DNA from: Candidatus Bathyarchaeota archaeon
Lineage (GTDB): Archaea; Thermoproteota; Bathyarchaeia; Bathyarchaeales; DTEX01
NCBI GenBank assembly: GCA_018397065.1
Contig: JAGTRI010000001.1
Location: forward strand, 1-64,000
Length of the DNA: 64,000 nt
Reading direction: 5' to 3'
The notes under the pieces were generated by a model. It was not told the DNA's origin, made no database searches, and was given only the letters and a program-made list of their open reading frames with translations. Of this stretch, positions 1 to 64,000 are shown in pieces; position 1 is the stretch's first letter, and each line of letters begins with the position of its first letter. A program made the position numbers and the translations under genes.

Positions 1-303
1 CTCATCTTTTGAGAGACTAAGCTTTGCAGCCTTTTCTTTTTCCAAATAGTTAATGATGGCTGAAAAGTCAAAATCTGTTGGTTCAAGTTTTTCGTTTAAC
101 CCTAAGGCTTCGCAAAAATCGCTGAAAAAATTGTTTACAAAAACCTTATCGTTAACATACTCGGTTCCGAGTTTCTTGACCCAAGCAACAGCCATCTCTT
201 CCTGGTGCGGCGTAAGCTGAACTTCTTTGCCTCTTATCTTTATGCTGAGCTTCTTCCACTCATATTTTGGGACAACTATGCCGTTGTGTGATAGATGCTG
301 CAA
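1..303 (-). CDS. DNA topoisomerase IB, N-terminal fragment (runs off the window)
   Basis: This reverse-strand frame is open from a TTG at 301-303 to the window edge, so it is missing from the ORF track. It encodes about 101 residues. They begin with the HNGIVVP-like opening, then KIRGKEVQLTPHQEEMAVAW, then segments such as LGTEYVNDKVFVNNFFSDF. This matches the pattern of the N-terminal core of eukaryotic and thaumarchaeal type IB topoisomerases (residues binding DNA ahead of the catalytic domain). The enzyme relaxes supercoils by nicking one strand through a tyrosine; that residue lies outside the window. An in-frame TAA at 358-360 limits the start, and TTG is the only usual start codon after it. 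The family assignment is by memory of the motif order, not by a search. Confidence 0.8.
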   Translation of the reverse strand, partial: MQHLSHNGIVVPKYEWKKLSIKIRGKEVQLTPHQEEMAVAWVKKLGTEYVNDKVFVNNFFSDFCEALGLNEKLEPTDFDFSAIINYLEKEKAAKLSLSKDE

Positions 304-392
304 TAGACATCTCTCTCGCTTCCGATTGAATCTTACAAAGACATTTTTAAAGTTTCCTTATACTCTCGCCGTGAAATTCTGCCCTAAAGTAA

Positions 393-1104
393 TTAGAATT
401 TCGTTACTATATTCGGACTCAAGACATAATACGAAATTATAAATCCATAGAGTTTATGAAAACTCTGAGCCTGCTCTTCTGTCAAACCAGCCCCTTTCAG
501 TTGAGCCATCCTTTGATCCCTTTTATGTTGAGGAATGTAAACTTGAGTTATGTAAGCACCAGCAATTCCAGCACCCATGAGCCCAATCAGACCAGCAGTA
601 ACAGCCTTCTTGTGTCTCTTGAACCAGCTTTCCTTTTTCTCATCGTCTGTTTCACTTAATTTAACTTCTTGTTTAGGCATTTCTATATCAGGCAGTCCAC
701 CAAGCATTTGGCTGTAAACATACTCTGCATCTACATATGCATCCGCAAACTTCAAATGTTTGTCAGGATTATTTTCAAAGAATTCTTCCTTTTTTCCTGG
801 CCTTCTATGTAAGGCACGCCTATAGCTTTGAAGGCAACACGCTCAATAACTTCCCCGTTTTTAATTTCGCATCATCCGTTTCAGAAATAATCTTGCCAAT
901 CTCCATAAATCTCTCTTTAGGAATTCTTCTCCAAACCAAACCACCTAATTCAAACTCTTGTCTTTTTCTCAATATAGAATCAAGCTTGTACTTCAAAGGA
1001 TCGAATAAGTCAACGTCTTACATTTCTTCCAGTTCTGTGGAGAAATCTCGTGAGAAGAACGTGCTCGCAAGAGAGTTCAACGGGTTTGGTGCCAGCTTAC
1101 TCAT
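393..1104 (-). pseudogene. Decayed gene for a small membrane-anchored protein of unknown function
   Basis: The track shows only the last 120 residues (393..755), but coding-like sequence continues upstream in changing frames. An ATG at 1102-1104 opens 28 residues ending in ELEEM, then an in-frame TAA (1018-1020). The same frame continues as DVDLFDPLKYKLDSIL and IPKERFMEIGKIISE. A frameshift near 870 leads to EVIERVAFKAIGVPYIEGQE, and another near 790 joins the track ORF. The C-terminal part has a basic stretch, one transmembrane segment (AVTAGLIGLMGAGIAGAYI) and a LTEEQAQSFHKLYGF tail. At least three lesions point to a pseudogene. I do not recognise the family. Confidence 0.6.
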
Positions 1105-1163
1105 TCAACCACTAAATAAAAAGATAAACGGTTAAACTTTAAGAAACTATTGCCTGGTTGCAT

Positions 1164-1514
1164 CTATGGTAGATTGTATTTTCTCCTCAGATAGTCTGAA
1201 AGCCTATAAAATTCGCACCAGTCAGACTGAACCTTTCCCAAATCAACGATAACCAAATCTTCAACATACGGATGCGTGAAATCGTCAATCTTCTTCTTCA
1301 TAATACCAGGTCTTCCCTGAGATTCTATTTCGTATATTACGAAAGTGTCTAAATCAATGATGTCACACTGCTTTCCATTTATCAACTGCTCAGTCTTGAA
1401 CCTATGTCCAGCCTTGAACAGACTGTGGCATACAAGAAGCTTTCCAACCCTGTGCTTAAGCGGCTCTCTAGAATTGAACCTTAGGCTATTAACTCCTCTT
1501 AGATCAATACCCAA
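1164..1514 (-). CDS. Small PD-(D/E)XK nuclease-like protein, uncharacterised
   Basis: The protein has 116 residues. An in-frame TGA lies two codons upstream of the TTG at 1514, so the start cannot be much earlier. The centre reads QCDIIDLDTFVIYEIES, an acidic residue followed by a strand ending in E-x-S. This resembles the core of the PD-(D/E)XK nuclease fold (D...ExK), although the usual lysine is not obvious. Such orphan proteins often occur in archaeal viruses and genomic islands, which would suit its place beside a decayed gene. No active-site assignment is secure and the function remains unknown. Confidence 0.55.
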   Translation of the reverse strand: MGIDLRGVNSLRFNSREPLKHRVGKLLVCHSLFKAGHRFKTEQLINGKQCDIIDLDTFVIYEIESQGRPGIMKKKIDDFTHPYVEDLVIVDLGKVQSDWCEFYRLSDYLRRKYNLP

Positions 1515-1811
1515 TCCTCACAAGATTCCTTCTTTTCCTTCTCAAGGTATACGGAAAAATTCTCTTCATAGCCTTCTTAAAACCTAAGACAATCGTTTGG
1601 CCCTTAATGCAAGAGGCAGAGTCACTTATAAAGCGAATAAATAAGATAATATAGAACCAAATTTTATTCTACACTAGCTTTATTCTATACTAGCGTTTTC
1701 TTCAGTGCTGTTTTATCATCCCTCTAGCCTAAAGATCTAAGAAACATTTTAATTAAACCATACGTAGTAATTGTGTTACGTATATTAAATTCATGACGGT
1801 GTTGAATTGTA
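1515..1811. promoter_or_regulatory. Divergent intergenic region with likely promoter for the prefoldin operon
   Basis: About 300 bases lie between the nuclease-like gene and the prefoldin operon. The sequence is AT rich with several TATA-like stretches. The best candidate for the rightward operon is the A/T run around 1775-1787 (acgtatattaaatt), followed by the GGTG at 1797-1800 just before the ATG at 1812. A near-duplicate heptamer pair, ctagctttattcta and ctagcg, sits around 1674-1695. I see no RNA gene here. Confidence 0.4.
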
Positions 1812-2174
1812 ATGAGCGAAGGCACAACTCTTCCACCTGCTGTTCAGGAAAGGCTTCTAAGGCTGCAACAACTACAGCAGACCCTTCAGAACGTTTTGAC
1901 ACAAAAACAACAAGTTGAACTTGAGCTTCTCGAGGTTGACCAGGCCCTAAGCGAACTTGAGAAAACTGCTGACGACGGCGTGATTTACAAATCAGTTGGT
2001 TCGCTCCTTATAAAAACTGAAAAACAAAAGGTCGCCGATGAACTCAAGGAAAAGAAGGAACTGTCGAACATGAGGGTTTCGGTTCTTGGAAAACAAGAAG
2101 AGCGGCTTCGAGCACAGATTAAGGAACTTAACGAGAAACTGCAAAAAGATCTTCGGCCGCTTTCTTCAGGTTGA
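1812..2174 (+). CDS. pfdB: Prefoldin beta subunit
   Basis: Prefoldin (GimC) is a cytosolic jellyfish-shaped chaperone, alpha2-beta4 in archaea, that hands unfolded proteins to the thermosome. The 120 residues show the beta-type layout: an N-terminal coiled coil (residues 8-50, rich in Leu and Gln), the central hairpin with VIYKSVGSLLIKT (about 57-69), and a second coiled coil (70-113). Length fits the family. It is the first gene of a tight cluster; its TGA overlaps the next start as TGATG. An upstream TATA-like stretch suggests its own promoter. Assignment is firm from the hairpin motif and helix pattern. Confidence 0.93.
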   Translation: MSEGTTLPPAVQERLLRLQQLQQTLQNVLTQKQQVELELLEVDQALSELEKTADDGVIYKSVGSLLIKTEKQKVADELKEKKELSNMRVSVLGKQEERLRAQIKELNEKLQKDLRPLSSG

Positions 2175-2488
2175 TGGTGGAATTATTGGAGGAAACAAAC
2201 AAGTTATCGTTATCCGATGATCAAATTGAGGAATTATGCATATTAGCTGATGAAGCTGCAAGAAAATATGTGACCTCAAAAATTTCGAAAAACGAGATAA
2301 CGGACCTAGTAGTCTCAGTGAACCTTGAAGACACGCAAGAGCTGGTAGTTCAAATAGAGGTCGAACTGTCTCTCTCAGATATGTACACCAAAGAAGACGC
2401 CAAAAAATTGGCGGGCGAAGCAGTCAAATCAGCCTTCCGGGCGATTGATGAATACGTGAAGGAAGTTAGATGTCAGCCAAAGACCTAA
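2174..2488 (+). CDS. DUF3194 family protein
   Basis: This acidic protein of about 104 residues has no characterised biochemical role that I know. I place the start at the ATG overlapping the prefoldin stop (TGATG); the track uses the TTG one codon earlier. The sequence alternates helix and strand, with LSDDQIEELCILADEAARKYV at the front and a VVSVNLEDTQELVVQIEVEL beta region in the middle, matching my memory of DUF3194 proteins. These are recurrently encoded beside prefoldin beta in archaea. Translational coupling to pfdB and overlap with the next gene suggest coordinated expression. A link to protein folding is only inferred from neighbourhood. Confidence 0.75.
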   Translation: MVELLEETNKLSLSDDQIEELCILADEAARKYVTSKISKNEITDLVVSVNLEDTQELVVQIEVELSLSDMYTKEDAKKLAGEAVKSAFRAIDEYVKEVRCQPKT

Positions 2489-3480
2489 GATCTGTTTTTG
2501 AAAGGGTTAACCCAAAGTACGTTCTTTTGTTGTGCCATCAAAACGCAGATCCAGATGCTATCTGTTCAGCCTTCGCCTTTTCGAGGCTAATAAAAAGGCT
2601 AAACCAAAACACAAAGGTTGACATCGCCTGTCCCGAGGGAATAAGTAAACTTTCAAAAGTCTTGAGCAAATATCTTCCCATCGAGATAATGACAGAAGAG
2701 CCCCTTTTTGAAGATGCAGACATCATAATCATGCTTGACACGAACACAATCCAACAGCTTGGAAAATGGAGCGAAAAGGTGAAAGGCTCTTCCGCCTATC
2801 TTATTTTGATTGATCACCACGCAAGTCACCCAGAAACTGAAAAGATTGTTTCTCTTTGTATTTCAGATGAAAAATCATCATCCACATGCGAGATTGTGTA
2901 TGGCTTTTATGGAGAGCTTGGCATAAAATTCTCAAAAGAAGAGGCTGAAGCGCTTTTTCTTGGAATAGCTTTTGATACGAAACACTTTATTTTGGCAAAC
3001 TCAACCACCTTCAAAATCATAGCTGATCTGGTAAACGTCGGAGTGAACGCTCAGGAATCTTTGTCGCGTTTGTCTCTTCCGATTGACCTTTCTGAACGCA
3101 TAGCTCGCCTTAAAGCCAGTAGGAGAATGAAGCTTTTAAGAATCAACAACTGGTTAATCGCATTTTCTCACGTAAGGTCTTTCCAAGCTTCAGCTGCAAG
3201 GGCAATAGTCGAAATGGGCGCGCATCTAGCTGTTGTCGGAGGACAAAAAGACGATCAGCTGCAAATAAGCATCAGGTCAGACCAGGAATTTTATGCGCAA
3301 ACAGGATTTCACGTGGGAAAAGATTTAGCTAAACCTTTAGGCGAGTTTCTTCACGGAATGGGAGGAGGACACTCAACAGCGGCAGGAATAAACGGAACAG
3401 GGGACTTTGAGTCTGCTGTTAAGCGGGCAATAAAAATTTTGAGAACGGGTCTCGTGAAAAACCAAAATTCGAAAAAGTGA
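2470..3480 (+). CDS. DHH/DHHA1 family phosphoesterase (RecJ/nanoRNase type)
   Basis: These Mn-dependent enzymes cut short oligonucleotides, cyclic dinucleotides or single-stranded nucleic acid. The 336-residue protein shows NADPDA (motif I, about residues 25-30), an LDTNT aspartate (about 90), IDHHASHP (the DHH motif, about 115), and a GIAFDTKHF aspartate (about 166). A DHHA1 substrate-binding domain ends in GMGGGHSTAAG. All metal ligands appear present. The ATG lies inside the end of the DUF3194 gene (19-base overlap), so it is translated as part of that operon. Substrate cannot be told from sequence; it lacks the extra domains of full RecJ. Confidence 0.9.
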   Translation: MSAKDLRSVFERVNPKYVLLLCHQNADPDAICSAFAFSRLIKRLNQNTKVDIACPEGISKLSKVLSKYLPIEIMTEEPLFEDADIIIMLDTNTIQQLGKWSEKVKGSSAYLILIDHHASHPETEKIVSLCISDEKSSSTCEIVYGFYGELGIKFSKEEAEALFLGIAFDTKHFILANSTTFKIIADLVNVGVNAQESLSRLSLPIDLSERIARLKASRRMKLLRINNWLIAFSHVRSFQASAARAIVEMGAHLAVVGGQKDDQLQISIRSDQEFYAQTGFHVGKDLAKPLGEFLHGMGGGHSTAAGINGTGDFESAVKRAIKILRTGLVKNQNSKK

Positions 3481-5655
3481 TTACCTTTCTTTAGATACCT
3501 TTTTCACAAATGATATGCATTTTGCCTTAAATGTTTCGTAGCTGCTTGAAAACTCGTCCATTGTCTTTACGACCGCCCCAAATTTTGGCCATTGCGAAGG
3601 TAAGATTCCCTTGGAACCATACTGTTCAACATCGGGTATTTTGGCTTTTTTTAGAATTTCAGATTGGGCCTCTGTTATTTCATAGAATTTTGTTACTTCG
3701 TTCTTTAAATCGTTGGTGTCCCCAATTAATCTTTGAAGAATTGCGGAATCAAGAGGCTTAAAGATAGATTCAAGGCAGTTTTCAATTTTGAAGCTTGGCT
3801 CTGAACATGCTGACAAAACTGCTGTTTGGTGGTTAGGAAATTCAGTGTGCGTCACGTTTGTTCCTGCTAAGGTAAGAAGCGTTTCTTTTATATGTCTCTT
3901 GGAAGCCGGAAGAATGTCGATTCCGAAAAGCACTTTCTTAGCCTGCTCTTCAGTTAAGTCATACTTAGTTTGCAAATATGATATCCATCTTGGCTTGTTT
4001 TGAGGACTAAAGAAAATTTCGTACACTCTTTTAGTTACAAGTATACCGCAGTATCCGATATCGTTCTCCAGCGTTTCCAGATAGGCTTTAACTCTCTCTT
4101 CTGAGTTGCATGGCACACCATGTTTTGCAAGGAACCGAACCATCTGCTCCTTATTTAATGGACGAAGATACTTTCGGCTGCTAACAACTGTTATTTTTTC
4201 AGCCAGAGTTTTTTTCTGAGAAACTTCTTCCCATGCTCCAAGCTCCTCAGCAAAGTTTTTCAGCGCGAAATCTTTGTCAGATGCTTCTTCTATCGCTTTC
4301 TTCACAAGCGCCTCAGCCTGAACCTCTCTTACATGGTCATCAAGTCTTCCACCCATGTTTGTCTCGTACACGGTTGTTAAAGGAATGCCCTTCTTAACTG
4401 CCTCGGCTCTTCCCTCTATCTTTGCAAGTATTAATTCAACCATCTGTGAAACAGTAAAAGTAACCGTATTGTTTGTTCCAATCCCTAGACTTTCAAGTTT
4501 TCTTGTGATATCAATTGAAGCTGGGGAGCTTCCTGCAACTTTAAAAACTATGTTTGGTCTTCCCCTCTCCACATTTTCTGAGTATCCCCACAACAGCCAA
4601 GCGTCATAAAGTCTAAGAAACTCTTGAGCGTCCAAGTAAAATTTTAGGGCGTAGTTCACGCTTTCTTCGTAGTTGTCAGCAATAAACGGATTAAGCTGAA
4701 GGCTTATCATTCCGTGAACCATGTTCGAGGCGACGGCGATAGGTCGAAAGACTGTTAGATTCCGCCAGATGCTGACTTCGGTTGCGTAAGCAGTTATTTC
4801 GTCTCCGAATTTCTCAGGATCCTTTAAGAGTTCTGGATGTTGCTTGATTATGACTTTAAAATCGGGACATAGATCTTCGCCGTTATAGCCTTCCCACATT
4901 GAGGGGTCATCCTCATAGGCTACTGCAGCTAAAGATGGATTAGTTGTTACTTGAACAAAGCCCACGTGACGTAAGAATCTAAGTCCCAAAGCATAGTCGT
5001 TTCCAAACTTACATGCTCCCATCATGCTAAGTTTATGATATATGTTGCTTTGAATCTCTTGCTCAGACAACCTTAAAAAGGACCCAAGAATATCCTCTTT
5101 GTTAAGATTTTTTTCAATTTTTTCTGCAATGTGTGCAACCATGGCTCCTGGATGCCTGTATACAACCTTCATTACGGTTTTCATTTCTGTTAAGGTTCTT
5201 TCTACCACTGCCTTGGCAATTGACGCCTCATTTTGATCATCATTGCGGGCTTTGCCTCTTTCAAGTGCCTCCAAATCCTTTAAGGCCGTTGTCAATAAAG
5301 TAAGAGAATTTTTTACCTCGCTTTCGGAAAACCCTATAATCTTTCTTTCAAACCCAATAAGGTTTAGAGCCATGTTTAACAAGGTGTCGTAAATTCTTGC
5401 GCATTGAACAATTTTTTCCTCGTACCTCTTGTTGAGAATAGCCTCATTGAATACGAGGTTAAGTTTACGAATTGCGTTGCCTAATGTCTCTTCTAAGTGT
5501 CCCCTCATTTCAGGATGAAGGATGTGATCTGCTGCAAGTTTACAATACCCTTTCAAGGTTAATCTGGTAATATGATCTGCATGATCTAGGCTCAGAGGAA
5601 AGTTTTCCAGTTCATCTGGTTTTGTTTGCATTAATATATCTGAAACTTTTTTCAA
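3481..5655 (-). CDS. Large transaldolase-family protein (724 residues)
   Basis: The central third (about residues 215-470) reads as a TAL/FSA aldolase barrel: a VTTNPSLAA motif, SLQLNPF, a LKFYLDAQ strand, VFKVAGSSPAS carrying the likely Schiff-base lysine, then TVTFTVSQ. Known transaldolases move a dihydroxyacetone unit between sugar phosphates and are 220-340 residues. This protein is more than twice as long. About 215 N-terminal residues are helical, and about 250 C-terminal residues match no domain I recognise. It converges on the DHH gene with no gap. Sugar-phosphate chemistry is likely, but specificity and the flanking domains are unknown. Confidence 0.75.
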   Translation of the reverse strand: MKKVSDILMQTKPDELENFPLSLDHADHITRLTLKGYCKLAADHILHPEMRGHLEETLGNAIRKLNLVFNEAILNKRYEEKIVQCARIYDTLLNMALNLIGFERKIIGFSESEVKNSLTLLTTALKDLEALERGKARNDDQNEASIAKAVVERTLTEMKTVMKVVYRHPGAMVAHIAEKIEKNLNKEDILGSFLRLSEQEIQSNIYHKLSMMGACKFGNDYALGLRFLRHVGFVQVTTNPSLAAVAYEDDPSMWEGYNGEDLCPDFKVIIKQHPELLKDPEKFGDEITAYATEVSIWRNLTVFRPIAVASNMVHGMISLQLNPFIADNYEESVNYALKFYLDAQEFLRLYDAWLLWGYSENVERGRPNIVFKVAGSSPASIDITRKLESLGIGTNNTVTFTVSQMVELILAKIEGRAEAVKKGIPLTTVYETNMGGRLDDHVREVQAEALVKKAIEEASDKDFALKNFAEELGAWEEVSQKKTLAEKITVVSSRKYLRPLNKEQMVRFLAKHGVPCNSEERVKAYLETLENDIGYCGILVTKRVYEIFFSPQNKPRWISYLQTKYDLTEEQAKKVLFGIDILPASKRHIKETLLTLAGTNVTHTEFPNHQTAVLSACSEPSFKIENCLESIFKPLDSAILQRLIGDTNDLKNEVTKFYEITEAQSEILKKAKIPDVEQYGSKGILPSQWPKFGAVVKTMDEFSSSYETFKAKCISFVKKVSKER

Positions 5656-5765
5656 TGTGGATCATCCGCTTTTTCTTAAATTGCCATGTATTGCCTATTG
5701 TTAAGGCAAACTTTACTACATAAATTTATCGTGCAGACGACCCAAAGGTCTAAAAAGATTACTTA

Positions 5766-6971
5766 TTAACTTTTTGTTGTGCTCCTACCTTTTTTAAGTC
5801 GCGATATTTCTTCACTTGTGAGTATTTCTTTCGGATGAATGAAGGTTACGCCTATCTGAGCTACTCTTAGGTCTCTTGTCGTTATCCACTCCTTTCCGTG
5901 CGCCAATGATGAGTGAGGATGAAGCTGAACATCCTCTGGAAACACGTCCTCAGCTATTCTATACAGAAATCCTGACCTTTTTCCGTCATGTTTAATTGTT
6001 CCTTCATCTGAAACGCTGACAATCGTTGGTGCGTGGGAAAACACTCTTGCCAATTCCTCGTCCTGGGTAATAGTAGATCCTTTTTTGAGGAGGCCCAATC
6101 TTAGAGGAGAGCCGTGGAACCATGGTCTGGAATAGTCTATTGACGGCGTAAATTCTTCTTCTTTTTGCTTAATAGCCTTCAAGTCAAGAGACTTCAGCCA
6201 GTCCACAGTTTCTTTAATAACTTCGGCTGTGTGCTCTTTTAATGTGAAAACGTGGTCTCCGCCTTTAACTATGTGAAGTTTGTTTTTATCATTTAGGCCT
6301 TTAATTATTTCATAGCCTCGCAATGCAACCTTCAAAGGAACTGTTTGGTCAGAATCACCATGCACAATTAGAACGGGTGCCTTAATCTTGTCCATGACGT
6401 CGTAGGGGACCGTTTCATCCAATGTGTCAAAGAAAGGCTTCTTGAGATACCAACCATTATTGAGCGAAACACTTTCGCCTCTCTTAAGCAGCTCAAGTTT
6501 TTCACTTCTGACCATGCCTTCGAACATCTGTTTTAATGGAGCCAACGCTGCGGAATACAATACAACGTATTTTACGCGGTTATCCTTAGAGGCAAGAATC
6601 GAAGCGACCCTTCCACCCATGCTCAATCCAATCACGCCAATCAACTTGTCATCGACTTCTGGAAGGCTGGACAAAAACGTAAGCGCCTGTTCAGCGTCGC
6701 TTACCTCTCCGGGAACAGTCATGTCCTCAAAGTCGCCGTCGCTGTCCCCAGAGCCTCTAAAATCGAAACGTAGAACAACAAAGCCAGCCTTGCATAGGGC
6801 TCTCGCAATTTGGACAAAAAACCTGTGGGCCTCAGACTTGTGTCCTGTAAACCCGTGGAACATTGCGATAGCTGGAGCTTTCTGATCTGGGAAAAGATTG
6901 TCGGGCACGTGCAAGATGCCAACCAGCTGCTGCCCGTGGTTAGTGAATGATACCGGCTTTATCATTTTCAC
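5766..6971 (-). CDS. Alpha/beta hydrolase with an extra C-terminal domain
   Basis: Residues 1-265 form a serine hydrolase of the acylaminoacyl-peptidase/esterase group: HGFTGHKSE oxyanion loop, GLSMGG nucleophile elbow (Ser near 119), an acidic residue in VHGDSDQTVP and the catalytic His in GGDHVF. Residues about 280-385 are not part of that fold. They begin WFHGSPLRLGLLKKGS, continue ELARVFSHAP and end near IGVTFIHP. This is reminiscent of the HG(T/S) opening of ADP-ribosyltransferase-like domains, an inference from a short motif. The gene is 29 bases downstream of the MBL-fold gene on the same strand and probably cotranscribed. Substrate is unknown. Confidence 0.8.
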   Translation of the reverse strand: MKMIKPVSFTNHGQQLVGILHVPDNLFPDQKAPAIAMFHGFTGHKSEAHRFFVQIARALCKAGFVVLRFDFRGSGDSDGDFEDMTVPGEVSDAEQALTFLSSLPEVDDKLIGVIGLSMGGRVASILASKDNRVKYVVLYSAALAPLKQMFEGMVRSEKLELLKRGESVSLNNGWYLKKPFFDTLDETVPYDVMDKIKAPVLIVHGDSDQTVPLKVALRGYEIIKGLNDKNKLHIVKGGDHVFTLKEHTAEVIKETVDWLKSLDLKAIKQKEEEFTPSIDYSRPWFHGSPLRLGLLKKGSTITQDEELARVFSHAPTIVSVSDEGTIKHDGKRSGFLYRIAEDVFPEDVQLHPHSSLAHGKEWITTRDLRVAQIGVTFIHPKEILTSEEISRLKKGRSTTKS

Positions 6972-7000
6972 TCACCTTAGTTTAGGTACTATGGCCGGCT

Positions 7001-8023
7001 TCATTTAAGAGCTCCTTGAATTTGGTTTTTACGTTTTTCTGACTTAAGGCTTGTGGGTATAAGGTCAACTGGATAAGACCTGATTCCGAGTTTTTGCTCA
7101 ATAAAATGTGAAAGGGTGTCATCAAACCTGTTTCCATGACAGGTTAGCACAGTTTTTGGTCGGCATTCCTCAACGAATCTGATTAGCCTTGGGAAATCAG
7201 CGTGGTCGCTTAGTGGAAAAGCGGTTTTCTTCGCCCACATCGCCCATCCTGAAACCAGTGCGGGAACAAATTCGGGATGGTCTTGAAGGTCCAGCTGCTT
7301 GGGTGTGATGTATACAGTGTTGCCTGACTCGATGACCTCTTGAGCTTCCTCGGATTTCGCATCCACGTACTCAAGCTTGTAACCGTGAGTCTCATAAATT
7401 TGGTTGATTCTTGAAACTTTCCAGTGTGTAACAACTGGAATGCCTGCCTCGTTGAAGATGCTGATTATTTCCTGCGCGTTACCTAACGGGTCAGTTTGAA
7501 ACGTTGGGATTTTACCTGTCTTTAAAATCTTCTTTGCCCAAACAATCATTTCCTTCCCTACCTCGTCTTCGGACGGAAAGGTAAAGCTCGGAGAACCGAA
7601 TGTTGCTTCCAGAACAAGCACATCGCACTGCACAGGCTCTGCGGGTTTCATAGTCTTGGTGTATTCGGTGTTAAAATCTCCTGTGAAGAGAATGTTTCCT
7701 TCAGGCGTTCTAACCTCGAACTCGCAGGAGCCTAAAACGTGACCAGAATTGTGGGAAACAACCTCGACGTCTTCAAAGGTGACTTTTGAACCAACATCAA
7801 GAGGCCGCCAGTTTTCTGGTTGTATCCCGTAACTAGCAATAAGGTCGCAGGTTGGCTGAGTGGAATACTTCTGCAACCCATTTATTCTGAATGCGGTTGA
7901 ATGGTCAAAGTGACCGTGACTCACAAAAACCAAACAGTGGCTAAGACAGTTATTTTGAGGGTCAAACATAACCTGTATACCTTCGCTCTCAATGATGAGT
8001 CCGCTTTTCCACCTAACCCTCAA
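7001..8023 (-). CDS. Metallo-beta-lactamase fold exonuclease-like protein
   Basis: The protein has the zinc motif SHGHFDHS, then HVLGSCEFEV, LFTGDFN and SDHADFPRLIRFVEE with a later LTCHGN. This set is typical of the RNase J/CPSF and ligase-associated exonuclease branch of the MBL superfamily, which acts on nucleic acids. About 340 residues is close to the ligase-associated group; a complete beta-CASP insert is not evident. The track starts at 8107, adding 28 residues (NLWCVIFLVGGWV) unlike the family. I prefer the TTG at 8021-8023, giving LRVRWKSGLIIES. Substrate cannot be decided here. Confidence 0.78.
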   Translation of the reverse strand: MRVRWKSGLIIESEGIQVMFDPQNNCLSHCLVFVSHGHFDHSTAFRINGLQKYSTQPTCDLIASYGIQPENWRPLDVGSKVTFEDVEVVSHNSGHVLGSCEFEVRTPEGNILFTGDFNTEYTKTMKPAEPVQCDVLVLEATFGSPSFTFPSEDEVGKEMIVWAKKILKTGKIPTFQTDPLGNAQEIISIFNEAGIPVVTHWKVSRINQIYETHGYKLEYVDAKSEEAQEVIESGNTVYITPKQLDLQDHPEFVPALVSGWAMWAKKTAFPLSDHADFPRLIRFVEECRPKTVLTCHGNRFDDTLSHFIEQKLGIRSYPVDLIPTSLKSEKRKNQIQGALK

Positions 8024-8234
8024 AACCCAACCGCCAACCAAAAATATCACACACCATAAATTAGAGTTTTTATCTAAAAAATTTGACAATACGGTGTTTA
8101 AACCCAAAAACTAGAAAGCCAAAAAATAAAACTTTCCCAATTAGTTTCTTGTTCAAATGTTTCAAAAAAATATAGCGAGGCGTAGGGACCAAAGTCTGTA
8201 AGAAAGGATAATAAGGTTTTCTAGCTAACGAGAT

Positions 8235-10457
8235 CTAGGTTTCCTCTGATAGTATTCTGTCCACAACTAGTTGCCTTAGGTTTTTCGATAGGCTTGCGAA
8301 GTACGCGCTGAATCCTGTTACGCGCACGATGAGGTTTGGGTACTTCGAAGGGTCTTGATGGGCCTCAAGAATCTGCTTCTTGTCAATAACATTCATGTTA
8401 ATCATGGTTCCGCCCAGTTCAAAGTGCCCTTTTATCAAGGCCTCAACCTTCGCCAACCCTTCCTCGCCTCGAGCTAATCCAGGATCCATATCGAGCTGCA
8501 AAGGCGCAGTATTGCCGTATCCACATTGTACGGATGCAACAGCCACAGCCATCGCGGTGGGCGCACTTCCGCCTCTAAGAAAACCAGGGTCTGGACTAGC
8601 ACCGTGAGAAATCGGAGCGTGTGCATGCCGACCGTTAGGCGTTGCCCCAACCGTTTGACCCATCGAGATCATTGATGCCCACGAGAAAAGACCAGGAATT
8701 ACGTTGAATCCTGCTGGCGTAGGTTTCTCTTTTACGAACTTGGTGAAAGCTTGAACGATGCGGATCGCCCATTGGTCTGCCCTTGTGCCACCACGACCGT
8801 ACCGTGGAACACTGGACAGCATTAGCCGAACGTTTTCTGCGTCTTTGAAGTCGTTTTTCAAGTGTTCAGCTAACTGCTGCCACGTTAACAGGCCCTCTTT
8901 TTCGACACGTTGCTCTACAGCAGCAAATGAGTCAGCGACCGTGGCGAGGCCAGAGCCGTCTATGCATAGGTTGTAATATTCTACGCCGCCGTTGGATGCG
9001 TCTAGGCCTTTTTCAATTGTTCCGTAACATAATAGGTCTAGAACAAGTTCTGGGAAAACCTTGTGCATGTTTTTCATGTGAAAGTCAAGTCCTTCCTTAG
9101 TGACTTCCACGGCTCGATGCAGTTGTTTCTCAAAACGGCTCCACAACTCATCTACGCTTGGCTTAATCTCAGAATCGTTCATCATGTCCCAAAATGCAAC
9201 CTCAAAAACCTTCGCAAAGTTGATTTTGACACAGTCGTTCAACGTGTACTCTCGACCTGGAATTGCAAACCAGTGGCAACCCGAGTAGACCCGCTGACGG
9301 GCAAGCTTCACGGAGTAACCGTTTTTTACGAAGCCTTCAACCAGCCCCTTGTCGCCGAGAAATTTGGGAAAGCCGGTTTTGTCTTCAAACATGATTTCGA
9401 CTCCTCTACGTAGAAGTTCAGGGTTAAGACCGTCGAAAACTCGGATGCCGATGTTGGCGGGGACCTTCAGTCTGTGAACAGCTTCCAAAACAAGGAACGA
9501 CACCTTATTAGTTGTGTCTTTGCCTTCACCGTCAGGTCCTCCAAGCTGATAATACTGCGTATCGTTAAGCAGCAAACATGCAAGGTGAAAGATTGCCTCC
9601 TCGTCGGTCAATGTGCCAGCTGCTGATTCACGTTCATAATAGGGCTTAAGCCACACGTCAATTTGGCCCATTGACCCGCTTCCATTATACATACGGGCAA
9701 TCATCTGATACCAAACTGTCCACTGGCAAGCCTCACGGAAGGTTCTAGGAGGCTTAGAGATAAGCCACTCGTTAATTTCAGCAATCTCCTCCAAGTTGCG
9801 ACGTAAGGTTGGGTTCTTTTCTTTTTTAGCCATCTCACGGGCGACTTCAACGTGGCGGCGAATCCAGTCTTGAACGCCGAGTACAACTTGCTCTAAACCA
9901 TCGTAAAAGTCAGACCTTTCAGGATTAAGTTTTCTATAACGACGTATCTTTCTAAGCAACCCTCCCCAGCCGAGCCTAAAGCCGATTGTCATGTCCTGAC
10001 AGAAATGTTGAGTAGCCCCAATTCCAGGATATACGCCATATTTTCTCTGCTCATCTTCCAAGTTTGAGGCAAGCTCAGGAGGCCAGCTCGGGTTTCTGTA
10101 ACCCATAAAATAGGCCATGTATCCTCCTGCCAGTGAACTCATGGGATTAATGTAAACTGGATGAGCTTTGAGAAAAAGATTGAAGTTTTCGCCACAAGCC
10201 TTCGCGCCGAAAAATCCTCCGCTTGGGTGATTGCTTTTCGGCTTAAAGTTATTCATTTTTACGTCTCTCACCATCTCGCCAGAGGGTCCCATATATTCAG
10301 TAATCTCCCTTAACTCGGGAGGTGGCAAAATTCTACCATGGTCATCTTGATCCATTACGAGGAGGACTTCCTGCTTTTCCCTAGTTTGCTGCATCTTGGT
10401 TTTGCATAAAGCCTCTAGCCTTTGCTCGTAAGTTAGCTCTAAAAATTCTTTAGCCAA
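8235..10457 (-). CDS. Glycyl radical enzyme, pyruvate-formate-lyase-like superfamily
   Basis: The protein has 740 residues, the usual length of PFL2/glycerol-dehydratase-type enzymes. The C-terminal glycyl radical loop is RVTGFSAYFASL, with the radical Gly about 26 residues from the end. The thiyl cysteine lies in VYSGCHWFAIPG near residue 404. In dehydratases, CutC and related lyases the residue two after this Cys is normally Glu; here it is Trp, so a simple dehydratase call is not justified. These enzymes are cytosolic and oxygen sensitive. The gene follows its activase by 96 bases on the same strand. The reaction (decarboxylation, C-C lyase or addition) is undetermined. Confidence 0.88.
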   Translation of the reverse strand: MAKEFLELTYEQRLEALCKTKMQQTREKQEVLLVMDQDDHGRILPPPELREITEYMGPSGEMVRDVKMNNFKPKSNHPSGGFFGAKACGENFNLFLKAHPVYINPMSSLAGGYMAYFMGYRNPSWPPELASNLEDEQRKYGVYPGIGATQHFCQDMTIGFRLGWGGLLRKIRRYRKLNPERSDFYDGLEQVVLGVQDWIRRHVEVAREMAKKEKNPTLRRNLEEIAEINEWLISKPPRTFREACQWTVWYQMIARMYNGSGSMGQIDVWLKPYYERESAAGTLTDEEAIFHLACLLLNDTQYYQLGGPDGEGKDTTNKVSFLVLEAVHRLKVPANIGIRVFDGLNPELLRRGVEIMFEDKTGFPKFLGDKGLVEGFVKNGYSVKLARQRVYSGCHWFAIPGREYTLNDCVKINFAKVFEVAFWDMMNDSEIKPSVDELWSRFEKQLHRAVEVTKEGLDFHMKNMHKVFPELVLDLLCYGTIEKGLDASNGGVEYYNLCIDGSGLATVADSFAAVEQRVEKEGLLTWQQLAEHLKNDFKDAENVRLMLSSVPRYGRGGTRADQWAIRIVQAFTKFVKEKPTPAGFNVIPGLFSWASMISMGQTVGATPNGRHAHAPISHGASPDPGFLRGGSAPTAMAVAVASVQCGYGNTAPLQLDMDPGLARGEEGLAKVEALIKGHFELGGTMINMNVIDKKQILEAHQDPSKYPNLIVRVTGFSAYFASLSKNLRQLVVDRILSEET

Positions 10458-10553
10458 CCTTTATCACGTCCAACGGAAGGTTTTTTGCTTCTCTATGAAT
10501 AGCATAAAAGAGAAAGAAGTGTCTTAATTCAGTTTCGATTAAAAGTTTAGGGC

Positions 10554-11522
10554 CTAGTTCTCGCGAACTTTTATTCCCAGCTTTTTCGCTGCCTCCGACA
10601 GTTCTCTCATTTTCTCTTTTGTCGGAACTGCCAAGTTACTTGCAGAGTACTCAAGCCCAAGAGCTTTGTATTTGCCTTCTCCTAACCGATGAAAAGGCAA
10701 TAATTCCAAGTATTCAAGATTAGAAAATTCTTTTACGAACTCTGCGATGGCCTCAACCTCGCTTTTTGTGTCGTTAAAGCCAGGAATAATGGGTACACGT
10801 ATAATGAGTGGTTTTCTGGTCTTCGACAATCTCTTGGCGTTGTCCAGAATTACCTTATTCGAAACTCCCGTTGCATTTCTATGTTTCTCAGAGTCAATGT
10901 GCTTAATATCCATCATAACTAGGTCAAGCATAGGAAGCAGCCGTGCTAAGATGTTCCACGGACAATTAGCAGCAGTCTCGATTGCGGTGTGTAAACCGAC
11001 CTTTTTGCACTTTTTTAGCAGAGCCCAAGAAAAACCATGTTGCACAATCGGGTCGCCTCCTGAAAGTGTTACTCCACCACCGGAGGTTTCATAAAAAACT
11101 TTGTCTCTTAAGACCTCGTTCATGACCTCGTCGACTGTCATTTCCCGTCCGACGAGAACAAGTGTGCCCGCATAACAAGTTTGTGTACATTTCCCACACG
11201 CATTACACTTCTCTCTAAGAAAGATGTGGGCACCGTCCTTTACAACGTGAGCCTTGTTTGGGCAAGATAGAAGGCAGTTTCCGCAGGAGATGCATCGATC
11301 AGGATAGAACATGACTTCAGGTTTAAGATGGATGCCTTCTGGGTTTTGACACCAGAAACAGCGAAGAGTGCAGCCTTTAAGAAAAATTGTTGTACGTATA
11401 CCTGGGCCGTCATGAACAGAAAATCGCTGTATGTCAAAGACCGTTCCTTTTAATGTTTGCTGGGTCAATGTTTTTCGAGTACAATTGTTGCGTTTCAATA
11501 ATAAATCTTCTCTTATAGGCAT
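10554..11522 (-). CDS. Glycyl-radical enzyme activating enzyme (radical SAM)
   Basis: This activase uses S-adenosylmethionine and a [4Fe-4S] cluster to create the glycyl radical on the neighbouring enzyme. The radical SAM motif is GCTLRCFWC (C-x3-C-x2-C), preceded by FSVHDGPGIRTT. Two inserted ferredoxin clusters follow, CISCGNCLLSCP and CNACGKCTQTC, as in activases of non-PFL glycyl radical enzymes. SGGGVTLSGGDP is the GGE-like SAM-binding segment. It has 322 residues and is encoded just upstream of the glycyl radical enzyme on the same strand, so the two form an operon. About 25 residues precede the conserved TVFDIQRFSVHDG; a later start is possible. Confidence 0.93.
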   Translation of the reverse strand: MPIREDLLLKRNNCTRKTLTQQTLKGTVFDIQRFSVHDGPGIRTTIFLKGCTLRCFWCQNPEGIHLKPEVMFYPDRCISCGNCLLSCPNKAHVVKDGAHIFLREKCNACGKCTQTCYAGTLVLVGREMTVDEVMNEVLRDKVFYETSGGGVTLSGGDPIVQHGFSWALLKKCKKVGLHTAIETAANCPWNILARLLPMLDLVMMDIKHIDSEKHRNATGVSNKVILDNAKRLSKTRKPLIIRVPIIPGFNDTKSEVEAIAEFVKEFSNLEYLELLPFHRLGEGKYKALGLEYSASNLAVPTKEKMRELSEAAKKLGIKVREN

Positions 11523-11572
11523 GCCTCAAGATGAAAATTATGGTTAGTGGCTTTACTAGTAGCATGTTTGTT

Positions 11573-11686
11573 TTAGAGTAGTGTTAATAAAAAGAAAACA
11601 ACGTAGCCTACTATGACGCTTCCAATGTAAGTAATAATCGTTATTATGTATTCTCTTGTCTCTTTACACATTCTGATTTTCCACAC
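11573..11686 (-). CDS. Overlooked 37-residue membrane microprotein
   Basis: This ORF is too short for the track. It starts with GTG at 11684-11686, seven bases after a perfect GGAGGT (complement of 11694-11699), one of the best ribosome binding sites in the window. The protein opens MWKIRMCKETREY, basic and soluble, then a single hydrophobic helix of about 24 residues ending FFLLTLL at the stop. That is the layout of a tail-anchored or single-pass microprotein. It lies between the CDF gene upstream and the glycyl-radical activase downstream, all leftward. Function is unknown; helix and signals are seen, expression is inferred. Confidence 0.6.
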   Translation of the reverse strand: MWKIRMCKETREYIITIITYIGSVIVGYVVFFLLTLL

Positions 11687-11890
11687 TTCTGATACCTCCT
11701 TTTTGGTTTACTTCATATTATATATGATCACAAGAGTTTAGAATTGTGCAAAAATGTGGTCAACAACGTGGTCATGTGCACTCCAAAACCAATATTAACC
11801 ATACAAGTTACTATATGCTTTAGTTTTTTAGGCAATGTGATTATATGCTGTATTTTTTGGGAAAAAGACTGACTTTTAGTGGGTTTCCTA
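11687..11890. promoter_or_regulatory. AT-rich intergenic region upstream of the microprotein and activase genes
   Basis: Between the CDF stop and the microprotein Shine-Dalgarno lie about 200 bases of AT-rich sequence with a TATA-like run at about 11715-11726 (tatatatga on the plus strand). This may hold the promoter for the microprotein and perhaps the glycyl-radical operon. No other gene is supported; the track ORF 11728..11913 has no coding features. Confidence 0.3.
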
Positions 11891-13273
11891 TTAGTTTCTT
11901 GTTTGAGGTTCACAGTGAACGCTTACCTGGTTTACTCGGTAATCAATTGACCTAATCTTTTCTTCTATCTTTGTCGCTATTTCATGAGCCCTTGTTAAGG
12001 TTATTGATCTATCTATCTCGCAATGTACGGTTACATTGAACTTTCCGTCACGTACTAAAATTTCAAGTTCATGCAACGAGTGTATCTCTGGCATACTTAA
12101 TGAGATTTTTTGAATTTCATTTTCCAGAAAAGCTGTTGATTTGTGGCTGTATTCTATTCCAGAAATTTCAGAAGACGGCTCAAGGTGGCTAACAATTGTT
12201 GATACGTTTGGCAATTTTCCCTTAAGAAGCTGCTCTAGCCTATCCGCGATTTCGTGGGCTGAAGCGATCGTAATTTTTGGATCAAGTTCAATGTGATAGG
12301 AAATGAACAGTTTTCCGTCAATAGTTCTCACCGATATTCCGTGAATGTCTCTTATTTCAGAAACATCAGAGGCAACTGCCCTTATTGTCGTTACGATGTC
12401 TTTTCCAGAATAGGGTTCGGTGTGAATCAAAATGTCAGAGTTAGGAAGAATCTTTAATATTCGTTCTTCTATAGTTGACGTTATTGAGTGCGCCTGATAA
12501 AGCGTCATACCACCAGACAAGGTAACATGCGCGTCGACAAAATTTTTTTGACCTGCTCTCCTAATTCTCAGATAATGACAATCTTTGACTCCGTCAACTG
12601 TGAGAATTTTGTTTCTCACTTTTTCCGATATTCCAGGCGGAGCAGCATCTATAAGAGTCGCATACGATATTCGCAACATTCTAATTCCTGAAAACAAGAT
12701 GTACACTACGATACAAAGTGCGGCTATGGAGTCTGCAATCCAAACTCCAAAATTATAGAAAACTAAACCAATTATGACAATAATGGCTATTAAAAGGTCG
12801 TTAAGAAAATGCAGAGCTCCAGCCTCAACCGCCTCACTCTTTTGTTTTTTAGTTGACGACTTAAGCTTTGCATAAGCAAACAAGTCAATTGCTATTGATA
12901 CAAAATTCGTGAAAAACGCCACCCAAAAAAACTCGATTGTATGTTGGTTCGTCATGATTCTAAGAAAGGCATTATAGACTACCCAGGAACATGTTAAAAA
13001 AAGAAGTAGAATTTCGGAGATTGCAGCAATAGACTCGACTTTTTCGTGACCATACATGTGGACTTCATCTGGAGGCTTGCTGCTTTCTCGAACAGCAAAG
13101 AACATGATGATTGAGGCGAGAAAATCCATTAAAGTGTTAAATGAGCTCGATAAAAGACTGAGGCTTCCAGAAATAAAACCTCCTGTAACCTCAATAACGG
13201 TTAATGTGGCGCCAGCTAATACTCCTTTTTTGGAAGCAGACTCGTTGGACGTTGAACTTGACATATTAAACAC
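11891..13273 (-). CDS. Cation diffusion facilitator transporter with three cytoplasmic domains
   Basis: CDF proteins export divalent metals in exchange for protons. Residues 1-205 hold the six-helix transporter, including PPDEVHMYGHEKVES after TM2 and HFLND (H-x3-D) in TM5. In TM2 the metal pair reads N-x3-D (FNTLMD) rather than H-x3-D or D-x3-D, which may alter metal choice. The C-terminal part holds three successive ferredoxin-like ZT-dimer domains (about 210-295, 297-375, 380-460), each with an AH-x-I pattern (YQAHSI, ASAHEI, TRAHEI). Usual family members have one domain and are about 300 residues. The substrate is not determinable here. Confidence 0.88.
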   Translation of the reverse strand: MFNMSSSTSNESASKKGVLAGATLTVIEVTGGFISGSLSLLSSSFNTLMDFLASIIMFFAVRESSKPPDEVHMYGHEKVESIAAISEILLLFLTCSWVVYNAFLRIMTNQHTIEFFWVAFFTNFVSIAIDLFAYAKLKSSTKKQKSEAVEAGALHFLNDLLIAIIVIIGLVFYNFGVWIADSIAALCIVVYILFSGIRMLRISYATLIDAAPPGISEKVRNKILTVDGVKDCHYLRIRRAGQKNFVDAHVTLSGGMTLYQAHSITSTIEERILKILPNSDILIHTEPYSGKDIVTTIRAVASDVSEIRDIHGISVRTIDGKLFISYHIELDPKITIASAHEIADRLEQLLKGKLPNVSTIVSHLEPSSEISGIEYSHKSTAFLENEIQKISLSMPEIHSLHELEILVRDGKFNVTVHCEIDRSITLTRAHEIATKIEEKIRSIDYRVNQVSVHCEPQTRN

Positions 13274-13369
13274 GCAAAAATAATCTTTTTAACTTAAAAG
13301 TTTATTTTAATAGGCCATCAGCGATGTTGTGAAATAGACTATTATTTTTAGGTATTCCCGTGCATCATT

Positions 13370-13726
13370 TTATGGAACAGCTTTTCCACATTTTGTGCAG
13401 AACTTGGCGTTTTGTGCCAGTTCTGAGCCGCAATTAGAGCAAAATCTAGCTTGTTTTTCGTAATAAGGCGAAACTCTGTAGTACGGTCTTTTTTCTTCTC
13501 TGATCAACAAATATATAATGAGACCTAACACGTTAGCGATTAGAACAATTAAGACCCATAGAGCGCCATCCATTCCTCTCGATTTGGCATCATGGTAAAC
13601 CCATATGCAAATCAGAATGCCAGCTACAAACCATAAGACGCCGAAAATTAAAATGAAGAAGAACGGAATAAAGAAAAACTGTTGTATCATTTGAAGTATA
13701 GACTCTGACAACTTCTCATTACTCAT
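13370..13726 (-). CDS. Membrane protein with two helices and a C-terminal zinc ribbon
   Basis: The 118 residues contain two hydrophobic helices (about 16-38 and 55-73). Between them is a WVYHDAKSRGMDGALW loop, a pattern seen in small membrane proteins of the PLD-nuclease N-terminal type. The C-terminus is a CSNCG(x10)CTKCG zinc ribbon facing the cytosol by inference. This architecture is common in archaea and has no assigned function. The start ATG at 13726 is directly preceded by AT-rich sequence. It is transcribed toward the CDF gene, with a 96-base gap. Confidence 0.7.
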   Translation of the reverse strand: MSNEKLSESILQMIQQFFFIPFFFILIFGVLWFVAGILICIWVYHDAKSRGMDGALWVLIVLIANVLGLIIYLLIREEKRPYYRVSPYYEKQARFCSNCGSELAQNAKFCTKCGKAVP

Positions 13727-13918
13727 AATTTTCAGTTATACCGTTGCTTATAAGGATTCTACTTACCACCATATAGTTGGTTTCCCCTCAAAATGAGAGT
13801 TAAGAACCCCACTCTTTGCTTGAGTTTAAATTAATTGAACAATATGTATTTGCACGTATTATGAAAAAATAAATAGCTTCCAATTCTCTCTTTTCAAAAA
13901 AGATAAGGGGCTAATATC

Positions 13919-14284
13919 ATGGAGACAACCGACCAGAAGCTTAAGGAAATGAGAAAGACTTTGTCTTCTCTTCAAGAACACAGCAAAATACGTCAAGATT
14001 TCAGCAAAATCCTTGAACAATACGCAAAGGAAACAAGAACTCTGAAACCTTTAATTGGTAAATCAGGAGAATCAAGTCTTAAGGATTCGTGGCTAGTAAG
14101 AGCAGGTTTAGCCCTAATTGCTTTTCCAGATCCAACCATCAGCGACATTGTTGGCTCAATGTTGGTTGCAGCGGGCATCGTCAAACATAAGACTAGAAAA
14201 TTGACAGCTGCGGACGCTTGCTATGAATTTCAGAGTACGATAAAAAACATCCAGGAACTTGCAAAAGACATCAGACAAAAATGA
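13919..14284 (+). CDS. Hypothetical protein, 121 residues
   Basis: I do not recognise this protein. The first 45 residues are a charged helix (EMRKTLSSLQEHSKIRQDF), and a weakly hydrophobic segment (LVRAGLALIAFPDPTISDIVGSMLVAAGIV) lies at about 60-90. A second charged helix follows. The centre may pack against a membrane or be a helical bundle core. A TATA-like run (aaaaaataaatag) about 45 bases before the ATG and an AAGGGG ribosome site support a real start. It faces the DUF362 gene in the same direction, 78 bases downstream. Confidence 0.6.
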   Translation: METTDQKLKEMRKTLSSLQEHSKIRQDFSKILEQYAKETRTLKPLIGKSGESSLKDSWLVRAGLALIAFPDPTISDIVGSMLVAAGIVKHKTRKLTAADACYEFQSTIKNIQELAKDIRQK

Positions 14285-14362
14285 CCAGACTTAATTGAGA
14301 ACATATTTTGAGACTTTCATGTTTTATATTCGAGTCCAATTATTTTATCATGGTGTCTCTTT

Positions 14363-15220
14363 TTGACTGCGAACCCTTCTAAAGTGGCTATAATTAGAGG
14401 CGACGAACCAATTGAAATGGTCATTAAAGCATTGGCCCTTGTTGGCGCTGAAAAAGCCTTCAAAGTTGAAGAAAAGCTTCTGATAAAGCCTAATTACATT
14501 AACGCAAGCCACCCATCTATGGGCAACACGACAGATGCAAGAGCCATAGAGGGAATCGTGAAGTACTTTAAAGAAAAAGGGTACAACAATATTGCAGTGG
14601 GAGAAGGAAGCGGATTTGCAGACACAATGAAAGCCTATGAAGTTGCTGGAGTCGACAAGGTTGCACGACAATGGCAAATCAAGTTGCTAGATCTAAATAA
14701 GGACAAGTACGAAGCGGTCGATGCCCAAGAAAATCCTGTTCTAAGTTCTGTGAAAATATCAAAAACAGCCCTTAACAGCGCTGTTATTAGTGTGCCAAAA
14801 CTTAAACTGCACAGAATAACGGGCGTAACTTTAAGCCTGAAAAACATGATGGGCGTAGTTCAGCCAAAGGGTAAAATGCATTTTCACCTTAACGAAAAAA
14901 TAGCCAACTTAGCATCAATTGTTAAGCCTAGGCTAGCTGTGGTTGACGGCATAATTGGCGGAGAAGGGCATGAAACAGCTGGGAGACCGGTGCCTATGAA
15001 CCTTGTGATAGCAGGGTTAGACCCCGTTGCGGTTGACACCGTAGGAGCCGCCGTAATGGGCGTGGACGTAAACAATGTCAAGCACGTAAAACTGGCATCT
15101 AAAAAAGGGCTTGGTGTCTGTGACCTGAATCTAATTAGGATTTTAGGAGAACCAATTGAAGATGTGAAAAAAACGTTTAAGCCTTCTTTCTCTTCTTACT
15201 TTATGTCAAGATTTGCTTAA
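14363..15220 (+). CDS. DUF362 domain protein
   Basis: The 285-residue protein shows the typical DUF362 opening (KVAIIRGDEP), a LLIKPNYINASHP strand-loop, NTTDARAIEGIVKYF, GEGSGF, and the late LVIAGLDPVAVDTVGAAVMG. Members often carry ferredoxin clusters; this one has no CxxC cluster motif and is a stand-alone domain. No reaction is established for the family as far as I know. The start is the TTG at 14363; an ATG at 14350 is in another frame. Assignment is good, function open. Confidence 0.8.
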   Translation: MTANPSKVAIIRGDEPIEMVIKALALVGAEKAFKVEEKLLIKPNYINASHPSMGNTTDARAIEGIVKYFKEKGYNNIAVGEGSGFADTMKAYEVAGVDKVARQWQIKLLDLNKDKYEAVDAQENPVLSSVKISKTALNSAVISVPKLKLHRITGVTLSLKNMMGVVQPKGKMHFHLNEKIANLASIVKPRLAVVDGIIGGEGHETAGRPVPMNLVIAGLDPVAVDTVGAAVMGVDVNNVKHVKLASKKGLGVCDLNLIRILGEPIEDVKKTFKPSFSSYFMSRFA

Positions 15221-15269
15221 ATTGGAGAAGATTACTGCCATTTTTCTTGGCATAGAATAATAACACTAT

Positions 15270-15307
15270 GACTGCTAATAGTCTTAGCGACTGCTAATAG
15301 TCTTAGC
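15270..15307. repeat. Perfect 19-bp tandem duplication containing small palindromes
   Basis: The unit gactgctaatagtcttagc occurs twice without a gap (15270-15288 and 15289-15307). Each copy contains GCTAA-5 nt-TTAGC, and in the second copy the stem extends to CTGCTAA/TTAGCAG. It lies between the convergent DUF362 and GH4 genes, so it could be a hairpin terminator, an operator pair or simple slippage. Confidence 0.75.
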
Positions 15308-15503
15308 AGCGATTTCCCCTAGCAAGATTTGGTATTTTATGATATACCAAAATGATTCATTGCCAGTCACAAAAATTCAACGATGGCTAGATTTCTCTTC
15401 TCCAATGATATCAACGAGATAGAAAGCAGAAATGCCCTTTTTTCCATTCAACGAATATGCATCTACATTTGTGTTAACAAAATTTCTTAACATCTTATAT
15501 TAT

Positions 15504-16856
15504 CTAGATGTAATGTTTCCGCATCTCGTCATGTTGCGGTAGAAACAAAACTTCCTCTAGAAGACTTTTCGCTTGTTCCTCTGACTTTGTCCAAGGATCC
15601 ATCAAAACAAGATCAAGAAGTCGTTCCTTGCTTCCTTTCTCGTACGCCTCTAGTTCAATCTCAACAGGAGCAACCCTATCCCTAAGAAGATAGGTAGTAA
15701 CTGCCTTTGGCAGTCCCCTAGTTTTTTCGCCTTTTACGCCATTGCCGTCAACGACGGCTGGGACTTCCACCTCGAAGTTTTCTGGTACACCTGGAACAAG
15801 GTTTTCAGTGTTCATGATGTTGACTTGAAAGACTCTTGGTATGTCGCATGCAAGTGACTCTATTATGTTGATTATACTTTCATGTGATTTTTTAGGTGGA
15901 AAAACGCCTGTAACCTTAACAGAAGGGTCATATGCAGTTTTAATCAGTCTGGAAACAGTGTCTTCTTTAGAGGGATTAAGCACCCAACTCCACCAACTCT
16001 TGGGGTCTTCCTTCCATTTTTTCTCCGTCTCATCGTCTGTGTGGTACCACCAAGGCCACGAACCGCCACCTGGCGTGCAAGTGTCACCGATTGGAAAGGC
16101 ACCGAATCTCTTGTAAAGATCTATGGCTTTAGGGCCAACATCGCTGCTTGCCCCACATTTCCTAAAGTATTTCTTAGACTTTTTCTCTATCCACTCGTTC
16201 AAAATGGGAAAGGCGTCCTCGCCGTCGTGTTTGAAGTCTGTCAACCAGATAAAGTGGTTTACGCCTGGAATTTTGTACTCGATTTTTTCCGCATTGAGTC
16301 CAAGCACTGAGGCTAGGTGGAAGACGCCGAGGTAGCCGTGGCATAGTCCCATGAACTTTAGCTTCTTGTATTTTCTGCCCAGATAAGTGGTGGCTGCTAG
16401 CACTGGGTTTGCAAGTTTAAGGTACCAAGCATCAGGGCAGATTTCCAGAATATCGTTCACGATTGACTCGAAAAGCCTAAATTGATAAAAATTTATCCAG
16501 AACCCTTCGTCATGCATTATGTGATAGCTTCCCCCAAAACGATACCCATGCTTGAAACCTATGTTCCAGCCAGCTTTGTATCCACTATAACCAACAACTA
16601 GGGCTGTGTTAATAACATAATTTGCGTTCTCAAGCGATTTTTTTCTATCCGTGGTTTTTTCCAGTTTTAATTTTGTTTTGGTTTCTTCAGCGTATCTTTT
16701 ACATAGCGTGTAGACTGCGTCTAACCTTTCTTTGTTTATATCCATGAAGCTAACTGTGCTGCCGGAAAGATTGGGCGTAAGGCAAAGATCCTTAATAAGC
16801 GACAAAGAGAACGTCGCGCTTCCAGCCCCAATTATGCTTATTTTAACATCAGCCAT
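15504..16856 (-). CDS. Glycoside hydrolase family 4 protein
   Basis: GH4 enzymes hydrolyse alpha- or beta-glycosides (glucosides, galactosides, galacturonides) by an NAD+- and Mn-dependent redox mechanism in the cytosol. The 450 residues show the Rossmann start KISIIGAGSATFSLSLI, the FMDINKERL acidic residue after the second strand, LANPV, GLCHG with the metal-binding Cys, and GVNHF with the metal His. Length matches the family. Sugar specificity cannot be read with confidence. It lies divergent to thyX, and a TATATATG-type element lies within the shared 109-base gap. Confidence 0.85.
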   Translation of the reverse strand: MADVKISIIGAGSATFSLSLIKDLCLTPNLSGSTVSFMDINKERLDAVYTLCKRYAEETKTKLKLEKTTDRKKSLENANYVINTALVVGYSGYKAGWNIGFKHGYRFGGSYHIMHDEGFWINFYQFRLFESIVNDILEICPDAWYLKLANPVLAATTYLGRKYKKLKFMGLCHGYLGVFHLASVLGLNAEKIEYKIPGVNHFIWLTDFKHDGEDAFPILNEWIEKKSKKYFRKCGASSDVGPKAIDLYKRFGAFPIGDTCTPGGGSWPWWYHTDDETEKKWKEDPKSWWSWVLNPSKEDTVSRLIKTAYDPSVKVTGVFPPKKSHESIINIIESLACDIPRVFQVNIMNTENLVPGVPENFEVEVPAVVDGNGVKGEKTRGLPKAVTTYLLRDRVAPVEIELEAYEKGSKERLLDLVLMDPWTKSEEQAKSLLEEVLFLPQHDEMRKHYI

Positions 16857-16965
16857 TTCTATCAGCTCTGATGAAAATTAATCAGATCTTAAACATATAT
16901 AACTTGAAGTAGAGATAGAGCAAGCAAAAAATAATTAGACTATAAGCATATGGAGAAAAACCGCC
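16857..16965. promoter_or_regulatory. Shared divergent promoter region of the GH4 gene and thyX
   Basis: The 109-base gap contains a ttatatatgttt element reading left (about 16893-16905) placed for the GH4 gene, and an aaaaaataatt element (about 16926-16937) placed for thyX. A GGAG at 16950-16953 precedes the thyX ATG by 12 bases. Positions fit archaeal TATA boxes, but no mapping is available. Confidence 0.4.
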
Positions 16966-17643
16966 ATGGAAGTCAACTTGATTAATTATACAAAAAACGG
17001 GATAGAAACAATTGCAAACGCAGTTAGAACAACAGGACCCTTTTTTAACCAAATGGATGACAGGAAACTGGTAAGATATATGGTGGAACATGATTATGGT
17101 TCAACACTAGAACATGTCTACTTCACTTTTGAGCTAAAAGACATCTCAATTGCCTTAACTAGAGAACTATTGGAACACAGAATTGCCTCTCACACCGCAA
17201 GATCAACTAGATACGTAAGTCAAGCAGACGAGATGCCCGTGTATATTCCCCCCGACATTAAGGGTTCTTTGAGAGAGAATGTAATGAAGCACATGGAGAA
17301 AACGCATGAATTATACAAGCAAATAGAAAAGGAAGTATCGAGAGAATCAGCCCGCTACGTTCTACCATTAGCTTTAAAATGCACGTATATATGGACAATC
17401 AACTGCCGCTCTTTACTTAATTTCTTGAGGTTAAGATTATGCAAAAACGCTGCTCCAGAAATCAGGTTAATGGCAACGAAAATAAAAGAAGAAGTCACCA
17501 AAATCTATCCTGAAATATTCGAAACAGTAGGATGCAGAGGTAGCCAATGGGGAATATGCCCAGAACCTAAAAACAGAAGCTGCGGAAAATACCCGACGAA
17601 AAAAGATATAATGCAACTTTATAATAAAAAAAGTAATGTATAA
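16966..17643 (+). CDS. thyX: FAD-dependent thymidylate synthase
   Basis: ThyX makes dTMP from dUMP with methylenetetrahydrofolate (or archaeal pterin), NADPH and FAD. The signature RHRxxSxNExSxRY appears as EHRIASHTARSTRY (about residues 72-85), with the final residues conserved and H/T/A replacements typical of diverged archaeal copies. NCRSLLNFLRLRLCKNAAPEIR is the conserved C-terminal helix contacting FAD and dUMP. It has 225 residues, a normal length. Single-gene transcription from the divergent promoter is likely. No thyA is seen in this window. Confidence 0.92.
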   Translation: MEVNLINYTKNGIETIANAVRTTGPFFNQMDDRKLVRYMVEHDYGSTLEHVYFTFELKDISIALTRELLEHRIASHTARSTRYVSQADEMPVYIPPDIKGSLRENVMKHMEKTHELYKQIEKEVSRESARYVLPLALKCTYIWTINCRSLLNFLRLRLCKNAAPEIRLMATKIKEEVTKIYPEIFETVGCRGSQWGICPEPKNRSCGKYPTKKDIMQLYNKKSNV

Positions 17644-17810
17644 TATTAGTATACATTTTTTTCATCAATTTTTTGTAATATTCCAAAAAACAGACAGAAA
17701 GCCATCACCATCCGAATTAATACTCTATTACTAGTTACGTTAATGGAATTTCAATTCTCAAATACGCAATATGGCGGGCCCGGAGGGATTTGAACCCCCG
17801 CCCTCAGGCT

Positions 17811-17829
17811 TTCTCCACCTAAGCTGGCT
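17811..17829 (-). other. tRNA-Arg intron 2, 19 nt at canonical position 37/38
   Basis: The intron reads AGCCAGCTTAGGTGGAGAA. The central helix pairs CTTC of the anticodon loop with GGAG of the intron (one T-G wobble), with bulges GG|A and AA|A, and an inner GCC/GGT stem capping an AGCTTA loop. This is the usual position for archaeal tRNA introns and the fold independently predicts the same splice sites. Confidence 0.88.
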
Positions 17830-17837
17830 CCGAAGGC

Positions 17838-17852
17838 TTGCGCGATTTTTCT
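17838..17852 (-). other. tRNA-Arg intron 1, 15 nt at noncanonical position 29/30
   Basis: The intron reads AGAAAAATCGCGCAA. It forms a bulge-helix-bulge: central helix GCGC (exon) with GCGC (intron), bulges AG|A and AA|G cut after the second base, and a 2-bp GA/TC inner stem with an AAAA loop. The cut sites predicted by this fold are exactly those needed for a perfect anticodon stem. The outer helix is weak, so the motif is of the relaxed type. Confidence 0.85.
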
Positions 17853-17950
17853 CTGCGCCATATCCAGCTAGGCTACGGGCCCAACATCTTTTGTTTTTTT
17901 AGAGGTTTTGGAAACATGGTTTTGGACATAAAAATGTGTTTGATTGGACG

Positions 17951-19264
17951 TTATTTGTTTTTTATTTTTTTGAGGTCACCATCGTATGAGGCTTTAAGAA
18001 TGCTTTTCATGTACTTGTCTATGTCTCCTTTGTCTACATCTAATGGCGTCGGCATGTTCTGCAATTTCATTTTGAGCTGAGGATCTTTTGCTGCTTCAAG
18101 CATCCTTTTGATATGCGATGTTGTTGCTCCTGCTTCTTTAAGGGTTGTTGGAAAGCCAAGTGACTTGTTAAAATCAATCATCGCCTTTGCTACGATTTCA
18201 CCTAGATTTCTACCTTCGAACCCTTCAAGATCAAGATTTTTTTCAATAAATCCTGCCTCTTGGAATATTGCGCCAAGGATCTTAAGTTGTTCTTGAATAT
18301 TTGATGAAAAGAACACCGTATAATACGGGTTAAGCACTGCGCATGCTCTGCCATGAGAAAGAACGTCCACAAGCGAGAAACTTCCGAGATGAGGACCGCT
18401 TGTGCCACCTATCATTATCGAATAGCCACCTAAGTCAGTTCCAAGTCCAAGTGCAACTCTTGCTTCAATGTCGTCTTTAAGTGCAGCCCTAAGATTTTTT
18501 ACAATTAACCTTATTCCAAGCGATGCCACGGTCTTTGATTTTTCAAAGTAATCTTTGCCAGTAGCGCCCATAAAAACCTCCCAACAATGTGCGATTCCGT
18601 CCATGGCTCCATCAAGAGTCAAGTTTTCTGGTGAACCAACCGTTACACCATAGTCAAATAGTGCCTTTTTAGGTGTAATTGCGTCGTCCACAATTAACTT
18701 CTTCTGACCCAACACGGGATCAGTTATGTTAGAGTATTTTGTCAAGTGCGCAGCAGAGCTTGAGGCAGCTTGAACCGCAATGACTGGTATAATGTCTTTG
18801 TTTGTGGCAGTTTTCATTTTAGTAACATTTCCCGTCCCGAAAAAGGGATCAACCGAACATGCGACACTCCAATCGACATTTAGTACCTTAGAAATTTCCG
18901 ACGGCTCAAAAACAGCCAAGAAGCTTGCAGCCTTGGCAGCATCAATTGTGCTTCCTCCTCCAAAAGCCACAATGCTGTCCGGTTTAAATCTGGCAACCTG
19001 AAATGTTATCCTATATAAGTCTTCACGTGGACAGTTTGGTCTTGCGCCTAAGACAGTGTTAAAGGATATGCCTGTTTTCTTTAGAGACTCTGAAATTTTT
19101 TGCATATGGCTCTGCGCCCATTTCGAACTGCTTCCCACCAAAAGTGCATTGTCACCAAAGGTTTTCGCCATCTCTCCAACTTCGTCGAGGATTTCTAATC
19201 CAAAGACGTAAGACTCTTTTTTCCATTCTCTCAGCAATTTTTTGGCTTCAACTTTTTCGTCCAT
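17951..19264 (-). CDS. Iron-containing alcohol dehydrogenase
   Basis: The 437-residue protein belongs to the Fe-dependent (group III) alcohol dehydrogenases, which interconvert alcohols and aldehydes or ketones with NAD(P)H. Visible are the nucleotide-binding VAFGGGSTIDAAKA (about 98-111), the metal-binding DGAMDGIAHCWE region, and a LSHGRACAVLNPYY segment with the third metal histidine. The order matches the family, though the extended length and VDPFFGTGN segment set it apart from well-known members. It lies 68 bases from tRNA-Arg. It could pair with AOR nearby in alcohol/aldehyde balance, an inference. Confidence 0.87.
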   Translation of the reverse strand: MDEKVEAKKLLREWKKESYVFGLEILDEVGEMAKTFGDNALLVGSSSKWAQSHMQKISESLKKTGISFNTVLGARPNCPREDLYRITFQVARFKPDSIVAFGGGSTIDAAKAASFLAVFEPSEISKVLNVDWSVACSVDPFFGTGNVTKMKTATNKDIIPVIAVQAASSSAAHLTKYSNITDPVLGQKKLIVDDAITPKKALFDYGVTVGSPENLTLDGAMDGIAHCWEVFMGATGKDYFEKSKTVASLGIRLIVKNLRAALKDDIEARVALGLGTDLGGYSIMIGGTSGPHLGSFSLVDVLSHGRACAVLNPYYTVFFSSNIQEQLKILGAIFQEAGFIEKNLDLEGFEGRNLGEIVAKAMIDFNKSLGFPTTLKEAGATTSHIKRMLEAAKDPQLKMKLQNMPTPLDVDKGDIDKYMKSILKASYDGDLKKIKNK

Positions 19265-19450
19265 ATTTTAAGAGTCCCTCCATGAGTATAATATCGTTTA
19301 CTAAATCTTTCAGCATGCAAATTCTTGATGTTCAACACTTATTTTTTCTATGCTTTTATCTATTTCCTTTTGTTTCAAACCCATTGATTTAGTCGAAAAC
19401 TTAAAAACCAACTTTCTACATCATAGGTGAATTAAAATTGTAAATGACTG

Positions 19451-20470
19451 GTGAAATCTTTGAACTTAACAAGCCGTAAGAAAATTTACGTGACAAGAGA
19501 ACTACTTCCAGAAGCAATGGAAATTCTTAAATCCAAATTCAAGATTGAGGTTTGGCATGGAGAAACGCCACCTCCAAAAAGCCTTTTGCTCGAAAAGGTA
19601 AAGGAAGTCGACGGCATCATATGCGTTTTAACAGAAAAGTTTGATAAGGAAGTTATTGAGGCTGCAGGCCCACAGCTTCGCGGAATTTGCCAAGTTGCTG
19701 TTGGCTTTGATAACATCGATGTTGAAGCTGCAACGAAAAAGGGTATCTATGTCACAAATACACCTGGGGTTTTAACTGAAACGACAGCTGACTTTGCTTT
19801 TGCCTTGCTTATGGCGACAGCTCGACGGGTGGCAGAAGCTGACAAGTATGTTAAGTCTGGGCAGTGGAACGTTCCTTGGGGGCTTACGATGCTTCTTGGA
19901 CAGGACGTTTATGGCAAAACAATTGGCATAATAGGCATCGGCAGAATTGGCTCAGCTGTTGCGAGACGAGCTAAAGGCTTCAACATGAGAATTCTGTATT
20001 ATGACGTTTTCCGTAATGAACAGATAGAGAAAGAATTGGGTGCCGAGTTTACGTCTTTAGAAAATCTTCTTAAAGAGTCTGACTTTGTGACAATTCACGT
20101 GCCGTTGATGCCTGAAACCTATCACCTAATGAACGAAGAAAGACTAAGGTTGATGAAGAGAACAGCCTGTCTCATTAACACGTCAAGAGGACCGGTTGTT
20201 GACGAAAAAGCCCTTTACAAAGCACTTAAAGAAAAATGGATCTGGGCTGCTGGATTAGATGTGTGGGAAAAAGAGCCAGTTGACCCCGATAATCCTTTGC
20301 TTAAACTGGATAACGTCACGGCAGCACCTCACATCGCAAGCGGAAGCATAGCTACAAGAACAAAAATGTCAGTGATGGCAGCAGAGAACATGATCGCCAT
20401 CTTAGAAGGACGCGTGCCTCCGAATCTTGTGAATAAGGAAGTTTTGAAGGTCAGGCCTCCGACGAAATAA
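19451..20470 (+). CDS. D-2-hydroxyacid dehydrogenase, glyoxylate/hydroxypyruvate reductase type
   Basis: The 339-residue protein matches archaeal glyoxylate reductase/glycerate dehydrogenase enzymes: QVAVGFDNIDVEAA, TNTPGVLTETTADFAF, the Rossmann GIIGIGRIGSAVA, INTSRGPVVDEKAL with the substrate Arg, a Glu in WEKEPV and the catalytic His in APHIASGS. It reduces 2-oxoacids such as glyoxylate or hydroxypyruvate with NAD(P)H. The GTG at 19451 gives MKSLNLTSRKKIYVTREL; a later start near KKIYVTREL is possible because an AGGTGA lies too far upstream. It is a single gene, convergent with AOR. Confidence 0.88.
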   Translation: MKSLNLTSRKKIYVTRELLPEAMEILKSKFKIEVWHGETPPPKSLLLEKVKEVDGIICVLTEKFDKEVIEAAGPQLRGICQVAVGFDNIDVEAATKKGIYVTNTPGVLTETTADFAFALLMATARRVAEADKYVKSGQWNVPWGLTMLLGQDVYGKTIGIIGIGRIGSAVARRAKGFNMRILYYDVFRNEQIEKELGAEFTSLENLLKESDFVTIHVPLMPETYHLMNEERLRLMKRTACLINTSRGPVVDEKALYKALKEKWIWAAGLDVWEKEPVDPDNPLLKLDNVTAAPHIASGSIATRTKMSVMAAENMIAILEGRVPPNLVNKEVLKVRPPTK

Positions 20471-20533
20471 AAATTTACTTTCATCTTTTTTAATTACTTC
20501 ACGTTAAACTGAAGATTTCTGAGACGGTTATTA

Positions 20534-22414
20534 CTATTTAGGAAGGTTTTTTCTTATTTCATCAAGTTTCACGTCAACATCTTGCAGTCCAAGCCTTCTA
20601 AGCTCAGTAGATAGTGGAACTCCATTTTCGTCCCAGCCTATGGCTTCGTAGTATTCCTTACGGTCTCTGTTAAGCCTCTCACGGTCAACTGCTTTACCCT
20701 TGTATGGACCAGCTCCCAGAGGTGTATACCACCGCAATGGCACATCGTCGTCTTTCAGTGGTACCCATTGCAGATCAGGTCCTCCTAACAGAAGAAGAGC
20801 CCTTTGAATGTGCAATATTCTTCGACCAACCGTTTCAATCCATTGTTTTTCCGTAATTCTCCAACCGGTAACAGCTTCTATGAAGGGCCAAAGCAAATCT
20901 TGTGCTTCTTTTTCGAAGAAGTTAAACCAACAGAACACTCCTGTATCATAAAGTAAAGATCTGAGTTCGCTGTTTCCGTGGTCCAAGGGAAATCTAGCCA
21001 CAGACGTGTGGTCTCCAGCCTGCACTGAACAGGCGTATGATTCATATCCTGGATAGTCTTCTTCGCTTCGAATGCCATGCGCGCCGATTGCTACTCCTTT
21101 CTCGGTAACGTCATAGAGTGAAACATCAACACCTTTCAGCTTACTTATTATAAGTGCTGCCCTATGGGTTCCCTCGGCTAGTATGTCGCCAATACCCTTT
21201 CGGTCAGCTATCATCTGAGCCAAGGTGGAAAAAGCCTTTGTGTTACCCCATTTCAGCTCAATGCCTTCAAAATCTTGTTTAGTTAAGATGCCTTTTTCGT
21301 AAAGCTCAGCTGCAAACCCGAGAACGTTCCCTGCTTGTATGCCACATAACCCAAGTTCGTCTATAAGCGCAGTTAAGTAGATGTTTTCCTCAGCACTAAA
21401 AATGCCCAAGTTTGTTCCAAGGTACGCTTGGTTTTCATAATCAGGGTTATCCGTAATAGAACCTTCAAAAGGACCTGACCTAATGACCGCAAGTTTCAAG
21501 CAAGATGTGGGACAACCAAAATCTGCCCAGTACCGTTTTACCCAGTATTTCTCAAATTCGTATGAACCGTAGCTTTCTTCATTGTGCCATTCTTCTTGCC
21601 AGTTTCTTACTGGTTCCGAACTTGTACGGGAGCCAACATCGTGACCTAAATTGCCTGTGCCCCAACGCCTAAAAACTATATTTCTAAAGTTGATTTCCAG
21701 AATCTTGTTAATCAGCATCAAAACCTTTTCCATGTATACAACGTCAGGTAAGGGTTCAGTTCCCTTCACCACGACCGCCTTCAAGTTTTTTGACCCCATA
21801 ACCCCTCCGTAGCCGCCATAGCCAGCTGCATGAGCCCATTTCGCTGCGACAACTGCTATTCTACTTCGTTTTTCACCTGCTGGCCCAATATACATGATTT
21901 GAGGTTCCTTCCATAAGCCGCGTCTTGGAAAACGACTTGAAAGTTCTTCTCTGCATTCTTTCACGAGTGTCTTAAGCGTTTCCTGACTTCCTTTTCCCCA
22001 AATGTGGTTTGCGGGTTTCAACTCCACTTCAGAGTCCTTTATGAAAAGGTAAACAGGTTTCTCGGCCTTTCCATAGAAAATGATTCCGTCGTAACCTGCG
22101 CATTTCAGCTCCACGGCGAATTCGCCTCCAACAGTTGAGCCTACTACTCCGTTGGATTGAGGAGACTTCCCTGAAACACAAAGCCTTGCGCCCGGAACGT
22201 AGCCAGTTAATGGTCCAGATAGCATAAGAAGCAAGTTTTCTGGTCCTAAAGGATCAGTTTGTTCCCAGTTTTTTCCAAGTTTGTCCCAGAGAATTTTTGT
22301 GGCTAATCCTCTTCCGCCAATGTATTGGCTAAGAATATCTTCGTTAAATCTTGTTTCTTTTATATTTTTGCTTGAAAGATCGACTTCAAGAAACTTTCCA
22401 GCGTACCCTTTCAT
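20534..22414 (-). CDS. Aldehyde:ferredoxin oxidoreductase family tungsten enzyme
   Basis: AOR enzymes oxidise aldehydes to acids in the cytosol using a tungsto- or molybdopterin and one [4Fe-4S] cluster. The 626 residues show the N-terminal KGYAGKFLEVDLSS, GPLTGYVPGARLCVSGKSP, VGSTVGGEFAVELKCAGYDGI and KWAHAAGYGGYGGVMGSKNLKA. The cluster motif, normally C-x2-C-x3-C, reads DFGCPTSC here, so the first Cys is Asp. The distal Cys appears in DTGVFCWF. It directly follows the ferredoxin gene with no gap, so the two make one operon and probably one complex. Substrate unknown. Confidence 0.9.
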   Translation of the reverse strand: MKGYAGKFLEVDLSSKNIKETRFNEDILSQYIGGRGLATKILWDKLGKNWEQTDPLGPENLLLMLSGPLTGYVPGARLCVSGKSPQSNGVVGSTVGGEFAVELKCAGYDGIIFYGKAEKPVYLFIKDSEVELKPANHIWGKGSQETLKTLVKECREELSSRFPRRGLWKEPQIMYIGPAGEKRSRIAVVAAKWAHAAGYGGYGGVMGSKNLKAVVVKGTEPLPDVVYMEKVLMLINKILEINFRNIVFRRWGTGNLGHDVGSRTSSEPVRNWQEEWHNEESYGSYEFEKYWVKRYWADFGCPTSCLKLAVIRSGPFEGSITDNPDYENQAYLGTNLGIFSAEENIYLTALIDELGLCGIQAGNVLGFAAELYEKGILTKQDFEGIELKWGNTKAFSTLAQMIADRKGIGDILAEGTHRAALIISKLKGVDVSLYDVTEKGVAIGAHGIRSEEDYPGYESYACSVQAGDHTSVARFPLDHGNSELRSLLYDTGVFCWFNFFEKEAQDLLWPFIEAVTGWRITEKQWIETVGRRILHIQRALLLLGGPDLQWVPLKDDDVPLRWYTPLGAGPYKGKAVDRERLNRDRKEYYEAIGWDENGVPLSTELRRLGLQDVDVKLDEIRKNLPK

Positions 22415-22951
22415 TTAAACGGATTCCCTCCATTTTTTGCCATAAATTTGTGAAGCAACATCTCTGGTAATGATTTCAGGTGTCTTAGCATATAGCTTGA
22501 AGGTATGTGTTTCAGATTTTTTAATTATCTCCAAAGCATTCCATCTTCCGGCAGCGCAGGCTTCGACGCATTTTGGTTTCCCATTGCACAAGTCACAAAT
22601 TACAACATAATTATCAGTTGGGTGAATGTACGGAATCTTGCCGGGACAAGCATCGATACATTTCCCGCAGGCTATACATGTTTCTTTGTCAACGATAACG
22701 GCTTCGGTTTGTTTGTTGATTGATAATGCTTTTGTTGGGCAGGCCTCCACGCAGGGATAATCGTGGCATTGCACGCAAAGGTGTGGGATCTCTACGCCTG
22801 GAAGAAGCATGAAAACCCTTATCCGTGAAGCCTCAGGCCATATTTTGCCTTCGTGGCTAAGTGAACAGACTATTTCGCATCTTCGGCAACCGCTGCATCT
22901 AAGATAGTCTCTAGCTATCCAAACACGTTCATTCTCTGACAACCCTTTCAC
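22415..22951 (-). CDS. Four-cluster ferredoxin, electron-transfer partner of AOR
   Basis: This 178-residue protein has the DmsB/HycB-type set of ferredoxin motifs: CSGCRRCEIVCS, CVQCHDYPCVEACP, CIACGKCIDACP and CDLCNGKPKCVEAC. Together these supply sixteen Cys for four [4Fe-4S] clusters. Such proteins carry electrons from AOR-like subunits to ferredoxin or other partners. The stop abuts the AOR start. The track begins at a GTG, but a GGTGA sits five bases before a TTG three codons in (22942), giving a start just before SENERVWIARD; I think that is the real start. Confidence 0.88.
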   Translation of the reverse strand: MKGLSENERVWIARDYLRCSGCRRCEIVCSLSHEGKIWPEASRIRVFMLLPGVEIPHLCVQCHDYPCVEACPTKALSINKQTEAVIVDKETCIACGKCIDACPGKIPYIHPTDNYVVICDLCNGKPKCVEACAAGRWNALEIIKKSETHTFKLYAKTPEIITRDVASQIYGKKWRESV

Positions 22952-23287
22952 CTGATATTTTTCTCACCGTTAAAACAATTTTTAATAATGTATTTAATTT
23001 AAATTATTTATATTTTATACATATTTTTCGTTTTATTATAAAGATGCAATGTCAGCTTTTTCGAGCCATATTCAAAATTTACGATATAAGGGTATTCGAT
23101 TATTAGAAAATCTTGTTAAAGGGCGACACTATAGGGGTACATGACATAAGTCCATAATTTCGTTCTCAACAATTAAACGTTAGAGATGAGAGGAGAATGT
23201 CTATATTTATATGGCATCTCAACTATTGTATGTCTGTTCTTATCTTTCGAATATTAATATATGCGAATTACAGGTTGATGTTTAAGT
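22952..23287. promoter_or_regulatory. Divergent promoter region between the AOR operon and AMP phosphorylase gene
   Basis: This 336-base gap is strongly AT rich. For the rightward gene, attaatatatgc at about 23252-23263 sits about 26 bases before the ATG at 23288, a spacing expected for a leaderless or nearly leaderless transcript. A second candidate, atatttatatgg, lies at about 23204-23215. For the leftward ferredoxin/AOR operon the A/T block at 22988-23035 (ttaatttaaattatttatatttta) is a plausible promoter. No ORF or RNA is supported here. Confidence 0.45.
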
Positions 23288-24832
23288 ATGAATCTTAGGA
23301 CAAAAATCTTGGGTTTAGAAGCTGGCGGAAAATTTATTGTCGTCCTTAACCGTGAGGACGCTGAGGACCTAAGTGTTTCCAGCCTAGAAAGAGTGAGGGT
23401 TCGAGGCCACGACAACGAAGTAATCGCAATTGTGAACATAGCGTCTATGCTCATCGTGAAGGGAACAGTCGGAATCTACGAGGAAGTTAAAAACAGTTTA
23501 GGCCTTAACGAAGGCGACGAAGTTGATGTTGAAATTGCGCCTTTGCCTTCATCTGTCTATTTTATACGTAATAAGCTGAACCGAAGAAAACTTACCTACA
23601 ACGAAATCAACGAGATAATACAAGATGTTATTAAGGGTAAACTCAGCGAGATTGAAATAGCATCATTTGTCACTGCGCTTCATGTTTTTGGGCTGGATTT
23701 GGATGAAGCAACAAGCCTTTCGATGGCGATGGTTAAAACTGGTAATATTTTAAAAATTAACAAACCCGTTATTGTCGACAAACATTCGATTGGTGGAGTT
23801 CCAGGAGACAAAACAACATTACTCGTTGTTCCAATTGTTGCAGCTGCTGGCTTAACAATACCCAAGTCTTCATCAAGAGCCATAACATCAGCTGCTGGCA
23901 CAGCAGACAGAGTAGAAGTTTTAATGCCCGTAAACCTTGAACTTAAAGAGATGCAAAGGGTCGTTGAAAAAACGAACGGCTGCATGGTTTGGGGAGGAAC
24001 CTTGAACCTTGCACCAGCAGACGATATATTTATAAGGGTTGAAAATCCGCTTTCGATTGATCCTCTTTTGTTGCCTTCAATAATGAGTAAGAAAAAAGCT
24101 GTGGGCGCTAACCTGATGGTTCTGGACATTCCTACAGGAAGAGGAACAAAAGTCAAAACCATTGGCGAAGCTGATCTTTTGGCAAAGGATTTTATGGAGC
24201 TAGGTCGACGCTTAGACATCAAAGTGCAATGCGCGGTGACATACGGCGAACAGCCAATTGGACACACAATTGGACCTGCATTGGAAGCTAGGGAAGCTTT
24301 AGCAGTTCTAACAGGCGAGGTTAAAGCTCCAGACTTAATTGACAAAGCAACCAACATAGCTGGCATACTGTTGGAAATGAGTGGAAAGAAAAATGGAAAA
24401 GAAACAGCCATGGAGATCTTGAGATCAGGCAAAGCAGAGAGAAAGATGCGTGAAATAATAGAAGCCCAAGGCGGAAATCCAAACATCAAAACCAAAGATA
24501 TACCTGTTGGAGACCAGACATATACGGTTCGTTCAGCGAAGGAAGGATACATACTCTGGATAAATAATGCGTCACTCGCTGAGGCTGCTAGGCTGGCTGG
24601 TGCACCCAAGGACAAGGGGGCTGGTATTTACCTTCATAAGAAAATCGGTGACAGAGTCAAAAAAGGCGACCCGCTACTTACAATTCACGCGGAGAGAGAC
24701 CTTAAACTGCAAAGAGCCTTAGATGGTCTTGAAAAGGCTGACGTTCTTGGCATAGGTGAACGCATGGATATGCTTATACATGAGGTAAGGGAACTTCCAG
24801 TTTCAAAAACCACATTTATGATCGAACGATGA
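23288..24832 (+). CDS. deoA: AMP phosphorylase (archaeal thymidine-phosphorylase-like)
   Basis: The 514-residue length with an extra N-terminal domain of about 85 residues (MNLRTKILGLEAGGKFIVVLN) is typical of archaeal AMP phosphorylase rather than bacterial DeoA. The phosphorylase core shows VDKHSIGGVPGDKTTLLVVP (phosphate/ribose site), PKSSSRAITSAAGTADRVEVL and GQPIGHTIGPALEA-like YGEQPIGHTIGPALEA. The enzyme converts AMP and phosphate to adenine and ribose-1,5-bisphosphate, feeding an isomerase and type III RuBisCO in the archaeal nucleotide salvage pathway. The latter two genes are not in this window. It is coupled to a HAD hydrolase 10 bases downstream. Confidence 0.92.
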   Translation: MNLRTKILGLEAGGKFIVVLNREDAEDLSVSSLERVRVRGHDNEVIAIVNIASMLIVKGTVGIYEEVKNSLGLNEGDEVDVEIAPLPSSVYFIRNKLNRRKLTYNEINEIIQDVIKGKLSEIEIASFVTALHVFGLDLDEATSLSMAMVKTGNILKINKPVIVDKHSIGGVPGDKTTLLVVPIVAAAGLTIPKSSSRAITSAAGTADRVEVLMPVNLELKEMQRVVEKTNGCMVWGGTLNLAPADDIFIRVENPLSIDPLLLPSIMSKKKAVGANLMVLDIPTGRGTKVKTIGEADLLAKDFMELGRRLDIKVQCAVTYGEQPIGHTIGPALEAREALAVLTGEVKAPDLIDKATNIAGILLEMSGKKNGKETAMEILRSGKAERKMREIIEAQGGNPNIKTKDIPVGDQTYTVRSAKEGYILWINNASLAEAARLAGAPKDKGAGIYLHKKIGDRVKKGDPLLTIHAERDLKLQRALDGLEKADVLGIGERMDMLIHEVRELPVSKTTFMIER

Positions 24833-24842
24833 TTGCGGGCAA

Positions 24843-25574
24843 GTGCGAGATTTGATTCGAGCGGTAACCTTTGACCTTTGGAACACGTTAATCGAAAACC
24901 GTGACTATACAATTCAGAGAACCAATTTTCTTTTGACAGCACTAAGGAAGATGGGGTACTCACTTACAAAAGATGATTTAACTGAAGCCTTTGTCTCGTC
25001 ATTAGATTACGTCTACAGGGTTTGGGAAACTGAAAATCACCGTTTTGTACCAAACACGGAAAGACTGGAATACATTCTTCAAAAGCTGCAAGCTAAGTTA
25101 CCTGAAGATCAAAAAAAGGAGGTAATCACGTATTTTGAAGAAGTAGCATTGAAAAATCCTCCGCCTTTAGTCAAAGAGGTAAAAGTAGTACTTGAGTCTC
25201 TAAGGCCAAGGTACCAAATGGCAATTATCAGCGACAGCGGATTTACGCCAGCGAGAATCCTCAGAAACATATTGCAAAAAAACGGTGTTTTAGATTTTTT
25301 TGTTACAACCGTTTTTTCCGATGAGGTTGGGTTTAACAAGCCTCATAAACTAATGTTTGAAAGAGTTTTTTTAAAGTTACCCGTTAAACCGTCAGAGGCT
25401 CTTCACATTGGTGACTTGCTACACACGGATGTTGCAGGAGCCAAAGCGTTTGGGATGAAGACTGTTTGGCTGAGAAGAGAAAAAGAAAGGGAAGTTGCAG
25501 AAGCCTTCAAGCCTGATTTCACTATTGAAAAAATAAGTGAAATCAACCAAATTCTTAACAATATTGGACAATAA
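24843..25574 (+). CDS. HAD superfamily hydrolase
   Basis: The protein has 243 residues. HAD motifs are VTFDLWNTLI (motif I; the second position is Trp-flanked rather than DxD, as in many sugar-phosphatases), ISDSG (motif II), KPHKLMF lysine (motif III) and IGDLLHTDVAGA (motif IV). A helical cap lies between motifs I and II. The GTG start follows the AMP phosphorylase stop by 10 bases, so the two are cotranscribed; a phosphatase of nucleoside or pentose phosphates is a reasonable inference. Substrate is unproven. Confidence 0.85.
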   Translation: MRDLIRAVTFDLWNTLIENRDYTIQRTNFLLTALRKMGYSLTKDDLTEAFVSSLDYVYRVWETENHRFVPNTERLEYILQKLQAKLPEDQKKEVITYFEEVALKNPPPLVKEVKVVLESLRPRYQMAIISDSGFTPARILRNILQKNGVLDFFVTTVFSDEVGFNKPHKLMFERVFLKLPVKPSEALHIGDLLHTDVAGAKAFGMKTVWLRREKEREVAEAFKPDFTIEKISEINQILNNIGQ

Positions 25575-25598
25575 GAAAAATCTATCTAAACAAACTGT

Positions 25599-26639
25599 TT
25601 AAAACGCAAAATCGGCGAGAAACTTGAGGTAAGGATTGTTCCATTTGTAGAAGTTTGTGAAAAACCTTCTTGCAGAATAATATATTGAAGTCTCGACGGT
25701 AACAGAGTTACCACAAAGGCTACAGCCCTTCGAAAGTTCAGTGAACTGTTTAAGAGGCTTTGAATTCAGAATTTCGCCTAGGCTCTGTTTTCGTAGATCA
25801 CCTAAGGGACTGTTAGTTTTTTGGCACCAGAAAGGCGTGACTTTTCCATCTTCTGTTACAACTAAGTAGATTGATGGTTGAGCGCAGGAATATTTTGTAT
25901 GGTTTATAATGTGCTGTAGATATTCAGAAGAGTTCAACACGTATCTTTCATAGCTTTTGGTTTCCTGAATTTTTTGGAACGCTCCTGTTTTTTCGTCAGT
26001 TGTCAATGCAAGTTCCTCATTGTAACCAGCGAATACTTCCATCTGGTCAAACGCAATTTTTACTCCAAGCAAACAAGCAAGTTCAACCATTTTCATCGCA
26101 GAGTCCTGATTCATCTTGCTTAAGACGCAATTAATCGCAACTCTTCCCCCAGCGTTCCTCAGTTTAATGATGCCCTTTACAGCTTTTTTGAAGGTTCCTT
26201 TTTGACCTCGCATTACATCGTGGTACTCCGAGTAATGATCAAGGGAAACAAAGGTGAGATCCACAAGTTCTGCAAGTCTTTCAGCATTTTCTGGAAGAAG
26301 AATTCCATTAGTGATTAGGCTTGTATAAAAGTCGTTTTTACGAGCGTGCTGAAGAATTTCGAAAACATCTGGTCTCATGAGAGGTTCTCCGCCCCAAACC
26401 AAATAAGCAGCAAAGTTAAGGTCTTTGGCTTCATCAAGCATACGGAAAACCTCACTTTTATTCATCTCATTATTATTCAACGGTTTCATCCACAGATTAC
26501 ACATCTTGCAACGGCAGTTGCACCTTGAGGTTACAGAATGCGTCAAAATGACTGGTTTATGTGTCCAAAACCGTGAAAGCATGTATTTTAAGGCAATTCC
26601 CAGATACCGCTTCATCCAACCATTTCCTTTAAAAAACAA
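25599..26639 (-). CDS. Radical SAM protein with C-terminal auxiliary cysteines
   Basis: The N-terminal SVTSRCNCRCKMCNLW contains C-x3-C-x2-C for the SAM cluster; AYLVWGGEPLMRPD is the GGE motif. C-terminal cysteines occur in CAQPSIY, TPFWCQK and GCSLCGN, a reduced SPASM/twitch-like set for a second cluster. Family relatives include MoaA, PqqE and many peptide- or sugar-modifying enzymes. The first 25 residues are basic and aromatic (MKRYLGIALKYMLSRFW), suggesting membrane contact. No precursor peptide gene was recognised next to it. The reaction is unknown. Confidence 0.82.
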   Translation of the reverse strand: MFFKGNGWMKRYLGIALKYMLSRFWTHKPVILTHSVTSRCNCRCKMCNLWMKPLNNNEMNKSEVFRMLDEAKDLNFAAYLVWGGEPLMRPDVFEILQHARKNDFYTSLITNGILLPENAERLAELVDLTFVSLDHYSEYHDVMRGQKGTFKKAVKGIIKLRNAGGRVAINCVLSKMNQDSAMKMVELACLLGVKIAFDQMEVFAGYNEELALTTDEKTGAFQKIQETKSYERYVLNSSEYLQHIINHTKYSCAQPSIYLVVTEDGKVTPFWCQKTNSPLGDLRKQSLGEILNSKPLKQFTELSKGCSLCGNSVTVETSIYYSARRFFTNFYKWNNPYLKFLADFAF

Positions 26640-26663
26640 GATGGATATAAAAGTGCTATATTA

Positions 26664-26961
26664 AACTTAAGAATAATCAATCAACCTTTTCAGAAAATTC
26701 AATCAATCATAAATGGACGTTAAAAAAAGGATTCGACAAAGAACCTCCAAAAAATGTTAACTAATATAATACGTGTCAAAAAGACAAAAACATAAAAACC
26801 AATTGCGCGTTAAAACACCCTTTGAAACATGCATTCCAATAATATCAATACTTGAACACAAGTCAAACCTAGCTATAATCTGTGTACTTTCCTTTTGTGC
26901 TCATAAACATCTCTAAATCAAAGAGGCCCAAAGCTAAAGAGAGAAGGGCAACACAACTGTT
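26664..26961. other. Non-coding gap, nothing recognised
   Basis: About 300 bases between the radical SAM gene and tRNA-Asp. The sequence is AT rich with short oligo-A runs; I see no ORF, RNA or clear repeat, and no second copy of the tRNA-Asp 3' end that could mark an attachment site. Confidence 0.5.
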
Positions 26962-27039
26962 TGGCGCCCTGGCCGGGATTTGAACCCGGGTCGGGCGGGC
27001 GACAGCCGCCTATACTAGGCCGGACTATACTACCAGGGC
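26962..27039 (-). tRNA. tRNA-Asp(GUC)
   Basis: On the minus strand GCCCTGG pairs with CCAGGGC, followed by G and an encoded CCA, giving 78 nt without an intron. The anticodon arm is GGCGG-CTGTCGC-CCGCC with anticodon GTC; the T arm is CCGGG-TTCAAAT-CCCGG. The D arm is unusual in sequence (GTATAGTCC...TAGTAT) but of normal length. A wrecked integrase gene ends 5 bases upstream of its 5' end. Confidence 0.95.
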
Positions 27040-27044
27040 GCGAA

Positions 27045-27893
27045 TTATACTACTTTCTTTTCCGATATATAGCCATTCCGTCTTTTTCGCTGTACCGGGC
27101 AAACTAATTCTGGCTTCTATTAGCTTTTTTCCTTCAAGGTTCATGGTGCAAGCGACGTGGTACTCTTCTTTTTCGAAGCCGATTAGGTGAGTGTACACTT
27201 CAATGTTTTTGAGTTGCTTGTGGCCTAATAAATTTTTTACGGTATAGTATGTTTTTGGTTTTGTAGTACTCCGTTGTTGCCTTCCAATGTCGAAATGTGT
27301 GAAGGTGAATTTGCCTTATTCTTGGGTTCTGTAGTTTCTGCGCTATTCGATTTCGTTGTTTTTGAGAGTTTTGTCGTATCGTGTGAGCTTTTGGGTTGAA
27401 CATGTATTCTTCGGTCTTCGGCAAGCCGTTCAGCATTGCTACGAGTTTAGGTGTAATCTTGAAGATTCTGGCGGCGCCGACCTCTAATAGGGCTGTTTAT
27501 TCGAACTGTTAAGGCTTCGGCTTCGGCGTCTATCCATCTGATTCTTGCAGCTTCTGAGGTCCGTGCTCAGGTCTCTTTCAGAACTTGTAGGAATGTAGCT
27601 GTTTTTCTGCCATATCCTGCTATTACCTGATCTATTTCTTCTTCATGTGGAATGAAGGGCAGTTTATCTGCTACTTGAACTGTAGGCGGTTCCCATTCCA
27701 ACCGTTTGTACTTAGCGTACGCTTTGTATGTGGTGATAAACAACTTTTTGTCTGCTGCTGAACTTTCTCCCTGAGCTAGCACGGTTGAAACGCTGTCTGG
27801 AACGTTTAAATCGGCTCCGCGCTTGATGAGTCTCTTAAACCTGTAGATACGTTGTCTTATAGTTTCTTCTGAAAGCCCTCTCTATAAGTCCTT
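27045..27893 (-). pseudogene. Wrecked archaeal tyrosine recombinase (integrase)
   Basis: The two track ORFs 27567..27782 and 27200..27436 are pieces of one gene. Following the frames gives GLSEETIRQRIYRFKRLI, then TTYKAYAKYKRLEWEPP, LQVLKET, a TGA at 27567-27569, and ARTSEAARIRW with the catalytic Arg. A frameshift near 27475 leads to VGAARIFKITPKLVAMLNG, then HTFRHW (His-x-x-Arg). A one-base insertion near 27240 leads to VKNLLGHKQLKNIEVYTHL (His and the nucleophile Tyr). A further shift ends at a TAA at 27045. An upstream TAG lies at 27882-27884. Every catalytic residue survives, so inactivation is recent or fragmentary. Family call is by motif; activity is excluded. Confidence 0.85.
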
Positions 27894-27918
27894 TTGCGGG
27901 TCTCAGTTTCACTCCGTA

Positions 27919-28086
27919 TTAGATTTCGTCCTTAACAAAAACAATAGAATATGACGCAGAATAAGCTTTCCTGAGAATGTTTGTTGACTCGTTGTTCTCC
28001 ACCCCAAGTTCAACATAGATCCCGCCTTTCAGAAAACTTTTCTTTCAAATAAGCACGGTTGGCTGCCAAGTTACTTTAGAAGTCAT
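27919..28086 (-). pseudogene. Possible second gene remnant next to the integrase
   Basis: Reverse-strand sequence reads MTSKVTWQPTVLI, a TGA, then GGIYVELGVENNESTNILRKAYSASYSIVF up to a TAA. Immediately upstream another frame reads DVNADPCIIIRRDSAGTLEAVDA. The composition looks coding, but it is interrupted and I recognise no family. It may be part of the same lost element. Confidence 0.35.
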
Positions 28087-28156
28087 CGTTGAGGCGCGTC
28101 CACTGCTTCTAAAGTTCCAGCACTGTCTCTTCTAATTATTATGCAAGGATCCGCGT

Positions 28157-28528
28157 TCACATCGTAAGTTGTCCCTTTTGTTGTCGCCACTTTTTCTCTG
28201 CCTCCTTAACGTAGTCTATGAACTCGTAGTTTGCCTTCACATCATACTGGATTCCGAGCTTGGCGTAAAGCCTTCTAACGATAAGGGTTTCAAGAAGCGA
28301 CGCACCTTCTCCGAAGATTCTTTCAAGTGCCTCAGCGAAGAATTCTATGCCAGCGGAGAGGCTGGCGCCGCCAACGTGGCGGAGAACAATAGCGGAAGAC
28401 ACGTCTCCAAGAACCTCGCTTAACACTTCGTCTATGCAGGCGCGGAGAACCCGGTCAAACGCTTCATTCGAACAGCCACCGCCTTCACGTTCATTCAAAC
28501 TGCCCCCCCCACATGTTAAATCATTCAC
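28157..28528 (-). CDS. Small helical protein beside the KaiC-like ATPase
   Basis: The protein has 123 residues. After a low-complexity Gly-rich opening (LTCGGGSLNEREGGG), a helical domain follows: FDRVLRACIDEVLSEVLG, GIEFFAEALERIFGEGASLLETLIV and RRLYAKLGIQYD. This resembles, from memory, the short archaeal output domains annotated as NitrOD5 or DUF3227. The first 20 residues may be untranslated, with a start closer to the domain. It begins 12 bases after the KaiC-like stop on the same strand, so the two are likely an operon and may act together in signalling. Function unknown. Confidence 0.6.
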   Translation of the reverse strand: MNDLTCGGGSLNEREGGGCSNEAFDRVLRACIDEVLSEVLGDVSSAIVLRHVGGASLSAGIEFFAEALERIFGEGASLLETLIVRRLYAKLGIQYDVKANYEFIDYVKEAEKKWRQQKGQLTM

Positions 28529-28540
28529 AGTTTTAGCCTT

Positions 28541-29965
28541 CTATTCTATTGGTTTAAGCCTAGTAATCGGATAGCCTTTTGTAACGTCCATCTCAACAAA
28601 GTTCAGATTCGTCCTCGGTTTAAGCCCGTAAACCAGCAGCGCCCCATGCTCCCTAACAACTTTCAAATGCACATCTACAATTGAGTTTAAGATGGGCACA
28701 GCATTTTTAAAGCCTGGTTTAAGGATGAAAATAGCCAAGCTTCTGCGCTGCCTAACCATTGAAACCGCCAGATTCAAAATCCTTAATGTGGCTTCAAATC
28801 CATAATGGGTTGCCATTTTGTCTACTCCAATAACGTGTATTACTGGTTGCCCCGTCCTTGTGCGGATCTCATCGACAGTATCAAGATACTTTTCAATGTC
28901 TACTTCGGTATCTCTGCCCTCCATCTCAACCAAGCATGGATGTTTATTGAGCACGATCCCTTTGAACTCGAATAACCTTAACAGACGTTCAAGCTTCTCG
29001 TCTGCGAATCCGGCGTCACGCGCCCGATTTAAGATTAAGTCTAAGTCTACTCCGACTGATGGAATCACAAAGAGTGGTCTATCTTGTGCAAGGAAGTTAA
29101 AGGCAGAAGCGAGAAATAGGTGATACTGTAGGGTTGACACGTTTAAGTCAATTTCAAGTAGCACGGTTGAGCCTTTAGGGTATCCTCCGCCAAGCAGACT
29201 GTCCAGGTCTGGTATGCCTGTTGAAAACCTGTCGGTGCCGTCTGGAATTGGCTGAAAAACTCCGCCCTTCAAAGGCTTATCTCGGAACATTGTAAAAGCC
29301 TTAAATCCGTCGTATATTGTGAAGGCTAACGTGCTTTCCGTAATTCTTGTTCCACGCATCTTCTTGATTTCCAAGTCTCTGAATAGGCGGCCGTCAATCT
29401 CGCTCGCTCTAAGCAACAGAACGCCGTCAGCCACAAACTCCTCCATTCCTGTGCCTATTCTTTCACTTCCGTAAGGAACCTCGCTGATCAACAATGACGT
29501 GCAGCCAACCTGCCTTATGATCTTACTCAGCAAAGTGTGGGCCACTATCCTCGAGTCGAAAGGCCTCTCGAAGGCCTGAGCCAAGACAGAGTACGAGTCA
29601 AGCACAAGCCGTTTTGCCTTAACAGCCTCCACCGCCTCAACAATCATATTCAAGACCGTGGATACACCTGCCTCCCTAACGGTTAACAGGTCGAGATAGC
29701 GAAACTTACCCGTCTTCTCAAGAGCTTCAAAATCGAAGCCGAACCCCATCATGTTACCGTAGAATGTTTCTTTGTTCTCAGCGAAGCTAACATAGACGCC
29801 AGGCTCATTATGATCAACTGCGCCCCGGTACAAAAACTGGGCGGAAAAAACAGTCTTTCCAGTGCCTGGATTACCAGCCAAAACTATAAGGCTACCTCTT
29901 GGAAAACCGCCGTCTAAAACTTCATCTAGTCCCCTATCCCCGCTAGAAACACGGCAACTCAACAA
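28541..29965 (-). CDS. KaiC/RadA-like ATPase with a degenerate second domain
   Basis: The first RecA-fold domain (about 1-245) has a complete Walker A, GNPGTGKTVFSAQF, a Walker B-like LVLDSYSVL and FVADGVLLL. It matches archaeal KaiC-like (RAD55-type) signalling ATPases. The second domain (about 255-470) begins DRFSTGIPDLDSLLGGGYPKGSTVLLE but lacks the GKT of Walker A, so it probably does not hydrolyse ATP. Two-domain KaiC-like proteins are common in archaea and act in signal integration rather than a known clock. The downstream small helical gene is a likely partner. Confidence 0.82.
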   Translation of the reverse strand: MLSCRVSSGDRGLDEVLDGGFPRGSLIVLAGNPGTGKTVFSAQFLYRGAVDHNEPGVYVSFAENKETFYGNMMGFGFDFEALEKTGKFRYLDLLTVREAGVSTVLNMIVEAVEAVKAKRLVLDSYSVLAQAFERPFDSRIVAHTLLSKIIRQVGCTSLLISEVPYGSERIGTGMEEFVADGVLLLRASEIDGRLFRDLEIKKMRGTRITESTLAFTIYDGFKAFTMFRDKPLKGGVFQPIPDGTDRFSTGIPDLDSLLGGGYPKGSTVLLEIDLNVSTLQYHLFLASAFNFLAQDRPLFVIPSVGVDLDLILNRARDAGFADEKLERLLRLFEFKGIVLNKHPCLVEMEGRDTEVDIEKYLDTVDEIRTRTGQPVIHVIGVDKMATHYGFEATLRILNLAVSMVRQRRSLAIFILKPGFKNAVPILNSIVDVHLKVVREHGALLVYGLKPRTNLNFVEMDVTKGYPITRLKPIE

Positions 29966-30307
29966 GATTACGCTCCAAATAGTATGTAACGTTCCTACTC
30001 CTATATTACAATTATCTAAATAATAAACTATTTTTCGGATAATTAACGCTTTCCATTATTTGCTACAACTCTCCATGTGGCTCTCGCAAAAATAAAAATC
30101 GATTCAACACAACATTTAATATATACTTAAGAATGTATGAAGAGTTGTTATTCTAAGAGTGTTCTGCAATGCTTCGTAAAGATGTCATTCATAATAACTG
30201 TCTTATCTCTTTCTTGAAATCATAGGCCAATTTATGTAATGTATTTTTGTTTGGGTGCCAATGTTTGTTAAAGTTGATTTGAATTATATCTTCTTGAAAT
30301 GTTATAG
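29966..30307. other. Non-coding gap between KaiC-like and glycosyltransferase genes
   Basis: The 342 bases are AT rich. A TATA-like run (aatataat class, about 30001-30040) may serve the leftward KaiC-like gene. No ORF, RNA or repeat could be supported. Confidence 0.4.
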
Positions 30308-31702
30308 TTACCAGACGCTTCTCTTTTTTCTTATCCAGTCAATGTATGCTTTTAAACGAATCAGCGAGTAGTAAGGTCGGTAAAACAGAACTACAACAGG
30401 AAAAAGGTATACTTTTTTGAGGTCATTTTTACGCGGCGATAAGACGCCTGCAGTGATTATAGTTACGAATTCACATATCATATACAATATGATACTGAAA
30501 GCAAAAATATAGATGAAAACGTTACGGAACATAAAAAGAATATAACCTATCCATATAAATCGAACAAAGAGAAGAATGATGTCGGTAAACAGCATGTCAA
30601 AGACGGCTATGACGAACCTCGAGTCAAACCCTTTTTTTAGAAAAACGTTTCTATGTTTCCAAAGCGTCTCCGCTTGACCTTTAGTCCATCTTAATCTTTG
30701 ACGCCTCCAGTCTTTCCATGTCTCTGGAACAAAAGTCCATGAAACTGCCTTGTCTGCAAAGTATAATCTTTTGCCCAGTTTTCTCATCTTGAAAGTGATG
30801 TCGAAATCCTCTGTTATAGTATCCTTATCATATTCACCTAAAGAACACACATTTTCTTTCCAGAAAGCTCCAAAAGCACCTGAAATTATAAGCAGTGTTT
30901 TCATTATGGAACTGAATCTACGCCCCAATTCAAGGGAAATGAGGTACTCGTAGGACTGAAGCTTTACCAGAAGGTTATTTGAGCCATGCTCGCCTCTTAA
31001 GATGCGAACGTTTCCAGAGACAGCGCTAATATCAGAGTTGCTGAGAGGCCTCACAATCTCCCTCAACGAGTTTCGCTCAAGAAGCGTATCCGCATCAACT
31101 ACGGACACTACATCTCCAGATGCAAAAACAAGACCATAGTTTAATGCCGTCGCCTTGGAGCCGCTTGCAACATCCCTGTGAAGGAGCTTGATTAGTCCTC
31201 TTTGATAATACGGGTACGCTAACTGATACGTTTTATCCTTTGACCCATCATCTATGACTATTATTTCCTTGTTTGGATAGTCGGTTTCCAGCGCCGACTC
31301 AATAGCATTCACTATTATTTTCTCCTCATTATGAGCTGGGATAAGAAGCGACAATTTTGGAAGAAAACCGTCCTTAAACCGTATTGGACGAATTTTTCGG
31401 TAAACCGCATAGGAAAGCAGAAATATGGATTTCCCAACTGAACGAGCAAAGTCCACAGCTAACAGTGGCCAATATATAAGTGTAAATTCTGAGATTGTTA
31501 GGTTGCTCAACCACTCTAAAAATTCTTGCAACGAGACGAAAGCAATTAGAAGAGCGGAAAGGCACAACATTAAATATTTATTTGAGAAAAACACAAATAA
31601 AAATCTACCAGTTAGAAAAAGGTATCTTCTTAAACAAACATTAAATATATTATTACTTATCTTAAATGATTTGGTATCTGATGGGTGACAAATTCTTAAC
31701 AA
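30308..31702 (-). CDS. Membrane glycosyltransferase family 2 (processive synthase type)
   Basis: A cytosolic GT2 domain (about 110-330) shows LSLLIPAHNEE, EIIVIDDGSKD (first Asp), VVDADTLLE (DxD), TITEDFDI and QRLRWTKGQ (QxxRW). These are the D, DxD, TED, QxxRW markers of cellulose/chitin/poly-GlcNAc synthases. Hydrophobic helices flank it: two before (about 45-100) and three or four after (340-440). It probably extends a surface polysaccharide while moving it through the membrane; the sugar is unknown. The first 30-40 residues of the track start (MLRICHPSDTKSFK) look atypical; a start near MLCLSALLIAFV is possible. Confidence 0.85.
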   Translation of the reverse strand: MLRICHPSDTKSFKISNNIFNVCLRRYLFLTGRFLFVFFSNKYLMLCLSALLIAFVSLQEFLEWLSNLTISEFTLIYWPLLAVDFARSVGKSIFLLSYAVYRKIRPIRFKDGFLPKLSLLIPAHNEEKIIVNAIESALETDYPNKEIIVIDDGSKDKTYQLAYPYYQRGLIKLLHRDVASGSKATALNYGLVFASGDVVSVVDADTLLERNSLREIVRPLSNSDISAVSGNVRILRGEHGSNNLLVKLQSYEYLISLELGRRFSSIMKTLLIISGAFGAFWKENVCSLGEYDKDTITEDFDITFKMRKLGKRLYFADKAVSWTFVPETWKDWRRQRLRWTKGQAETLWKHRNVFLKKGFDSRFVIAVFDMLFTDIILLFVRFIWIGYILFMFRNVFIYIFAFSIILYMICEFVTIITAGVLSPRKNDLKKVYLFPVVVLFYRPYYSLIRLKAYIDWIRKKRSVW

Positions 31703-31748
31703 TCAAGAAACTATCACAGCCTGAACAGATGGATGGTGAGGGAAGAAA

Positions 31749-33020
31749 ATGGGACAAGAATCAGATAAGACTCATGAAAATAATCTGCTTGAAGAAACAG
31801 CGAGAAAATTTCGCGAGATGAATTTACTTCAAATTTTGATGGATAACATTCCTGACACAATATATTTTAAAGACATTAAATCCCGCTTTATACTCATTAA
31901 CAAAGCCCAATGCCAAACAATAGGAGTTAAGAGCTCAGAAGAGGCCTTTGGCAAGACTGACTTCGATTTTTTCACACCCGAACATGCTAAAGCTGCTTAT
32001 GAGGATGAACAAAAAATCGTGGCAACAGGGGTCCCAGTCATAGGCAAAGTCGAACGCATCAGGACAGCTGACGGTAAATTTCGCTGGGTTACATGCACTA
32101 AAGTACCAATTAGAGACAAAAACGACCGAATAATTGGGATAGTTGGAATCTCAAGAGACATTACTGAACTGAAGGAGATGGAAGAATCCCTCAGAAAATC
32201 AGAGGAAAGATTACAAGAAGTCAATATGTCTCTACAACTAAGATGTGAGGAGCTAGCGAGGTTGAAAGAAGAGGTTGATCTAGCAAACAAGGCGCTTCTG
32301 CAATCCAATGTTGATTTAGAAAATTACACGTATGTGGTGTCTCACGACTTGAAGGCGCCTCTCCGAGCAATAAAGGCGTTCACCACGTTTCTTGCGGAGG
32401 ATTATAAAGACAAACTTGACGAGAACGCCCAGGAGTATATTAACAGAATTGTCAAAGCAGTTTCTAACATGGAGCACATGATTGAGGATCTACTTATACT
32501 ATCAAGAGTTGGACGGAAATACATAAACGTGGAAGAGGTAGACCTGAATAAACTCATGGAGGAAATTATTTTTGATCTTGACCCAGTTATCAAGAAACGT
32601 AATGGACTTGTGAAATACAAAGATCTACCTAAGATTCGCATCCAACGTGTTTGGATAAAACAGTTATTCATGAATCTAATCGACAATGGCTTAAAATTCA
32701 ACAAATCAGAAAAACCCACGGTTGAAGTTTCATGCGAAGAAAAAGACAACGAGTTCGTGTTCAAGGTTGCGGATAACGGTATAGGGATCGACAAAAAATA
32801 CTACGACCGACTATTCAAAATTTTTGAAAGGTTGCACACTGAAGAAGAATATGAAGGAACTGGCGCGGGACTTGCAATCTGCAAGAGAATTGCTGATCAT
32901 TTTCAAGGAAGAATATGGGTTGAAAGTGAAGTAGGCAAAGGAAGCACTTTTTATCTTACATTACCGAAAACCGTAAATGTTCAGAACACTGATAAAGTTA
33001 AGGAGAACAACAAAAAATGA
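31749..33020 (+). CDS. Soluble PAS-domain sensor histidine kinase
   Basis: A PAS domain (about 22-140, IPDTIYFKDIKSRFILINK...VGISRDITELKEME) is followed by a coiled coil (145-190), the dimerisation helix with the phosphoryl His in VSHDLKAPLRAIKAF (near 198), and an ATPase domain with DNGLKFNK (N box), DNGIGID (G1) and GTGAGLAICKRI (G2). No transmembrane segment is seen, so it senses a cytosolic signal. A GGTGAGG precedes the ATG. It overlaps the next regulator gene by ATGA, so kinase and regulator are translationally coupled. Confidence 0.92.
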   Translation: MGQESDKTHENNLLEETARKFREMNLLQILMDNIPDTIYFKDIKSRFILINKAQCQTIGVKSSEEAFGKTDFDFFTPEHAKAAYEDEQKIVATGVPVIGKVERIRTADGKFRWVTCTKVPIRDKNDRIIGIVGISRDITELKEMEESLRKSEERLQEVNMSLQLRCEELARLKEEVDLANKALLQSNVDLENYTYVVSHDLKAPLRAIKAFTTFLAEDYKDKLDENAQEYINRIVKAVSNMEHMIEDLLILSRVGRKYINVEEVDLNKLMEEIIFDLDPVIKKRNGLVKYKDLPKIRIQRVWIKQLFMNLIDNGLKFNKSEKPTVEVSCEEKDNEFVFKVADNGIGIDKKYYDRLFKIFERLHTEEEYEGTGAGLAICKRIADHFQGRIWVESEVGKGSTFYLTLPKTVNVQNTDKVKENNKK

Positions 33021-33463
33021 GCAGGCTTATTGCAAGTCCAGATTATCCATTTTTGTTGGTTGAGGATAATCCAGACGACGTATTGATTACGAAACGGGCT
33101 TTCGCAATGGGGCGAATATACAACAAGCTTTACGTGGTACAGGATGGAGAGGAAGCCATAGACTTTGTCCGGAAAAGAGGGAAATACAAGGATGCTCCAA
33201 CGCCAGCCTTAATTTTATTGGATCTAAAACTGCCTAAAGTCAATGGGTTTGAAGTCTTAAAAGAAATTAAGAGCGATGAAAATCTCAAAAGTATTCCCGT
33301 TATCGTTCTAACGTCGTCTGAAAGAGACAAAGATATTGAAGAAGCGTACAAAATGGGATGCAACAACTACATCGTAAAACCTGTAAGCTTTGAAAACTTC
33401 ATTAAGACTGTGGTGGAAATAAGGGAATATTGGCTCATAATATCAAGGATTCCAACAAGATGA
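33017..33463 (+). CDS. Stand-alone response regulator (Rcp1-like receiver)
   Basis: The 148-residue protein is a single receiver domain: LLVEDNPDDV (acidic pair), LILLDLKLP with the phospho-accepting Asp (near 70), VLTSS Thr/Ser and VKPVSF Lys. The loop FVRKRGKYKDAPTPA before the Asp is typical of the Rcp1 group partnered with PAS-type kinases. It has no output domain, so it probably passes phosphate on or acts by protein contact. Overlap with the kinase gene marks the kinase as its likely partner. Confidence 0.92.
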   Translation: MSRLIASPDYPFLLVEDNPDDVLITKRAFAMGRIYNKLYVVQDGEEAIDFVRKRGKYKDAPTPALILLDLKLPKVNGFEVLKEIKSDENLKSIPVIVLTSSERDKDIEEAYKMGCNNYIVKPVSFENFIKTVVEIREYWLIISRIPTR

Positions 33464-33491
33464 AAAACAATAATAATCAGAGTGGAAATAT

Positions 33492-34472
33492 TTGCAACTA
33501 AACCTTCTCTACATCGAAGATAATCCCGAAGATCATTTTATCATGGAGCGTTCTCTAAAGAAAAATCTGCCTGTACCTTTTAAACTGGTGATAGCCAAAA
33601 CCGGTCAAGAAGGAATAGAGAACATAAAAAAGAACTCTTTCGATATAGTCTTTCTGGACTACAGACTTCCAGACATGACTGGGCTAGACCTTCTACGAGA
33701 ACTGCGAAGGCAATCCATAAGTAAACCAATAGTTTTCGTCACAGGCAAGGGTAATGAAGAAATCGCTGTAGAAGCAATGAAACTTGGCGCAAAAGACTAC
33801 ATAACAAAAGATAACATACTAACAAGACGTATGACAGAATGCATAAACGAAATTCTTCTCGAATCATCTTTGCCTGAAGGAGTAGACCTAGAAGCTGCAA
33901 AAGAGATATACAGGATTCTTAAAGAAAACTCAAGTATAAAAATAGAAGTTTCAGCAACACCGCACTCTATTCCAGACAGCCAAATACCAATCTCGATTCT
34001 GTTATCCTCATTGATGAGGATGGCTGAAAAAGGCTTGCTTAAAAAAGAACCTGCACATTCATCCATATCTTGCCCCTCATGCAGTTCTCTGTCCATGTCA
34101 GTTAACGTGAGGTGCCCAGACTGCGGAAGTAGGCTAATAGAAAGCGGAGAAGCACTTGAACACATGACCTGCGGGCACGTTGCGTTCAGATCAGAGTTCG
34201 AAAAAAGCATCACTGCCTTAATCTGCCCAAAATGTAACAAGGAACTTAGAATGATCGGCGTGGACTACCGAAGAATCGGCAACTGGTATAAATGCTCGTA
34301 TGGGCACTCTTTCGTCGCTCCATCAATCATTTTTACGTGCAAAAAATGTAACAAAGAATTCTCCCTAGACCAAGCGTCTCTCAAACCACTATATGAGTTT
34401 CAACTTAGCGAAAAAGGAAAGGAAACATTTAGACTAAGCATTCTCTCAAGCGAAATAGCACGCACACTTTAG
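33492..34472 (+). CDS. Response regulator with C-terminal zinc-ribbon output region
   Basis: Residues 1-125 are a receiver (YIEDNPEDHF, VFLDYRLPDMTG with the Asp near 52, VTGKG, ITKDN). The rest carries CPSCSSLSMSVNVRCPDCG, then CGHVAF, LICPKCNKEL, YKCSYGHSF and FTCKKCNKEF, four to five zinc-knuckle pairs. This resembles the output region called TackOD1 in Thaumarchaeota, recalled from memory. It could bind nucleic acid or protein. The TTG start lies 28 bases after the preceding regulator. The trio forms a signalling operon with no classical DNA-binding domain. Confidence 0.85.
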   Translation: MQLNLLYIEDNPEDHFIMERSLKKNLPVPFKLVIAKTGQEGIENIKKNSFDIVFLDYRLPDMTGLDLLRELRRQSISKPIVFVTGKGNEEIAVEAMKLGAKDYITKDNILTRRMTECINEILLESSLPEGVDLEAAKEIYRILKENSSIKIEVSATPHSIPDSQIPISILLSSLMRMAEKGLLKKEPAHSSISCPSCSSLSMSVNVRCPDCGSRLIESGEALEHMTCGHVAFRSEFEKSITALICPKCNKELRMIGVDYRRIGNWYKCSYGHSFVAPSIIFTCKKCNKEFSLDQASLKPLYEFQLSEKGKETFRLSILSSEIARTL

Positions 34473-34659
34473 AATCACTTCATCGCCCTAACATCTACAA
34501 GCTACCTTCTGTTCTGAATGCTGAACAAATAGTTCAACATGGGCATTATTAGAATTCTCACATAATGTTCTATATGATCTACCCTGAGGGTTCCCAGTTT
34601 TTCTTGAGACACAAGTCTCTTACATCGTTTTTCCTTCTTACGCACTTTAAGCTACAATG
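34473..34659. other. Gap after the zinc-ribbon regulator gene
   Basis: About 190 bases. On the minus strand a 48-codon frame beginning MRKKEKRCKRLVSQEKLGTL is open, with a GAGGTGA 14 bases before its GTG, too far for good initiation. I do not call it as a gene. Nothing else is visible. Confidence 0.3.
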
Positions 34660-34959
34660 TCACCTCACAATTTTGTCCTCTCTGTATTCCTGCCAGATCT
34701 TTTCAAACTAACCTTCAGAAGTCGGGATTGGCTTAACTTTCATCCATTCGGTTCTAACATTCATTTTCTCGTCAAGCCATACCTCGCAGATTCTACCAAT
34801 TAATGAATCGTCGTAAGGCTTGAAGCACCATTCTGGCTCTAGTTTTTCCAATGGACAGGCGCCTTTTGAATCTAGAACTGTGTACGAGCCTCCTAAGCTA
34901 TCAAATTTGAAAACTTCAGGATACCCACCATTTAACAAATAATCCTGCAAAATAAGCAA
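34660..34959 (-). CDS. Small uncharacterised ORF, interrupted by a TAG codon
   Basis: The track ORF (34708..34959, 83 residues) contains YLLNGGYPEVFKFD, LEKLEPEWCFKPYDD and VWLDEKMNVRTEWMKV, a coding-like composition without a family I know. Its TAG (34708-34710) is followed in the same frame by FEKIWQEYREDKIVR and a TGA at 34660, which also looks coding. So the gene may have an acquired stop, or the TAG may be an ordinary stop in front of chance sequence. An AT-rich, TATA-like stretch lies upstream. The start (TTG) is uncertain. Confidence 0.45.
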
Positions 34960-35049
34960 GAAAGAATTTAAGCTGGTTTTTATTTAAAATGTTGTATAAA
35001 ATAGACCTATGGGAGGATTTGTTCCTGTTTTTGTTAGGAAGGTGAGAGA

Positions 35050-35106
35050 ATGATAACATTTATTAACATCGTTTATCGTTTACTCATTAGCTTTCAAAAA
35101 TCGTGA
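35050..35106 (+). CDS. Possible 18-residue leader ORF upstream of rpoB
   Basis: An ATG with a textbook GGTGA six bases ahead opens a short ORF starting MITFINIVYRLL and ending at TGA, 122 bases before rpoB. The ribosome site equals those of confirmed genes here (rps12, M48 protease). It may be a leader peptide or a remnant. Only the signal is seen; function and expression are unknown. Confidence 0.3.
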   Translation: MITFINIVYRLLISFQKS

Positions 35107-35227
35107 AAGCAATCTTGAACTCCCACTTGGGCTGGGTGGTTACCGGTCCGTTGGAGGAAAAAACTCTGAAAAATCGAATATGTAAACATTTAGTGTGTTC
35201 AAACCTTGAAGGGGGATTATTTTCAGT

Positions 35228-38200
35228 TTGATTAATGTTGATGATGCATTTTTAGTACAGAAGGCTCTCTTTGAAGAAAAAGGATTAGTCAGGCAGCATC
35301 TTGACTCCTACAACGAGTTCGTCGAGCGCGGTCTTCAACAGGTGATAGACGAGGTTGGCGAAATCGAGATAGAGGTTCCTGAAGGACCGTACAAAATAAA
35401 ATTTGGAAGAATCTTCATTGTCCGCGAAATCGAAAACGACGTAATTTACGGTCCATACATAACTGAGGTGGACGGAACCCGGCACGAAATTTACCCCATG
35501 GAGACAAGGCTTAGAAATCTTACTTACGCGATGCCTCTTTCCGTGGAGATGACGCCCATAATCGACGATAAAGAAATGGAAAAAGAGCTTGTTTACATCG
35601 GTGACTTGCCAACTATGCTTAAGTCAAAATACTGTCTTCTCTCGGAGCTCAAAGATGAGGAACTTATCAGGCAAGGCGAAGACCCCCTTGATCCAGGTGG
35701 CTACTTCATCATAAATGGGTCTGAACGAGTTATCGTGGCCATTGAAGACTTGGCTCCTAACCGCATCTTAGTAGACGTTGACACGAGAGGCGTCAATCCA
35801 GTTTACGAAGCAAAAGTTTTCTCTACAACCGTGGGTTTCAGAGCCCGAATAGAGCTTAGGCTTAAGTCCAATGGCACAATCCATATTTCAGTTCCAGGAG
35901 TGCCGTCTGAAATTCCATTCATAGTAATGATGAGGGCTTTGGGTCTACAATCAGACCGAGAAATTGCTGAGGCAGTTTCCGCTGATAAAACGATCCAAAG
36001 CGAACTTGAGCCGTCATTCGAGGCGGCTGCGGATGTCGAAACTACAGAGGACGCTCTTCTCTTCATCGGCAATAGAGTAGCTCACGGGCAAGTAAAAAGC
36101 TACAGACTTATGAAGACTGAAACAATTATTGACAGAAACTTTCTACCGCATGTCGGAAGAACAAAAGAAAGCAGGAAAGACAAGGCTTACTTCCTCGGTG
36201 AAATGGCTTCCAGAGTCATCGAGCTAAAACTTGGAAGACGAAAACCCGATGATAAAGACCACTTTAAAAACAAGAGGCTTAAGCTTGCAGGACCTCTTCT
36301 CGCAGACCTGTTCAGAGTAGCCTTCAGAAACCTGTGCCGCGACATTAAGTACCAGCTTGAAAGAATGGGACTTAAAAGAAGAATGATAAGTGTCTCGATT
36401 GCTGTAAGACCTGGAATCATTTCAGACAAGCTTCAACACTCATTAGCAACAGGAAACTGGGGCAGGGGAAAAGTAGGAATCACGCAGCTGCTTGACAGAA
36501 CAAACATGATATCTGCCCACAGTCACCTGAGAAGGCTGCAATCCCCACTTAGCCGCAGCCAACCAAACTTTGAGGCAAGAGATCTTCACGCCACTCATTG
36601 GGGAAGACTTTGCCCCAACGAAACTCCTGAGGGCGCAAATTGTGGACTCGTGAAAAACCTTGCATTGTCAGCATCAATATCTGTTGGAATGGACCAAGAA
36701 AAGGTAAAGCAGATACTTTACAGAAGAGGCGTTGTTCCATTAACTGAAGCCAACGAGACTCTGCGTGCTTCAGGCGCAAAGGTCTTTGTCGACGGCTGCC
36801 CCATTGGCTATCACATTTCTCCAATAGAATTTGTTAATAGGCTAAAAGAGGACAGAAGAAAAGGTGCTATTTCATCTGAAATAAATGTCGCATATTTCTC
36901 TAAGGCTCACGGCGTAAATGAAGAAGTTTACGTTAACTGTGACGAAGGCCGAGTTCGCCGGGGTCTTATAATTGTTGAAAACGGCAAACCTAGGCTTGGC
37001 GACGAGGAAATAGCAAAGATACGGCATAAGGAATGGAACTGGGAAGATCTCATTAAACGTGGTATTATCGAATACTTGGATGCTGAGGAGGAAGAAAACG
37101 CTTTAGTGGCCTTAACTCCAGAAGACATAACGATTAAGCATACTCATCTTGAAATTACGCCTTATTCGATTTTGGGAACTTGCGCTTCTTTAATTCCCTA
37201 TGCTGAGCATAATCAGTCGCCTCGAAACTCTTATGAGTCCGCAATGTCTAAGCAAGCGTTAGGCATCTACGCTGTGAATTTTCCGTTAAGAGTAGATTCG
37301 AGGTCTCACATACTTCATTATCCACAAACTCCTGTTGTTCAAACAAAGCCGTTAGACGTTATCGGATACAATCTTAGGCCTTCTGGACAAAATTGTATTG
37401 TGGCTGTTCTTTCGTATGAAGGCTACAACATGGAAGATGCCTTAATTTTCAATAAAGCATCCATTGAAAGAGGCTTGGCCCGTTCGACGTTCTACAGAAT
37501 TTACGATGCTGAATGCCGCCAATATTTAGGAGGCTTAAGAGACCGCTTAGTTATACCTGAGCCGGGTACTCGTGGATACCGTGGAGAACAATATTACCGT
37601 TTCGTGGAAGAAGACGGCGTTGTAAGTGTCGAGGCTGACGTCTCAGGCGGTGATGTTCTAATTGGCAGAATAAGCCCGCCACGTTTCCTCGAGGAATACA
37701 AAGAGTTTGAAATCAAGGGGCCAACTATGAGGGATTCTTCGGTTGACATGAGACCCTCTGAAAAAGGAACGGTTGATGCAGTCTTCATCTCTGAGACAAA
37801 TGAAGGAAGCAAACTCGTAAAAGTCAGAGTACGTGATGAACGAATTCCGGAGCTAGGAGACAAATTTGCCTCTCGCCACGGGCAAAAGGGCGTTATTGGA
37901 ATGATTGTACCACAAGAAGATATGCCCTTCAGCGTTGACGGCATTGTACCAGACATCATTATTAATCCACACGCGTTCCCCTCGAGAATGACTATTGGAC
38001 AGTTTTTGGAATCGCTTGCTGGGAAGGTGGCATCTGCAAAAGGGGAATTTATTGATGGAACGCCGTTCATTAATAAAAAAGGTGATGAGCTTAAGCAAAT
38101 GCTTATAGAATATGGCTTTAGCCACACTGGACGTGAAGTTCTTTATGATGGAATAACGGGTGAAAAATACGTTACAGACATCTTCATGGGCGTAATCTAT

Positions 38201-38593
38201 TATCAGAAGCTGCACCACATGGTTGCTGACAAGATCCACGCAAGAGCAAGAGGACAAGTTCAAATGCTCACAAGACAGCCAACTGAGGGAAGAGCAAGAG
38301 GTGGCGGACTGCGGTTCGGTGAAATGGAAAGAGACTGCTTGATCGGACACGGCGCGTCTATGCTGCTTCGTGACAGACTTCTTGAAGAATCAGACAAATA
38401 CGTTCTTTACGTCTGCGAAAACTGTGGTCTAATCGCATATTACGACATCAAACAGAGAAAGTACATTTGCCAAATCTGCGGAGAACAATCGCGTGTTTCG
38501 CCAGTTCAAATTTCATACGCATTCAAGCTATTATTACAGGAGCTTATGAGTTTATGTGTTACACCTCGGTTGAGGCTTAAGGAGAGGACTTAA
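35228..38593 (+). CDS. rpoB: DNA-directed RNA polymerase subunit B (unsplit)
   Basis: The second-largest catalytic subunit of archaeal RNA polymerase, 1121 residues, with B'' and B' in one chain. Diagnostic stretches are LCPNETPEGANCGLVKNLAL, NYEDA-like GYNMEDALIFN, ELGDKFASRHGQKGVIG and GRARGGGLRFGEMERDC. A C-terminal zinc site (CENCG...CQICG) is present. Start is TTG at 35228, with GGGGG 12 bases upstream; a second possible SD is absent. It is followed one base later by rpoA. The small subunit gene rpoH, often just upstream in archaea, is not seen here. Confidence 0.98.
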   Translation: MINVDDAFLVQKALFEEKGLVRQHLDSYNEFVERGLQQVIDEVGEIEIEVPEGPYKIKFGRIFIVREIENDVIYGPYITEVDGTRHEIYPMETRLRNLTYAMPLSVEMTPIIDDKEMEKELVYIGDLPTMLKSKYCLLSELKDEELIRQGEDPLDPGGYFIINGSERVIVAIEDLAPNRILVDVDTRGVNPVYEAKVFSTTVGFRARIELRLKSNGTIHISVPGVPSEIPFIVMMRALGLQSDREIAEAVSADKTIQSELEPSFEAAADVETTEDALLFIGNRVAHGQVKSYRLMKTETIIDRNFLPHVGRTKESRKDKAYFLGEMASRVIELKLGRRKPDDKDHFKNKRLKLAGPLLADLFRVAFRNLCRDIKYQLERMGLKRRMISVSIAVRPGIISDKLQHSLATGNWGRGKVGITQLLDRTNMISAHSHLRRLQSPLSRSQPNFEARDLHATHWGRLCPNETPEGANCGLVKNLALSASISVGMDQEKVKQILYRRGVVPLTEANETLRASGAKVFVDGCPIGYHISPIEFVNRLKEDRRKGAISSEINVAYFSKAHGVNEEVYVNCDEGRVRRGLIIVENGKPRLGDEEIAKIRHKEWNWEDLIKRGIIEYLDAEEEENALVALTPEDITIKHTHLEITPYSILGTCASLIPYAEHNQSPRNSYESAMSKQALGIYAVNFPLRVDSRSHILHYPQTPVVQTKPLDVIGYNLRPSGQNCIVAVLSYEGYNMEDALIFNKASIERGLARSTFYRIYDAECRQYLGGLRDRLVIPEPGTRGYRGEQYYRFVEEDGVVSVEADVSGGDVLIGRISPPRFLEEYKEFEIKGPTMRDSSVDMRPSEKGTVDAVFISETNEGSKLVKVRVRDERIPELGDKFASRHGQKGVIGMIVPQEDMPFSVDGIVPDIIINPHAFPSRMTIGQFLESLAGKVASAKGEFIDGTPFINKKGDELKQMLIEYGFSHTGREVLYDGITGEKYVTDIFMGVIYYQKLHHMVADKIHARARGQVQMLTRQPTEGRARGGGLRFGEMERDCLIGHGASMLLRDRLLEESDKYVLYVCENCGLIAYYDIKQRKYICQICGEQSRVSPVQISYAFKLLLQELMSLCVTPRLRLKERT

Positions 38594-38594
38594 G

Positions 38595-41500
38595 ATGGCG
38601 GTTGAAGAAATTTACGACAAGATAATTGAAGAGATTCGTTTCGGCGTTATTTCCCCTCAAGATATTCGTAAACTGTCTGTTGTCGAGATTAAGACAGCAG
38701 ACACATATGACGAGGATGGCGCCGTAATACCTTCAGGCCTCATGGACAGCAGACTCGGTGTTCTTGAACCAGGGCAAAGATGTAGAACTTGCGGTAACAC
38801 AGCTGCAAGATGCCCAGGACATTTTGGTCATATTGAGCTTGCAGTACCAATTGTCCACGTCGAATTTACCAAAAAAATTCATGATTTGCTTCAGGCATTT
38901 TGCAGAAATTGTGGACACATCTTGTTGTCTGAAACAACAACTAAAAGGCTTAAACGACGTGTTATGCGTATCAAAAAGATGATGGGTTCGGTGCCCGACC
39001 ATTTTTACGACACTGTTCTTGAACGGACAAAGAAAAACAAGGAATGCCCTTACTGCGGTGCAAGGCAATACAAAATCGAGTTTGTTAAGCCAACTGTATT
39101 CTACGAACACATTGAAGAAGGCCCTCAAAGATTAACTGCTAGTATGATACGTGAAAGATTTGAAAGAATACCTGACGAAGACCTTGAAATACTAGGATAC
39201 GACCCTAAAAGCGCACGTCCAGAATGGATGATTCTTCAAGTTCTACCTGTTCCACCCGTTTATGTTCGGCCATCAATTACACTTGAGTCAGGAATTAGGT
39301 CTGAAGACGACTTAACGCACAAGCTAGTTGATATTATCCGAATTAATGAGCGCCTCAAAGAAAACATTGAAGCAGGCGCTCCCACGCTTATTATTCAGGA
39401 TCTTTCAGAACTTCTGGAATACCATGTTACCACATATTTTAACAATGAATCCTCAGGAATCCCGCCAGCGAGACATCGGTCAGGAAGAGCCCTAAAAACA
39501 TTGTCTCAACGACTTAAAGGTAAAGAAGGACGGTTTAGAAGCAACCTTTCTGGGAAAAGAGTTGACTTTTCAGCTCGTACAGTAATTAGTCCAGATCCTA
39601 ATCTTGATATAAGCGAGGTTGGGGTGCCAATAACTATTGCAACAAAGCTTTCTGTTCCAGAGAAAGTTACAAGTTGGAACCTACAAGAGATGCAGCGCTT
39701 AGTGAGCAATGGACCGGACAAATATCCTGGCGCTTTGTACATCGTTAGGCCTGATGGAAAACGTGTAAGATTAGAGTTCGTTTTAGATAGAGAAAAAATC
39801 GCTGAAGGCGTAGAACCTGGATACATCGTTGAACGGCACATTAGAGATGGAGACGTAGTGATCTTCAACAGGCAACCTTCGCTTCATAGGATGTCCATAA
39901 TGGCTCACTACGTGAAGGTTTTACCCTATAAGACGTTCCGCCTGCATCTATGTGTGTGCCCACCCTACAACGCGGACTTCGATGGGGATGAAATGAACCT
40001 TCACGTTCCACAAAGCGAAGAAGCTCAGACTGAAGCCCGAATTTTGATGCAAGTACAAGACCACATCCTTTCACCAAGATTTGGCGGTCCAATTATAGGT
40101 GCCATTCGAGATTTCATAAGTGGAGCATATTTACTGACTCGAAGTAAACCAGAACCTACTTACCTAAACAAAAAAGAAGTCTGTGAACTTTTGTTTGCAA
40201 CAAGATATGATGGGCCATTACCGGAACCAGAAAAGAAGAAGCCTCAGCCGTTATGGACTGGTAAACAAATATTTAGCCTCTTTTTGCCAAAGGATCTTAA
40301 CTACGCTTTAAAGGCAAGTATTTGTCAAAACTGTAAGGAATGTTTACGCGAGAAATGTCCGCATGACGCTTATGTTGTCATAAAAAACGGTATTCTTGTA
40401 AACGGGGCAATAGACAGAAACTCTATAGGCGCAGAAAAGTCGGAAAGCCTCCTTCACAGAATAATAAAAGATTACGGAACTGATGCTGGAAGAGAATTTC
40501 TGAATAAGATCAGCTGTTTATTAGCCAAATTTGTTTCAATGCGCGGTCTCTCATACTCTTTCAGTGAACTGGAACTTTCACAAAACGCTAAGCAGAAAAT
40601 ACAACGTCGAATCAAGGAGGCGGAAAAGAACGTCGAAAGGCTAACTCAGCAGCTACTTAATAGAGAACTAGAAAGATTACCTGGGCAAAGCCTCGAAGAA
40701 TCGTTTGAGATTTACGTTATGGATGAGCTGTCGAAAGCCAGAGAAAAAGCAGGTGAAGTTGCTGATCTAGATTTCAGCATGGACAACGCAGGAGTGATAA
40801 TGACAAGAAGCGGAGCTAGAGGTTCAACTATGAACATAGGTCAAATGGCGGCATGCCTTGGCCAACAATCTGTTCGAGGAAAAAGAATTATGCGTGGATA
40901 CTTAGATAGGGCTCTCCCTCATTTCGAGCCCGGTGATCCTTCTCCAAAAGCAAGAGGCTTCATTTACTCTTCATATCGTGACGGGTTAAATCCCATCGAG
41001 TTTTTCTTCCACGCTATGGGTGGCCGTGAAGGCCTCGTGGACACCGCCGTTCGAACACAACAAAGCGGTTACATGCAAAGACGGCTGATCAACGCAATGG
41101 AACACCTTCGTGTCGAATACGATGGAACTGTTAGGAACTCTGTGGGCGACATCATACAATTCAAGTATGGCGAAGACGGTGTAGACCCAGCTCGCAGCGA
41201 CCATGGTAAAGCCGTAAACGTCAGCAGACTTGTCGAACAAATCGAGCTTGCAATGGAAAAGGGTACTGCAGCATCAGAAAAGTTTATTGATGAACGCCTA
41301 GAACAAGTGAAAGATCAGCTTACTCCTCTTTTGATGAAAGAGTTAAAGGAAAATCTTACAAGAGCAAATTTAACAGAAAAGGGTGTAGACTTGGCTGTTA
41401 ATCTTACAGTTGAACGATATAGGAAGTCGCTCGTTGAGCCTGGAGAGGCAATAGGTATAGTTGCCGCCCAATCGATCGGTGAACCAGGTACTCAGATGAC

Positions 41501-42428
41501 TTTACGAACCTTCCATTATGCAGGTGTTAAAGAGCAAAACGTTACAATTGGTCTTCCTCGCCTCATCGAAATAGTGGATGCAAGAAGAGAACCTTCCACT
41601 CCAACCATGACTATTTACTTGGATAAGGAAAACAGCAAAAACTTAGAAAAAGCTAAAAAGGTTGCGCAAAGTATCCTTTGCACTACAATTCAAGACGTAG
41701 CTGAGGCTCTTTACATTAACCACGAAGCTGAAGGAATCGTGATCGAGCTTAACCCAGAGAAAATGAAGGAAAGAGGGATCACGACAGAAATGATTGTTGA
41801 GTCCCTTAACGTTCCAAAGTACTCAGTAAATTTCGAAGATAACAAAATTTTCATCGACTCCAAAAAGCAAGTTCCCGCAAGAAGGCTTCTAGACCAAATA
41901 TCTTCCCATCATCTGCATGGTGTGCCTGAAATCAAAAGAGTCCTAGTTATAGATGAAGAAGGCGAATGGGTTATAAGAACCGATGGGTCGAACCTGACAA
42001 AGGTTCTTGAGGTTCCAGGGGTTGATCCTACGAGGACCACCACGAACAACATTCACGAAATATCAAAGACTTTAGGTGTTGAAGCTGCTCGAAATGCGTT
42101 AATTGCAGAGGCAGTGGGTGTGCTTGAGGAACAAGGCATGGACGTAGACATAAGACACATTATGCTCGTTGCCGACATCATGGCAGCCACAGGCAACATT
42201 AGGCAAATTGGTCGGCATGGCGTGAGCGGAGGAAAAGCCAGTGTTCTGGCAAGAGCGGCTTTCGAGATCACAGTTCCAAACATCGTTGATGCTGCTGTTA
42301 AAGGCGAGAAAGATTTGTTGAAGGGAGTTACTGAAAACGTCATAGTTGGACAATCAATACCGATTGGAACAGGACTCGTTGACATTTACATGTCTGCAGT
42401 ATCGCCTGAAAAGACGGAGGAGAAATGA
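38595..42428 (+). CDS. rpoA: DNA-directed RNA polymerase subunit A, fused A'/A''
   Basis: The largest subunit, 1277 residues. N-terminal zinc sites (CRTCGNTAARCPGHFGH, CRNCG, CPYCG) and the catalytic YNADFDGDEMNLH (Mg-binding aspartates) are in the A' half. The A'' half follows without a stop: EPGEAIGIVAAQSIGEPGTQMTLRTFHYAG and the C-terminal GLVDIYMSAVSP. Most archaea encode A' and A'' separately; the continuous frame is shared with Thaumarchaeota, Korarchaeota and other deep TACK/Asgard groups. I found no intein or frameshift. The stop TGA is one base from the L30e start. Confidence 0.98.
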   Translation: MAVEEIYDKIIEEIRFGVISPQDIRKLSVVEIKTADTYDEDGAVIPSGLMDSRLGVLEPGQRCRTCGNTAARCPGHFGHIELAVPIVHVEFTKKIHDLLQAFCRNCGHILLSETTTKRLKRRVMRIKKMMGSVPDHFYDTVLERTKKNKECPYCGARQYKIEFVKPTVFYEHIEEGPQRLTASMIRERFERIPDEDLEILGYDPKSARPEWMILQVLPVPPVYVRPSITLESGIRSEDDLTHKLVDIIRINERLKENIEAGAPTLIIQDLSELLEYHVTTYFNNESSGIPPARHRSGRALKTLSQRLKGKEGRFRSNLSGKRVDFSARTVISPDPNLDISEVGVPITIATKLSVPEKVTSWNLQEMQRLVSNGPDKYPGALYIVRPDGKRVRLEFVLDREKIAEGVEPGYIVERHIRDGDVVIFNRQPSLHRMSIMAHYVKVLPYKTFRLHLCVCPPYNADFDGDEMNLHVPQSEEAQTEARILMQVQDHILSPRFGGPIIGAIRDFISGAYLLTRSKPEPTYLNKKEVCELLFATRYDGPLPEPEKKKPQPLWTGKQIFSLFLPKDLNYALKASICQNCKECLREKCPHDAYVVIKNGILVNGAIDRNSIGAEKSESLLHRIIKDYGTDAGREFLNKISCLLAKFVSMRGLSYSFSELELSQNAKQKIQRRIKEAEKNVERLTQQLLNRELERLPGQSLEESFEIYVMDELSKAREKAGEVADLDFSMDNAGVIMTRSGARGSTMNIGQMAACLGQQSVRGKRIMRGYLDRALPHFEPGDPSPKARGFIYSSYRDGLNPIEFFFHAMGGREGLVDTAVRTQQSGYMQRRLINAMEHLRVEYDGTVRNSVGDIIQFKYGEDGVDPARSDHGKAVNVSRLVEQIELAMEKGTAASEKFIDERLEQVKDQLTPLLMKELKENLTRANLTEKGVDLAVNLTVERYRKSLVEPGEAIGIVAAQSIGEPGTQMTLRTFHYAGVKEQNVTIGLPRLIEIVDARREPSTPTMTIYLDKENSKNLEKAKKVAQSILCTTIQDVAEALYINHEAEGIVIELNPEKMKERGITTEMIVESLNVPKYSVNFEDNKIFIDSKKQVPARRLLDQISSHHLHGVPEIKRVLVIDEEGEWVIRTDGSNLTKVLEVPGVDPTRTTTNNIHEISKTLGVEAARNALIAEAVGVLEEQGMDVDIRHIMLVADIMAATGNIRQIGRHGVSGGKASVLARAAFEITVPNIVDAAVKGEKDLLKGVTENVIVGQSIPIGTGLVDIYMSAVSPEKTEEK

Positions 42429-42429
42429 G

Positions 42430-42741
42430 TTGGCTGATTTGGACACATCGCTTACGATCGCAATAAAAACTGGTAAAGTTTTATTTGGCTCAAACTCCGC
42501 CTTAAACAGTGCTATGAGTGGAAAAGTTCAACTGGTTATCGCTGCCTCTAACTGTCCAAACAAAGTACGCGTAAATCTTGAACGTTACTGCAAAATTTCA
42601 AAGATCCCATTTCTTGTATACCCAAAAACAGGTTTGGAGCTTGGAAGGCTTTGCGGTAAGCCCTTTGTTGTTTCTGCTTTGGCAATAAGAGATCCTGGAG
42701 ACTCAGACATAGTGAAAAGAGTGGAGGAAAGTAATGTCTAA
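42430..42741 (+). CDS. rpl30e: Ribosomal protein L30e
   Basis: The 103-residue L7Ae/L30e-family protein binds rRNA; it has KTGKVLFGSNSALNSAMSGKVQLVIAASNCP and a C-terminal GLELGRLCGKPFVVSALAI. The track start (42346) adds 28 residues lying inside rpoA. I choose TTG at 42430, one base after the rpoA stop, with GGAGGAG seven bases ahead. It overlaps nusA by eight bases. The order rpoA - L30e - nusA - rps12 is the archaeal arrangement. Confidence 0.95.
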   Translation: MADLDTSLTIAIKTGKVLFGSNSALNSAMSGKVQLVIAASNCPNKVRVNLERYCKISKIPFLVYPKTGLELGRLCGKPFVVSALAIRDPGDSDIVKRVEESNV

Positions 42742-43171
42742 AGGCATAAAGTTTACCAATCGCGAAATGCGGTACATCGCCCTTTTCGAAAGTATAACAG
42801 GCGCAACGGTGAGAGACTGCATTGTAGATGAAGACTTCGACAGAGTTATCTTCGTGATAAAAGAAGGCGATGTAGGTATGGCTATAGGTAAACATGGAAA
42901 AAACATCTCGATGCTTGAGAAAATGACTGGAAAAAAACATGAAATCATCGAGTTCTCAGAGGATCCGTCTCAATTTATCAAAAACGCCTTGAAACCCGCT
43001 AAGATCAGGGAAATACGCATTACAGAGAAGCCTGATGGGAAAACAATAGCTGTTGTTTCAGTCGAGCCGAGAGACAAAGGAATCGCGATTGGAAAGAACG
43101 GGAAAAATGCTGAAAGGATCCGTTTTTTGGCAAAACGATACTTTAACATAAACAACGTCTCAATTATGTAA
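42734..43171 (+). CDS. nusA: Archaeal NusA-like transcription factor (two KH domains)
   Basis: The 145-residue protein consists of two KH domains without the N-terminal and S1 domains of bacterial NusA. The GxxG loops are IGKHGKNI (about 53-60) and IGKNGKNAERIRFLAKRYF near the end. KH domains bind RNA; in archaea the factor is thought to act in transcription termination/antitermination. ATG lies inside the end of the L30e gene, giving translational coupling. T-rich sequence follows the stop. Confidence 0.94.
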   Translation: MSKGIKFTNREMRYIALFESITGATVRDCIVDEDFDRVIFVIKEGDVGMAIGKHGKNISMLEKMTGKKHEIIEFSEDPSQFIKNALKPAKIREIRITEKPDGKTIAVVSVEPRDKGIAIGKNGKNAERIRFLAKRYFNINNVSIM

Positions 43172-43295
43172 TTTTTTGTCATTTTTTAAATAATAGATGC
43201 CTACGAATAAATAGAAATGTTTAAAAAAAGGATTGACATTTCGCAATAATGAAAAATACAACATAAGGGCAAATCGTAAATGTAAAGGTGAAAAA

Positions 43296-43733
43296 ATGGG
43301 AAAGTCACCTAAAGGTATGTTCGCGGCGCGGAAGCTGCAGTTAAAACGTAAGAAGCTTCGTTGGAGTAAAATAGACTATAAACGTCGCATGCTTAGATTG
43401 GACATTAAATCTGACCCACTTGAAGGAGCGCCCATGGCAAGGGGGATTGTTCTTGAAAAGGTCGGTCGCGAAAGCAAGCAGCCTAACAGCGCCATCAGAA
43501 AATGTGTTCGCACACAGCTTATCAAGAACGGCAAAGTCATCACCGCCTTCCTTCCTGGAGACGGAGCCTTAAATTGCGTGGATGAACACGACGAAGTAAT
43601 TGTTGAGGGCATCGGAGGCTCAAAAGGCGGAGCGTTAGGAGACATCCCGGGAATCAGATGGAAAGTAAGCACAGTAAACGGTGTCTCCCTGAAAGAGCTT
43701 GTATTAGGCAAGAAAGAGAAACCTTTACGTTAA
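43296..43733 (+). CDS. rps12: Ribosomal protein S12
   Basis: The universally conserved decoding-centre protein of the small subunit. At 145 residues it has the archaeal form: [49 protein letters not shown], and [14 protein letters not shown]. The track start at 43233 is upstream of the real one: an AAAGGTGA precedes the ATG at 43296 by five bases. Usually rps7 follows; here a convergent gene begins instead 42 bases downstream. Confidence 0.97.
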
Positions 43734-43774
43734 AAAACCTGTGTAAAGGCCTTTTTTCTTTTTGTAATTTTGTT
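43734..43774. terminator. T-rich convergent intergenic region
   Basis: Sequence after the rps12 stop contains aaaggccttttttctttttgt, a run of T on the plus strand suited to archaeal intrinsic termination. The converging gene ends at 43775. Placement and composition support a terminator; no mapping exists. Confidence 0.4.
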
Positions 43775-44248
43775 TTAGGGTGAGGCAGGTGTCCATGTCA
43801 TCAGCGAGATCTTTTCGATGATTCTCGCTTTTTCACGTGTGTTTGCGTATTCTATGGGAAAATGTTTCTTAACAGGCACGATTATTAGGTGCAGTATCTT
43901 GTTGGTTGCGTCATCCCAAATCTCAATCATGTCCTTCTTGATTTGAAGCGTTGACCGAGCTTTTATTACGCTGTATAGCTCATCGAAGTTTGGGCCTGTT
44001 CTGGAAAGAAGGATGCGGTCCTCAAGTTTTAACGCGTAGATGTCCATGTTTTCAACTTGGATGAACCGAACTACGAGGTCGTAGATGTAGTTCATGTCGG
44101 TTTTAATGTCGGTGATAGCGCCATAGTTGCTGTCTGATCTAAGGAAACTTTTAACCAGCGTCCTAACGAGGTTAGAGACGTCCATAGTCTGTTCTGGGAA
44201 TTCACCTTCAATTTTCTTTTTGAGAGACGAGTTACCCTCAGCTGACAT
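43775..44248 (-). CDS. Hypothetical protein, 157 residues
   Basis: I do not recognise it. The N-terminus is charged (SSLKKKIEGEFPEQ); the remainder alternates strands and helices: SNLVRTLVKSFL, DMNYIYDLVVRFIQVEN, DIYALKLEDRILLSR, then DMIEIWDDATNKILHLIIVPV. It has no membrane helix and no metal motif. It converges on the ribosomal operon and is divergent from the gamma-glutamyltransferase gene, 121 bases away. It may be a lineage-specific cytosolic protein. Confidence 0.6.
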   Translation of the reverse strand: MSAEGNSSLKKKIEGEFPEQTMDVSNLVRTLVKSFLRSDSNYGAITDIKTDMNYIYDLVVRFIQVENMDIYALKLEDRILLSRTGPNFDELYSVIKARSTLQIKKDMIEIWDDATNKILHLIIVPVKKHFPIEYANTREKARIIEKISLMTWTPASP

Positions 44249-44369
44249 CTGAGGCCCACTTCGAAATTTTTAACCTTATATAGACAGTGATTGTTTTTAA
44301 ATAAAACATTTGCCATAACTGAATCTCGATCTGTTTAAATTTGAGTAAAATTCATAAAGGTGTAGGCTT

Positions 44370-45920
44370 TTGGTTTTGAAATCTCCGTTTATAGGCAAAG
44401 CAGGAGGGGTTTCATCTGAACATCCGTTGGCTTCTGTGGCAGGTTTAAAAATTTTGTTAGAGGGTGGGAACGCTTGCGACGCTGCTGTTGCTACTAGCCT
44501 CATGCTTTCTGTAACTCAACCACATCTCGGAGCACTTGGCAGCGACCTTTTTGCCTTGATTCTTGACTCGGCAAGTGGCAGGGTTCATTGCATAAACGCA
44601 AGTGGTTGGGCTCCGAGAAAATTGAACCTTGAATTACTGAGGGAATGTGGTTTTTTCGAGATGTCCGCTGAGTGCCCTCACTCCGTTGTTGTTCCAGGTT
44701 TGATTGACGGATTGAACAAGATTCACGAAAAATTTTGCATATGCGAGTTTAAAAAACTTGCAGAAGACTCCATTCACGTTGCTGAAAACGGGTTTCCCAT
44801 TTCCTATGGTCTCAGTGGAGCGATTAAACATAACGAGCGTAGACTGATGGAGCCGATGGCAAAAAAACTTTTCTTTAAAGACGGAAACCCTCTCTGTTAT
44901 AGTGAAATATTGACCCAAAAAGCCTTAGCTGAGACACTTAGGGAAGTTGCTTCTGACCCGCGTGTTTTTTACGAAGGCTTTATTGCGGAAAAAATCTGTG
45001 ATTATCTTCGGTCTAAAGATGGGGTTTTTGAAATTGACGATTTTTCAGATTATGAGGCTGAGTGGGTTGATCCCTTAATGGTTACTTACGGCGACTATAA
45101 CGTTTATGAGGTTCCGCCGAACAGCCAAGGTGCGACAACTCTTGTTATGCTCAACATTCTTGATTACTTCAACGTTAAACAGTTAGGTGCATTTCACAGT
45201 GAAAGAGTTCATTTGTTTGTTGAGGCTGCCAAAAAAGCATACCTCGATAAGAACTTATATCTTGCTGATCCTAAGTTTGCCTCAGTTCCAATAAAGATGA
45301 TGCTTGAGAAAAGACACGCGCGAAAACTTGCGAAAGACATTAATGTTAATAATGCGTCCGAAGGAACGACTTTGCACCCTGAAGACACCACGAACTTTGT
45401 TGTTTTTGATAAATGGGGAAACGTCGTCTCAGCAATTCAAAGCCTCTACTACAGTTTCGGGTCAGGCCTTATGGATCCAAAGACCGGTGTAATCTTGAAC
45501 TGTAGAGGAGTACACTTCACAAAAACTGGGGCAAACAGGCTTGAGCCTAGAAAAAGGCCCTTGCACACCTTGTCTTCAGTAATTGCGACATCTGATAAAG
45601 ACGAAGTTTATGCGTTCGGAGCTAGCGGAGGCGATTTTAGACCTCAACAGCACGTTTTGCTTTTAACAAACTGTGTAGACTATGGCATGACCCTTCAAGA
45701 AGCCGTTGAAGCGCCAAGGTTCCTGTGGAACGGTGGCAAACAAATAATCATTGAAAAAGGTTTCAATGAGCTTGAGAGTTTGGAAAAAAGAGGGCACGCT
45801 GTGACTCATCAAAAATATCCAGGTGGAACAGGTGTTGCCCACTGCGGTGTAAGAAAGGGAAAAGTTACAACGCTTTGCGCTGATATCAGGGGAGATGGGC
45901 TTCCTTTAGGACCTATTTGA
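44370..45920 (+). CDS. ggt: Gamma-glutamyltransferase family protein
   Basis: The 516-residue precursor is normally self-cleaved before a Thr that becomes the nucleophile; here that Thr is likely in HPEDTTNFVVFDKWGNVVSA (about residue 345). N-terminal SSEHPLASVAGLKILLEGGNACDAAVAT, LGALGSDLFAL and SGLMDPKTGVILN follow the family pattern. There is no obvious signal peptide, so it appears cytosolic, unlike bacterial periplasmic GGT. Archaea commonly lack glutathione, so the natural gamma-glutamyl or related amide substrate is open. Start TTG at 44370. Confidence 0.88.
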   Translation: MVLKSPFIGKAGGVSSEHPLASVAGLKILLEGGNACDAAVATSLMLSVTQPHLGALGSDLFALILDSASGRVHCINASGWAPRKLNLELLRECGFFEMSAECPHSVVVPGLIDGLNKIHEKFCICEFKKLAEDSIHVAENGFPISYGLSGAIKHNERRLMEPMAKKLFFKDGNPLCYSEILTQKALAETLREVASDPRVFYEGFIAEKICDYLRSKDGVFEIDDFSDYEAEWVDPLMVTYGDYNVYEVPPNSQGATTLVMLNILDYFNVKQLGAFHSERVHLFVEAAKKAYLDKNLYLADPKFASVPIKMMLEKRHARKLAKDINVNNASEGTTLHPEDTTNFVVFDKWGNVVSAIQSLYYSFGSGLMDPKTGVILNCRGVHFTKTGANRLEPRKRPLHTLSSVIATSDKDEVYAFGASGGDFRPQQHVLLLTNCVDYGMTLQEAVEAPRFLWNGGKQIIIEKGFNELESLEKRGHAVTHQKYPGGTGVAHCGVRKGKVTTLCADIRGDGLPLGPI

Positions 45921-45986
45921 AATAATATCTTAGATTTGGAATAACGTTTTTAACATACCTTGCATTTAGTTGCAGCGGGTGAAAAA

Positions 45987-46538
45987 ATGCACATAGCTAT
46001 TTGTGGAGAATTAGGTGCTGGATGTACCGAGGTTGGGCATCTACTTTCTGAGATGCTTGGAATAAGGGTCATCAACTCAGCTGCCATCATAAAGAGCATA
46101 GTAACTGATCTTAAAGGAGTTTACCCTGACGAGTCGTTTGGCAAGTTCAAAGACCAAGTGCTCTCAGGCGAAGTGGATTTGGACAAAATGATTTCTGGCG
46201 AAATTCAGGACTTTTTGGAGCAGGGTGACACTATTGTGGAAGGCCGCTCAGCTTTTATGCTTCTCAATAGAAGTGACGTCTTTAAGGTTTTATTAGTTTG
46301 TCCGCTTGAAAAAAGGGCCAAGCATATTGCTAAAAGAAGACAGATTTCCATTGATGAGGCTAAGGAAGACATTCGCGTCAGTGACAGCGAAAGACAACAC
46401 ATGGTTGAAAAAATGTTTAAGGCATACTGGCTTGATCCTCATTACTATGACATTATAATAAACACTGGTTTGTACAGCTTTGAAGAAACTGCAAAACAAA
46501 TACAGGACCTCGTTCAAAAGAAGATGAAAAAATCCTGA
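45987..46538 (+). CDS. Cytidylate-kinase-like protein with an aberrant P-loop
   Basis: The fold resembles CMP kinases: a first strand HIAICGE, a LID-like region with KRRQISIDEAKEDIRVSDSERQ and FEETAKQIQDLV at the end. The P-loop reads GELGAGCTEVG, so the invariant Walker A Lys is replaced by Cys. That resembles cytidylate_kin2-type proteins (GSGGREI) and may mean a lost kinase function or another nucleotide-binding mode. I place the start at ATG 45987 (GGTGA upstream), not the TTG at 45960. It lies between GGT and an unrelated gene; function unknown. Confidence 0.75.
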   Translation: MHIAICGELGAGCTEVGHLLSEMLGIRVINSAAIIKSIVTDLKGVYPDESFGKFKDQVLSGEVDLDKMISGEIQDFLEQGDTIVEGRSAFMLLNRSDVFKVLLVCPLEKRAKHIAKRRQISIDEAKEDIRVSDSERQHMVEKMFKAYWLDPHYYDIIINTGLYSFEETAKQIQDLVQKKMKKS

Positions 46539-46603
46539 ATGACGTGTTTATGTCCCGTGCGTGTCATACGCGCAGTGTAATATGCTCATCTTGTTGATCC
46601 AGT

Positions 46604-47368
46604 ATGGTTTATTATGTCGCATATATACCACCTCACAATCTTGATGCCCGATTGGAAATAGAGAATCAACTTAAAACTCTGGGCTGCAAGCGGATTCGCG
46701 GATCTTTCTGGGTAATTGGCAAAAAAAGCTTGGCAATGTCAGGAAGGATATTGCAGGGTTTTTCGCCTACCCTTTTAAAAAGAACACGGGAGGTCAGGAA
46801 GCCTGTTTCGCCGAAGGATGGAGAGCAAAGGGAGCTTGGAAGCCTCATCATAATTGCGTATCAAAGCCCTGATGGTTTGACTCGGGTGAAGGTTCGAAAT
46901 TGGATGAGGAGGGCTCCATGCATACGTCTTTGCCCAAATGTGTGTGCTTTTCCGCATAAACACTTCCATGACGAAACAGGGAGACTTATTAACGCAGGAA
47001 TCTTCTGGGAGCACGTTCGAGAGTTTGATGAGAACGCTGTAATTATTCCTCGATTAGTTGTTGTTAACAGTAAGGCTGTTGATAGATTGCTGGCTGCAAC
47101 TGAACATCGCGTAATAAAAGAGGTTGAAAGCATAATTAAGGGATACAAGTCTTTGATTCAAAAAATTGAACAAGACGAAATAGACAAGGTTCGCTCAGTT
47201 AAGATTGTTCGCAGCCTAAAGAGAAGGTTCATACTTGTGAAAAAAGTTTCTGCGTTCTATGACGAATGGCTGAAATTAAACCTTTCAACTACCGTTATGA
47301 AGCCTTATCCGACGATAAGAAAAGCCCGTTACTTGTTTGAGGAAAAATACGGCTCAGCAAGCTGGTAA
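46604..47368 (+). CDS. Hypothetical protein with two ChrB/Cas2-like ferredoxin-fold segments
   Basis: The protein has 254 residues. Residues 1-40 read YVAYIPPHNLDARLEIENQLKTLG and SFWVIGKK, and residues about 85-115 read LIIIAYQSPDGLTRVKVRNWMRR with CAFPH. Both follow the pattern strand - R-x-[KE][IV]-x2-x-L - strand of the small ferredoxin-like domains in ChrB N-termini and Cas2. The C-terminal half is a long helical region (VDRLLAATEHRVIKEVESIIKGYKSLI) of ChrB type. There are no cas genes or repeats nearby. The fold is my inference; the role is unknown. Confidence 0.6.
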   Translation: MVYYVAYIPPHNLDARLEIENQLKTLGCKRIRGSFWVIGKKSLAMSGRILQGFSPTLLKRTREVRKPVSPKDGEQRELGSLIIIAYQSPDGLTRVKVRNWMRRAPCIRLCPNVCAFPHKHFHDETGRLINAGIFWEHVREFDENAVIIPRLVVVNSKAVDRLLAATEHRVIKEVESIIKGYKSLIQKIEQDEIDKVRSVKIVRSLKRRFILVKKVSAFYDEWLKLNLSTTVMKPYPTIRKARYLFEEKYGSASW

Positions 47369-47417
47369 AGGTTTATTTTTTACAAAAACTTAGTGGCTGC
47401 TCAGAGTAGCACTTTTC

Positions 47418-48443
47418 TTATATATTATTATAGAATTCTTTAGGTTTTAGTTCCTTAAATTCACTGGTTTGTTCAACTATGTGTTTTCTTATGTCTAAGC
47501 ACAAATGGCACTTTGAAATGTAGCCGTCATTAAGTTCTCTATAGCCATATTCGTCGACGCTGAACTGTAACAGTTTTCCAATGCCTTTGTCTGATGCAAG
47601 CATGGCAACGACGGGATAATCATCAAGTTCAATTCCTTGACATATTTGGTCAAGGTTTCTTGCGTCACCTAATGAGATGCCTCCGCAGTATCCTGTTATG
47701 TAGTTACAGTAGTTGTCAACGTGAACGTGCCAAGGCCTAGTTAACTCTTCGAGACAGGATTCGTTAACAAAGGCTTCAGCTGGCCTTTTCACAAAAAGAT
47801 GCCTAAGCTTGTAGCATGCTCTGCCCATGGGAATGAGTTCTACAAACCCTAAGCTTCGAGTTCCTGCTTTTTGCAAGTAATCCTGAAATGACAGGGTTCC
47901 TTTGATTTTCAGGCTTCTGAATTGATGATAGAAAAAATCTTGATAAACCATTATGTTTCCGCTGAAAACCTTTTCGCCTATGTTGATTGTTCTAAGCGTC
48001 TTTTCAAACGGAACATACTCGAGAATAAAAGGATTAACGCTAACTAACATGCCGTGGAGCCCAGCTGTTTTCAGCTGAACGAGTTTTTCTTCGGTCTCTT
48101 CATCATCATGGCTCCAAAAACAGTTGGTCTCAACAAAAGTCGACGAAAAACCAATCTTGTGAGCTATCTTGACAAGGTTCAGAAGGAGCCCAAAATTGAG
48201 AAATGGCTCTCCCCCAGTAAAGTGAAGCCCATAGTTCAACCCTAATCTTGAGGTTCGCGCTGGGTAGCTCTGTTCAAAAGCTGCGTGAAGTTGGGTTAGA
48301 ACCTTCTCTGCGTCGACAAGGCTTATCCAGTTAGCTCGGCATTTCGGTGAACAAGCATACATGCAATGTTTGCACTCACTGTTGCACTTGTAAGAAAGCA
48401 AAAGGCCACCTGAAATGGGCTTGGGAACAAGCAGTTTTGGCAT
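47418..48443 (-). CDS. Radical SAM protein
   Basis: The 341-residue protein carries C-x3-C-x2-C in SYKCNSECKHCMYAC (with extra nearby cysteines, CSPKC), a GGEP loop in LHFTGGEPFL and a FVETNCFW strand. C-terminal cysteines occur in CNYITGYCGG and KCHLCLDIRKH, enough for one auxiliary cluster. Families of this type modify peptides, sugars or cofactors. No small substrate peptide gene was seen next to it. The ATG at 48443 precedes PKLLVPKPISGGLLLSYKC. It is a single leftward gene. Confidence 0.8.
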   Translation of the reverse strand: MPKLLVPKPISGGLLLSYKCNSECKHCMYACSPKCRANWISLVDAEKVLTQLHAAFEQSYPARTSRLGLNYGLHFTGGEPFLNFGLLLNLVKIAHKIGFSSTFVETNCFWSHDDEETEEKLVQLKTAGLHGMLVSVNPFILEYVPFEKTLRTINIGEKVFSGNIMVYQDFFYHQFRSLKIKGTLSFQDYLQKAGTRSLGFVELIPMGRACYKLRHLFVKRPAEAFVNESCLEELTRPWHVHVDNYCNYITGYCGGISLGDARNLDQICQGIELDDYPVVAMLASDKGIGKLLQFSVDEYGYRELNDGYISKCHLCLDIRKHIVEQTSEFKELKPKEFYNNI

Positions 48444-48649
48444 GATATTTCACTAATGTTTGTTCAGCTTGAAAAGTGTTAACATCTGCCTAAAAGTTTG
48501 AGCATCCCTTAATTGTTTCAATTTTTCAGAAATTAACCATCGTATTTGGTGTAGTTGGGCTTACTTTTATGATTTAAATAGTTTTTTAGAAAAGTGTAAA
48601 TAATACACTAATCATCAAATCGATGAAAAATCTTGAGGTCAATTGAGCC

Positions 48650-50005
48650 TTGAAACAATACGATGTTATTGTGGTAGGCGCAGGAACAGGAGGCTCCATG
48701 ACGGCGAAAACAGTTGCCTCAAAAGGATTCTCCGTCTGCCTCATTGACAGAAAAGACAGAAATGCAATCGGGCAGAAGGTTTGTGGAGACGCCATTGGCA
48801 AACATCACTTTGACAATCTAGGTCTAAAGTATCCATCTGGACAAGAAAAGGAAGGAGACATTTCTGGAATTAACGTTCACTCGCCTGACTTGCAAACAGT
48901 CTTTCGAATTGTGGGCGAAGGATTAACGGGATTCATGATTAACCGTTACCTTTTTGGACAAAGGCTTTTGAAAGACGCTTTAGACGCGGGAGCTGAGCTT
49001 TTCGATTCAACGCACGTTTTGGAGCCGATAATTGAGAGCGGAAAAGTAAAAGGAATAGAGGCAAGGCATCTAACAAAAGAAACGAAAACAAGATTTTTGG
49101 GAGACGTTGTTGTTGATGCCAGCGGAGTCTCAGCCATTGTTCGCAATCATCTACCCCTAGAAATCGGCTTGGAAACAAACGTTCGAAGCGAAGACACCGT
49201 GGTCTGTTATAGAGAGATACGAGAACTAAAGGATCAAGTTGATGAACCTACGTTTTGCGAAATCTATTTAGACCTAGAAAAGGCAGAGGGCGGGTATTAC
49301 TGGATTTTTCCCGAGGGCAAAACAAAGGTCAATGTTGGACTCGGCGTCGCAGCAATCAAAGGTCACCCGAACCCTAAGGACATGTTGTACAAGCATGTTC
49401 TAACAATGCCAATGTTTAGAGACTCCAAGATCATCCACGGCGGTGGAGGTATCGTCCCAACTAGAAGACCCTTAGACTCGCTTGTTGGAAATGGCGTAGT
49501 AGTCGTTGGCGACGCTGGGTGCCAAGTGAACCCAATTCATGGTGGAGGAATCGGCCCTTCCATGATGGGTGGCGCAATAGCTGGCTCAGTGATCACAGAA
49601 GCTTTAGAAAAGGGGCAACCAACTATTGAAAACTTGTGGCCCATCAACGTTTGTTTCATGAAAAGCTACGGAGCTAAACAAGCAGGATTAGATGTTTTCC
49701 GCATGTTTCTACAAAACTTGTCCAATGACGATCTGAACTATGGAATGAAGTACCGCCTAATCAAAGAAGAAGACATTCTCAAGGCAAGTCTAGGAGAAGA
49801 AATACGGTTAAACGTGACAGACGCAAGCCGCCGAGTGTTCAAAGGATTAGGAAGACTGCCATTCTTGAAGTCTCTGTATAGGATGGCGAAAACCGTTAAA
49901 AAAGTCAAAACCTTGTATAACAAATATCCTAATTCGCCTCAGGAACTGAATGCTTGGAAAAATCAGGTTGAAGAAATATTCGCGTACATAGGAAGAACCT
50001 TATAG
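48650..50005 (+). CDS. Geranylgeranyl-reductase family FAD-dependent oxidoreductase
   Basis: The 451-residue flavoprotein has the FAD-binding GAGTGGSMTAKTVASKG, a GQKVCGDAIG segment and VVVGDAGCQVNPIHGGGIGPSMMGG of the digeranylgeranylglycerophospholipid reductase family, which saturates archaeal lipid chains. The C-terminus (TVKKVKTLYNKYPNSP) is basic and may touch the membrane. The TTG start is at 48650. It is followed 38 bases later by dph6. Substrate (lipid or quinone) is not certain. Confidence 0.82.
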   Translation: MKQYDVIVVGAGTGGSMTAKTVASKGFSVCLIDRKDRNAIGQKVCGDAIGKHHFDNLGLKYPSGQEKEGDISGINVHSPDLQTVFRIVGEGLTGFMINRYLFGQRLLKDALDAGAELFDSTHVLEPIIESGKVKGIEARHLTKETKTRFLGDVVVDASGVSAIVRNHLPLEIGLETNVRSEDTVVCYREIRELKDQVDEPTFCEIYLDLEKAEGGYYWIFPEGKTKVNVGLGVAAIKGHPNPKDMLYKHVLTMPMFRDSKIIHGGGGIVPTRRPLDSLVGNGVVVVGDAGCQVNPIHGGGIGPSMMGGAIAGSVITEALEKGQPTIENLWPINVCFMKSYGAKQAGLDVFRMFLQNLSNDDLNYGMKYRLIKEEDILKASLGEEIRLNVTDASRRVFKGLGRLPFLKSLYRMAKTVKKVKTLYNKYPNSPQELNAWKNQVEEIFAYIGRTL

Positions 50006-50043
50006 AGAACCTTAGCACTTCTTTCATTTGAGAATGATTCAAG

Positions 50044-50721
50044 ATGGACGTCGCTGCTCTTGTCAGTGGAGGAAAGGACTCTGCACTCGCGCTTTACAAA
50101 GTTTTACGGCAAGGGCACAACGTAAAATACCTCATAACAATGGTTCCTCAAAGACCGGACAGCTGGATGTTTCATTACCCAAACATTCAATTAACAAGCC
50201 TTTTCGCCGAAGCATCAGGCATTCAGCTCATAAAAGCCGAAACGAGGGGCGAAAAGGAAACGGAGCTAGTTGACCTCGAAAACCTTCTTCGAAATGTTGA
50301 TGTTGAAGGCGTAGTTTCAGGTGCAATCTCGTCAATGTACCAAAAAACTAGAATAGACAAAATCTGTGAGAAACTCGGCCTCAAGTCTATAACGCCTCTT
50401 TGGCAGGCTGATCCCCTAAAACTGTTAAACGAGATCGTAGTCCTCCAATTTCACGTTATAATAACAGGTGTTTACGCACACGGTTTTGACCAAAAGTGGC
50501 TGGGAAGAACAATAGACGAAATAGCCATAGAAGACCTCAAAGAATTAAACGCTAAGTTTCAAACCTCAATTGTCGGAGAAGGCGGAGAATACGAAACCCT
50601 GGTCTTAGACACCCCCTTTTTCAGAAAGAAAATCCAGATTACCAAAGCTAGAATAGTGTGGCAAGGCAGTTCAGGCTATCTTCTTGTTGAAGACGCTGAA
50701 CTACGTAAAAAACCTCTCTAA
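50044..50721 (+). CDS. dph6: Diphthine-ammonia ligase
   Basis: This ATP-PPase family enzyme completes diphthamide on EF-2. The 225 residues show ALVSGGKDSALALYKV (PP-loop) at the N-terminus, VDVEGVVSGAISSMYQKTRID, and GEGGEYETLVLDTPFF near the C-terminus, all typical of Dph6. It lacks the RidA-like tail of eukaryotic forms, as archaeal enzymes do. It starts 38 bases after the reductase gene on the same strand. Confidence 0.9.
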   Translation: MDVAALVSGGKDSALALYKVLRQGHNVKYLITMVPQRPDSWMFHYPNIQLTSLFAEASGIQLIKAETRGEKETELVDLENLLRNVDVEGVVSGAISSMYQKTRIDKICEKLGLKSITPLWQADPLKLLNEIVVLQFHVIITGVYAHGFDQKWLGRTIDEIAIEDLKELNAKFQTSIVGEGGEYETLVLDTPFFRKKIQITKARIVWQGSSGYLLVEDAELRKKPL

Positions 50722-50778
50722 GTTGCCTTTTTTCGAAAAAATAATTTTAAGATGGCTTTTACCAAGTTTTTTGGCTTT

Positions 50779-51189
50779 TTATTCTGGAAACTTCATATTC
50801 TCATTCGAAAGGGAGACTTCGTCGTCAGGCTCATTTGGCGTAACGAACACTAGCATTACAAGAGGAACCTTGCCTGACGATTTCATGTCGTGAACGGTAC
50901 CTTTTTCTGCAAACAATATGCTTCCAGGGCTGGCGACAATCTTTTCGCCGCCGTTAAAGGAGACGGTAAGTTCGCCTTCGATGACATACCAAATTTCATC
51001 CGCTCTGGGGTGATAGTGCCCAGGATGCCCAAACCCAGATGGCCAGCAGTGGACAAGCATTCTGAATCTTGGAGTAGCTAGCACCTTTTCTCTCCACGGC
51101 GGAGAGCCTTTTCGAGCCTTTATTTCGCGTAACGTCTCTATTAACTTGTTGTTTGCTTCTTCAGGCGGAACATAAGGCATTGACAACAC
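50779..51189 (-). CDS. Cupin domain protein
   Basis: This 136-residue single-domain cupin has the metal motif H-x-H-x4-E in GHYHPRADEIWYVIEGE followed by a second His in EKGTVHDMKS. Many such proteins are sugar isomerases, dioxygenases or ligand sensors, so no reaction can be given. The gene is leftward, with 57 bases from dph6 and convergent to it. Confidence 0.8.
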   Translation of the reverse strand: MLSMPYVPPEEANNKLIETLREIKARKGSPPWREKVLATPRFRMLVHCWPSGFGHPGHYHPRADEIWYVIEGELTVSFNGGEKIVASPGSILFAEKGTVHDMKSSGKVPLVMLVFVTPNEPDDEVSLSNENMKFPE

Positions 51190-51300
51190 CTAACCTTTTT
51201 TTTCTTAGCAAGAGATTGTTTAGTTTTATAAACTTTCGTAAAACATCGTTAATAAAATTATGGCAAAGAATAAGGCAGCGCGCTTTTAAGTTATGGGATT

Positions 51301-52659
51301 TCAGAACGTTTTATCCTGCATTCTCCTTAGTTTAAGGAGAAACGAATCCTCATTTAATTCAACATCTTCATAGGTTAATATGCCGTCCGGAGGAATCCTC
51401 TTGACCACTTTTATGTTTTCAGCAAGCCCCAAGGGAAGGCAGTTCTCTTTTTTGGCAACTTCAGCTCTTTCTGCAACGCCGTAAAGCGTGTAGCCTCCGC
51501 CTCCGTCAAGCGTGTCTCCCGGGTTCAGCGTCTTCTTGGCAGCTGCTAAAACTTCCGCGGATGGCTTAGATGGTAACGGGGCTCCTGTTGGCTCCTTGTA
51601 TAGGGCTGCGTGGATCAGCGAAGTTGTTGCCTCAAGTCCTGCCCAGTGGTATGGTCTGTAGACAAGGGCGTTTTTGCCTCTTCCGCCTCTTGGAGCTTCG
51701 TAGGTCTTGAATAGGCCTTTTACGTCTCTGCTTTCGCTTGTGACCACCACGAAAATTCCCCACCTAATGTCGTTCCTAATCCGCTTTCCATTCAGCTTAA
51801 CGCGGGTTATAACGTCTACGATTCCCTCGTTGTCCAGTATGCCGCCGTCCTTTTTTAAGCTTAAAAGCCTTGGCACGTCTTTCACTGAACCAAGCGGAAA
51901 GTGCATGCCTCGAACATCAGGCTTCAGACCAGTTGCGTTGCAAACCGCGACCATTTCAACTGCACATTTCGTTGTGTCAATAAACGAGTTATACATCTTA
52001 GGGTTCAGCTTTAACCGAACAATTTCTTCTTGAGAAAAGCCGAACCTTTGCAAAGCGTCTGCGGGGGTTCCGTGTCTCCATTCCAGTCGAGCTGCGGTTC
52101 CCTCACCTGCTGCTACAACCCTGAATCCGTTGGTGACAGCCCAGTCGTAAAGTTCGCAGATAAGCGCAGGCTGGTCTCCGTAAGCTTGGCTGTACACGAC
52201 GCCTTTTTCCTTAGCCATCTTTGAAAGGAGGGGTCCAACCACGCATTCAGCTTCCACCGTTGCCATCACAATGTTTTTTGAGTTGTTTATCGCGTTATAC
52301 GCATGTTTTGCTGCAATCTCTGGATTTCCTGTGGACTCAAGAATTACGTCGACGTTGCTTTGTATCAAGACTTCGCTGTTAGTTGTTATCACCGGCGCAC
52401 CTTTCTCGATGTAGTGGTTCGCTGTGTCGGCGTCTTTAACTTCCACTATTTCACGAGGCTTTCGGCGTGCAAACTTAACGAATCCTCGAACAGCTTTTTC
52501 CCTAGAAATATCAGCAATCATAGAAATTCTAATGCCCGATGTTCTAGATGCCTGCCCAATCGTTGAGCAACCGAAGAATCCAGCGCCAATTACGCCCGCT
52601 TTGATTGGTGTACCATTTTTTTCCAGTTCGTTAAGACGGTGCCTTGTAACCGTGTTCAT
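51301..52659 (-). CDS. NAD(P)-dependent homoserine-dehydrogenase-like oxidoreductase
   Basis: The 452-residue protein opens with a Rossmann GVIGAGFFGCSTIGQASR and VDVILESTGNPEIAAKHAYN, followed by a dehydrogenase-like catalytic region. The C-terminal region (LGLAENIKVVKRIPPDGILTYEDVEL) looks like an SAF domain. Related proteins in bacteria act on branched sugar acids or as homoserine-type dehydrogenases; the reaction here cannot be decided. It is leftward, 92 bases downstream of hypD, possibly in the same transcript. Confidence 0.75.
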   Translation of the reverse strand: MNTVTRHRLNELEKNGTPIKAGVIGAGFFGCSTIGQASRTSGIRISMIADISREKAVRGFVKFARRKPREIVEVKDADTANHYIEKGAPVITTNSEVLIQSNVDVILESTGNPEIAAKHAYNAINNSKNIVMATVEAECVVGPLLSKMAKEKGVVYSQAYGDQPALICELYDWAVTNGFRVVAAGEGTAARLEWRHGTPADALQRFGFSQEEIVRLKLNPKMYNSFIDTTKCAVEMVAVCNATGLKPDVRGMHFPLGSVKDVPRLLSLKKDGGILDNEGIVDVITRVKLNGKRIRNDIRWGIFVVVTSESRDVKGLFKTYEAPRGGRGKNALVYRPYHWAGLEATTSLIHAALYKEPTGAPLPSKPSAEVLAAAKKTLNPGDTLDGGGGYTLYGVAERAEVAKKENCLPLGLAENIKVVKRIPPDGILTYEDVELNEDSFLLKLRRMQDKTF

Positions 52660-52751
52660 CCAGAAAATTCACCTTACAAAATGCTATAATAGCCCAAAGG
52701 GATATTTATCGTTAATATTTTCTTGTAAAAAACAGTGTCCACATCAATGTT

Positions 52752-53831
52752 CTAGTGGCTCGTTGCCCTTGCCCATATTCTGCAGGTTCCCTCGTTGCTG
52801 ACCATGCATGCTCCTACAGGTTTTTGAGGAGTGCATTTCTTCATAAATAACGGGCACTGTGTGGGCTTAATTTTTCCAATAATCACAAGGTCACATTTGC
52901 ATCCGTGTTGCAGGTCTGCGCCGTGTTCAATTTTCACATTGTACTTTACATGGGCATCAAAATCTGTGTAATTTGGGAGTAAAGTGAACTTTGACGAAGG
53001 AATCGTGCCTATTCCACGCCAGCTACCATCGGCAACTTTGAAGGCTTTTTCCATCACTTTCTTCGCCTTAACGTTGCCCTCTGGTTTGACAACCCGCGAA
53101 TACTCGTTTTCCAACCTCGGCTTGTTTTCAGAAATCTGTTTCAAAATCAGGTATACACCGAAAAGAACGTCCAGAGGCTCAAACCCAGCTATGACCGTCG
53201 GAATTCCGTAGTCTTGAGGAAAAACCTTGTATGGTTCAAGCCCAATGACTGTGCTGACGTGGCCAGGTGCAATGAAGCCGTTTAGATTCATGTCCTTCAT
53301 TTCTGCAAGAACCTTCATTGCAGGTGGAATTAGGCGGTGGGACACCAGAAAACTAAGGTTTTCAGGAACTCCGTTCAGTATTTCTATGGCTGTTGATGGC
53401 GCAGTGGTCTCAAAGCCCACTGCAAAGAAGACGAATTTTTTTCTTTTTTCCTTTTTAGCCATGTCCACGGCGTCTTTTACGCTGTAAACGACTTTAACCT
53501 CTGCTCCCTCTGCTCTTGCGTCTAGTAACGACATTCGTGAACCTGGAACACGGAGAACATCTCCGAAACAAGTTATGACAACGCCTTCTAGGGCTAACGC
53601 GACGGCTTCATCTACTTCAGAAGCGGGTACAATGCAGACGGGGCAACCTGGACCTGCGATTACCTCAATGTTTGACGGGAGTAGTTCTCTTAGGCCATAG
53701 TGGGTTATGGTCCACTCGTGGGTTCCGCACACGTGGCAGATTTTGACGATGCCTTTTTTGGGCATCAGTTTACGTATCTTGTCTGCTAGTTGTCGGGCTG
53801 TGGCTGCGTCTCTGAATTTCGAGGTGACCAT
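52752..53831 (-). CDS. hypD: Hydrogenase maturation factor HypD
   Basis: HypD is the iron-sulfur scaffold on which the Fe(CN)2CO group of NiFe hydrogenases is built together with HypC. The 359-residue protein has CHVCGTHEWTI, GPGCPVCIVP, the GFETTAPSTA segment and the C-terminal cluster ligands in CKCDLVIIGK, PTQCPLFMKKC, GACMVSNEGTC. All signature cysteines are present. It lies downstream of hypC on the same strand, separated by about 600 bases containing a rightward microgene. Confidence 0.96.
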   Translation of the reverse strand: MVTSKFRDAATARQLADKIRKLMPKKGIVKICHVCGTHEWTITHYGLRELLPSNIEVIAGPGCPVCIVPASEVDEAVALALEGVVITCFGDVLRVPGSRMSLLDARAEGAEVKVVYSVKDAVDMAKKEKRKKFVFFAVGFETTAPSTAIEILNGVPENLSFLVSHRLIPPAMKVLAEMKDMNLNGFIAPGHVSTVIGLEPYKVFPQDYGIPTVIAGFEPLDVLFGVYLILKQISENKPRLENEYSRVVKPEGNVKAKKVMEKAFKVADGSWRGIGTIPSSKFTLLPNYTDFDAHVKYNVKIEHGADLQHGCKCDLVIIGKIKPTQCPLFMKKCTPQKPVGACMVSNEGTCRIWARATSH

Positions 53832-54170
53832 GGTACTATGTTACATTCTCAGATATTTATTGTCTTTACCGTTTTCCATAAATGAATAATGTTTGCGTTC
53901 ATACGTATCAATTAACTGAGATCATATTTTTCGGAAGCCTTATCATCACGAAAAGAGTACTTCAATTTTATCTGTATTTTTCAAGTTTTTTCAACAAAAA
54001 AAAGAAAAATTAAGCCTTTACATAATAAAAGGCCATAAAAACTATTCTTTTTAAATTTTGTCTTCATTTTTTTCCTGAGAGTTTAGGAAAAACGTGATTT
54101 TTAGCATCATAACCGTTAGTCAAGGTTTATCTGATTACTGTTATTCGGGATAATTTGCGAGGTGTAAAAA
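53832..54170. other. Gap upstream of hypD and the acidic repeat gene
   Basis: About 340 bases, very AT rich (ttattctttttaaattttg class). Both genes on its flanks read outward, so it presumably contains promoters for hypD (left) and the acidic protein (right). No gene or structure is convincing. Confidence 0.4.
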
Positions 54171-54320
54171 ATGGCTTTAAAGAAAGAACCGTTTGAGAAG
54201 AAAGACGAAGAAGAAGACGAAGATTTGGAAGAAGACTGGGAAGACGAGGAAGACTGGGAAGACGAGGAAGACTGGGAAGACGAGGAAGACTGGGAAGAGG
54301 AAGACTCAGACGACTGGTAG
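54171..54320 (+). CDS. Overlooked 49-residue acidic repeat protein
   Basis: An ATG at 54171, preceded by GAGGTG at eight bases, opens a frame that is absent from the track. The protein begins MALKKEPFEKKDEEEDED, then repeats DWEDEE about three times and ends in EEDSDDW. Nearly every residue is Asp, Glu or Trp. At DNA level an 18-bp unit, gaagactgggaagacgag, is repeated in tandem. The track's leftward ORF in this region (Leu-Pro-Ser repeats) is its shadow. Such tails often bind nucleic-acid-binding or basic partners. Function is unknown; expression rests on the ribosome site. Confidence 0.65.
   Translation: MALKKEPFEKKDEEEDEDLEEDWEDEEDWEDEEDWEDEEDWEEEDSDDW
54225..54299. repeat. Tandem 18-bp repeats within the acidic microgene
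   Basis: The unit gaagactgggaagacgag (DWEDEE) occurs about four times with the last copy diverging to gaagactgggaagagg. It is in frame, so copy number changes only lengthen the acidic tail. Confidence 0.8.
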
Positions 54321-54437
54321 ACAACTATCCCAAACTCCCCAACTATTTTTGTAAAAAATCTTTTTTGCTCTGTTTTTCTTTCACCTATTAGGTTATCAAT
54401 ACACAGTTATACATGTTCGAATTTGCTGTGTTTTCTT

Positions 54438-54656
54438 TCATTCTGTTCTCAGAATTTCGTTCCAAAGGCGTAAAGTTTCCTCAGCTTCCTTTTGATCTAA
54501 AACTTGAATTGCGTAGCCAGCGTGCACGAGAACGTAGTCTCCTGCCTTTGCCTCAACCAGCATAACGTTAACTTCACGTAAGACGCCGTTGCCAAAGTCA
54601 ACTTGAGCCAAGTTGCCATCAGTTTCCAAAACCTTCGCTGGTATTGCGAGGCACAA
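54438..54656 (-). CDS. hypC: Hydrogenase maturation chaperone HypC
   Basis: The 72-residue protein has the invariant MCLAIPAKV start, with the Cys2 that binds the iron ligand group, and a beta-barrel body ending in LVHAGYAIQVLDQKEAEETL. HypC delivers the Fe(CN)2CO unit to the large subunit with HypD. It lies 51 bases from hypF and 117 bases from the acidic microgene. Start and length match the family. Confidence 0.95.
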   Translation of the reverse strand: MCLAIPAKVLETDGNLAQVDFGNGVLREVNVMLVEAKAGDYVLVHAGYAIQVLDQKEAEETLRLWNEILRTE

Positions 54657-54707
54657 TTCAGTTTCACTTGAAAAAGAAACTTGATGGGCAAGATAAAATC
54701 GTTACGG

Positions 54708-57011
54708 TTAAAGATTTTCAAAACCCGCGACTACAGCTTGACCTAAAGAAGTGCCTCCGTCTCCTGGAGGAATAGCTTTGTGAACAAGAAGCCTAAAACC
54801 TGAATCCTCCACAATTCTTCGAATTTTAGAAGTGATAATCTCATTGCACGCTACTCCCCCTGAGAATCCAATGTGTTTCACTCCTTTTTTTTGTGCTTGT
54901 TCAATTGCCAAAGTAGCTAAGCCTTCAGCCAAGTACTCATGCGCTGCTCGCGCGAGATTTTTCGTCGCAGTTTTTTCTCTGTTAACGAATATTTCCTTAA
55001 CTAAAAAGGAGGTGTTCAGTGTTTTTCCTTCAAATAGTGGCTTAATATTTAAGGTGTTTTTGCCTTTTGCTGCCAGAGATTCAAGTTTCATCGCTGGTTC
55101 TCCCTCGTAGGTGCGTTCGTAACAGACGCCTAAAACAGCTGCAACTGCGTCTAGAACTCTGCCACAGCTGCTTGTCCAATGTATGTTCTTTTTGCTTTTA
55201 AGCTGGTTGAGGATGATTTCGACCTCTTTTTCTTTGTGTGGAAGAGATTCTCGCTGGGTCCACAACCATTTTTCTATGTTTATTTCGTGACGTAAGATTC
55301 CAGCAGCCATCCGCACAGGAAAATAGGTTGCTAAGTCTCCGCCGATTAAAGGTTGCTTCTGAAGGTGCGCTAGCCTTTCGAATTTTTGCTCTTGTTTGCA
55401 GTAAAGAATTTCGCCTCCCCACGCTTCTCCGTCTAAGCCATATCCGTAGCCGTCGCAGCAGATTCCAATAACCTCTTGGATGTTGTGTTCAGCCATTAAA
55501 GCCGCAATATGTGCATGGTGGTGTTGAACCTGAACTAGTTGCCAACCGTTTTCTTGAGCAAGTTCACGGGCAAGCATCGTCGTTGTAAACTTTGGATGCA
55601 AATCGCAGCCTATAGCCTCAGCCTTGCAATTCGTAAGGCGGACAAGATGCAAGACTGATTCCTTTAAAAAGTTCTTTGTTTCTAGGTTTTCCACGTCACC
55701 TACGTGTTGAGAGACGAACGCCTTATCAGCTAAAAGAATGCAAGCGGTATTGTTCAATTCACCTCCTAACCCAATTGTGCAGTGTTTACTTTTGCGTCTC
55801 AAAACTATCGGCGAAGGAGCGTACCCTCTAGACCTTCTAAGGAAGACTCTTCTTTTGCCATGAACTCGCAAAACAGAATCATCGCAGCGAAACGCAACTT
55901 GCCTGTCATGGAAAAGAAAATAGTCCACAATTTCAGCGAGCTGCTGTAAAGCCTCTTGGTCGTCCTTAATTATCGGCTGGTTGGGAGGATTGGCGCTTGT
56001 CATAACAAAAGCAGGCTCATCCACATGGTCGAATAGTAAGTAGTGAAGCCCAGTGTAAGGTAACATCACACCAACATTATGCAAGCCTGGAGCAACAAGG
56101 TTTGAGAGAAAATAGTTTCTCGACTTTTCCAGAAGAACAATTGGCCGCATGTGCGAAGTCAGCAGTTCCTTCTCTGTTCTGCTTACTTCAGCAAACCCTT
56201 CTATAGCCTCGATGCTTGGCGCCATTATTGCGAAAGGTTTCTGTCTTCTGTGCTTGGCGTTTCTAAGTCGAATTAAGGGTTCATCCATAACTGTTGAGGC
56301 TGCAACATGGAAGCCGCCGTACCCTTTTATTGCAACAATAAAGCCTTCTGAAAGCAGTTTCCCAGCTTCACGAATTGGATCCTTAACACCTATGAGGTCT
56401 CCGTTGTTCGCAGTGAGATAAACTTTGGGTCCGCATTTACGGCATGCAATTGTTTGGGCGTGAAAACGTCTGTTAGTCGGGTCTGTGTACTCCTTTTTGC
56501 AGGCTTCGCACATTGGGAAACTGTGCATAGTCGTCCTTTCTCGGTCGTAGGGAAGACTTTGGATAATTGTGTATCGTGGACCGCAATCGGTACACGTTAT
56601 GAAAAAATATTCGAACCGCCTATTCCTTGGATCACGAAGTTCCTTAAGGCACTTATCACAAATCGCAATGTCCGGCGGAATAACTGATCCTGAAAGCTCT
56701 GCCTCGCTTGAGCTTTGAATAATCAAGAATTTCTCGTACTGGTTGCCTCCAGTTAAGTTTTCCGCGATAACATCGTAAATTCGCGATTGTGGCGGCTTAT
56801 TCTTTTTAAGGTCTACCAAAAAAGAATCGACGTTTTGTTTCAAGCCTTCAACCAAGATTTCTACTCCAGCGTCGCCTCTGTTTCGAACATAACCTGTTAG
56901 CTGATTCTTTTCCGCTATGCGGTAGACAAACGGCCTAAACCCCACGCCTTGAACTATACCTTTAACCCTAATTTTGACACGCAAAGTAAAACATCTCTTT
57001 CCTACGGACAC
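54708..57011 (-). CDS. hypF: Carbamoyltransferase HypF
   Basis: HypF makes the cyanide ligands of NiFe hydrogenases from carbamoyl phosphate. The 767 residues carry the full domain order: acylphosphatase (KGIVQGVGFRPFVYRIAEK), two zinc sites (CDKCLKE...CTDCGPRYT, CEACKKEY...CRKCGP), a YrdC-like domain (MRPIVLLEKSRN), and the Kae1-like domain with HHHAHIAALMAEH. The track begins at GTG; a TTG at 56984 giving a start at RVKIRVKG is nearly as good. Hydrogenase structural genes are absent from this window. Confidence 0.95.
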   Translation of the reverse strand: MSVGKRCFTLRVKIRVKGIVQGVGFRPFVYRIAEKNQLTGYVRNRGDAGVEILVEGLKQNVDSFLVDLKKNKPPQSRIYDVIAENLTGGNQYEKFLIIQSSSEAELSGSVIPPDIAICDKCLKELRDPRNRRFEYFFITCTDCGPRYTIIQSLPYDRERTTMHSFPMCEACKKEYTDPTNRRFHAQTIACRKCGPKVYLTANNGDLIGVKDPIREAGKLLSEGFIVAIKGYGGFHVAASTVMDEPLIRLRNAKHRRQKPFAIMAPSIEAIEGFAEVSRTEKELLTSHMRPIVLLEKSRNYFLSNLVAPGLHNVGVMLPYTGLHYLLFDHVDEPAFVMTSANPPNQPIIKDDQEALQQLAEIVDYFLFHDRQVAFRCDDSVLRVHGKRRVFLRRSRGYAPSPIVLRRKSKHCTIGLGGELNNTACILLADKAFVSQHVGDVENLETKNFLKESVLHLVRLTNCKAEAIGCDLHPKFTTTMLARELAQENGWQLVQVQHHHAHIAALMAEHNIQEVIGICCDGYGYGLDGEAWGGEILYCKQEQKFERLAHLQKQPLIGGDLATYFPVRMAAGILRHEINIEKWLWTQRESLPHKEKEVEIILNQLKSKKNIHWTSSCGRVLDAVAAVLGVCYERTYEGEPAMKLESLAAKGKNTLNIKPLFEGKTLNTSFLVKEIFVNREKTATKNLARAAHEYLAEGLATLAIEQAQKKGVKHIGFSGGVACNEIITSKIRRIVEDSGFRLLVHKAIPPGDGGTSLGQAVVAGFENL

Positions 57012-57062
57012 ACAAACTAAGATTCAATCTAAGCCTAAAAACACAGCAACAAATGTAAATTT

Positions 57063-57587
57063 CTACTTTATCTCTTTTGCTACCTCCAAGATTGTTCCAG
57101 CAACTTCTTTAACTGCCTTTTGAACTTCAGGCGACATGTTCTCGGTGAAGCTTGTGTCGCCTGGCTGTATTCCAAGAAACACTATTTTCGCCTTAACCTC
57201 TTCCGCAAGCACTCCAGCCAGTATAGACAACGGAATGGTGTGAGTTGAAATTGCTGTATTCAACATTTTCTCCAGAGAAAGAAGTTGAACCTCACCAGGT
57301 TCTGTGTTCATTTCAGCAGCGTCGACGATGAGCACATGCGTAGGCTTGTAGGCCTCAATTTCTGGCAAAAAATTTTCCGGCGTCATTTCGCAATCGATAA
57401 TTTTTGTCCACTCAGGAACTTTTCCAAACAGCCTCTTAACCACCTCCACTCCAGCAGCATCATCTCCACGCATCGGGTTCCCAACACCTAAAACTACGAG
57501 ACGATTGCAACCTCGAATCCAGCTGGACAATTGCTTCTTCAGTGAGACTTTTTTGTTCAAACCCACCACGCTGAAAGTATGCAACAA
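57063..57587 (-). CDS. Hydrogenase maturation endopeptidase (HyaD/HycI/FrcD type)
   Basis: This protease removes the C-terminal tail of NiFe hydrogenase large subunits after metal insertion. It has 174 residues with GVGNPMRGDDAAGVEVV (the Ni-sensing Glu/Asp region begins here), IIDCEMTPENF and a LIVDAAEM strand. Gene order right to left is protease - hypF - hypC - hypD, all leftward, implying one transcription unit interrupted only by the oppositely transcribed microgene. Confidence 0.9.
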   Translation of the reverse strand: MLHTFSVVGLNKKVSLKKQLSSWIRGCNRLVVLGVGNPMRGDDAAGVEVVKRLFGKVPEWTKIIDCEMTPENFLPEIEAYKPTHVLIVDAAEMNTEPGEVQLLSLEKMLNTAISTHTIPLSILAGVLAEEVKAKIVFLGIQPGDTSFTENMSPEVQKAVKEVAGTILEVAKEIK

Positions 57588-58037
57588 AAATCATACGTAA
57601 TGATGCTTTATACATCTTAAGAGTTACGCATCAAGAAGATGTTGAATTTCCAAAAAATAGTAGTCTTACACGTAAAAACCATTATCACTTGAATTCACTA
57701 GCCAGCAACCCACAAAAACGAAAACCTGCAGTAAACATAGACAATCAGCTAATACAAAAAAAGAAGTTTTCAGCAAAATTCACGGAATCCCCAAGCCCCT
57801 ATAAGGAAAAAATCTCCAAGTGCAAGAAATAGAGACAAACAGGTACTTACGTCTGGAGATATTGAAAGATGGCAAAGAAAGCTGACCCGACTATACATAC
57901 CCCCTCCTCCCTCAACAACACAATAACAACAAAATCTGTAAACACATAAACAGCTCAATTTTCTATTAAAAAAATTGGGGTATAATTCTGAGTAACAAAT
58001 ATATTTGAGACTTCACTCTTGTTTTTTCGGTGATTCA
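57588..58037. other. Non-coding region between protease and M48 genes
   Basis: About 450 bases, AT rich, divergently flanked. It contains runs such as aaaaaattggggtataatt near 57967-57985, a likely promoter for the M48 gene. The track ORFs here (57770..57958 minus) lack coding features. Confidence 0.4.
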
Positions 58038-59006
58038 ATGAACGCAGCTAAATTACATATTTCAATGATAGGAACTTTAGCTGCGATAATTGGACTTTCC
58101 ACGCTATTCCTGACAATCATCCTATCACTGTTTGACGCCTTAAGCCTGACCACCCTATTGTTAGCAATCGTTTCCCTCAATGTCATCCAATGGCTAATTG
58201 CACCCTACCTAATCGACATGATGTACAGAGTTAGAAAGGTCTCCAGAACAGAAGAGCCAGAACTATACAATATGATTGACAGAATAAGCCAAAAAAGCCG
58301 CATGAAAACACCCGAACTTGTGATTGCCCGAATCCCTATACCTAACGCCTTTGCCTACGGCTCACCGCTCACAGGAAACCGCATCGCAGTGACAAGTGGC
58401 CTACTGAACACCCTTGACGCTGAAGAAGTCGAAGCCGTAATCGGCCACGAGCTTGGGCACCTGAAAAACCGCGATGTCCAAGTGATGATGTTTGTATCCA
58501 TCCTTCCAGCAATCTTCTACTACATCGGATACTCAATGATGTGGTCTTCAATGTACAGCAGAAGAAACGAAAGAGAACAAGGAAGCGCTCTTGCAATAAT
58601 CGGCTTCCTAAGCATAATGCTTTACTGGGTGCTAACGTTCTTCTCGCTTTACCTAAGCCGCCTAAGAGAATACTATGCAGACAGACACAGTGCAACAACA
58701 GTTGACGATGGCGCCAGAAAGTTGTCAGAAGGCCTAGTTAAAATAACAGAATGGACTGAACGAACACGAAGACAATACCCAGCAACGTACAACATGAGTT
58801 CCCTGAAAACCCTTTTCATATCCGACCCAGACAACGCAGGGAGAGACCTAAGAGAAGTTTATCACACCAAGATCTGGAGAAGCGACCAAGACCTAGTTAC
58901 AAAATACCTAAACCGAAAAGTGACCGCAGCAGAACAGTTCGCAGAACTTTTCTCAACACATCCGAACCTCGTGAAAAGACTTAGGGCACTACAAGAACTG
59001 CAGTAG
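58038..59006 (+). CDS. htpX: M48 family membrane zinc metalloprotease (HtpX-like)
   Basis: The 322-residue protein (from ATG 58038, GGTGAT eight bases upstream; the track's 58005 start adds 11 codons) begins with two transmembrane helices (IGTLAAIIGLSTLFLTII, FDALSLTTLLLAIVS) and later two more. The active-site HELGH (in VIGHELGHLKNRD) and a downstream Glu in YYADRHSA complete the zinc site. It is a membrane quality-control protease whose active site faces the cytosol. The C-terminal half is soluble. Confidence 0.9.
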   Translation: MNAAKLHISMIGTLAAIIGLSTLFLTIILSLFDALSLTTLLLAIVSLNVIQWLIAPYLIDMMYRVRKVSRTEEPELYNMIDRISQKSRMKTPELVIARIPIPNAFAYGSPLTGNRIAVTSGLLNTLDAEEVEAVIGHELGHLKNRDVQVMMFVSILPAIFYYIGYSMMWSSMYSRRNEREQGSALAIIGFLSIMLYWVLTFFSLYLSRLREYYADRHSATTVDDGARKLSEGLVKITEWTERTRRQYPATYNMSSLKTLFISDPDNAGRDLREVYHTKIWRSDQDLVTKYLNRKVTAAEQFAELFSTHPNLVKRLRALQELQ

Positions 59007-59079
59007 CCACACAAAAAGGCAAAACAGCCTTCATCCCATTTTCTCATTACAAAAACTAAAGCAAAGACTTAAGACTAAA

Positions 59080-59715
59080 ATGCACAAGACTTATGACAAA
59101 GAGGAAACAGCATTGAGCCTAGACATCACATTCGAGGTTCCAACATGGGACAAAATCTACGGCATGCTGCTGAACCTAGCTGAAAAAATAACGGACGACA
59201 AATTCAAACCAGAAATTATCGTCGGCATATCTCGAGGAGGATGGCCACCAGCAAGGGTTATGCTGGACCTATTAGGCAACGCAAAACTCGCAAACGTCTC
59301 AGTTGAATTCTACAAAGGAATCGCGGATGCAACAGACGAGCCAATTCTCACTCAGCCCGTTTCAATTCCCGTTGAAGGCTGCAACGTTTTACTGTTCGAC
59401 GACGTTGCTGACACAGGAAAAAGCCTAAGACTGGCAAAAAACCATCTTGAATCGAAGCGTGCGCGAACGGTTAAGACAGCAACCATCTACTATAAGCCTT
59501 GGAGCATACTTAAACCAGACTACTACGAAGAAAAGACGAGAAACTGGATTGTCTTTCCATGGGAACGCAAAGAAACCATCAGATGCCTAATAGAAAACTG
59601 CAGAAAAGAAGGGATTCCCATCGAGAAAGCTAAGAACAGGCTTGCCGACGGGGGAATGGACAAACACCTCATCGACCGCTTCATTAACGAAATATTAAAG
59701 GAAGAACAGGGATGA
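59080..59715 (+). CDS. Phosphoribosyltransferase
   Basis: The PRPP-binding signature is VLLFDDVADTGKSL, preceded by EIIVGISRGGWPPARVM, the pattern of archaeal purine phosphoribosyltransferases (HPRT/XGPRT-like) that salvage bases to nucleotides. It has 211 residues. The C-terminal extension (about 170-205) is unusual and helical, with ADGGMDKHLIDRF. Its stop overlaps the next start by ATGA, so it is coupled to the KEOPS subunit gene. Confidence 0.85.
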   Translation: MHKTYDKEETALSLDITFEVPTWDKIYGMLLNLAEKITDDKFKPEIIVGISRGGWPPARVMLDLLGNAKLANVSVEFYKGIADATDEPILTQPVSIPVEGCNVLLFDDVADTGKSLRLAKNHLESKRARTVKTATIYYKPWSILKPDYYEEKTRNWIVFPWERKETIRCLIENCRKEGIPIEKAKNRLADGGMDKHLIDRFINEILKEEQG

Positions 59716-60269
59716 GAAAACTAACAATTAACGGAAAATACCTCATCCTCGAAGGTTTCAAAAACGTAAAAATCAAAAATCTACAAACAATATTCAGTTT
59801 TCTAAAAACCCCAAAAAAAGACTGCTGCATCCAGCTGTTTAACGCAGAGGTAATCGCCGGCTTTGACCATCTGTATTTTGCATGTCTAAACGCCCTAAAA
59901 GCTTTCGAGCAAGGAAAAAACATCTCAAAAGATTTAGCTGTCGAAACACTTCTATACGCATCAGGGCAACATCAAATAAACAAGGCTATTCAAATGTTAG
60001 GCGTAACACAAGAAACCAAAGACATTGCTGTGTTAATCGTCTCGGAGAAACCTGAAACCTCTTTGGAAGCTCTAGAAAAAACTGCGCATCTACTCAGAGG
60101 CGAACAGTGCGACCGAATACTCTGCGTGACAAAAAAGAAGATGCAAAACATAAAATCCACGTTAAACATCAAAGAAACCGAACTAAGGGCAGCCATGAGA
60201 GACTCAGAAGAACAAGCATTAACAAACCTCCTAATTGAACGTGCCGCCCTCTTAGCCGCACAAACATAG
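59712..60269 (+). CDS. cgi121: KEOPS complex subunit Cgi121
   Basis: Cgi121 helps the KEOPS (Kae1/Bud32) complex bind tRNA for t6A modification of ANN-decoding tRNAs. The 185 residues include LFNAEVIAGFDHLYFACLNALKAF and ETLLYASGQHQINKAIQMLGV, both characteristic. The C-terminal LRGEQCDRILCVTKKK strand is also typical. It overlaps the preceding gene (ATGA). The other KEOPS genes are not here. Its stop abuts the convergent THUMP gene. Confidence 0.9.
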   Translation: MRKLTINGKYLILEGFKNVKIKNLQTIFSFLKTPKKDCCIQLFNAEVIAGFDHLYFACLNALKAFEQGKNISKDLAVETLLYASGQHQINKAIQMLGVTQETKDIAVLIVSEKPETSLEALEKTAHLLRGEQCDRILCVTKKKMQNIKSTLNIKETELRAAMRDSEEQALTNLLIERAALLAAQT

Positions 60270-60791
60270 TCAAACCTTTTCCTTCACAATCGAGAGGACA
60301 TCTTCAGGCTTAATGACGGAAACTCCTGTTAACCCGCCGACAACCTCAATTAAGACAATCCTGTCTGGCTTAACTAAATCTACTTTCCTGTTTATCCCCT
60401 CTGCCACAGCCTCAATAATTTCCTTTGAAGAAAAACTTGAATGCCTTTTTTCAACAGTAACCCTGAACGTTTCGCTCTCACCAATACGCGCAGAAAGCTC
60501 AAGACTTGTTTTCCTAATGAGCTCAAGCCTTGTTGGCACTACAACCTCGATGGGAACAACTCGAAGAATATACCGAAATTCCTGAGGCTGTTCCCTAAGC
60601 AACCTCCTTAATTCGGCAATTACTTTAAATGGTTCAAGATTAGTTTTAGCAACAAGCAGTCCGCTAACTTCGGACTTTTCAACTACAATCTCACGGTCGC
60701 CAATTTTGCTTAATAAGAACCAGACTTCTGTGCATGCATCGCTTTCACGCATCCGCGGACATGAAACAAGCAAATTGAAGTCTCTAATCAC
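60270..60791 (-). CDS. THUMP domain protein
   Basis: The protein has 173 residues. An N-terminal segment (FNLLVSCPRMRESDACTEVWFLL) precedes a THUMP RNA-binding domain (about 55-165) with TFRVTVEKRHSSFSSKEIIEAVAEGINRKVDL and DRIVLIEVVGGLTGVSVI. Stand-alone THUMP proteins of this size resemble Tan1, which assists tRNA cytidine acetylation, or partners of methyltransferases. No catalytic domain is present. It converges on Cgi121 with no gap. Confidence 0.8.
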   Translation of the reverse strand: MIRDFNLLVSCPRMRESDACTEVWFLLSKIGDREIVVEKSEVSGLLVAKTNLEPFKVIAELRRLLREQPQEFRYILRVVPIEVVVPTRLELIRKTSLELSARIGESETFRVTVEKRHSSFSSKEIIEAVAEGINRKVDLVKPDRIVLIEVVGGLTGVSVIKPEDVLSIVKEKV

Positions 60792-60858
60792 TAATCTTGA
60801 CCCTCAATTAAATAATACTGTAAACATGTCTTTATCAATTTATATCGTTCCGAAAAGT

Positions 60859-61949
60859 CTAAAAATCCGTTAAACGTCTCTGACTCTCAGGCTTTTTGCT
60901 GAATCCAGAAACCTTAACCCCGGCTCTTCTAATCTCCAAATTTGTCTCACCAATTAACCTCTGAAAAAGTTCCTAAACAGTTTTCATAAAAAAGTCCAAA
61001 TGCAAAATTGGACTTTCAAAAGTCCTGGAGCGGGAATGAAGGCTCATGTCTTTCAACACCACAATTACTGAGACGGTTTTGAACTCTAACCCCCTTTGTT
61101 TTAAATTTGTAAAAATATTTTCACACAGGGCTTCAACGCTGCTCATTACGACTGAAATGTCCCGTGTGTCTTCTTTCAAAGTGGAAATCCTACTTACTGG
61201 CTGAGCCTTACCCTTTTCCGAAACAGGAGAATCATCCACTCCAAGTGCGTCGTAATGAAAATAGGTGCCTAAAGTTTTCCCAAAAGAGGCAACCAATTTT
61301 TGAACATCGAACCTTGAGAGGTCGCCTAGCGTCCTTATCCCTAAAGTTTCCATCTTCTCACTTGTCTTTTTTCCAACGCCAAGCAAGCGGTCAACTGGAA
61401 GAGGAGCGAGAAAACTTTGAGTCTGTTGAGGCGTGACCACTGTTAACCCGGTTGGTTTCCTAAAATCTGCTGCGATCTTGGCAACCAATTTATTTGGTGC
61501 GACGCCAATTGAAACAGTTATTTTCTCGCGGAATTTGACCTCATCCACGATTCTTTGGGCAAGTCTTCCAGCCTCTTCAAAGCTTCCATTTACTTTTTTG
61601 GTGACATCCAAATAGGCCTCGTCGATTCCGACCTGCTCAAAAGAGTCGGCATACTGTCTTAAAATCGACATAATATTGGTTGAGACTTCTTCGTAAAACA
61701 TTCGATCCACAGGAGGAAAGACACCGTCATCCTCAGCGATTTTCCTTTTAGCCAAAAAATGGGCATTCCAGATTTTACACTATATTTACGAGCAACATAA
61801 TTTGTTGTGCTTACAGCTCCACTTTCCTCGGTGCGCCCTGAATAGACGCATACGACAACAGGCCGATCTTTAAGTGACGGATTTCTTCTCTCTTCGCATT
61901 GGGCGAAAAAGTAGTCGAAATCAACCAACATTACTATTCTTGACCGCAA
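60859..61949 (-). pseudogene. dinB: DNA polymerase IV (DinB/Dpo4) with frameshift and internal TAG
   Basis: Track ORFs 61659..61949 and 60973..61755 are one Y-family translesion polymerase. The N-terminal part has [20 protein letters not shown] and ends in KSGMPIFW; the family needs [16 protein letters not shown], which appears in another frame because a run of six T (about 61755) is one base short. The rest is complete through GIDEAYLD, KNKL-like APNKLVAKIAADFRKPTGL and LLGVGKKTSEKME. The ORF then stops at TAG (60973-60975), but the same frame continues ELFQRLIGETNLEIRRAG to QRRLTDF and a TAG at 60859, a PIP-box-like tail. Two lesions suggest a pseudogene or sequence errors. Confidence 0.85.
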
Positions 61950-62219
61950 ACCTTTTACTCCAAAGGCCGCATCTGAAATAATTTTCCGCGATCCTTCTTA
62001 AGAGTTTATTACAGATACAATTGCTTGTTAGAAAATGAAGGATAAGTGGTCAGTGATGAACTACGTGTCACAGCCTAAGCTCCACGCCGTCGCCACACAT
62101 CATCCCAAATAACCTACTATTCAAGGATTATTTATTTGTTCTCTAGCTCTAATTGAGAACTAAATAAATTTATTAGTCTGCAACCCTCATTCTAAAAGAG
62201 CTTTTAGAGGCGAACAGAA
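61950..62219. promoter_or_regulatory. Divergent intergenic region upstream of abcE1 and dinB
   Basis: About 270 bases. A taaataaatttatta block at about 62160-62174 may be the promoter of abcE1. GAGGCGA at 62207-62213 is a good ribosome site ahead of the AUC at 62220. A 25-codon frame starting at 62035 was considered but lacks a ribosome site. Confidence 0.45.
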
Positions 62220-63998
62220 ATCAGAGTTGCCGTAATCGACTTGGCACGATGCAAATCGAAACGTTGCAGTAAAGAATGCTATCGATTTTGTCCACAAGTA
62301 AGAAGCAACGTCGAAGCAGTACGATTCGAAGGAAACACGCCTATCATTTCAGAAATTCTATGCGTCGGCTGTGGAATTTGCGTCAAGAAATGTCCATACA
62401 AAGCAATATCAATCGTCAACGTTCCAGATGAACTTCAAAAAGACTGCAGCCACAGATTTGGACCGAACACCTTCAAACTCTTCAGGGTACCAGTTCCATC
62501 CGCTGGAAACGTTCTTGGGCTAATAGGAAAAAACGGTATCGGAAAATCAACCGCACTAAAGATTTTGGCAGGCGAAATCAAGCCTAACCTCGGCGAGTTT
62601 TCGAACCCACCAGATTGGCCTGAAATAATAAAGTTCTTCCGAGGTTCAACACTCCAGACATACTTTCAAAAGATGAGCGAAGGAAAACTTAGGGTTGTTC
62701 ATAAACCACAGTACGTTGACAAAATCCCGAAAGTAGCAAGCGGCAAAGTCTGCGACTTACTTGAAAAAGTCGACGAAAGAGGAAAACTCGCTGAAATCAC
62801 AAAAGCCCTTCAGCTCGAAACATTCTTAGACCGCGAGATAAACATTCTCAGCGGAGGCGAACTGCAAAGGGTTGCCATTGCAGCCACGATGTGTCGAGAG
62901 GCTGATGTATATCTTTTTGACGAACCGTCAAGCTACCTAGATGTAAAACAAAGAATTGAGGTTGCTAAGGCAATAAGAAGCTTAAAGCAGGAAGAAAAAA
63001 TGATTGTCTTGGCTGAACATGACCTCGCAGTTCTTGACTACCTCTCAGACTACATCTGTGTCCTATACGGCGAACCAGGTGTCTATGGGATTGTCTCCCA
63101 CGTTCACGGAGTCAGAACCGGAATTAACCTTTACCTTGAAGGCTACATACCTGACGAAAACATGAGATTCAGAAAGGAACCCATAATATTCCATGTTAAA
63201 CCTCCTCCAACAGGCTTCTCTACATCGGAACCGCTGCTCAGATGGGGCAGCATAACAAAAAACTATGAAGGATTCTCGTTGAAAGCTGAACCAGGCGAGG
63301 CTAGACAAGGCGAAGTTGTTGGAATAGTTGGTTCCAACGGGATTGGAAAAACAACCTTTGTAAAGATCTTGGCTGGAATGGAAAAGCCAGATTCAGGAGG
63401 CCAGCCAACAACACGTCTATTAGAAGTTAGCTACAAACCGCAATACATCTCTTCAGATTTCGATGGAACAGTGGAAGACTTGTTAGAGGCTGTTGCAAAA
63501 CAAGAATACTCCTCCGGATGGTATCAAAGCGAAATCATGGCACCTCTAAATTTGACTCCCCTTTTGGACCGACAAGTAAAGGAGCTCAGCGGTGGAGAAC
63601 TTCAAAGAGTAGCTATCGCAGCGTGCCTTTCAAAAAAGGCTGACGTTTACCTGCTGGATGAACCAAGCGCTTATCTCGACGTTGAAGAGAGATTAATTGT
63701 TGCACGGACAATTAGGCGAATTGTTGATGGAAGAAACGTAACAGCGTTTGTTGTAGAACACGATGTTGTGGCGCAAGACTTCATTGCAGATAGACTAATG
63801 GTTTTCACAGGTGAACCGGGAAAAAGAGGCTTAGCGAAAGCGCCTACAAACCTTTTAGATGGAATGAATATGTTTCTAAAAGAAATGGGAATAACCTTCA
63901 GAAGAGATCCTGATACAAAAAGACCAAGAGTTAATAAAGAAGGCTCGCAACTTGACATACTCCAGAAAGAAACAAACCAATACTACTACATAAAATAG
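62220..63998 (+). CDS. abcE1: Ribosome recycling ATPase ABCE1 (Rli1), AUC start
   Basis: ABCE1 splits terminated ribosomes into subunits. The protein has an N-terminal Fe-S domain with eight Cys (CKSKRCSKECYRFC and CVGCGICVKKC), then two ABC domains with Walker A GKNGIGKST and GSNGIGKTT, LSGGELQRVAIAA twice, and a C-terminal hinge region (RDPDTKRPRVNKEGS). The track starts at TTG 62241, which removes the conserved opening RVAVID. Its codons lie in frame just upstream, and the position of the usual Met is an AUC at 62220-62222 with GAGG nine bases ahead. No ATG, GTG or TTG lies between the in-frame TAG (62205) and 62241, so either AUC or TTG is the start. Confidence 0.93.
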   Translation: MRVAVIDLARCKSKRCSKECYRFCPQVRSNVEAVRFEGNTPIISEILCVGCGICVKKCPYKAISIVNVPDELQKDCSHRFGPNTFKLFRVPVPSAGNVLGLIGKNGIGKSTALKILAGEIKPNLGEFSNPPDWPEIIKFFRGSTLQTYFQKMSEGKLRVVHKPQYVDKIPKVASGKVCDLLEKVDERGKLAEITKALQLETFLDREINILSGGELQRVAIAATMCREADVYLFDEPSSYLDVKQRIEVAKAIRSLKQEEKMIVLAEHDLAVLDYLSDYICVLYGEPGVYGIVSHVHGVRTGINLYLEGYIPDENMRFRKEPIIFHVKPPPTGFSTSEPLLRWGSITKNYEGFSLKAEPGEARQGEVVGIVGSNGIGKTTFVKILAGMEKPDSGGQPTTRLLEVSYKPQYISSDFDGTVEDLLEAVAKQEYSSGWYQSEIMAPLNLTPLLDRQVKELSGGELQRVAIAACLSKKADVYLLDEPSAYLDVEERLIVARTIRRIVDGRNVTAFVVEHDVVAQDFIADRLMVFTGEPGKRGLAKAPTNLLDGMNMFLKEMGITFRRDPDTKRPRVNKEGSQLDILQKETNQYYYIK

Positions 63999-64000
63999 AA

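Follow-up and report, generated by a model that had tools for sequence, protein, structure and literature searches.

What does a glycyl-radical enzyme (GRE) do when the glutamate of its active site has been replaced by a tryptophan? GREs catalyse bond cleavages that are among the most difficult in anaerobic metabolism, and each assigned GRE lyase compared here depends on a Cys-x-Glu pair. In known GRE lyases the conserved glutamate deprotonates a hydroxyl of the substrate, as stated for IseG (PMC6453916). The question is raised by a gene pair in the window, as we call the 64,000-nucleotide stretch of DNA analysed here (positions 1 to 64,000 of contig JAGTRI010000001.1, assembly GCA_018397065.1, from a Candidatus Bathyarchaeota archaeon). 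The original prediction, made from the letters alone, placed a GRE with an atypical Cys-His-Trp motif and its activase at 8235-11522, and proposed a different reaction in an archaeon, possibly decarboxylation, C-C cleavage or radical addition.

The enzyme and its activase

Both open reading frames lie at the predicted positions and are supported by Pfam and NCBIfam models. The GRE gene occupies 8235..10457 on the reverse strand, begins with TTG and encodes 740 amino acids that match Pfam PF02901 (PFL-like, E 2.4e-102) and PF01228 (Gly_radical, E 9e-16); it is the single PF02901 match across the genome as assembled, which is 72% complete. The protein carries what marks a member of the GRE superfamily: a PFL-like domain, a C-terminal Gly_radical domain, a radical glycine, a thiyl cysteine and a cognate radical SAM activase beside it. 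The thiyl loop reads SGCHWFAIPG, and within it Cys394-His395-Trp396 (9270..9278, reverse strand) holds the thiyl cysteine and, in place of the lyase glutamate, the tryptophan. In the radical loop, IVRVTGFSAYF, the radical glycine, Gly715 (8313..8315, reverse strand), stands in an RVTGF context where most other GREs have RVAGY. Further along the cysteine loop are the polar residues Glu403-Tyr404 and Asp408 (9234..9251, reverse strand), candidates for relocated acid/base groups, while His151 (10005..10007, reverse strand) aligns with His164 of glycerol dehydratase in a pairwise alignment to 1r8w. Each of these residues, from His151 through Cys394, Trp396, Glu403, Tyr404 and Asp408 to Gly715, is invariant in the 45 family members described below. 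An AlphaFold model built from a 10-row alignment is confidently assigned to the GRE fold by Foldseek, which gives 66 PDB matches at E <= 0.001, the best at 1e-27; its mean pLDDT is 68 and both the cysteine and glycine loops fall below 50, so we draw no residue-level conclusion or pocket comparison from it.

The activase, a radical SAM enzyme of 322 amino acids, is encoded 96 bp upstream of the GRE (10554..11522, reverse strand) and scores 379.8 bits against TIGR02494 (NCBIfam PFLE_PFLC), where the cut-off is 174. The CX3CX2C motif of the radical SAM cluster can be read at residues 51-58 (11349..11372, reverse strand), followed by two CX2CX2CX3C ferredoxin motifs at residues 77-87 and 106-116 (11175..11294, reverse strand; also Pfam Fer4). 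These two extra clusters had been offered as a clue to the reaction; both are indeed present, but since an 8-Cys ferredoxin domain is common to many GRE activases (PMC6453916; PMC6181972), they say little about it. The activase also matches the models of the activases of the arylacetate decarboxylases HPAD and IAD, below their cut-offs, and reaches 265 bits against the BssD model (cut-off 496). Other collected loci of the family likewise carry related activase genes.

A family with a fixed Cys-x-Trp motif

Genomes of the archaeal phylum, Chloroflexota and others, together with a plasmid collection, were scanned for relatives, which yielded 45 near-complete family members (44-98% identical). 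They come from Bathyarchaeia, Chloroflexota, Flammeovirga and one further bacterial metagenome-assembled genome (MAG); scans of viral contigs returned no relatives. Of 300 genomes sampled from the archaeal phylum, 24 had any match and 4 of these carried the family; in one Chloroflexota class it was present in 34 of 396 sampled genomes. A single Chloroflexota genome has up to four paralogues. The records nearest to the window GRE are Candidatus Bathyarchaeota MAGs, and the archaeal framing holds for the window's own gene; most relatives found belong to Chloroflexota.

Every one of the 45 members has Cys-x-Trp (33 GCHW and 12 GCNW), against Glu at position Cys+2 in five of six reference GREs (PflD, YbiW, HypD, CutC and the sequence L099) and Ser in the sixth, PFL, which confirms that the motif is atypical. 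The same motif occurs in a 98% identical gene of a separate Bathyarchaeial MAG, and GCHW is thus not a sequencing error; the Cys-x-Trp motif is neither chance nor error. The residue after the radical glycine is Phe in 35 members (all 33 with GCHW and two with GCNW, L134 and Flammeovirga) and Tyr in 10, where the reference GREs have Tyr, and a stretch of about 20 residues that precedes the conserved GG of the reference GREs is missing. Residues that are invariant and specific to the family include Tyr302, Gln304, Trp396, Gln654 and His678. Others are held in common with known enzymes: the equivalent of His151 is a histidine in PflD, YbiW and HypD, Tyr404 and Asp408 are shared with PflD, Glu403 is shared with HypD, and PflD is the only one of the six references to share all of His151, Asp155, Tyr404 and Asp408.

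Departures from Cys-x-Glu are also seen in other GREs of Bathyarchaeia and their phylum (L016, L022, L024 and L034, with loops such as GCLGYH, GCVTIS and SCKDLT): the pair has been abandoned in several archaeal GRE lineages, and loss of the glutamate is not unique to the Cys-x-Trp family. Two GRE paralogues in a genome of the same taxonomic family as the window's (L018 and L036 in genome G100) have threonine at the radical-glycine position (LVRVATYTAYF and LVRVATWTARF) and thiyl loops that likewise lack the glutamate (GCFMIS and GCASPA), and, judging from these sequences, both may have the GRE fold yet carry no glycyl radical. Elsewhere, GRE copies in two Chloroflexota MAGs (L009 6021-8179 and L080 9372-11582) are broken by a frameshift or an in-frame stop, through decay or assembly error.

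Relation to known glycyl-radical enzymes

The window GRE reaches no NCBIfam equivalog cut-off. Its best model is TIGR01774 (PFL2-3 subfamily), at 282 bits against a cut-off of 678; the HPAD and IAD models give 130-148 bits against 1150 and 1100, and the PFL model 93 bits against 994. Identity to the other GREs compared is 21-30% over the alignment and does not exceed about 32% in local matches, and characterised or solved GREs come no nearer to the family than about 26-32%. In a quick tree, drawn midpoint-rooted, the family forms one side of a branch of length 2.77 with an SH-aLRT support of 100. Among the GREs compared, the protein does not cluster inside any characterised subfamily with GCHW and a known reaction, the placement on which the original prediction would have failed. 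In the open-licence literature that we searched we found no description of a GCHW or GCNW GRE, which is weak as an absence, and one paper on polysaccharide utilization loci (PULs) has GREs in its reference list only. On these three grounds, with no equivalog reached, no close characterised or solved GRE and no paper found on the motif, we take the family as a new GRE variant, a subfamily that by sequence lies outside every named GRE subfamily tested. The "pyruvate formate lyase family" and similar names that databases give to its members probably mislead.

When the family profile was scored against solved GRE structures, E. coli PflD came first with 310 bits, followed by the PflD of S. dysgalactiae (280) and by glycerol dehydratase and CutC (278 each); MasD (160) and TutD (147) were among the weakest full-length matches, and the HPAD structure 2y8n was weak as well. 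PflD and YbiW open 1,5-anhydro-hexitol-6-phosphates, the substrate of PflD being 1,5-anhydromannitol-6-phosphate (PMC12441222), and the S. dysgalactiae structure was solved with this compound, according to its PDB title. PflD (8yjo from E. coli, 8id0 from S. dysgalactiae) shares with the family His151, Asp155, Tyr404, Asp408, Arg712 and Gly715 and has a similar IPGR-x-Y-x-L-x-D loop, but it is only 26% identical, and the family differs in having Trp for its Glu at Cys+2, RVTGF for RVAGY, no stretch of about 20 residues and no linked PTS. The B12-independent glycerol dehydratase (1r8w/1r9d) is alike in fold, and its Cys433, Asp447 and His164 have equivalents in the window GRE, whereas its Glu435 corresponds to Trp396. 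The family as a whole departs from the Cys-x-Glu rule of the lyases and dehydratases of the glycerol, diol, CutC, HypD, IslA and PflD types. Also among the closest known proteins is an uncharacterised one of Flammeovirga kamogawensis (KM029_RS26175, "pyruvate formate lyase family protein"), which belongs to the same family (45-47% identity), has RITGF and its own activase, and differs from the window GRE in its GCNW motif and in its position within a GH92/GH130/GH47 glycan locus.

Gene neighbourhoods

Next to the window GRE are genes for an MBL-fold protein, an alpha/beta hydrolase, a TAL-domain protein and a cation efflux transporter, the same neighbours as in the near-identical MAG; the adjacent genes are not sugar genes, and a GH4 gene lies 4 kb past the activase. 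The TAL-domain gene (3481-5655) encodes a 724-residue protein whose sole recognised domain, TAL_FSA (transaldolase/F6P aldolase), lies in its centre; NCBIfam gives no match. In E. coli, fsaA adjoins ybiW, but we rejected the TAL_FSA gene as a functional link, since among the collected loci it is seen again in L002 alone, the 98% identical MAG. The hydrolase (5766-6971) has about 130 extra C-terminal residues (from YSRPWFHGSPLRLG) with no Pfam match there. Farther out, 6-11 kb past the activase (17951-22951), we read genes resembling an iron-type alcohol dehydrogenase, a hydroxyacid dehydrogenase, an aldehyde:ferredoxin oxidoreductase and a ferredoxin; a similar gene of the aldehyde:ferredoxin oxidoreductase type is also near the GRE in L004. 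DegT aminotransferases are found near three Bathyarchaeial copies and differ in placement and sequence. Overall, the window-side neighbours are uninformative or unconserved.

The bacterial loci point to carbohydrates, and several of them have genes for mannose, amino sugars or sialic acid. The Flammeovirga activase and GRE sit in a locus that also encodes GH92, GH47 and GH130 enzymes, SusC/D, a sulfatase and a sodium symporter. A common block recurs in three or four Chloroflexota loci, its genes coming from the set NanE, BadF/GlcNAc-kinase-like, GH32, ThuA, Gfo/Idh/MocA and GH29; one locus (L090) has a sialidase directly upstream; and others have NanA-like genes, GH38 with a sugar isomerase, GH130 (mannobiose-phosphorylase-like), sulfatases and genes resembling sugar-acid dehydratases. 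Sulfatases adjoin two members and lie in the locus of a third. Gfo/Idh/MocA genes made up 7/125 of the near genes (<2.6 kb from the GRE) against at most 1/125 of the far ones (>4 kb), and genes resembling uroporphyrinogen decarboxylase (URO-D) 7/125 against 2/125, in both cases across loci that are not independent. The URO-D-like genes recur beside Chloroflexota GCHW and GCNW genes, for example in L009, L053, L073, L079, L080, L128 and L136. Neighbourhoods are variable and many copies of the family stand alone. Because the enrichment is modest, the loci are non-independent and many copies are solo, the carbohydrate link that gene context provides is a modest signal, and suggestive only.

Which reaction?

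That the enzyme carries out a different reaction, as originally proposed, is plausible for an uncharacterised GRE with a non-standard motif; the specific guesses found no support. Decarboxylation of an arylacetate was the first suggestion. In its favour, GRE decarboxylases occur in anaerobes and the window activase matches those of HPAD and IAD under the cut-off; HPAD and IAD also share the fold, the Cys and Gly and a two-cluster activase with the window enzyme. Yet both decarboxylases keep Glu two residues after the thiyl cysteine (PMC6181972), their own models leave the window GRE far below threshold, the HPAD structure is a weak match and the annotated neighbours include no arylacetate genes, all of which makes this reading very improbable. 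No more weight can be given to C-C cleavage as in PFL, a 2-oxoacid formate lyase. The annotation of a relative as a pyruvate formate lyase family protein and the fact that the genome, 72% complete, has no second PF02901 gene speak for it, but PflB has a Cys-Cys pair where the window GRE has Gly393-Cys394, which makes PFL activity unlikely; identity to PflB is 21%, the PFL model scores far below its cut-off and the activase has two clusters. Just as remote is radical addition to fumarate, for the activation of hydrocarbons or other substrates. X-succinate synthases cleave a C-H bond by hydrogen abstraction and do not require a base for deprotonating a hydroxyl, which would suit the missing glutamate, and they share the GRE fold; against this stand the weak TutD and MasD matches (147-160 bits, where PflD has 310), the lack of any close relation to BssA or AssA, the activase score well under the BssD cut-off, informative gene contexts that are of the glycan type, and no hydrocarbon genes among the inspected neighbours. 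Among the neighbours as annotated, no small beta/gamma subunits or CoA-transferase were seen.

What we favour, tentatively and at somewhat less than an even chance, is a radical C-O (or C-N) lyase acting on a sugar-derived polyol (a sugar, anhydro-sugar, amino sugar or derivative), with both substrate and bond being what we infer. The standing of PflD as best profile match among solved relatives, the shared His151, Asp155, Tyr404 and Asp408 and the glycan-type contexts of several bacterial loci argue for such a sugar lyase, and the up to four paralogues in one Chloroflexota genome would fit catabolic enzymes. Weighing against it, PflD outscores glycerol dehydratase and CutC by a small margin and the identity is just 26%; neighbourhoods vary, URO-D-like genes are equally common nearby, the window's adjacent genes are not sugar genes, and the AlphaFold model is weak at both active-site loops. 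By homology, the activase would place a radical on Gly715, from which it would pass to Cys394, whose thiyl would abstract a hydrogen at a carbinol carbon. A spin-centre shift would then cleave the C-O (or C-N) bond next to that carbon, and the product radical would regain its hydrogen from Cys394. His151, Tyr404 and Asp408, retained from a pocket of the PflD/glycerol-dehydratase type, would hold the hydroxyls of the substrate. Because there is no Glu at Cys+2, deprotonation would fall to another group (Glu403, Asp408 and His151 are candidates) or would not be needed, and Trp396 probably shapes the pocket, for instance by stacking on a sugar ring.

All GRE lyase references compared keep Glu at Cys+2, and its loss therefore argues against the same mechanism repeated; tryptophan in its place argues against the standard chemistry of dehydratases and of arylacetate decarboxylases alike. 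An enzyme without 1,2-elimination, which would carry out some other reaction on a carbohydrate-linked metabolite (C-C cleavage, epimerisation, isomerisation, or cleavage of an acetamide or sulfate substituent), is the serious rival to the lyase, though we consider it unlikely. It would account for a glutamate lost in all 45 sequences, for the invariant Tyr302, Gln304, Gln654 and His678, for the missing 20-residue stretch and for the sulfatases at three loci, but the PflD-like pocket residues His151, Tyr404 and Asp408 are retained and no particular alternative is backed by a relative of known chemistry.

Somewhat doubtful is the broader proposal that Chloroflexota, marine Bacteroidota and Bathyarchaeia share a radical reaction new to GREs, on a glycan-derived sugar and without the canonical Glu base, such as the breaking of a C-N or C-O bond in an unphosphorylated compound derived from mannose, GlcNAc or sialic acid. 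A clade that spans archaea and bacteria with Cys-x-Trp fixed, and that adjoins glycan-degradation genes in several bacteria, would test how much remodelling the GRE active site tolerates and might reveal a new anaerobic route of sugar breakdown in sediment organisms.
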